From the IMG/VR virus record IMGVR_UViG_3300044971_000080, positions 1-25,495 of that record: a stretch of 25,495 bases of DNA; one strand, written 5' to 3'. Below, piece by piece: positions 1-25,495 of this stretch. The DNA is from a virus. The notes beneath the pieces are model-generated. The model did no database searches, was not told the origin of the DNA, and saw only the letters and a list, made by a program, of their open reading frames with translations. A program made the position numbers and the translations under genes. Position 1 is the stretch's first letter; each line of letters begins with the position of its first letter.

Positions 1-1127
1 TTATCAAACAATTCAAGTGCTGCTACTACACCAGCAGTAAGTACAACACCATTAGCCAATTCAATTGGCGTATCTACTGGTAGTTCAGATGCCTCAACAT
101 CTTCTGCTTGTAAAACTTCTTCTTCTTCTTCTACAGTAGGTTCAGGTGCCTCCTCTGGCGCAGGTTCTGCTTCAACAGGAGGTTCTTCTGCTTCAGTAGG
201 CGGTTCTTCTTCAGGAGCAGGAGGTTCTTCTACTGGAACTGGTGGTTCCTCTGCAGGTGGCTCTTCTACTGGTGGTTCCTCAACTGGTGTTGGAGGTTCT
301 TCGGCAGGAGGTTCAGGTGCAGGTGCAGGTGGTTCTTCAGGAATAATAATTGGGTCAATAATAATTGGTGGACGTGGGTCTCCGTGAGGTGGAGGTGGTT
401 CATTCGGTCCGCATAATGGAGGACATACTTGAGGAACAACTGGGTCTATTGGTTCAACTGGAACTACAGGTTCAGGAACTATTGGTTCTGGTTCTGGAGT
501 AGGAGGAACTGGTTCTGGCTCTAACACTGGAGGAATTTCAACCTCAATGATGTTTACTTCTGATAAAGGAACGATAGTTCCATCAGTAAGTACTGCACCA
601 GTTCTTTCATTACCTGATAGCGGACCATCTACCGCATAACTATATGCAACAGTTCCATCTGTTTGAATCTGTGCAGTAATAATAATGCTGGTTGTATCAC
701 CAGTAAGAGTTCCATATGGGCGATATGAACCATCTACTTGGAAGCCACCCTCACTTACATTGATAATGAAGTGTGTATCTGGCATCTGTTGTGGTAAAAC
801 CCACCAGTCTTTAGACTCAATAGATACCGAAGGTGTTGTTGGGTAAGTCCAATATGTACCGTCTGGTCTACCAAAAGTAATCACTGAGTTAGTAGTAGCG
901 TATACATTCTCATAAGTAACGCCATCATAAACAACAGATACTGTCAATGGAATATGATAGGAAACATCATCTCCACCTTGCGTGACAATAGTAGTTACTT
1001 CGGCTGGTGGTGCTACATCTTCTGCTCTTGCAAGAGATATAAAAAACATATTTCCTGCTAGGGCTACAATAAGTGCTGCTAAAAGGTTTCTACCTTTTCT
1101 CGCAAAGGAGTGTGTAGATTTGGTCAA
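1..1127 (-). CDS. Secreted Pro/Glu-rich phage protein (3' end cut by window edge)
   Basis: The frame is open from about 1127 to base 1 and runs off the window, leaving about 375 residues. I chose the TTG at 1125-1127 because it gives a complete signal peptide: a basic n-region (K3, R10, K11, R13), a hydrophobic core at residues 15-32 and an ARA cleavage site at 33-35. The ATG at 1047-1049 would cut into that core. Residues about 36-190 look like beta-strand-rich globular sequence. Residues about 194-340 are low complexity, dominated by PxPEP and EEPP units with a CPPLC pair in the middle, and the tract ends in five Glu. A hydrophobic stretch follows. Extended Pro/Glu tracts act as rigid spacers in envelope proteins such as TonB, so a role in spanning or binding the cell wall at lysis is an inference. 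The start overlaps the end of the holin-like gene, which suggests translational coupling. I do not recognise the family. Confidence 0.75.
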   Translation of the reverse strand, partial: MTKSTHSFARKGRNLLAALIVALAGNMFFISLARAEDVAPPAEVTTIVTQGGDDVSYHIPLTVSVVYDGVTYENVYATTNSVITFGRPDGTYWTYPTTPSVSIESKDWWVLPQQMPDTHFIINVSEGGFQVDGSYRPYGTLTGDTTSIIITAQIQTDGTVAYSYAVDGPLSGNERTGAVLTDGTIVPLSEVNIIEVEIPPVLEPEPVPPTPEPEPIVPEPVVPVEPIDPVVPQVCPPLCGPNEPPPPHGDPRPPIIIDPIIIPEEPPAPAPEPPAEEPPTPVEEPPVEEPPAEEPPVPVEEPPAPEEEPPTEAEEPPVEAEPAPEEAPEPTVEEEEEVLQAEDVEASELPVDTPIELANGVVLTAGVVAALELFD

Positions 1128-1296
1128 CTCGGGTTTCCAATCGGGTAATGCGTCCCTCTAGGTTATGTCCCCCGTTGCCGTCAGGCTTAAGTTCAGACAA
1201 GTAATGCTTGACCATCCATCGGATAGAACCTGCAACACTTGCTACGATAGTTGCTACTGCGACTGCTAATCCAGCCCAGTCCGTGGCGCTCATCAT
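1090..1296 (-). CDS. Holin-like small membrane protein
   Basis: This 68-residue protein has a short N-terminus, one hydrophobic segment (about residues 7-25) followed by R26 and K30, and an amphipathic C-terminal helix (about 48-64) with a heptad-like pattern. Single-span proteins of this size and shape, encoded after the tail genes, are commonly annotated as holins in phages of actinobacteria. Holins form pores in the inner membrane to time lysis. No endolysin is visible in the window. The ATG overlaps the last bases of the upstream 656-residue tail gene (1293-1296) as ATGA. The role is inferred from size, topology and position; a membrane anchor of another kind is possible. Confidence 0.7.
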   Translation of the reverse strand: MMSATDWAGLAVAVATIVASVAGSIRWMVKHYLSELKPDGNGGHNLEGRITRLETRVDQIYTLLCEKR

Positions 1297-3263
1297 GAGA
1301 CCGTTCTAACTGTTACGAGAAGCATCCCGCCAAAGCCAGAGAATCTAGATGATGGTGGTGTTCTGTTTAGGAAGTTGATTTCTTCTATAACACCAAGATA
1401 AGTCTCGCCATTACGGAAGTCTTGCACACGAATAGTATCGCCAGCAGATTCCAATGTTTCTACTTGATTGATTCGGTAGAAGGCGTAGCCTTCATAACCT
1501 ATCTGATTGCCAAACTTATCTGTCTCTGTGTCATAGCACATAACAGGGTATTGAATCAGACGCTGACGTGCGATAGCAGGTAGTGCTTTAAGTTGAAAGG
1601 CTGAAAATGTAGGTGTTACCGTTGATACTCTTGGAGTAAGGTTAAATTTAAATGATACATATTCCTGTGTGCCCAATGGATAGGCTACCGCGAATGGTTC
1701 AATTAAATCACCAGCGCCAAAGTTGGCGATAGTGTATTCCTGTCCAGTCTTAGATATGCTTTGAACAGTAAGACCGCCATCAGCATTTTCCATATTGACA
1801 TGAAGAGTCTTGAATACTTTATCTTCAATGGTAGCGTAGCGAATAAATCCTGACTGCAAGTATCCAGTAGATACATAATTAGTTGCAGACTCAAGGTAGT
1901 TACTGCCTCTGCCTGCCTCTGCAGCGGATATAGCGTTAGTGCAAAACATTAATCTAGATGTATTACCAATAAAGGCTGTGCCAGTAGTGACTGCACCATT
2001 AGTTACACTTGAAGCGTATATGTCATTGGCGTAGGCAAAGCGAAGCGGTTCAACCTCTTCGCCTAGGTTAATGCGGATGGTTCCTGGGCTAGTGCCAACA
2101 GTTGCAGCGCACCAAATAAACTTATCACGTGCAGCAAAGTCATAGACTGGCTGAGTTGTTTCTACGATAAGTGGACCGTAGTTTATGGAGCCATCTTGGT
2201 CTGATACCGTAGCAGCACGAACACCCTTGTTGGTACCAATCATCATATATCCAAGGTAGTAGAAAATCTTGTGGATGATTTCACCTGATGGCATTTCTGC
2301 TGCAACCTGAGCAGAGGTCAATGTAGGCATTGTTCCGTTGGTTGCTAATGTAAACTTAAAGATTGATGAGTGGATTCCGCTATATCCAGATACATAGATT
2401 GCTGGACCTGACGCTGTAATGCTGGTGAATATATAATCTCCACCAGGATGGGTATATATAGGAGATGGCAAAGATGTTGCACTTGTTGAGAACTCATAGA
2501 TAGAGTTATTCACACACATTACTATACGTTCTTTTACAAATTCAATAACAGCATTAGAAACTGTTATTCCAGCATCACTAAACATTTGTGTTTCAGCATC
2601 TGCTGCTACCAAATTTAAAGCCTTTTTGTATACATACAAACGAGGAGAACCCGAAGTACGATTAGTTACCCAGTAGGCGTTTACACCATCATCACAGATT
2701 GCATATACTGGATAGTCAGTACCTGAATTGTAATCAATAAAGTGAACTTCGCCAGCATCTGTAATCTTGTCTACATCGTACTCGTCTACAAGAAGAACAG
2801 CGTTTGTTGTTCCATAGCGGATAGAACGAGCATACTGATTGACGCGTCCATTTGCACGGATTTGTCCCGTTGTAATGTGGACAGGTGTAACATCCTTAAG
2901 AAGAGTTACCTTACCTTTAGTAAATACATCTACGCCACGGCTGTCTGTAAAGCGGTACGGTACAGTTTCACCAGCAGTTGGGTCATAGAATCTGATTCCT
3001 GCACCCTTATGGAATGAACTCTGGGAGCGAAGCCACCAGTTAGATAGTGACTGCTCTCCAGGTTCATTACTCTGGTCAATCTGTTGCTTACGATATGGTG
3101 CAGTCTGACGGCGATATGGGAATTCATCCGTAGTTCCTAAGAAGAACGGATAGACTCCAAACGATACGTCATAATCCTCGGCTGTCGGTGTATAACTAAC
3201 CGAGGAGATGGGGTTGGATAAGGAATACGGTAAGTCTTCCGTTACGTCTTTGTTAATCGCCAT
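1293..3263 (-). CDS. Large tail/virion structural protein, beta-rich (nozzle or minor tail protein)
   Basis: This 656-residue protein has no signal peptide or membrane segment. The central part (about residues 130-430) has repeated short strands with aromatic and Gly-rich turns, such as VYAICDDGVNAYWVT and KFIWCAATVG. That pattern suggests a beta-propeller-like fold. It lies after the fibre genes and directly before the holin-like gene. In podoviruses, beta-propeller-containing nozzle proteins such as T7 gp12 are of comparable size. Phages of freshwater actinobacteria carry similar proteins usually labelled minor tail protein. A virion role is well supported by context, but nozzle versus minor tail protein cannot be decided from sequence alone. 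The start ATG overlaps the upstream zinc-ribbon gene by 11 bases. Confidence 0.72.
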   Translation of the reverse strand: MAINKDVTEDLPYSLSNPISSVSYTPTAEDYDVSFGVYPFFLGTTDEFPYRRQTAPYRKQQIDQSNEPGEQSLSNWWLRSQSSFHKGAGIRFYDPTAGETVPYRFTDSRGVDVFTKGKVTLLKDVTPVHITTGQIRANGRVNQYARSIRYGTTNAVLLVDEYDVDKITDAGEVHFIDYNSGTDYPVYAICDDGVNAYWVTNRTSGSPRLYVYKKALNLVAADAETQMFSDAGITVSNAVIEFVKERIVMCVNNSIYEFSTSATSLPSPIYTHPGGDYIFTSITASGPAIYVSGYSGIHSSIFKFTLATNGTMPTLTSAQVAAEMPSGEIIHKIFYYLGYMMIGTNKGVRAATVSDQDGSINYGPLIVETTQPVYDFAARDKFIWCAATVGTSPGTIRINLGEEVEPLRFAYANDIYASSVTNGAVTTGTAFIGNTSRLMFCTNAISAAEAGRGSNYLESATNYVSTGYLQSGFIRYATIEDKVFKTLHVNMENADGGLTVQSISKTGQEYTIANFGAGDLIEPFAVAYPLGTQEYVSFKFNLTPRVSTVTPTFSAFQLKALPAIARQRLIQYPVMCYDTETDKFGNQIGYEGYAFYRINQVETLESAGDTIRVQDFRNGETYLGVIEEINFLNRTPPSSRFSGFGGMLLVTVRTVS

Positions 3264-3369
3264 TTAAGGGCGCTCCTTCACAACAGTTAGATTTCATATG
3301 ACAATGTGGACATAGCCAACGAGTGGCTATAGGTTCGTATTCTTTATTGCAGTAGTCGCACTCAAGCAA
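3253..3369 (-). CDS. Zinc-ribbon miniprotein (TTG start)
   Basis: A 38-residue reading is obtained from the TTG at 3367-3369, which overlaps the TGA of the upstream gene (TTGCTTGA). An in-frame ATG at 3450 exists, but using it would bury nearly 90 bases in the upstream gene. The protein has two CxxC-type pairs (CDYC and CPHC, 13 residues apart between the second and third Cys) and a further CC near the end (NCCEGAP). This is the layout of a small zinc ribbon. Similar tiny Cys-rich proteins sit between fibre and tail genes in other phages. The function is unknown; zinc binding is inferred from cysteine spacing. The Shine-Dalgarno is weak, so translation probably depends on coupling. Confidence 0.58.
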   Translation of the reverse strand: MLECDYCNKEYEPIATRWLCPHCHMKSNCCEGAPLNGD

Positions 3370-3760
3370 GAAGAGATTGTAAATCTTCTTTAGTAAGACC
3401 AAGCGCCGCAAGTTTTTGCTCGGCTTCTGTAAGTTCGGGTTCAGGCTCACGCTCTACATAATCAGGATGGTTAATCCAAGGCGTTGATTTATCAAGAACC
3501 ATTTTTCCTTCATCATTTTTGTGTACGGCAGGAAAATAGTATTGATGAATAAATGTATTAGTCTCTGCTATGTACTTATCTCCAACACCAACTCTTAAAT
3601 TATCACAACATTCTACTGTTGTTTCAAACTCATATACATCTTTTAGCGGAGTAAAATCATCATCGTGATTTGCAACAATACTCGCCACTACATAACCTTC
3701 AGAATCAATAAGAGCAGTTTGACATTCTAGTGATTCACAATCTTTACATTGATTTGACAT
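3362..3760 (-). CDS. Fibre-associated accessory protein
   Basis: This 132-residue acidic protein has Cys near the N-terminus (CKDC and C13) and a CC pair at about residues 51-52. Its C-terminal segment, about residues 108-132, reads ELTEAEQKLAALGLTKEDLQ. Short C-terminal helices of the LTxAEKLAALGL...ELxxLL type are frequent in phage proteins encoded next to tail fibres. The Shine-Dalgarno AAGGAG is well placed before the ATG. It follows the Gly-rich adhesin gene by about 10 bases. A chaperone or minor fibre role is inferred from position. I do not recognise a defined domain in the body of the protein. Confidence 0.68.
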   Translation of the reverse strand: MSNQCKDCESLECQTALIDSEGYVVASIVANHDDDFTPLKDVYEFETTVECCDNLRVGVGDKYIAETNTFIHQYYFPAVHKNDEGKMVLDKSTPWINHPDYVEREPEPELTEAEQKLAALGLTKEDLQSLLA

Positions 3761-3769
3761 TATTTCTCC

Positions 3770-4879
3770 TTATGCCCAGTATCCAATAAGAATTATTCCA
3801 GAACCACCAGCGCCACCTGCGGCACCTGCTACAGAAGGTCCAGAACCAGCAAATACTGCACACCCACCACCACCTGCTCCTGAGTTGGTAGCCGCATTGG
3901 CACCTGCGTTCCTTCTGAATGTACCAGTTGTACTTGTATTGACTGAGCCGCCTTGTCCACCACCGTGCCAAGTTGGATTAGTGAGTGTTCCAGTCGTACC
4001 TGACCGTCCATTACCACCGTAACCTGCCCAACCATCAAATTTTGTATTTGCTGTTAATTCGTTGGTAGCAGTACTGCCTACTGGCGCAGTAAGTAATGAT
4101 GTTATCTTAGAAAAAGTTGTACTTAATCCGTGAGGGTGTAGGTTGTTAGCGCTAATTGTTGCGGCAGTAAAGTCGCTCCTAGGAATACTTGTATTTGACT
4201 GTGCGCTAACGCTGGTTGCTATTCCAAAAAATCCTGAAGCATCAGGATTAAGCGGGAAACCTGCAAGTTCAGCCCAAGTGTTTGAATTATATGTTTGTGA
4301 ATTGTTATTTACAGTACTTGCTATAACATCGTATACACCACGAGTTGTGCTTGTTGTAGCCCAACCAAAATTAGAACCAATTCGTGATTGCGCCCCAGGG
4401 GCAACAATTGAGCCAAATGTTGTATTTCCTCCAGCGGCTCCAAGATTGGTGGTTGAAGCAGTAGGTTCGGGGCTTGCCCCACCTGAACCACCTGAACCAA
4501 TTGAATAAGCAATTGACGCACCTGGGGTTACTGGATAGTTTTTTTGGTAAACAACTGCTCCACCTCCACCGCCATTTCCTGTTACTGAGGTATTGGATGT
4601 AGTACCATCGGTACTTCTTCCTTCACCACCTGCGCCACCACCAATTACTATTACATCAATAGTAGTAACGGTTGCTGGTACGGTCCAAGAAGTTCCAGAT
4701 GTTAATTGTTGTGCGTAGAACTGACGGTATGTTTGCCACTTAGCGCCAGGTGTAGCAGTAGAGTCGGCAACAAAGTATGAATCTTGTGCTCCAATTGCAA
4801 CTTCTGTTGGACCATTAATAGTTCCAACTACAACGCCACCTTTATTTACTGGCTTGGAAGGAAACTCTTGAATACCCAT
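3770..4879 (-). CDS. Glycine-rich tail fibre / adhesin
   Basis: This 369-residue protein begins with a short conserved segment. From about residue 58 it has a glycine-rich lattice: VIVIGGGAGGEG, GNGGGGGAVVY, GSGGSGGASP, GGNGRSG, then GAGGGGCAVFAGSG and AGGAGGSGIILIGYW at the C-terminus. This matches the Gly-rich receptor-binding modules at the tips of many phage fibres, where polyglycine II-like lattices carry variable loops that contact host surface polymers. The middle section (about 170-290) is less repetitive. It is the third of three consecutive fibre-type genes. Adhesin function is inferred from composition and place. The start codon lies one base after the stop of the 266-residue gene. 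Confidence 0.8.
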   Translation of the reverse strand: MGIQEFPSKPVNKGGVVVGTINGPTEVAIGAQDSYFVADSTATPGAKWQTYRQFYAQQLTSGTSWTVPATVTTIDVIVIGGGAGGEGRSTDGTTSNTSVTGNGGGGGAVVYQKNYPVTPGASIAYSIGSGGSGGASPEPTASTTNLGAAGGNTTFGSIVAPGAQSRIGSNFGWATTSTTRGVYDVIASTVNNNSQTYNSNTWAELAGFPLNPDASGFFGIATSVSAQSNTSIPRSDFTAATISANNLHPHGLSTTFSKITSLLTAPVGSTATNELTANTKFDGWAGYGGNGRSGTTGTLTNPTWHGGGQGGSVNTSTTGTFRRNAGANAATNSGAGGGGCAVFAGSGPSVAGAAGGAGGSGIILIGYWA

Positions 4880-4880
4880 A

Positions 4881-5681
4881 TTATGCCACCACAGTCATTC
4901 CAGAAACTGTAATTGTTCCAGTTCCTATAGTGCAACCCACCTCAATTGATTTTGTTGAAGCAAAATAAGATTTCATATCAATTACTGTAGTTCCATTAGG
5001 TGGAACTGTTAAACCAGAAACAACTGGTACTTGGTCTACGCATATATAATACTGCCCAGAACCATTACCTCTTGGGTTGGTTAAAACTACGTTTGTTACG
5101 ATGCCTTCAGTTCCTGCTGGTGCTGTGTATACAACTGGGTATGTTCCAAACGCACCTTGTGAGATAGCAGCAGGGGCTAAAGTCTGAGTTGATGTATCAA
5201 ATGTGAACAGAGTAGCAGAAGGTGTAGATGTAACTACAGTTGCTGCAGTATCTGTTCCAGTAGAGCCAGTATTAATTGCAATAATATCTCCTACATTTAG
5301 ACCGTGAGCAGCCGATGTTGTAATGATTGCTGTGTAGTTAACAATAGCCTGGTTAGATAGAGCACCACCGTTAGTTACGCCAGTATTAAATACTGCTGTA
5401 GCGTTAGGAGTTACAGAGGCTGAGCCAATGTTGGCGTTAGTCTTAACATATGTAAATGTAGATGTTGTAGGAACAGAGTTAATTGCATAAACTCCATCGT
5501 ATACAGATGAAACACCAGAAATTGTTACGATAGTACCTACCTGTGTAATACCGTGAACGGTACCTGTTGTGATAGTTACTAGGTTTGAAGTGAGTGCAGC
5601 GGTTGTGATTGCCCTAGTAACTGAGGTCGCACCAGATACAGGAGTACCCCTGAAGAATACCGCGGGATTATTAGTTGCCAT
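4881..5681 (-). CDS. Repeat-containing fibre-like virion protein
   Basis: This 266-residue Thr/Ser/Val/Gly-rich, beta-type protein has at least two copies of a repeat, at about residues 28-95 and 112-178. Each copy has the pattern VTITT-x-x-HGI/HGL-x-x-GT/D-I-V-x-I, then a DGVY-like or DTAATV strand and an F-T-Y/F-D close. A C-terminal domain (about 180-266) follows. Such HGL/GD-type repeats are common in phage tail fibres and baseplate spikes. The Shine-Dalgarno AAAAGGAAAA lies before the ATG. It sits between two other fibre-type genes, so a host-recognition or fibre-shaft role is likely. The exact position in the virion is unknown. Confidence 0.7.
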   Translation of the reverse strand: MATNNPAVFFRGTPVSGATSVTRAITTAALTSNLVTITTGTVHGITQVGTIVTISGVSSVYDGVYAINSVPTTSTFTYVKTNANIGSASVTPNATAVFNTGVTNGGALSNQAIVNYTAIITTSAAHGLNVGDIIAINTGSTGTDTAATVVTSTPSATLFTFDTSTQTLAPAAISQGAFGTYPVVYTAPAGTEGIVTNVVLTNPRGNGSGQYYICVDQVPVVSGLTVPPNGTTVIDMKSYFASTKSIEVGCTIGTGTITVSGMTVVA

Positions 5682-5695
5682 TTATTTTCCTTTTC

Positions 5696-6241
5696 TTAGT
5701 ATGCGCCCATTACCAATGGGATTTGCGCTTGTTGTGAACCTGCTGAGAAGTCAATTGACCCCCATTTTAGACCGTTAGTTAAAGTTGAATCTGCTGTAAG
5801 TACTTGCCCATTAGAGCCAATGCCTTGACGCACAATAGTTGCTGAACCAGTTGCTACAAGGATGTCTCCCTTTGCTGTTGCTACTGATTTTTGAATTGCT
5901 CCTTCAGCGGCAACACCAAGACTGCCATAGTAATCTAAGTCTTCACCAGTAAGTACGTGTTGAATGGCTGCACCAGTTGTATGGCTAAGTGCTGTTGAAC
6001 CAGCGCGGGCACGCACTACGGTAAAAATGTCTCCCGATACTGCTGTAATAAAACAGATTTCTTCGGATGCTGTATCTGGGTTAATAGCAATTGCAAACTG
6101 GTCTACGTTACCAGCAGCGAGAGTCACTCCGCCAAGGAGCAATGCTGCGGTTCCAGTAGCAACCTGAATAGTTGTTGTAGATGATGAGATAGTACCGTTG
6201 AGCGTTGTCGCTACGCTGATACTGGAATATTTTCTAGCCAT
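5696..6241 (-). CDS. Tail fibre-like protein, shaft type
   Basis: This 181-residue protein is rich in Ser, Thr, Ala and Gly. Its N-terminal part (about 1-105) has the pattern of a short fibre attachment domain: a run of STTTIQVATGT-like strands, then EEICFITAVSGDIFTVVRAR and a GxTALxHTTGAAI turn. The C-terminal part contains KGDILVATGSATIVRQGI and GSNGQVLTADSTLTNGLKW, a motif pair widely seen in phage fibre proteins. It is the first gene after the head-tail adaptor, where short-tailed phages place attachment proteins. The Shine-Dalgarno AAGGA before eight A lies upstream of the ATG. The fibre call is secure in kind; receptor and position are unknown. Confidence 0.75.
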   Translation of the reverse strand: MARKYSSISVATTLNGTISSSTTTIQVATGTAALLLGGVTLAAGNVDQFAIAINPDTASEEICFITAVSGDIFTVVRARAGSTALSHTTGAAIQHVLTGEDLDYYGSLGVAAEGAIQKSVATAKGDILVATGSATIVRQGIGSNGQVLTADSTLTNGLKWGSIDFSAGSQQAQIPLVMGAY

Positions 6242-6250
6242 TTTTTTTCC

Positions 6251-7153
6251 TTAGCCTATGCGATGTGGACGAATTGGGTACTGACCTGACAACTTGGAAC
6301 TCTCTTCGTTGAGTCTTTGTTGATAGAGAGCAAAGATATACTTTGATACAGAAGTACCTGCAGTAGATGGTGTCTTAGTATCTGCTGCGTCTGCTTCTGC
6401 TGAAGTAAGATTGACTCGTCCCGCATCAATATATGAAAGCATCTTGTAGGCTGCGCCTAATATAACTACGTCTCTGCAAGATGCTGGCAAACCAGACACT
6501 GTAGTAAACTCATCTGATGAGTTGCTTAAAATTTCTGGAGCCTTTCGGTACGCTACTTGTATTGTGCGACCTGCTGTAATTCTGTCACGAATAGATACTG
6601 AATTGCCTGATGGGAATGCAGTTGTATTTGCTACTGGGTCTAGACGCCAGTTGGTAATTGGAATCCATTCCTTAGAAGGTCCGATAGATTCCCACGATAG
6701 TGTGGTTATATCTTCGGTACCCACTGGCAAAGGATAAGTGGTAACTGCTGGATTATATGTAAGAGTAGTTGTTGCATTTGTCCATAACTTAGGATACAAA
6801 GAACTAATGGTGTCATTGATTGCTTGTTTAACTGACATTCTAGGAAATGATGGAGCAAGAATAACTGGGGCATATTGATTGTGCGCTACTGCAGTTGAAT
6901 GCTGATAGCCACGACCAAAGCCAGGCATAATTGTTAGCGTGTTAGATGCCTTGTCATAAGTATCAACAAGAATCAATTCATCATCAATCTCAATAATACC
7001 TTTTGCAAGGTTACTAGATGAACCAACAGTCACACTTGTGCTTGAATTTGATATACCACCAGCGTTTGCTAGATATGTAATTCTATCTTGGCGAAGGGTG
7101 TAACCCTGGAGGTTTACTTTAACCTCGTCAATCATATCTGATAATGTTGGCAT
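6251..7153 (-). CDS. Head-tail adaptor (connector) protein
   Basis: This 300-residue protein has an N-terminal helix (SDMIDEVKVNLQGY), then a beta-rich insert (about 35-100) containing GIIEIDDELILVDT and PGFGRGYQHSTA. The rest is mixed, with the PRMSVKQAINDTISSLYPKL helix, a YPLP-type turn, and a C-terminal helical segment (about 215-290) rich in Ala, Tyr and charged residues. This resembles adaptor proteins that ring the lower face of the portal in short-tailed phages (P22 gp4 / T7 gp11-like role), and related proteins are annotated as head-tail adaptors in phages of actinobacteria. The N-terminal insert with the EIDDE/LIxVD pattern is shared with fibre proteins and may be a docking domain. 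Its start overlaps the previous stop as TAATG. Confidence 0.7.
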   Translation of the reverse strand: MPTLSDMIDEVKVNLQGYTLRQDRITYLANAGGISNSSTSVTVGSSSNLAKGIIEIDDELILVDTYDKASNTLTIMPGFGRGYQHSTAVAHNQYAPVILAPSFPRMSVKQAINDTISSLYPKLWTNATTTLTYNPAVTTYPLPVGTEDITTLSWESIGPSKEWIPITNWRLDPVANTTAFPSGNSVSIRDRITAGRTIQVAYRKAPEILSNSSDEFTTVSGLPASCRDVVILGAAYKMLSYIDAGRVNLTSAEADAADTKTPSTAGTSVSKYIFALYQQRLNEESSKLSGQYPIRPHRIG

Positions 7154-7398
7154 TAATTACCCTTTCGCGCTTTTGCGGTTTTTTTGGCTATTGCTTTAGG
7201 TTGCTTTACAAACTGCTTACCCTTTGCATTGCCTGCAGCCTTTGCTCTATTGGTAGCGGCTTTTTCGGCAGGCGTTAATGACGCCCACGCTGCTTCGGGT
7301 AAATATCTTTTTTTACCTTTTGATGGTTTACCATCAGAGGTTTTCCACTTTTGTTTAGTCCAGTCTTTTAAAGACTTCTGAGATTTAGCAAGTGCCAT
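7153..7398 (-). CDS. Small basic conserved phage protein
   Basis: This 81-residue protein is strongly basic (many Lys, few acids). Its N-terminal motif KSLKDWTKQKWKTSDGKPSK is followed by RYLPEAAWASLTPAEKAATN and a tail GKQFVKQPKAIAKKTAKARK. The SLKxWTxQxW, RYLP and GKQFVKQP blocks are familiar from small proteins of many environmental phages and some large DNA viruses, where the function is not known. A nucleic-acid role is likely from charge. It overlaps both neighbours as TAATG, so it is translated with the adjoining small basic genes. It could be a virion protein that neutralises packaged DNA, but this is inference. Confidence 0.72.
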   Translation of the reverse strand: MALAKSQKSLKDWTKQKWKTSDGKPSKGKKRYLPEAAWASLTPAEKAATNRAKAAGNAKGKQFVKQPKAIAKKTAKARKGN

Positions 7399-7586
7399 TA
7401 CTTGTAGCCTCCGCCTGCTTTTTTATATTCAACAGCAAGTAGTTGAGCCTTACGGGCAGACCATTCGCCAGGGTCTCCACCCTTGGAGCCAGCCTTAATC
7501 TTCTTAAACAAAGAAGCACGCATAGTAGGTTTAGTGTAATTACCTGCTGCATTTACTTTAGATTTAGTTTTCTTTTTGGCTACCAT
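7398..7586 (-). CDS. Small basic protein with SARKAQLLAVEYKKAGGGYK tail
   Basis: This 62-residue Lys-rich protein has an N-terminal AKKKTKSK tract, then VNAAGNYTKPTMRASLFKKI, a KAGSKGGDPGEW linker and a C-terminal SARKAQLLAVEYKKAGGGY. The block TKP-x-x-R-x-x-L/I-F-x-x-IKAGxKGG-x-PGxWSARKAQ is a recurrent small module in environmental phages and large viruses, with unknown function. Its start codon lies inside the preceding gene (7-base overlap, ATGGTAG). Together with the 81-residue and 85-residue neighbours it forms a conserved-looking trio of basic proteins between capsid and adaptor genes. Confidence 0.72.
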   Translation of the reverse strand: MVAKKKTKSKVNAAGNYTKPTMRASLFKKIKAGSKGGDPGEWSARKAQLLAVEYKKAGGGYK

Positions 7587-7837
7587 TTTACTTTATCCGC
7601 CCAGTAGGCTGCTGACATTTTGCCCTTGGCAATATTCTTTGCGTGACGGGCTTTAAAACTTGCTTGACGTGCCGTTGGTTTTCTATCGCCAACTACTCCC
7701 TGCTGACCAAAGCGAATAGTTTTAACCTTATCGCCTTCTTTAGCCACAACAACGTGTGACTTGGTTGGATGATTTGGTGTGCGCTTAGGCTTATTAAAGC
7801 CTGACACTCCTGCTCGCTTTAGTCTAGGGTCGCTCAT
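7580..7837 (-). CDS. Small basic protein with RQASFKARHAKN...ARYW-like motif
   Basis: This 85-residue basic protein has N-terminal DPRLKRAGVSGFNKPKRTP, a short middle part VVVAKEGDKVKTIRFGQQGV, then a C-terminal block RQASFKARHAKNIAKGKMSA followed by AYWADKVKW. Phage proteins with the F-x-x-RH...K-x-x-AxYW-x-x-K-x-W pattern are common and usually carry a Cys-containing version (RHNC...SCKMW). Here the Cys positions are Ala, so a metal role seems lost or absent. Function is unknown. The start overlaps the upstream stop as TAATG. The segment NPRLKR in the upstream 54-residue protein resembles the start DPRLKR here. Confidence 0.72.
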   Translation of the reverse strand: MSDPRLKRAGVSGFNKPKRTPNHPTKSHVVVAKEGDKVKTIRFGQQGVVGDRKPTARQASFKARHAKNIAKGKMSAAYWADKVKW

Positions 7838-8001
7838 TATCCTTTAACTCTCTTTAGTCTAGGGTTTTTTTTCTTTGCAGCAGCAGACGCTTTGCGTGCT
7901 CCCGCAGCAACAATCGCACTGGCTTTCTCTTTGGAGATACCCTGCTTCTTGGCTATTCCTGCAGCAACTGCTTTGAATCCAGGATGTGCTTTTTTCTTCA
8001 T
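7837..8001 (-). CDS. Very small Lys/Ala-rich protein (54 residues)
   Basis: I translated this gene by hand. It begins MKKKAHPGFKAVAAGIAKKQ and ends KKKNPRLKRVKG, stopping with the TAA at 7837-7839. It is rich in Lys and Ala, with a helical middle (GISKEKASAIVAAGARKASA). Its ATG (7999-8001) overlaps the upstream stop as TAATG, and its own stop overlaps the next start in the same way. That precise packing on both sides is the main reason to accept so short a gene. The central pattern HPGFKAVAAGIAKKQGIS recurs in small phage proteins. A DNA-binding, histone-tail-like role is an inference from composition. Confidence 0.7.
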   Translation of the reverse strand: MKKKAHPGFKAVAAGIAKKQGISKEKASAIVAAGARKASAAAKKKNPRLKRVKG

Positions 8002-8222
8002 TACTTTTTCCTTTTTATCTGCTTACCTGTTTTGTCATCATAACGACGACCTTGTAAAAGGGCGCCAATGAGTTGTCCCATTTGGTTATCACTAGCCTTG
8101 TTTGCTGCAATAGCACGGGCATCAGCACCAGGATTATAATCAGCACTGGCATTGTAAGATTTTTGCCAAGCCTTTGCAGATTGTTTTGCTTCTTTCATAA
8201 GGTTTTCTAGGTAACTAGCCAT
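8001..8222 (-). CDS. Small helical hypothetical protein
   Basis: This 73-residue protein has an N-terminal helix (ASYLENLMKEAKQSAKAWQK), a middle SADYNPGADARAIAANKASD, then QMGQLIGALLQGRRYDDKTG and a basic KQIKRKK end. It is less extreme in charge than its neighbours, and the C-terminal helix-turn is amphipathic. The start directly abuts the upstream stop (TAAATG) and the stop overlaps the downstream start (TAATG). No known domain is recognised. Its place within the small-gene run suggests a virion or morphogenesis accessory role. Confidence 0.68.
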   Translation of the reverse strand: MASYLENLMKEAKQSAKAWQKSYNASADYNPGADARAIAANKASDNQMGQLIGALLQGRRYDDKTGKQIKRKK

Positions 8223-8348
8223 TTACTTCTTCTTTGCAGTCTTCTTAACAGCCTTCTTCATTGGCTTGCCTGTCTTCTTGGCTTCAGCCTTGGCTGCTTT
8301 CATGCCCTTTGCTGTGTATGCAAATTCTTTCATTCCTACTTTTGGCAT
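8223..8348 (-). CDS. Tiny Lys-rich protein (41 residues)
   Basis: Translation by hand gives a 41-residue protein beginning MPKVGMKEFAYTAKGMKAAK and ending KKAVKKTAKKK. Lys makes up about a third of it, in KKA/AKK repeats like the tail of histone H1. The motif PKVGxKxFxYTxKGxxAAK is a known pattern in very small phage proteins. The start overlaps the upstream stop as TAATG and the stop abuts the next ATG. A DNA-condensing or capsid-lining function is plausible from composition but not shown. Confidence 0.7.
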   Translation of the reverse strand: MPKVGMKEFAYTAKGMKAAKAEAKKTGKPMKKAVKKTAKKK

Positions 8349-8464
8349 TATTTTTTCTTTCCCATCTTCTTAGGCATAGCCTTCTTAGCGGACTTCTTAA
8401 CCATAGACTTCTTTGCTGGCTTCTTCTTCATCATCATGTCCATCATCATTTTGTCTTTCATCAT
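8348..8464 (-). CDS. Tiny Met/Lys-rich protein (38 residues)
   Basis: Translation by hand gives 38 residues built almost only from Met, Lys, Ala, Pro, Ser, Asp and Gly. It starts MMKDKMMMDMMMKKKPAKKS and ends KKAMPKKMGKKK. Nine Met fall in the first twelve residues or so, which is very unusual. Two tandem ATG codons (8462-8464 and 8459-8461) could both start it. It lies one base after the stop of the 149-residue gene and overlaps the next start as TAATG. This fits a real gene in the small-gene run; its low complexity lowers confidence. Confidence 0.62.
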   Translation of the reverse strand: MMKDKMMMDMMMKKKPAKKSMVKKSAKKAMPKKMGKKK

Positions 8465-8465
8465 T

Positions 8466-8915
8466 TTATGCTCCCAGTTCTGTCATAACTTGCGCGGTTT
8501 TTTTATCTATATGCTTTGCATTTGGGTCCTTCTCAGCATTGTAAGCCCTACCCAAATTCTCTGATGCCTTCTCTGCAGCAACTATCTTTTCCATAGTGGT
8601 TCCTGCTGGTTGGATGCCTTGTCTACGGGCATCTCTATAGGCTTGTAGTTCGCCTTCCCATTTACGTTTTGGCATTGCCGCTCTGCTATTAGCATCACCT
8701 GTGCTCAGTTGTAATCCTTTAGCCTTACACCCAAAGCAAGGGTTAACCCCACAATTGCTATGGTCTGCTGCAAAAATTTCTTCTTTGCTAACAAATGGTT
8801 TAGGTGATGTAGCGTCACACTCAGTGCATCCGTATAGAGATACATACTGATTCATCTGACCATCTTTTAATTCATATGCCCAATCAAGAACCTTGCTCTT
8901 GTGGTCGCACTCCAT
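8466..8915 (-). CDS. Cys/His-rich conserved phage protein
   Basis: This 149-residue protein has an N-terminal metal-site-like part: C3, H5, C30-x-x-C33, H52, C55, C60-x-x-C63 (HSNCGVNPCFGCK). A helical, charged C-terminal part (about 80-149) follows, with the block YRDARRQGIQPAGTTMEKI and a following KASENLGRAYN helix. The HxxCGxNPCFGCK plus QGIQPAGTT combination recurs in phages of actinobacteria downstream of capsid genes, without known function. Zinc binding is inferred from the cysteine spacing. The Shine-Dalgarno is a G-rich stretch (AGGGGGC) before the ATG. It leads the block of tiny basic genes. Confidence 0.74.
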   Translation of the reverse strand: MECDHKSKVLDWAYELKDGQMNQYVSLYGCTECDATSPKPFVSKEEIFAADHSNCGVNPCFGCKAKGLQLSTGDANSRAAMPKRKWEGELQAYRDARRQGIQPAGTTMEKIVAAEKASENLGRAYNAEKDPNAKHIDKKTAQVMTELGA

Positions 8916-8923
8916 ACTGCCCC

Positions 8924-9193
8924 CTACTGTGCTGTAAAATTCGCTGCAGTAACTCCTACATCGCCTGCAATTAGTGCCGTCCTAGTGGCATTATCTACTA
9001 TGTGACGATGCCCACCTAAATATACTTCTTGATAACTTTGTAAATCTTCATCTACTAAATAACGTACTTGCTTATATACACCATTGTCTTTAACAATAGT
9101 TATACCACGATTTAATTTATAGAAATAGAAGAGGCGGTGTCCTCCCGCTGGACCTTCTGCAACCACTGGTGTGTCAAATATATAAGTTGTCAT
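8924..9193 (-). CDS. Small conserved protein downstream of capsid gene
   Basis: This 89-residue protein has strands FYFYKLNRGITIVKDNGVY and VRYLVDEDLQSYQEVYLGG, then a short polar end with VDNATRTALIAGDVGVTAAN. Proteins of this pattern commonly follow the capsid gene in phages of actinobacteria and may be head-completion or decoration proteins. The sequence shows no catalytic motif. It lies just after a G/C-tract stem-loop that may damp read-through from the capsid gene. The assignment to head assembly is by position only. Confidence 0.68.
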   Translation of the reverse strand: MTTYIFDTPVVAEGPAGGHRLFYFYKLNRGITIVKDNGVYKQVRYLVDEDLQSYQEVYLGGHRHIVDNATRTALIAGDVGVTAANFTAQ

Positions 9194-9211
9194 TTATTTC
9201 TTTCTGTAGAA

Positions 9212-9240
9212 GGGGGGCAGGGTGTTAAACCCCACCCCCC
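9212..9240 (-). terminator. G/C-tract stem-loop after the capsid gene (attenuator-like)
   Basis: Six G (9212-9217) can pair with six C (9235-9240), continuing inwards with GGG/CCC around a short loop. On the minus strand it follows the capsid stop by about ten bases and is followed by CTTCTAC rather than a clean T-run. It could therefore be a weak terminator, an RNA-stability hairpin at the 3' end of the capsid message, or both. Confidence 0.5.
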
Positions 9241-9248
9241 AATTGCTA

Positions 9249-10442
9249 CTAGAGAGCAGCGATTGATGAACCTGTTTCGATTCGGAATAGTGCTTCTTCG
9301 CGGTAGCGAGCAAAGCCAAGTACGCCGTACCAACCCATTGGGCGATGACGCATTAACTTGTCAACTACTGGTCCGATGACTACGTGTGGCTCTTCAGCAA
9401 CGGCTTGTGCCATTGCTTGCTGTCCACATACGATTGTGTTGTAAACACGTGTTACTGGAGTTACTGTAAGAGTATTAGTTCCAACAGTACCTGAGTTAGC
9501 AACATCTACTGTAAGTGTAGTGTTTGTTGCACCAACAGAGATTGCTGTAATCTTTGCAGATGAACCTACGTTTGTGCCAGAGATTTTGTCTCCAACTTCA
9601 GCACGTCCGCCAAAGGCGCCGTTTGCTACTACGATTGTAAATGCACCTGACGCTCCGCTTACTGCAGGAGATGTAGAAAGTGCTGTCTGGTCTGCACCAG
9701 CCTTTGCATTATAAAGACGTGCTGACTCAACATAGTATGCACCTTCGTAGTTACCGATTTCGCCTGCCCAGATGCGGTCCTGTGATGAACCGTATTGGTT
9801 AGGTAGTAACCAGCCTTGTCCTGATGAGGACTCAGCGCGTAGGTCGTGTGAAACTTCTGGGTGAATACCAGCCCAGTAGAGTGAACCCTTACGTCCTACA
9901 GCCTTGTTAGAGCGCAACTTAGCAACTGCTCTGCGGATATCCGCTGAGTCAAGTGTTGATGCTGCTGCAACTGTTGCTGTTGATGTTGCTGAACCACCAA
10001 AGATTTTGTTGGTTCCACCGCGAAGAGTTGTCATCGCGACGTCATCAATAGAGTCTGCAAGGTTGAATGCAATGATGTTTGCGATTGCTGGGTCTACATC
10101 AGCGAGGCTGAAGAGTTCCAACGCACGTGTTACCAGTACTGAGTTACCGTACTCGTTAAGAGTAATAGAAACTGTTTCTGGTGTTGATAGTGCTACTGCA
10201 TCTGGGTCAGTTGTTTCTGATAGAGCAGTAGTGCTTTTTGCCAAGTCAACGTACTTCTGTAGAGTTACGGTTGAACCTGGGATTGATTGACGGGCAGGTG
10301 TTTTATCTGCGACAGAACGAATTAGGGGTTCTGAACGGAGAGCAAACTCCAATAGACGGTCATACGCCTGTTGGACAAGACCTGCACCACCAGCGGTACC
10401 TCCGAGTGTGGAAGAACCTGTCGATGTATATGCGTTAGGCAT
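9249..10442 (-). CDS. Major capsid protein, N4-gp56-like (HK97 fold)
   Basis: This 397-residue protein has the hallmarks of N4-gp56-family capsid proteins: G-x-TVTLQKYVDL near residues 56-66, TALSETTDPD (about 72-81), VSITLNEYGNSVLVT (about 91-105), a HPEVSHDLR stretch (194-202), the W-x-GEIG-x-YEGAYYVES block (about 225-240) and the conserved end RHRPMGWYGVLGFARYREEA. Residues about 250-332 form a Thr/Val/Ser-rich, beta-type insertion not found in the core fold, perhaps a surface domain. It follows the scaffold gene. The Shine-Dalgarno GGAGGTGA lies in the loop of a small hairpin. It forms the icosahedral shell in the cytoplasm. The family assignment is from motif recognition. Confidence 0.9.
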   Translation of the reverse strand: MPNAYTSTGSSTLGGTAGGAGLVQQAYDRLLEFALRSEPLIRSVADKTPARQSIPGSTVTLQKYVDLAKSTTALSETTDPDAVALSTPETVSITLNEYGNSVLVTRALELFSLADVDPAIANIIAFNLADSIDDVAMTTLRGGTNKIFGGSATSTATVAAASTLDSADIRRAVAKLRSNKAVGRKGSLYWAGIHPEVSHDLRAESSSGQGWLLPNQYGSSQDRIWAGEIGNYEGAYYVESARLYNAKAGADQTALSTSPAVSGASGAFTIVVANGAFGGRAEVGDKISGTNVGSSAKITAISVGATNTTLTVDVANSGTVGTNTLTVTPVTRVYNTIVCGQQAMAQAVAEEPHVVIGPVVDKLMRHRPMGWYGVLGFARYREEALFRIETGSSIAAL

Positions 10443-10448
10443 TGTGTT

Positions 10449-10464
10449 GTCACCTCCAAGTGAC
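10449..10464 (-). promoter_or_regulatory. Hairpin presenting the capsid Shine-Dalgarno
   Basis: GTCAC and GTGAC flank six bases on the minus strand, giving GTCAC-TTGGAG-GTGAC. The strong Shine-Dalgarno GGAGGTGA lies partly in the loop and partly in the 3' arm, 6-8 bases before the capsid ATG. A five-pair stem is weak, so it may present the site or tune it rather than block it. Confidence 0.4.
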
Positions 10465-10481
10465 TAGAAACTATGATTGAT

Positions 10482-10961
10482 TTATTGCTGTGCTCGGAGG
10501 ATGGCTAAAATTTCGTCCGCTGAATTAGCAGAGGCTATTCTTGATTCCATATCCTCATTGCGTTCAGGGCTTAATGCATTTTGAGTAACCATATCTTGCT
10601 GCCTTAAGGCTGCGCGATTATTGTCTTGCTCTTGTTTTTCCTGCGTATCTACTGTTAGTCCAAACAAATCTGCGTTATCTGTAAGCCAGTTAGAAACTGA
10701 CTCTTCGTTAACATCATCTAAGTCTTTCATAATTAGTCGAGCCGCTTTGGCATTGACGCCCTTCTTTTCTAGGACTTGCTTGACGGTCTGCTCACGCTGC
10801 GCCTTGGTAAATGTCTCAAGTTGCTCTGTGAGTTCCTTAATACGCTTCTCATCTGAACGCTTGGCTTTCCGTAACTTTTTAAGTAAGTCACTGCCATCGC
10901 CGAGATTTGTATCTGTATCTAGGTCGTCTTCGTCTTCGTCATCCCAGTAGTTGTTGCTCAT
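10482..10961 (-). CDS. Capsid scaffold protein
   Basis: This 159-residue protein has a strongly acidic N-terminus (a DDEDEDDLDTDT run), then a coiled-coil region (about 27-70, with KRIKELTEQLETFTKAQREQ). A middle segment (KGVNAKAARLIMKDLDDV, then VSNWLTDNADLFGL) and a charged helical C-terminus follow. The combination of acidic start, coiled coil, an Ala/Leu-rich NxxAARLIxKD block and position directly before the capsid gene is typical of phage scaffold proteins, which guide shell assembly and are later removed. Removal may involve the Ntn hydrolase encoded upstream. No protease domain is fused to it. Confidence 0.85.
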   Translation of the reverse strand: MSNNYWDDEDEDDLDTDTNLGDGSDLLKKLRKAKRSDEKRIKELTEQLETFTKAQREQTVKQVLEKKGVNAKAARLIMKDLDDVNEESVSNWLTDNADLFGLTVDTQEKQEQDNNRAALRQQDMVTQNALSPERNEDMESRIASANSADEILAILRAQQ

Positions 10962-11084
10962 AGCAACTGTCCACCCTTCTATTCGTTTGAATCGCAGACC
11001 TCAGTTTCCAATCGGGGAATTGGGCTGGCTTCTGCTACCAGTCTTATACGCTGGCGGGGCTGGTTGGTCCGCTCAGGATTCTAT
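10962..11084. other. Non-coding gap before the scaffold gene
   Basis: About 120 bases without a gene, the second largest gap in the late region. It holds an inverted repeat CCAAT/ATTGG at 11008-11023 and a CCAG/CTGG pair nearby. On the minus strand there is a TATAAG element, but no good -35 partner. It may carry a start point or processing site for scaffold and capsid messages; I cannot define a promoter. A Shine-Dalgarno-like AGAAGGGTGGA precedes the scaffold ATG. Confidence 0.4.
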
Positions 11085-12560
11085 TTAGATTAAGCCAGAT
11101 GTTCCTTGGGTATTGGATATTCTGGTTGTGCCAGATGAACCGCTATAACGCGCTAGTTCTGCTGCACGGAGTTGGTCTTGTGCTCTCTTAGCAGAGGCAA
11201 GACCCTTGAAGTAAACATTTTCTGCTGTCTGCTGTGTATATGCATCAGCACCAGCGGTAATCTCAGATAGGAATTGTCCTCTAGGCAATGCCTCTGCAAC
11301 TGCAGCAGCACCTTGTTCTGCTCTAGCCTTGTCAATTCCCATCGCTGCATATTCTTCTGCAGATGTAACATCAGTTGCCAAACCTTGGCGCAAGAAAGCG
11401 CCACCAATTTGTGCAGCCTGTGCTTTAACTTCTAATTTAGGAAGAGTTTCTGAAGGCTTCAATACATAAGAGACAATATCTGAATCAGTAATCATTGGAT
11501 ACAGTTGCTTAAGTGCAGCCTTTGTTGCTGAGTCGCTAGACGCAAGGTCTGTTGCTATCTGCATTCTGCGTTTGATTTCAGTAGGAGCAATAGTTCCGCC
11601 AATAAATGATGCAAAGTTAGTTTGCTTTTCTTCTGGAGTTTTTCCAAGAAGAGCCTGCTGACCATAGGCTGTAAAAACCTCAGCGTATGAATTCTCTAAA
11701 GCGAGGTATGTTCCTTCATCGTAAACATTTAATCCAGCAGCACGGCGTGCTTCATTGCCAGCAAAGCGTTTTTTATATTCTGGAGTAGCACGAAGTTTAA
11801 GAGTTACCTCATCTGCTGAAGCGCCATCTAGAATTAATACTTTAACAACATCTGCCAGTGAGCCAAGGTTGTACTTATCAAACTCTGCTTTAAGTGTAGC
11901 CCAAGCAGACACACGCTTATTCATTGTCTCTGAACTAACTGTTGTTCGAATTGCCCCAGCACCAGTCATTCCATCATTATTCATTGCGTCAGATGGTGAG
12001 CCAGTAAGTGAAGCAGAACCACCCCGTCCAGATGAAACTCCATATTGACCATACTGTGATGAGACTTCTCGAGTTGCTTCATCAACCGACATTCCAGATA
12101 AAACCTTTTCTGCAATTTGTTTCTCTTGCAGAATCTGTGCCATGAGTGCTGTATTGGTACTACCGTTTGGAAGTCTTACTCGCTTTTGCTCATCTGCAGT
12201 TAACTGCCCAGACAGAGGTGTATCATTAAAATAACCCTGTGCATTAATACCGCCACGAGATGCTATGTATTCTGGAGTATAACCTATTGCTCTGGCTTCT
12301 GCTTCTTTAGCAGCATTACGGTCAGTACCAGTAATTGTTAATCCAGATGAAGGAGAGACCATACCAATCTCAGTTGCAGAAGGTGGCTTAGTAGAACCAA
12401 CATCTACTGCTTGCACCTTTCTTCCATCTGGTAATGTTATTTCTTTCTTGTTGCCAGTTGAATGATAAAATGGGTCTGCAGCAGAGCCTGGCTCTACAGC
12501 AGGTGAGCCACCTGTTTTACCAGCATTTACTTTTCTATCATAATCACTATCTGCACCCAT
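11085..12560 (-). CDS. Helical virion/ejection-type protein (491 residues)
   Basis: The N-terminal third (1-130) is polar and probably disordered. The rest is mainly helical. Recognisable blocks are the EFDKYNLGSLADVVKVLILD helix pair (about 225-245), TPEYKKRFAGNEARRAAGLN, then the YLALENSYAEVFTAYG segment (about 284-300), and a long Ala/Glu-rich C-terminal helix ending in the polar SSGTTRIS. The FxGNExRR-x-x-GLN...YL-x-LE-x-xY pattern occurs in structural proteins of phages of actinobacteria. The gene follows the 299-residue gene by two bases with a GGAGGG Shine-Dalgarno. The lack of a signal peptide or enzyme motif, and its place in the head gene block, favour an internal virion or DNA-ejection protein. 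Confidence 0.72.
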   Translation of the reverse strand: MGADSDYDRKVNAGKTGGSPAVEPGSAADPFYHSTGNKKEITLPDGRKVQAVDVGSTKPPSATEIGMVSPSSGLTITGTDRNAAKEAEARAIGYTPEYIASRGGINAQGYFNDTPLSGQLTADEQKRVRLPNGSTNTALMAQILQEKQIAEKVLSGMSVDEATREVSSQYGQYGVSSGRGGSASLTGSPSDAMNNDGMTGAGAIRTTVSSETMNKRVSAWATLKAEFDKYNLGSLADVVKVLILDGASADEVTLKLRATPEYKKRFAGNEARRAAGLNVYDEGTYLALENSYAEVFTAYGQQALLGKTPEEKQTNFASFIGGTIAPTEIKRRMQIATDLASSDSATKAALKQLYPMITDSDIVSYVLKPSETLPKLEVKAQAAQIGGAFLRQGLATDVTSAEEYAAMGIDKARAEQGAAAVAEALPRGQFLSEITAGADAYTQQTAENVYFKGLASAKRAQDQLRAAELARYSGSSGTTRISNTQGTSGLI

Positions 12561-12562
12561 TG

Positions 12563-13462
12563 CTATCCCTCCAATCCCATGTTGCGCTTAACTGCAAGTA
12601 AGTTTCTGTAAACCAAATCGTTTGCCTCTTCACCAAATTCATAATCTGGGTGACGGGTAAGTTTCTTATCAAACTCCCAGTTGGTAATTAGTTCACCCTT
12701 ATCACTAAGAATGTTTTGAGAAATCCATGGGTCACGCCAGTTAACATTTGACTTGCCCAACTTTTTTGCAAATAAATTTGTGTATGGAGTGTAAACATCT
12801 TTAAGGGTCATACCCTGCTTCATTAAAGTTTTGACTGATTCGGGTTGACCAATCATTGCCTGCATTTCAATCTCACGCTTGATAGCCTCTGTGCTTTCGC
12901 CTTTATCAAGGCGTTGCATCCAACTAGTTACCTTGGCTGTGCCAAAGTCTGTATCAAAGTTAAATCCTTGTGCATTTGCATAGTCGCGTAAAGTCGCAGC
13001 ATAGGTAGCAACATCGCCCTTCTCTTTACCAGGGGTAAAGGAGATGCGAGTGTTAAGCCAGCGGTCTACATAGGCTGTGTTCTTTTCATTTCCTGAGTTG
13101 TATAACTCTTTAGCCCATGAATCCAACTGGGTAGCATCATAGGAAATACCACGGTCTGTTAACTTCTTTTCAAGGTCTGCTTTGGCTGTATCTAAACCAC
13201 GGGCATACTCTGTACCACTGGTATCTTTGCCAGTTTTTGCCAACTCTTCATACTGACGTTGGTAGAAACCACGTGCTTGAATAGATGATGCGTTTTTTCG
13301 GAACCACTCTGTGCCAGAAAATGAATTTCTAAAGCGGTTGTTTGTCCATTTTTCTTTTACCGCAGTCTCAAGAAGTTTGCGTAACTCTGGCTCGGTAGAA
13401 AAGATTAGGTCAATGTAACCATACTCTTCAATAGCCTTGTTCCATACATCCGAAAAAGCCAT
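12563..13462 (-). CDS. Helical virion-associated protein (299 residues)
   Basis: This mostly alpha-helical, charged protein has blocks such as STEPELRKLLETAVKEKW near the N-terminus, then FRNSFSGTEWFRKNASSIQA and two further helix-rich repeats with WMQRLDKGESTEAIKREIEM (about 187-206). The first block (xxPELxxLLxxAV...W...F...xxWF) is a recurrent helical module in structural proteins of environmental phages. It overlaps the upstream gene as TAATG. No catalytic site is visible. I infer a virion component, possibly ejected with DNA, from composition and place among the head genes. Confidence 0.7.
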   Translation of the reverse strand: MAFSDVWNKAIEEYGYIDLIFSTEPELRKLLETAVKEKWTNNRFRNSFSGTEWFRKNASSIQARGFYQRQYEELAKTGKDTSGTEYARGLDTAKADLEKKLTDRGISYDATQLDSWAKELYNSGNEKNTAYVDRWLNTRISFTPGKEKGDVATYAATLRDYANAQGFNFDTDFGTAKVTSWMQRLDKGESTEAIKREIEMQAMIGQPESVKTLMKQGMTLKDVYTPYTNLFAKKLGKSNVNWRDPWISQNILSDKGELITNWEFDKKLTRHPDYEFGEEANDLVYRNLLAVKRNMGLEG

Positions 13463-14700
13463 TATTGAACTCCCATCATCTGCTTATACACATCATAAAA
13501 GCCAACCATTTGTGTGGCTTTGGCTTCATCTGTTTTAGCAAGTTCTTCAATAAGGAACTGCTGTGAGTTCAAACCTGTTCGTCTGCTAACTGCTTCAGAA
13601 CTACCATCTGCACCAGGGGTTGAAGTTGTTACTTCTGGCGTTTTGCGCTGAGCCTTCTCAAGAATAGGCTGTAGTTTTTTTAATTCCTTTGGACTTAGTT
13701 CACGCTCATATAGTGCTCGACCAACTTCTTGTGCTAATGCACGGAAGTCTGTATCGCTAAACGTTGTTGTCCGTGTAGTAGTTGTGCTACCACCACCACC
13801 CTTTGGGCGGTTAGACATGTACTCATCAAGGGTAGGAAACTCTTTAACGCCGTAATTCTTATAGGCACTAATCTGCTCATAGGTGTACTCGGCAATAATT
13901 TGATTAAGAGCCTGGTCAACTGCGCCAGACGGAACATTCTTGTTTGTAGTAAGAAGCCCAACTTCTTTAAGACGGTCTACTAATTGCTGCTTTCCGCCAT
14001 ATTGTTTTACAAGTTGCTTTATGTACTTGTCACGGATTACATCCGTTGTACCAAACTCAACACCCTTTTCTGTTTCACCTGTAGTTACTAATTGACCACC
14101 AGAATAGGCTGTTGTTCCTTTAGTACCTGGCTCTACATAAAGAAACGCTTCATAAACAGTAGGGTTTCCTCTAGGGTCCAACTTGTTAGGTTCTGTAACC
14201 TGAACAACTGGACCAGATGGACCGATTGATGTACCAGCACTAGCAATGTAGTTAGCCAGTTGCTCCGCGTTTGTCATCTTTACAGATTGACCAGCGTCTT
14301 TACCTTTTTTATTAGTAAGACGCTCAATTTTATCTTCAGCCTTTTTAATGGCTGCATCATCCTGTAAGTCCTTAGCAGCCGTTAGTTCTTCTTTGGCTTT
14401 TGCTAAGTCTTCTTTAGACTTCTTAGTATTTTTTTCTTCTTGTTTTTTAGTTTCTAAATCCTTTAAATCGTTCTTAAGTTTATTAATCTTAGGCTGCAAC
14501 TCTTCTTCTATTTTATCGAATTCAGCCTTGGCTGGACCAAATGCTTTTTTGGCACGGTCATATGGTATTGAACCAACCTTGTACTGTTTCATATTATAGC
14601 CAGGAGCACCGCGTCCATACACCTTGAGGCGGGCTTTCTCTAACTTTGTAGAAAGGCTAGACAACTCATTCTCTAGTTTTACTTTTGTAAAGTCAGGCAT
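13462..14700 (-). CDS. Coiled-coil virion-associated protein (412 residues)
   Basis: The first 135 residues or so are a long coiled coil rich in Lys, Glu and Leu (for example EELQPKINKLKNDLKDLETK and a KAKEELTAAKDLQDDAA run). A globular middle (about 140-305) contains TVYEAFLYVEPG and TRTTTFSDTDF at its end. A helical C-terminal segment (about 312-412) carries LYERELSPKELKKLQPILEK and ends with YDVYKQMMGV. It overlaps both neighbours as TAATG, so it is likely made in step with the 1693- and 299-residue proteins. It probably assembles with them. Function is unknown beyond that. Confidence 0.7.
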   Translation of the reverse strand: MPDFTKVKLENELSSLSTKLEKARLKVYGRGAPGYNMKQYKVGSIPYDRAKKAFGPAKAEFDKIEEELQPKINKLKNDLKDLETKKQEEKNTKKSKEDLAKAKEELTAAKDLQDDAAIKKAEDKIERLTNKKGKDAGQSVKMTNAEQLANYIASAGTSIGPSGPVVQVTEPNKLDPRGNPTVYEAFLYVEPGTKGTTAYSGGQLVTTGETEKGVEFGTTDVIRDKYIKQLVKQYGGKQQLVDRLKEVGLLTTNKNVPSGAVDQALNQIIAEYTYEQISAYKNYGVKEFPTLDEYMSNRPKGGGGSTTTTRTTTFSDTDFRALAQEVGRALYERELSPKELKKLQPILEKAQRKTPEVTTSTPGADGSSEAVSRRTGLNSQQFLIEELAKTDEAKATQMVGFYDVYKQMMGVQ

Positions 14701-17700
14701 TATACCTCCGCCTTATATGTGTCTCTTGAGTAGTACTTTAAGATTGAATTGAATATTGCTCTAGCAGCCTCTTGAACTGCTGGGTCTCCATTACCTAGTT
14801 CAAAGATAATCTTGCTTACACGGTCACGATACTGACGCTTCAATGTAGAAGCGTTGTATAGAGAACGAACACTTTCATCCTTTGAGAACTTGATAAAGTC
14901 TTCCATAGCCTGAACTGCTGTCTTCATTTTTATTACAGTTCCTTCAGCGATACCGCTTTCTGGATTCATAATCATTTCTTTAACACTTGCAAGCATGCGC
15001 TCTTCAGTACCAATCTCATTACCGCCACCTGTAATTGCGGTCAGTAGCAAAGGATTAGAACTAAGAAGACCCTGACGGGCAGCAGTTGCTGTTTCGATAA
15101 TCTTCTTGCGCTCTGAGATTCTAGTTTCTTTACCCAAAGACTCTTTTTGCCAGGATGCTACGTCGTAATACTTCTGCTTATCTTGGGCAACCATTACATC
15201 GTCGTAGTATTTTTCTATTGTCTTATCCTCTAGAAGACCAGTTGCATTGAGCCAGTTGTATACACCAGCATTAAAGTCACCAGAGTTAGGAGCAAAGATA
15301 TATGCTGCTTCACCATATGCACCAACTAGGTTCTTATTATTAATAGCCCAGTTACGCATTTCTTTTGTCTTTGCCATAAGAACTTTAGTCTGCTTCTCAT
15401 CACGACTTACTGTGTAAGCAATCTTTCCTGGGTACTTACCAGTAAACAATGTAAGTGCCATCTCATATGGGTCTTGAATCTCATCACCATACTTAGACTT
15501 GATTGATTCAAAGATATCCCAGAACTCACTACGCAAACCAGTGATTCCTACATCTAGTATATAGTCTGGAACCCCTTGGCTTTCCTGTGCAGTTGGTGTA
15601 ACTGGTGAGATAAGACCCAAGATTGCACGCATAGCCACAATGTTATGTGCTGATATACGGATGTTCTTTAGGTACTGATACTTCTCTTCGTTAGTTGAGT
15701 TAGCATCTAAGAAGCGACCTGCTGCTGCGTTATATGCAATTGCTTGCTGTGCTGCAGTAACTTCTTGACGTGTCTTCTCATTAACTGGAAGTACTTGATA
15801 AAGTTTAAGTAGTGTAGAAGGAACTACTGCACGGACAATATCCATGTTATCGCCAATAGAACCAAGGGCGTAGTTGTCTAATTCTTGAGCAAAAACTTCA
15901 GAGCCAGGCACTGGCACATTACTAATAATAGGCTTCATTAACAACACACCAAGTGCTGCAATAGGACCAGAAAGTGTAGGCAAACCTGCATCAGGTGAGA
16001 AAGATGGGTTAGCCATGGTTAGTTTAAATGTAAAGTCATTAAACATTGGCTGCTTATACCCGTTGTCAGTACCTGGTGTAAGTGCACGAATAGTTGTATC
16101 TGTAGCCTTAAAGATAATGCTATCCATTGGCATCATTACATATGGTTCGCCTTCGGCATCTTCATAGATAGAACCACTGGCATTTAAACCTTGATGCGCT
16201 AGACGCATACGGTATAGAACGCGTGGAGATACATCCTTCAAGCGGTACATACGGCGCTGAAAGTCTTCAGTTGCACGATAGAAACGACCTACTGTGCGGA
16301 TAGATACAGCAAAGTTGGAACGGATAGATGGGTTATCTGCAAACTTTAATACTGTATCTGCAGCCTGTTCCATAGACAATTCGGTGAAACGCTTTTCTGC
16401 CATTACATTAGCACGCTCACGTGCACGGGCTTTAGCCTGTGGTGATGAGTACTTAATAGGGTCTGAATCAATCATACCCTTATAGACTTTATCTGCGTAA
16501 GCCTTTTCAATACCAGAATAATTCTTACGTAAATGTAAGTATGAAACCATAACTGCTGGCTGACGCAAGATACCGTTAACTTGCTTATCCATTAACTCCA
16601 TCATCTTGTCTCCAGTGCGCTTATATGCACTTTCCAAGTCTGTGAAGTTAGGAAACTCTACGCGAGTATTAATAAATCCTCTAGGTTGAAAGCCTTTAGT
16701 GGCATCCTCAAAGGTATCAATGTCAACAGATGCAGCAGCCTTCTGCCACTTGCCATTAATTTTAACGCCTGTCTCTATTTCTTTAGCCTTTAGAACATCG
16801 TAGTTCTTGCGAACGGCATCATATAGATTTGCGTTATATAGGTTAGGACCACCATGGAAGTTATCACGCATATCCATCAACATACGGTTGACATAGATAG
16901 ATGCAATCTCTTCGTCAGTCTTTCCCATTTGGCGTTGAAATACTGTGTCACTAAAGTATGAAAGGAACTTCTGAACAGCCGCTTCATTACCAGGGGTCTT
17001 AACAAAGAAGCCACCATCGTTCTTTGTAAAACCTAGGTACTCCATCATGCTGTCGCTGGCACGTACTAAATCATCTGGAGTACGCAAAGCGTTGTTAGCA
17101 AAGAATGCAACTGCTGGTGCTACTCGATAGTTATCAGGTAATTCTAACTTTCCATGCTGACGTGGTGTTGCAAAACGGATATACCAGTTATCATAGTGAG
17201 CAAGGGCAACGTATTTAGGATTAGCAGCACGTAGTTTATCTACGTCAATCTCGCTATACTTGCCAAACTTAAACTTTTTACCAGTTACTTCTTTACCAAT
17301 GCTGTTAAGAGCCTTGGTTAATTCAGATATATTAATCTGTTCTGAAAGAATCTCATCATCAAAACGACCACCTAAAGATGTACGTGCTGAGATAGAAGAA
17401 GCCATAGAACCCAAAATATCTGGGTGGTGAACCATAGCCTGAGTCCAGTATCCGCGAGCCTCGTCGTCTAATCCCTTTAAGAATATAGCAGCACGGGCTG
17501 CAATCTCTTGATTAATTCTAAGATGGCTAAGTTCTGCTGGGCTTACGCCTTCTTGCTTAGCAATCTTCTCAATAAGTTCATTGCGTGCTTCAACACCCAT
17601 GTAATCTGATGGTGCTTTTTTGAATGTCTTGCTCATTACACCAGCAATAATACCTTCAGCACTTGCAGAACCAGTGTATGCGCTAGAACCGCGACCTAAT

Positions 17701-19781
17701 CTACGTCCCTCACCCTTAGCAAAGGATAATAAATCCTTAGCAGGTGCAGTAAGTGCATACATAAAGCCTTCGTCAATAGCAGAACGGATACCAAGACGTG
17801 GGAAAAGCGTAAAGATAGACCAGAAGTCAACGAAATCTTTTGCCCACTTAGACTTTGTAGCACCTTTAGCAGCCTTCATAAGGCTTGACTTGGAACGAAT
17901 CTCATTTGCTTTAATAGCAATGTCTTCTAAAGGTAGCGGACCAATAGCACCAGCCAACTGTGATGGCTGAATTGCTCCAGCAGCATTCATAACTGGCGTT
18001 TCGTTTTCGAAACGAAGTGAATCCTTTGGCATTACGTTGGCAAAGGCTGGGTCAATCTCTGTCTTAACAGTAGTTGTAAATCCAGCACGCTCATTAAGCG
18101 TCTTCTTTAGGACTTCCTGCATAAGTTGTTGACCTTCTGCGTTATCACCTAGTCCTGCACGGTGCATAACTGCTGCATAAAGGTTACGAACAATAACAAC
18201 TTGCTCATCTTCGCTAGAAGTTAGGAACTTTTGCGCCATAAAGTCAGCCATATCACGGCTAACTACTAAGCGTGCTACGTTTCTAAAGGTATCAATTGTC
18301 TTAACTGCTTCGTCACCAATAACAATTTGCTGTCCTGCTGGGTTACGTGCAGCCATCTGACCCATTTTGTATCGCAACTTGTTAATATCCTGGTCAATGT
18401 CAAAAAGTTCTTTGATGTTTGGATTAACAGCCTTATCTGTTTCCTCACCTGACTTACGAAGAATGTCATATATCTGTTCTCCAGATGCATCTAGTTCTTC
18501 TGTAGTCTTGCGTGGACCAGCACCAACACGGGCATTGAATACTGAATCAAGATAGTTATTAAGACCAGATGCCATACGGCGTTGGTTACGAGCAGTAGCA
18601 ATACCATTGCGTCGGTATGTAATACCATCAACACGACCAGATAGTAGGAGTCCTACGTTCTCTGCTTCGCTAAATATTTGCTCTGCACGCTGTGCATTAA
18701 ATACCTTGTTCTTAACCAGGAAGTTAATTGCTTCATCGTTGTTATATCCAGCATAACGACGCCCAATCTCGCGACGAACAACCGCTTTTGCTGCAGCGCC
18801 TTCGGCATTAGCCATACGCTCAATGTCTTTACCAAGTTGTTCATCCCATAACTTAACAACAGACTTATCTTTGAACGCTTGACGCACACCATAGGCTACG
18901 TCTCCACTTTGAGAAGCCTTCATTACTGTCTCGGCAAGTTGAGTGCCCTTACGTGCACCAGCAACTGCTCCACCAGATAGCCATGTAAATGGGTCTAGGA
19001 CAATTTGATAAATAAAATCTACTGCACCAGATGCAAACTGTGCTTTTCCGTCAATATAGTCAACAGAAATACCACCATTCTTAGGTGGTTTAGTCTCAAA
19101 CCAGCGAATAATGTCACGACCAGGAGATACTTGTGCCATCTTTGTTGCATCAATAACATTTTTAAACTGGTCTGGATTATTAAATGCCTCTTCTACAGCC
19201 TTAGTAATCTCAGGCGTAAGACTTCCGTATGCTTCTAAGATTTCTCCAGGCTTTTTGCCAGCAAGTAATCCTTTTGCTACGTATACGTTAGCCTTACCAT
19301 AAACATCAGTAGCAGCCTTAAGTGAACCGTTGTCATATACGTCAGTTCCATCCCAAGCATCTGACCAGACACTAGCATCAAAGATGCTTTCGCCCTGTGC
19401 TACCTGACGTGCAACCAAATAAGGTGTGTTAATTGCTTTGCTATAAGCACCAGCAACTTTAAATACACCAATCAAAGGAGATGCAAGAAGTTTTGCACCA
19501 AACTTTAACGCACCAATAGCACGGTCGCCAAAATCTGGTGGTTCTTGCATGTATTCTTGATTAGAGAAAAAGAACTTTAAACCTTCTTGTGCGTCTGGGT
19601 CTAAACGATTGAACTCATCTCTAGCATCGTCAGTGCTCATGCGATTAAGTTCACGATTCTTCTTTACAGACCAAGCCATCTGTTCGATATTGTTCTGTTC
19701 TGCTGGAGTCATGTTCGCACGTTGTGCTGCTGTGTAGAGGTTGGGAGAAACTTCAGCAACAATAGGCTTTAGTACTCTCAT
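14700..19781 (-). CDS. Giant 1693-residue phage protein, function unknown
   Basis: This is the largest gene in the window at 5.1 kb, a fifth of the sequence. The protein is mostly predicted helical by composition. It has a weakly hydrophobic stretch at about residues 88-113 (LKFGAKLLASPLIGVFKVAG), others around FVDFWSIFTLFPRLGIRSAI and GPIAALGVLLMKPIISNVPV, and no signal peptide. A C-terminal region with SAHNIVAMRAILGLISPVTP, VPDYILDVGITGLR and NPLLLTAITGGGNEIGTEER looks conserved in kind with large proteins in other environmental phages of actinobacteria. I see no protease, transglycosylase or toxin motif. Placement between portal and scaffold genes, size and amphipathic segments suggest an internal virion or DNA-ejection protein. 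A head-linked minor protein is the alternative. The Shine-Dalgarno AGAGG precedes the ATG by seven bases. Confidence 0.8.
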   Translation of the reverse strand: MRVLKPIVAEVSPNLYTAAQRANMTPAEQNNIEQMAWSVKKNRELNRMSTDDARDEFNRLDPDAQEGLKFFFSNQEYMQEPPDFGDRAIGALKFGAKLLASPLIGVFKVAGAYSKAINTPYLVARQVAQGESIFDASVWSDAWDGTDVYDNGSLKAATDVYGKANVYVAKGLLAGKKPGEILEAYGSLTPEITKAVEEAFNNPDQFKNVIDATKMAQVSPGRDIIRWFETKPPKNGGISVDYIDGKAQFASGAVDFIYQIVLDPFTWLSGGAVAGARKGTQLAETVMKASQSGDVAYGVRQAFKDKSVVKLWDEQLGKDIERMANAEGAAAKAVVRREIGRRYAGYNNDEAINFLVKNKVFNAQRAEQIFSEAENVGLLLSGRVDGITYRRNGIATARNQRRMASGLNNYLDSVFNARVGAGPRKTTEELDASGEQIYDILRKSGEETDKAVNPNIKELFDIDQDINKLRYKMGQMAARNPAGQQIVIGDEAVKTIDTFRNVARLVVSRDMADFMAQKFLTSSEDEQVVIVRNLYAAVMHRAGLGDNAEGQQLMQEVLKKTLNERAGFTTTVKTEIDPAFANVMPKDSLRFENETPVMNAAGAIQPSQLAGAIGPLPLEDIAIKANEIRSKSSLMKAAKGATKSKWAKDFVDFWSIFTLFPRLGIRSAIDEGFMYALTAPAKDLLSFAKGEGRRLGRGSSAYTGSASAEGIIAGVMSKTFKKAPSDYMGVEARNELIEKIAKQEGVSPAELSHLRINQEIAARAAIFLKGLDDEARGYWTQAMVHHPDILGSMASSISARTSLGGRFDDEILSEQINISELTKALNSIGKEVTGKKFKFGKYSEIDVDKLRAANPKYVALAHYDNWYIRFATPRQHGKLELPDNYRVAPAVAFFANNALRTPDDLVRASDSMMEYLGFTKNDGGFFVKTPGNEAAVQKFLSYFSDTVFQRQMGKTDEEIASIYVNRMLMDMRDNFHGGPNLYNANLYDAVRKNYDVLKAKEIETGVKINGKWQKAAASVDIDTFEDATKGFQPRGFINTRVEFPNFTDLESAYKRTGDKMMELMDKQVNGILRQPAVMVSYLHLRKNYSGIEKAYADKVYKGMIDSDPIKYSSPQAKARARERANVMAEKRFTELSMEQAADTVLKFADNPSIRSNFAVSIRTVGRFYRATEDFQRRMYRLKDVSPRVLYRMRLAHQGLNASGSIYEDAEGEPYVMMPMDSIIFKATDTTIRALTPGTDNGYKQPMFNDFTFKLTMANPSFSPDAGLPTLSGPIAALGVLLMKPIISNVPVPGSEVFAQELDNYALGSIGDNMDIVRAVVPSTLLKLYQVLPVNEKTRQEVTAAQQAIAYNAAAGRFLDANSTNEEKYQYLKNIRISAHNIVAMRAILGLISPVTPTAQESQGVPDYILDVGITGLRSEFWDIFESIKSKYGDEIQDPYEMALTLFTGKYPGKIAYTVSRDEKQTKVLMAKTKEMRNWAINNKNLVGAYGEAAYIFAPNSGDFNAGVYNWLNATGLLEDKTIEKYYDDVMVAQDKQKYYDVASWQKESLGKETRISERKKIIETATAARQGLLSSNPLLLTAITGGGNEIGTEERMLASVKEMIMNPESGIAEGTVIKMKTAVQAMEDFIKFSKDESVRSLYNASTLKRQYRDRVSKIIFELGNGDPAVQEAARAIFNSILKYYSRDTYKAEV

Positions 19782-19784
19782 TAA

Positions 19785-20222
19785 TTATCCTCTACTGAAA
19801 AATTGATTTAAAATTAACTCTGCTTCTCCGCTGTCGTCAAACATTGCAGCCTTTTCTAAAGTCTGTTGAATGCTTGGTTTAAAACGTGGCATATCCATCA
19901 TAAGTTCTGAACCACCACCAGGACCAATGTTGATTCCCGCTGTGCCTGGTTCATCTGGAAATTGTGTAGGTGCATCAAGTCCTATTGGTTTAACACCCAT
20001 AGGCTCACCAGACATGCCTTGACCAGCAGGTGCAGACATTGGATTTCCTGCTAAAGGAGCACTTACTTGGTTTTGATAGTTTTGTCCACCTTCTCCATAG
20101 CCAAGTCCTGGCATGTATTGCGCTGCTTGCGTTGGTCCCCCGTCAGTGCGGCTAGAAAGAGCGCCAGGACCTGATACTGCTGCTGGGTTAGAAGGCGCTT
20201 GATAGCCACCACGTCCTACCAT
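19785..20222 (-). CDS. Gly/Pro-rich, mostly disordered phage protein
   Basis: In this 145-residue protein, residues 1-105 are Gly, Pro, Gln and Ser rich (MVGRGGYQAPSNPAAVSGPG, then SRTDGGPTQAAQYMPGLGYG) with no expected fold. A short C-terminal helical part (about 112-143, FKPSIQQTLEKAAMFDDSGE) may bind a partner. Proteins opening with this GRGGYQAP...GPGALS-x-RTDGGPTQ pattern occur in the same position of other environmental phages. It lies between the acidic 88-residue gene and the giant gene. A linker or scaffolding role for virion proteins is possible but not shown. Confidence 0.7.
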   Translation of the reverse strand: MVGRGGYQAPSNPAAVSGPGALSSRTDGGPTQAAQYMPGLGYGEGGQNYQNQVSAPLAGNPMSAPAGQGMSGEPMGVKPIGLDAPTQFPDEPGTAGINIGPGGGSELMMDMPRFKPSIQQTLEKAAMFDDSGEAELILNQFFSRG

Positions 20223-20224
20223 AA

Positions 20225-20491
20225 CTATAACTCCTCATCGTAATCATCATCTGTGCCAATGTTTTTAGTTCTTAGCACGTCACTGTTGTATTCTTCAGCC
20301 ATCTTCATCATTCCATATGCATTCCATGGCGTCATCTCTTCACTTACTTCTGTATGTAAGTAACGATTCCCACTGTAATCTGCCCACTCGGTAACTAAAA
20401 CCCAGTTAGCACATATGTAATCAGATGTTTCGCCCTCTTCTGCAACGAGAGTAGCGATTGCTTCTTCCATCTTTTTTGTAAACTTACTCAT
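20225..20491 (-). CDS. Small acidic hypothetical protein
   Basis: This 88-residue acidic protein ends in a DDDYDEEL run. The centre has NWVLVTEWADYSGNRYLHTE followed by MTPWNAYGMMKMAEEY. A W-x-LVxEW-x-D-x-xGxRxL...PWxxxGM pattern of this type is frequent in small phage proteins, without known function. The start overlaps the stop of the Ntn-hydrolase gene by eight bases (ATGAGTAA), so the two are probably translated together. A role as partner or regulator of that enzyme is a guess from this link only. Confidence 0.66.
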   Translation of the reverse strand: MSKFTKKMEEAIATLVAEEGETSDYICANWVLVTEWADYSGNRYLHTEVSEEMTPWNAYGMMKMAEEYNSDVLRTKNIGTDDDYDEEL

Positions 20492-21053
20492 ATTGTGTCA
20501 TAACAATAATTGGTTGAGCCGTATGTATGTCCCACTTAGACGCAATCGTAATTGCGTTTCTTACCACCGATTCAGCACCCTCTGCTTCGAGGTACTGATA
20601 CTCACCCAACAATGCTTCCATAGCACCAAGGGCAATGTCGCCACCGCTGCCAGAGTAATAGATACCACTAGTATCGCGGTCCCAAGAGTAATCTTCAAAG
20701 ACAGGATAGATAACTCCCCGCACAACAATAAGAAACGATGAATCGTGTTCCGCAACATCCCCGTCTTCTTTCATATCATAACCAGCGTCAATAAATAATT
20801 TACGCATTGACGGAATAAATTTTTGAGTTACAAACTTATCTAAGTTTTCAGATGCAGTTGGCTTGGGTGCTTTCCACCCAAACTGCAAAAGATTTGAACC
20901 ACGACTTGCACCAGAACCAGCAATTAAGATTCCGTTATTCTCGATAATCTTGTGAGTAGCAAGGTTCATAGGGCGACCTGATTCATCAGATGAACGTGAG
21001 TCGCATCCAATTACAGCCCAACCGTCGCCTTGAATAGCAGCAAGTGTTGTCAT
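20484..21053 (-). CDS. HslV/proteasome-like Ntn hydrolase, candidate head maturation protease
   Basis: This 189-residue protein reads as a full proteasome-beta/HslV fold. Met1 is followed directly by Thr2-Thr3, so Met removal would expose the catalytic Thr with no propeptide. Asp18 in VIGCDSRSS matches the family Asp17 (mature numbering). Lys35 in HKIIENNGILIAGSGASRG matches Lys33 with one extra residue. The later YSGSGGDIALGAMEALL (around 132-148) matches the GSG serine loop, and the WDIHTAQPIIV segment gives the family's late Asp. It is encoded right after the portal, where phages usually place the prohead protease, and no other protease is seen. It has the best Shine-Dalgarno noted in the window (AAAGGAGG). 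I infer a self-compartmentalised peptidase that trims scaffold. No HslU-type unfoldase is seen here. Interference with host proteolysis is the alternative. Confidence 0.82.
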   Translation of the reverse strand: MTTLAAIQGDGWAVIGCDSRSSDESGRPMNLATHKIIENNGILIAGSGASRGSNLLQFGWKAPKPTASENLDKFVTQKFIPSMRKLFIDAGYDMKEDGDVAEHDSSFLIVVRGVIYPVFEDYSWDRDTSGIYYSGSGGDIALGAMEALLGEYQYLEAEGAESVVRNAITIASKWDIHTAQPIIVMTQYE

Positions 21054-21068
21054 GGTCCCCTCCTTTTG

Positions 21069-22817
21069 CTATCTACGCATTGATGTTCGTGCGCTTGCGC
21101 TTGCTTTTCCACCTGCCGTTAGGCTTGAAAGTAGTGTTTGAATGTCTGGTTGTCCGCCAGGTCCTGCAGGAATAGCGCCTGCTGCTGGCGCGGCGGGAGC
21201 AGGGGACGGTTGCTCAACCGTTGGTGCACCAGCAGCAGGTAATTCTGGAGCGAAGACATCGTTAATTGCGTCTTCAATCGAAACGCCCTTCTGACGCTTT
21301 TTAATAACGTCAGCCAGTTTCATTACGATAGTTGTTGGGTCCCCGCCTTGAGCAATCATTTGTGGGATTGCTTGTGCTGATGCATTGAGAGAAGAGATTA
21401 ACGAATTGCGTAACTCTTCTACTTCAATCTTTTCTTGCTCTTGTGTTACGTTAATTCCGAATGGTAGTTCACGCATTGCCATATCCTTGGAGATAAGTTT
21501 ACCGCCAAGTGCTTGCAGCATGAAGATAAGTCCCTGTGCTGGGTTAAGCCCAGCCAACATTCCATAGCGAACATCTGCGGTGTAGTCACCCTTAATGTCC
21601 TTTGATGGTGTGTAGTCAAGTGAGTAAGGTGAGCCAGCATCTACGCCACGAATTGTCTTTGTAGCGTTAAATAACTTCTCATCAATCTCAAAACAAACCG
21701 AGAGTACGTCTTTGAGAGCAGAGGCAAAGATTGCCTGTGCTGACTTGACCTGTGTATCGAATCCACCCATAAGGGCTTGAACGCCTTGACCAGTAATGAT
21801 TGAGGCGTCAATGTTTCCAGTACGTGATTCTGGATAACGTGTACCAGTACGAAGTTCTTGCAACAAAACATTCTGCGTAGTGAAAGCACCCGCTGGAATG
21901 TTGAGGTCAACTCGACGTACACCACCTGGTGTGTTGGTGCGAATAATCGCATCTCCACCCAATTGGATTTCTTGAACATCGCCTGGAACTACGATTGGTG
22001 CCTGTACTGACTTCTCTGCTGCTTCCATCGCAAGTAATGCGAACCTATTACGAAGCAACTGAATACCTAGAACATCATCAAACTGTCCACGCATTTCGCC
22101 ATCTAGTGATGGACGTTTTGCCACTACTACCATCATCTTGCCAATTGGATTGGCAACTCTAGATAGGATTAAATTGTTACGGTTAGGAACGAAGATGGTT
22201 GATTGGTCTTTATCGTAGTAACGAATAATATCAATCGTTGCATCTAGGTTTTGCTCGTAACGGTCCTTACCTAGTAACTGAAATTCAAACTCAGGGAACT
22301 GAGCAACTAATTCAGCAAGGGGTAGTGAGTAGCGTTTAGCGAAGGCGATACAGCGTCCATAGCGGTCAAACTCTGGGTAAGCCCCGATAGGACTTTCTAT
22401 GCGGATACGCGGTAGCCCTGCTTCTTCGTCCAATTCAATCATGAAAGGAACGAAACCAAATGTGATGTATTGGTCTGCACCTTGATACATCTGCACTTGT
22501 AAATCTGAATTTGCGAAATAGTTCGCAGCAATGCGGGTGCGCTTGTCAGCGAATACCCGTGCTCTGTCGCTTACTTGGTTTGCTGCTGAGCAGTTAACCG
22601 CAGGAAGCGGTGCCATAACTTCTGATACGTCACGGGCAACAATGTCAATGAAGTTAGCGACGACGTTTGAATCGACACCTTCTGGGAAGAAATCAGGGTA
22701 AACCTCTGAGATACGACCTTTACGGACGGCAAGTACATCTAGTTGTCTGCGGTCACGCTCTGTAGAGCGGGCACGCAGTGACTCCACTCTAGCGGAGATT
22801 TGGTCGATTGATAGCAT
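21069..22817 (-). CDS. Portal protein
   Basis: This 582-residue protein lies directly after terminase and before the protease-like gene, the classical portal position. Features fit portals: a helical N-terminus, AANQVSDRARVFADKRTRIA, the FGFVPFMIELDEEAG strand segment (about 119-133), ESPIGAYPEFDRYGRCIAFA, then IQLLRNRFALLAMEAAEKSV. A long helical stretch contains TQVKSAQAIFASALKDVLSV (crown/stem part). The last 60 residues or so are Pro/Ala/Gly rich and probably disordered. The dodecameric portal forms the DNA channel at one vertex and docks terminase and adaptor. The Shine-Dalgarno TAGGAA precedes the ATG by six bases. Confidence 0.87.
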   Translation of the reverse strand: MLSIDQISARVESLRARSTERDRRQLDVLAVRKGRISEVYPDFFPEGVDSNVVANFIDIVARDVSEVMAPLPAVNCSAANQVSDRARVFADKRTRIAANYFANSDLQVQMYQGADQYITFGFVPFMIELDEEAGLPRIRIESPIGAYPEFDRYGRCIAFAKRYSLPLAELVAQFPEFEFQLLGKDRYEQNLDATIDIIRYYDKDQSTIFVPNRNNLILSRVANPIGKMMVVVAKRPSLDGEMRGQFDDVLGIQLLRNRFALLAMEAAEKSVQAPIVVPGDVQEIQLGGDAIIRTNTPGGVRRVDLNIPAGAFTTQNVLLQELRTGTRYPESRTGNIDASIITGQGVQALMGGFDTQVKSAQAIFASALKDVLSVCFEIDEKLFNATKTIRGVDAGSPYSLDYTPSKDIKGDYTADVRYGMLAGLNPAQGLIFMLQALGGKLISKDMAMRELPFGINVTQEQEKIEVEELRNSLISSLNASAQAIPQMIAQGGDPTTIVMKLADVIKKRQKGVSIEDAINDVFAPELPAAGAPTVEQPSPAPAAPAAGAIPAGPGGQPDIQTLLSSLTAGGKASASARTSMRR

Positions 22818-22824
22818 TTATTTC

Positions 22825-24717
22825 CTATCCATAATTCTCAGCCCACTGTTCAGAGAAGGCTTCGTCTAGATTAATTGAGTACCTTTGAGATGCTTGTGCT
22901 CTCGTAGTCCAACGGTTATTTGTAAACTTTGCTAGATGATTTGTTTGCTGCATAAACTCACGTGCTCTTAGAACCGCAAACCATAACGCCATAACACAGT
23001 CAGTCTTGCCACGTGTGTTCGGCTTCCAAGTTATCAACTGTTGAGTAAGGGCTTTAAGTCCCTCTGAACCTTCAGTAGATGGAAGTTCTATCATGTTGTT
23101 CTTTTGGAATTTTTCTTCACGCATAGTTCCAAATAGTGTTGACATAGATGCCACACCAAAGGATGCGTCCCATTTGTTTTTGTTAGTTACATGGGATTCA
23201 AGTCGAACTCCATACATACCCAACCACTGGCGAAGGTCATCGTCTAGTGAGTAGGCTTTCTGGTGTGCGTTGATTTCCACGCGAAATTCTTGTGGCTTGT
23301 ATTTGATTACAAGTTCTTCAATAGTTGCTCGAATTTTTTGCGGGTTGGGTTCACCCATGTTGATGCAGTCTAAAACATAAATTTTAGAATCGGACCTGTT
23401 GTAGGTAACTACACAAAATGCAGCATGGGCTTTATCTCCCATCGCTGGGTCAAAGCCTATGATTGTGTAACCTTCAGCAGCAGTCGGATGTCCCACCGCG
23501 CCTGGGCGCAAGGGTCCGCGCCTACGTTGTCCATTGGTACTACCTTGCACCAAGGCGGGCGGGAAGATGGAATCTTCTTCGACATCCTCTTGCTGATAGA
23601 CCAGTGCCCACGTATTAGGTGTTACTTCACCTCTGCGCTTGAATAATGCTTTGCCGTCCCACTTCGGGTATAAACCATTTTCGTCAGGAGTGTCTTCGTC
23701 GCCGTCCCAAGGAACATCACTCTTCGCCCAGAGCGTAACCCACTCTTCTGGTTTGTCACTGTATTCCAATACAGCAGGCATGCCCATATAAGTAAAAGGG
23801 CTTTTGCCATTAGACCAATATTTCGGGTTCCGTAATTCTTTGTAGAAGTCCTGTGCAGCAATTCGCGTCCCTACGATTAATAACTTACCGTTCTTACCCA
23901 AACGGGTAATAACTTCTTTCTGCAGCCAGTCAATCTGCTTTTCAAACTCATGGGCGTTAGCAGTAGTAATGCAGTCGTCCAAGATAATCAGGTCAGCACG
24001 TGCGCCGTAAATCTGACCCCCCATACCCAGTGCTTGAAGGGTTGGGTCTTTCTCGCTTGAGTTTCTCGCATCACCCCCAAGGTAGACGGTATCAACTCGC
24101 CAAGTATCTGAGTCTTCTTTCCAGCCCCCTTCAGGACCAAAAGTTGTTTGCAACTTTGTCCAGCGTGGGTGGGATAGTCTTTGCTTGATTGCGTACACGA
24201 ACTCGCGTGCTTTGTTTAGCGTCTTAGAGACCACGATGATGCGGACGTTAGGGTTGAGGGCAATGCGATAAGTTGAGTAGTTAACTGTAATGACAGTGGA
24301 CTTGGCGTGCTCAGGGGGCACGTTAATTAGGATACGTGTCTTGTCGCCTGGCTCGTAAATTATAGAATCGTGGAGCCATGAAGGGGCACGGTCCTCTAGG
24401 AGGTCAATCCAGTTAAGGTGGTGAGGAAAAGGTTTTTGGTCTAGGAACATTTCCGAGAACTGGGGGAAGGTAATATCCTCCCTTGCTATACCAAGCGCCT
24501 TAATCGAATTCGATTTGGCGTCAGAGGTAGCCTGTTCTAGGTCAGCGGCAAAGGTAGCATCTCGCATCATCCAGATTCGAATGGTGTCGGGCTTAGAACC
24601 TATTTCCTCCATCGCCCTTTTGGGCGACATGCCTTCAGAGACAAGGGCAATGACTTTCTTTTTTGCCTCTGCGCCTGCCAGTTTTTTGGGGTTATTAGCC
24701 CCCTTTTGAAAAGTCAC
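22825..24717 (-). CDS. terL: Terminase large subunit with N-terminal HTH
   Basis: I start the gene at GTG 24715-24717 (630 residues). The frame is open further to a TTG at 24783, but that extra part would overlap the hairpin at 24734-24765. A helix-turn-helix of small-terminase type lies at about residues 18-55 (VSEGMSPKRAMEEIGSKPDT). The ATPase follows: Walker A variant PPEHAKST (134-141), Walker B LIILDD (243-248) and a GTR coupling motif (283-285). A RNase H-like nuclease then has Asp423 in GFDPA, Glu481 and Asp573 in TDCVMALW as the likely metal ligands. It pumps DNA into the prohead and cuts the concatemer. A separate small subunit is not seen; the fused HTH may serve for DNA recognition. 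Confidence 0.9.
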   Translation of the reverse strand: MTFQKGANNPKKLAGAEAKKKVIALVSEGMSPKRAMEEIGSKPDTIRIWMMRDATFAADLEQATSDAKSNSIKALGIAREDITFPQFSEMFLDQKPFPHHLNWIDLLEDRAPSWLHDSIIYEPGDKTRILINVPPEHAKSTVITVNYSTYRIALNPNVRIIVVSKTLNKAREFVYAIKQRLSHPRWTKLQTTFGPEGGWKEDSDTWRVDTVYLGGDARNSSEKDPTLQALGMGGQIYGARADLIILDDCITTANAHEFEKQIDWLQKEVITRLGKNGKLLIVGTRIAAQDFYKELRNPKYWSNGKSPFTYMGMPAVLEYSDKPEEWVTLWAKSDVPWDGDEDTPDENGLYPKWDGKALFKRRGEVTPNTWALVYQQEDVEEDSIFPPALVQGSTNGQRRRGPLRPGAVGHPTAAEGYTIIGFDPAMGDKAHAAFCVVTYNRSDSKIYVLDCINMGEPNPQKIRATIEELVIKYKPQEFRVEINAHQKAYSLDDDLRQWLGMYGVRLESHVTNKNKWDASFGVASMSTLFGTMREEKFQKNNMIELPSTEGSEGLKALTQQLITWKPNTRGKTDCVMALWFAVLRAREFMQQTNHLAKFTNNRWTTRAQASQRYSINLDEAFSEQWAENYG

Positions 24718-24733
24718 AGAACTGTCCCATCCT

Positions 24734-24765
24734 CTACTGTTAGACTGTTTTGTAACAGACAGTAG
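24734..24765 (-). repeat. Hairpin just upstream of the terminase ribosome site
   Basis: CTACTGT pairs with ACAGTAG, and CTGTT pairs with AACAG inside it, leaving a four-base bulge and a four-base loop. On the minus strand its 3' foot touches the AGAGGATGGGA element that serves as ribosome site for the terminase GTG, so folding could affect terminase translation. Confidence 0.55.
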
Positions 24766-24779
24766 ATACAGTCTGTAAC

Positions 24780-24799
24780 GCAAGTCTTCTAAGACTTGC
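24780..24799. repeat. Perfect palindrome GCAAGTCTT-n2-AAGACTTGC
   Basis: Nine-base arms with two central bases, without mismatch. There is no T-run after it on either strand, so it is not a usual terminator. It could be a dimeric repressor site or a stem of the folded RNA. Confidence 0.65.
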
Positions 24800-24800
24800 T

Positions 24801-24833
24801 ACTATATAAAAAATAAAACAGCCTCTATATAGT
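24801..24833. repeat. Inverted repeat ACTATATA / TATATAGT
   Basis: Eight-base perfect arms around an A-rich 17-base spacer. A third ACTATATAG copy is at 24911-24919, making this core a repeated element upstream of terminase. Confidence 0.5.
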
Positions 24834-24855
24834 ATTAATCCGTCCAAACAGCCAA
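24826..24855 (-). promoter_or_regulatory. Weak candidate promoter for the late genes
   Basis: On the minus strand TTGGCT (24850-24855) lies 18 bases before TATATA (24826-24831). The fit to a sigma-70-type promoter is partial (four of six at -35). It would start transcription about 100 bases before terminase. Confidence 0.2.
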
Positions 24856-24888
24856 AACGGACGTTTTGCTGGCAAAAATTTTTGCCAG
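24853..24888. repeat. Two back-to-back perfect palindromes
   Basis: CAAAACG-GA-CGTTTTG (24853-24868) is followed without a gap by CTGGCAAAAATTTTTGCCAG (24869-24888). A competing pairing exists: CGTCC (24841-24845) with GGACG (24859-24863) would break the first one. This is the layout of an operator pair or a two-state RNA switch. Confidence 0.65.
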
Positions 24889-24951
24889 ATAGTAAAACCG
24901 CAGGTCAGGCACTATATAGATAGAACTGGTGCACAGGCTATAACTGTACGG

Positions 24952-24996
24952 AAATATTTTGTAGGTAGATACTACTACACTATTACAAGAATATTT
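24952..24996. repeat. Long stem with one bulge and a small apical hairpin
   Basis: AAATATT plus TTGTA pairs with TACAA plus AATATTT, twelve pairs with a single bulged base at 24989. Inside it GTAG-ATA-CTAC can form a second small hairpin. Confidence 0.6.
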
Positions 24997-25033
24997 AACA
25001 GTCTGGGGTCGATGAACGACCCACAGAACTGTC
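24997..25033 (-). repeat. Two-part stem-loop with a G.U pair on the minus strand
   Basis: The inner stem is GGGTCG-ATGAA-CGACCC (25006-25022). The outer stem pairs 24997-25002 with 25028-25033 and contains a 24997/25033 pair that is A.C on plus but G.U on minus. The outer stem can extend by four A-T pairs if the neighbouring stem (24952-24996) is open. Confidence 0.6.
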
Positions 25034-25040
25034 AAATGCT

Positions 25041-25066
25041 GTCGCTCTGTACTGATAGAGAGCGAC
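25041..25066. repeat. Perfect hairpin GTCGCTCT / AGAGCGAC
   Basis: Eight perfect pairs around a ten-base loop. It is not followed by T on either strand. Confidence 0.6.
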
Positions 25067-25136
25067 TGTTACGGATAGCAATCTGCGGGCTAGACTAGAC
25101 AGTCTGCGCCCCAGTCAGATAACTATTCCGTTACTA

Positions 25137-25154
25137 ATAAATAAATTTATTTAT
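25137..25154. repeat. A/T-only perfect palindrome (18 bases)
   Basis: ATAAATAAATTTATTTAT is fully self-complementary. As DNA it would melt easily, as in an origin. As RNA it is a weak stem. Confidence 0.6.
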
Positions 25155-25197
25155 GTCTGCCGATGGTGTTCAAACCCTCGCACCATCCACCGCAGAC
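25155..25197. repeat. Two-step stem-loop GTCTGC..GATGGTG / CACCATC..GCAGAC
   Basis: An outer six-pair stem and an inner seven-pair stem are separated by an asymmetric internal loop (one base against four). The 12-base apical loop contains TTCAAACCC, which recalls a tRNA T-loop but no cloverleaf surrounds it. Confidence 0.6.
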
Positions 25198-25229
25198 CAA
25201 TGGTCGTAATCCGTCCTATGATTCGAGGT

Positions 25230-25260
25230 CAAAGGGAACGCGCCTGCTTTGTTCCCTTTG
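25230..25260. repeat. Perfect ten-pair hairpin CAAAGGGAAC / GTTCCCTTTG
   Basis: Ten uninterrupted pairs around an 11-base loop. It is one of the most stable single stems in the region. Confidence 0.65.
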
Positions 25261-25283
25261 CCCCGCAAATCAAAGGCGGACCA

Positions 25284-25320
25284 GACGGCGATACAATTCT
25301 CTAGAATTGATATCACCGTC
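25284..25320 (-). repeat. Long stem with one G.U (minus strand) and one bulge
   Basis: GACGG..GATA..CAATTCT pairs with AGAATTG..TATC..CCGTC. The pair 25289/25315 is C.A on plus and G.U on minus; base 25310 is bulged. On the plus strand it is followed by TTTT, so a plus-strand terminator is the competing reading. Confidence 0.6.
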
Positions 25321-25359
25321 TTTTACTCATGACCCCTTTGATTATATCTCCATCAGCAA

Positions 25360-25377
25360 AATAGCAAGCGTGCTATT
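25360..25377. repeat. Perfect hairpin AATAGCA-n4-TGCTATT
   Basis: Seven perfect pairs and a four-base loop (AGCG on plus, CGCT on minus). Confidence 0.6.
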
Positions 25378-25381
25378 ACCA

Positions 25382-25418
25382 TGATTCCCGTCACGCCCGA
25401 TGGGCATGACAGTAATCA
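25382..25418 (-). repeat. Long stem with two G.U pairs on the minus strand
   Basis: Read on the minus strand, TGATT, one A.G mismatch, then eleven consecutive pairs closed by a three-base loop. Pairs 25394/25406 and 25389/25411 are G.U on minus and C.A on plus. This is the strongest single case for folding of the minus-strand RNA. Confidence 0.65.
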
Positions 25419-25424
25419 CAGTAA

Positions 25425-25474
25425 CAGCCAGTGCTTGCCATTTCAGTCACCATTAATCTATGACTGCCTGGCTG
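25425..25474. repeat. Nested inverted repeats CAGCCAG / CTGGCTG and CAGTCA / TGACTG
   Basis: An outer seven-pair stem and an inner six-pair stem have a 12-base bulge on one side. It lies near the window edge, so the element probably continues to the right. Confidence 0.55.
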
Positions 25475-25495
25475 GCGTGCTGATGACGGCTCTCG

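Follow-up and report, generated by a model that had tools for sequence, protein, structure and literature searches.

Predicted genome terminus, late promoter and structured leader upstream of the terminase gene in a freshwater actinobacterial phage

The gene-free stretch upstream of the terminase large subunit (TerL) gene in virus record IMGVR_UViG_3300044971_000080 probably holds a packaging and genome-terminus site together with a late promoter and its structured leader, and it likely serves as the divergent control hub for a phage of freshwater actinobacteria, ~38-41 kb in size. Support for this reading comes from homology, from fixed spacings, from a match to the known termini of relatives and from covariation in two leader hairpins, P2 and P3.

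Genome setting and relatives

The window analysed here is the whole record of 25,495 nt, with genes on the minus strand. The TerL gene (22825-24717, minus strand; PHROG 38, E 8e-70) likely begins at the GTG at 24717; a TTG at 24783 was also considered as the start, and alignment with relatives favours the GTG. In a 97%-identical contig (L003; the figure is that for TerL) the next gene lies on the opposite strand and, after correction for a deletion in that contig, starts ~150 nt past the window end, so the intergenic region spans ~900 nt, mostly inside the window. Searching viral contigs with TerL gave 80 relatives, nearly all with homologous upstream sequence, and a scan for one conserved motif gave 99 matching stretches, from which 84 distinct upstream regions were retained. 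Several contigs close as a circle. The near-complete relatives, of 38-41 kb, have two divergent arms: a leftward early arm with genes for WhiB, a sigma-like factor, primase and a DnaB-like helicase, and a rightward late arm with TerL, portal and other late genes. The element sits at the point of divergence, and the earlier note was right to single out its position before the late operon.

The WhiB gene points to an actinobacterial host. Since the nearest isolates, phages E7 and F5 (TerL identity 60%), infect 'Ca. Planktophila' (PMC10202952), the host is probably a relative within the 'Ca. Nanopelagicales'. A host search by TerL in bacterial genome contigs gave no match, and comparison of the element with isolated phages revealed no DNA similarity. 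Elsewhere in the window, positions 14700-19781 encode a 1693-aa late protein (1750-1880 aa in relatives) that is probably an internal virion protein, with nothing significant in Pfam or PHROG. A gene for an HslV-family peptidase, possibly the prohead protease, adjoins the portal gene (20484-21053), and the stretch 7001-8750, which holds several small genes and gaps of 163 and 243 nt, has a strongly negative AT skew (to -0.43).

Conserved motifs and the predicted genome end

Reading toward TerL, the conserved order is M1, 23 variable bases, a tail ending in GTACA, a 21-bp dyad GTYC-N13-GRAC, the motif TTAATACTATATAG, P2, P3, an operator-like dyad, GGGACA and TerL. M1 has the 17-nt consensus GACCC(C)AGACTGTTTAA and is near-invariant in 81 relatives; in the window it reads GACCCCAGACTGTTAAA (24994-25010, minus strand). 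The tail, M2, lies at a fixed distance from it (AAAATATTTCCGTACA; 24945-24960, minus strand). From the start of M1 to the start of GTACA the spacing is 61 nt in 77 of the 81 relatives and 60 nt in the other four, despite the variable 23 bases between M1 and the predicted cut. E7 and F5 share M1, the dyad, the -10 motif and P2- and P3-like hairpins in the same order; unlike the freshwater family they lack GTACA, have a more distant TerL and fold more weakly (z of about -4 on both strands). Around 3940-3960 of contig L003 (window about 24835-24955), ~120 nt are absent, among them the P1 dyad and the last part of the M2 tail; this gap is a misassembly, a defective phage or true deletion variant, or an indication that the phage can do without them.

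Among the relatives, annotation is best for Streptomyces podoviruses of the Beephvirinae (TerL identity 43-45%). Their records are linear and have TerL as gene 1, and the opening 253-276 bp recur at the other end. Four of these genomes carry direct terminal repeats of 264, 276, 264 and 253 bp, and the 253-bp terminal repeat of FlowerPower and relatives is published (PMC9753666). The repeat end of the Beephvirinae also sits in a divergent non-coding region upstream of TerL, and in Percastrophe, Manuel, WRightOn and FlowerPower an M1-like motif (GACCCCAGGGTTGTTAA in Manuel) occurs exactly 23 nt before it, at GAGTG/AGTCCC. These four genomes count as about one lineage because they are related to each other. 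A profile built from the freshwater family alone, with both strands of 4-7 kb scanned (a 1-kb stretch for FlowerPower), ranked the M1 site first in six of seven relatives (Percastrophe, Manuel, WRightOn, JXY1, E7 and F5); in FlowerPower its match was one register off. Within the freshwater family, the columns at the predicted cut (38-42) are better conserved than the variable stretch around them. Given the M1 match, the 23-nt distance measured or deposited for the Streptomyces phage termini and this rise in conservation, we predict the right end of the unit genome between 24970 and 24971. Terminase would recognise and cut the region ~24945-25010, where a direct terminal repeat would have its right end, and packaging would cut the concatemer 23 nt after M1. 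The window thus shares with the Beephvirinae an M1-like motif upstream of TerL, the distance from this motif to a physical end being known only in the Streptomyces phages.

No position could be assigned to the left repeat end. Two candidates, a conserved GTACAG near M1-50 and a position at the Beephvirinae distance, were rejected as unsupported by E7 and F5 or by conservation. Contig ends are enriched about twofold within 800 nt upstream of TerL (~24 of 55), and the window's contig also ends there, which fits a region that breaks assembly, whatever the reason. Nine contigs (L006, L009, L026, L049, L050, L058, L062, L073 and L076) stop inside one 62-nt stretch, ~70-125 nt to the left of M1. Conservation sets in there, and the cluster may reflect a boundary of structure or of assembly, the left repeat end for example. 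The contigs are fragments or circular assemblies, and a terminal-repeat search in the complete ones returned only exact overlaps of 127-138 nt at other places, which are probably assembly k-mers, together with a near-identical overlap of ~130 nt in contig G009. Counting against the packaging-end reading are the unplaced left repeat end, the gap in L003, the missing GTACA in E7 and F5 and the lack of a sigma-70-type promoter.

The same region could instead be a replication origin, whose palindromes and repeats near the divergence would serve as binding sites for the primase and helicase of the phage and for a DNA-binding initiator. Its site between divergent arms, its palindromes and AT-rich stretches, and the phage's own primase and DnaB-like helicase genes speak for such an origin, which we nevertheless judge unlikely: an iterated initiator site was not found, and the core that is conserved falls where relatives have their repeat end, although both roles can coexist. 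Quite unlikely, in our view, is a divergent promoter and operator region and nothing else, in which M1 and M2 would be regulator sites and the match to the Streptomyces repeat end would reflect shared promoter architecture. The divergent arms, the dyads, the -10 motif and the WhiB and sigma-like genes would all suit it, but it does not account for a repeat end that lies at an identical 23-nt distance in all four genomes, which span three genera, nor for a site that is the top profile match among thousands of positions.

The late promoter and the TerL leader

Between the predicted genome end and TerL, the stretch from 24862 to 24717 would comprise the late promoter, with a dyad and a -10 motif, and the TerL leader with P2 and P3. 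The dyad, P1 (GTCC-N13-GGAC; 24842-24862, minus strand), is a probable activator site whose halves co-vary in relatives, as GTTC/GAAC or GTCC/GGAC. It is followed by a -10-like motif, TTAATACTATATAG (24825-24838, minus strand), that occurs essentially once per genome and is the putative late promoter. Both the dyad and an AT-rich -10 are retained in E7/F5 and in Manuel. A scan for sigma-70 promoters including the -35 box found nothing; with no -35 box, the dyad likely serves an activator, for which the WhiB or the sigma-like protein of the phage may be a candidate. A T7-type promoter was considered and rejected: the TAATAC...TATAG spacing is wrong, and the early arm showed no evident gene for a phage RNA polymerase. 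The late transcript is predicted to begin just after TTATCTTATATG, at P2.

The P2 hairpin position (24800-24824, minus strand), weak in the window and strong in relatives, gave a covariation score of 0.741 versus 0.253 in shuffles. For the adjoining leader hairpin P3, GCAAGTCT-taga-AGACTTGC (24780-24799, minus strand), the score was 0.646 versus 0.194. P3 occurs as 25 distinct stems in ~180 loci, all fully Watson-Crick, and both sides change in six of its eight pairs. These alignments comprised distinct hairpins only, in a register set by hand, so both scores lean toward structure. Pairing rather than sequence is maintained at P2 and P3, as the covariation supports. Their wobble-free pairing could reflect selection, either for a stable leader hairpin or on the DNA, or else template-switch correction of palindromes. 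Between 24650 and 25495 we found no intrinsic terminator (GC stem plus T run), and with no T run after them P2 and P3 are not intrinsic terminators. Between P3 and TerL lies the operator-like dyad GTTACAGAC-N10-GTCTGTTAC (24752-24779), recognised from sequence and alignment.

P2 and P3 would stabilise or regulate the late transcript. In put leaders of the HK022 type, two hairpins just after the promoter allow RNA polymerase to read through terminators. The position and pairing of P2 and P3 fit this layout, and their stem sequences vary. P2 and P3, placed just after an apparently single late promoter, might act as a put-like cis-acting RNA through which RNA polymerase can transcribe the late operon in full, or else the left hairpins might be DNA structures used in forming the second genome end, a role proposed in T7; we regard this pair of ideas as quite unlikely. 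T7 terminal-repeat processing is the subject of Chung et al. (1990), as cited in PMC4925675. For T7, a DNA hairpin was reportedly proposed to take part in end formation. The freshwater phages would resemble T7 in having short terminal repeats, a hairpin in end formation being an analogy only, and differ from it in having neither an evident T7-type RNA polymerase nor a T7-like gene order.

Hairpin density, strand signature and the large-RNA proposal

The density of hairpins in the element is well above chance. A strand-symmetric finder counted nine strong stems in the 778 nt before TerL, compared with a mean of 0.75 (maximum 4) in dinucleotide shuffles, and against shuffles the fold of the whole region had z values of -14.3 on the minus and -16.0 on the plus strand. 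In a scan of the contig in 250-nt segments, 24751-25000 and 25001-25250 took ranks 1 and 2 for structure and are structured on both strands, which is unusual within the contig. The earlier note's description of a gene-free, hairpin-dense element was sound, the spurious open reading frames not being retained in close relatives; of its some fifteen inverted repeats, about nine count as strong stems and the remaining ones are weaker.

Nearest the packaging motif, the hairpin GGGTC-gttcatc-GACCC (25006-25022) overlaps M1 with its right arm; its pairing is lost in several clades and M1 is retained. It is followed by GTCGCTCTCTA-tcag-TACAGAGCGAC (25041-25066), found from sequence and by the stem finder, and by a dyad GGGGCGC...GCCC (25087-25112) that marks how far left conservation extends in all clades. 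The left zone contains GATGGTG...CACCATC (25162-25187), identified by the stem finder, a hairpin at 25227-25263 with compensated changes in L003, another at 25283-25321 with a compensated change in L003 and L014, and a near-perfect 85-nt hairpin (25359-25443) whose outer stem is swapped on both arms in L014 and L089. Left-zone hairpins turn over between clades, with 76 hairpins falling into 42 families. In contigs from several clades (L021, L025, L039, L041, L081, L170 and L174), hairpins share a CTTTYCA loop on very different stems, mostly ~170-230 nt left of M1 and ~590 nt in others. At a guess, the left hairpins would function as palindromic DNA close to the repeat's left end, or as sites for replication or packaging proteins.

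The earlier note had suggested that the element could be one of the giant phage RNAs, such as GOLLD and ROOL, or an undescribed class, marked by G.U pairs on the minus strand. The rival reading weighed here is such an RNA, transcribed from that strand over the whole element. Its four named wobble positions are indeed A/C on the plus strand and hence G.U on the minus strand, and the 778 nt before TerL hold seven G.U and no A.C pairs when read from the minus strand. As a mark of RNA this signature did not survive comparison: over 82 relatives we counted 160 G.U and 135 A.C pairs. By hairpin family, the left zone has more G.U in 17, more A.C in 11 and equal numbers in 14; families in the middle zone lean the opposite way (G.U:A.C 4:8), and the right zone is almost wobble-free. 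The wobble changes of the window are common to L003, L007, L008, L014 and L089, and its 7:0 bias is a matter of few changes inherited in one clade.

Folding strength is likewise equal on both strands in 23 relatives, with z values in the three zones of -3.9/-3.6, -3.2/-3.1 and -3.6/-3.9. An alignment-wide consensus fold of 46 sequences was weak on both strands. Covariation across clades occurs only in P2 and P3, and no single fold is conserved along the element; selection for pairing, as had been proposed, is supported for these two leader hairpins, which covary strongly, and the other parts of that interpretation fail. At the gathering score no Rfam family, GOLLD and ROOL among them, matches the window or 14 relatives, and a search by E-value gave only chance microRNA hairpins. 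GOLLD and ROOL resemble the element in length, in their lake or phage setting and in their many stems; the element differs in having no Rfam match, no strand preference and no element-wide conserved fold. An undescribed class of large RNA fares no better, given the turnover of the left hairpins and the equal folding of the strands. Structure is thus selected or generated in the element, and because the wobble pairs are balanced, the z values equal between strands and the left hairpins replaced between clades, DNA palindromes fit the data better than one strand-specific RNA. Very strong folding, the 7:0 bias in the window and several hairpins with compensated changes are what a large RNA has in its favour, and it is very unlikely all the same, since conservation in the element is best in sequence motifs that keep a fixed spacing. 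In a single genome, dense hairpins and a handful of G.U pairs do not amount to evidence for a large RNA.

Relation to Streptomyces phages and significance

The likeness to the Beephvirinae (Percastrophe, Manuel, WRightOn and FlowerPower) lies in a repeat region directly upstream of TerL, divergent and non-coding, in the M1 motif and its distance to an AAA..TTTCC tail, and in a dyad with an AT-rich -10 in Manuel and WRightOn. Unlike them, the freshwater phages are AT-richer, have many more hairpins and a shorter intergenic region (~0.9 kb, compared with 1.8-2.1 kb), and their ends are predicted only.

The analysis predicts, to the base, where the genome ends and where the late promoter lies in a widespread, largely uncultured family of freshwater actinobacterial phages, and this prediction is testable in the isolated phages E7 and F5. 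In addition, a short packaging motif at fixed spacing ties this freshwater family to the podoviruses of Streptomyces.
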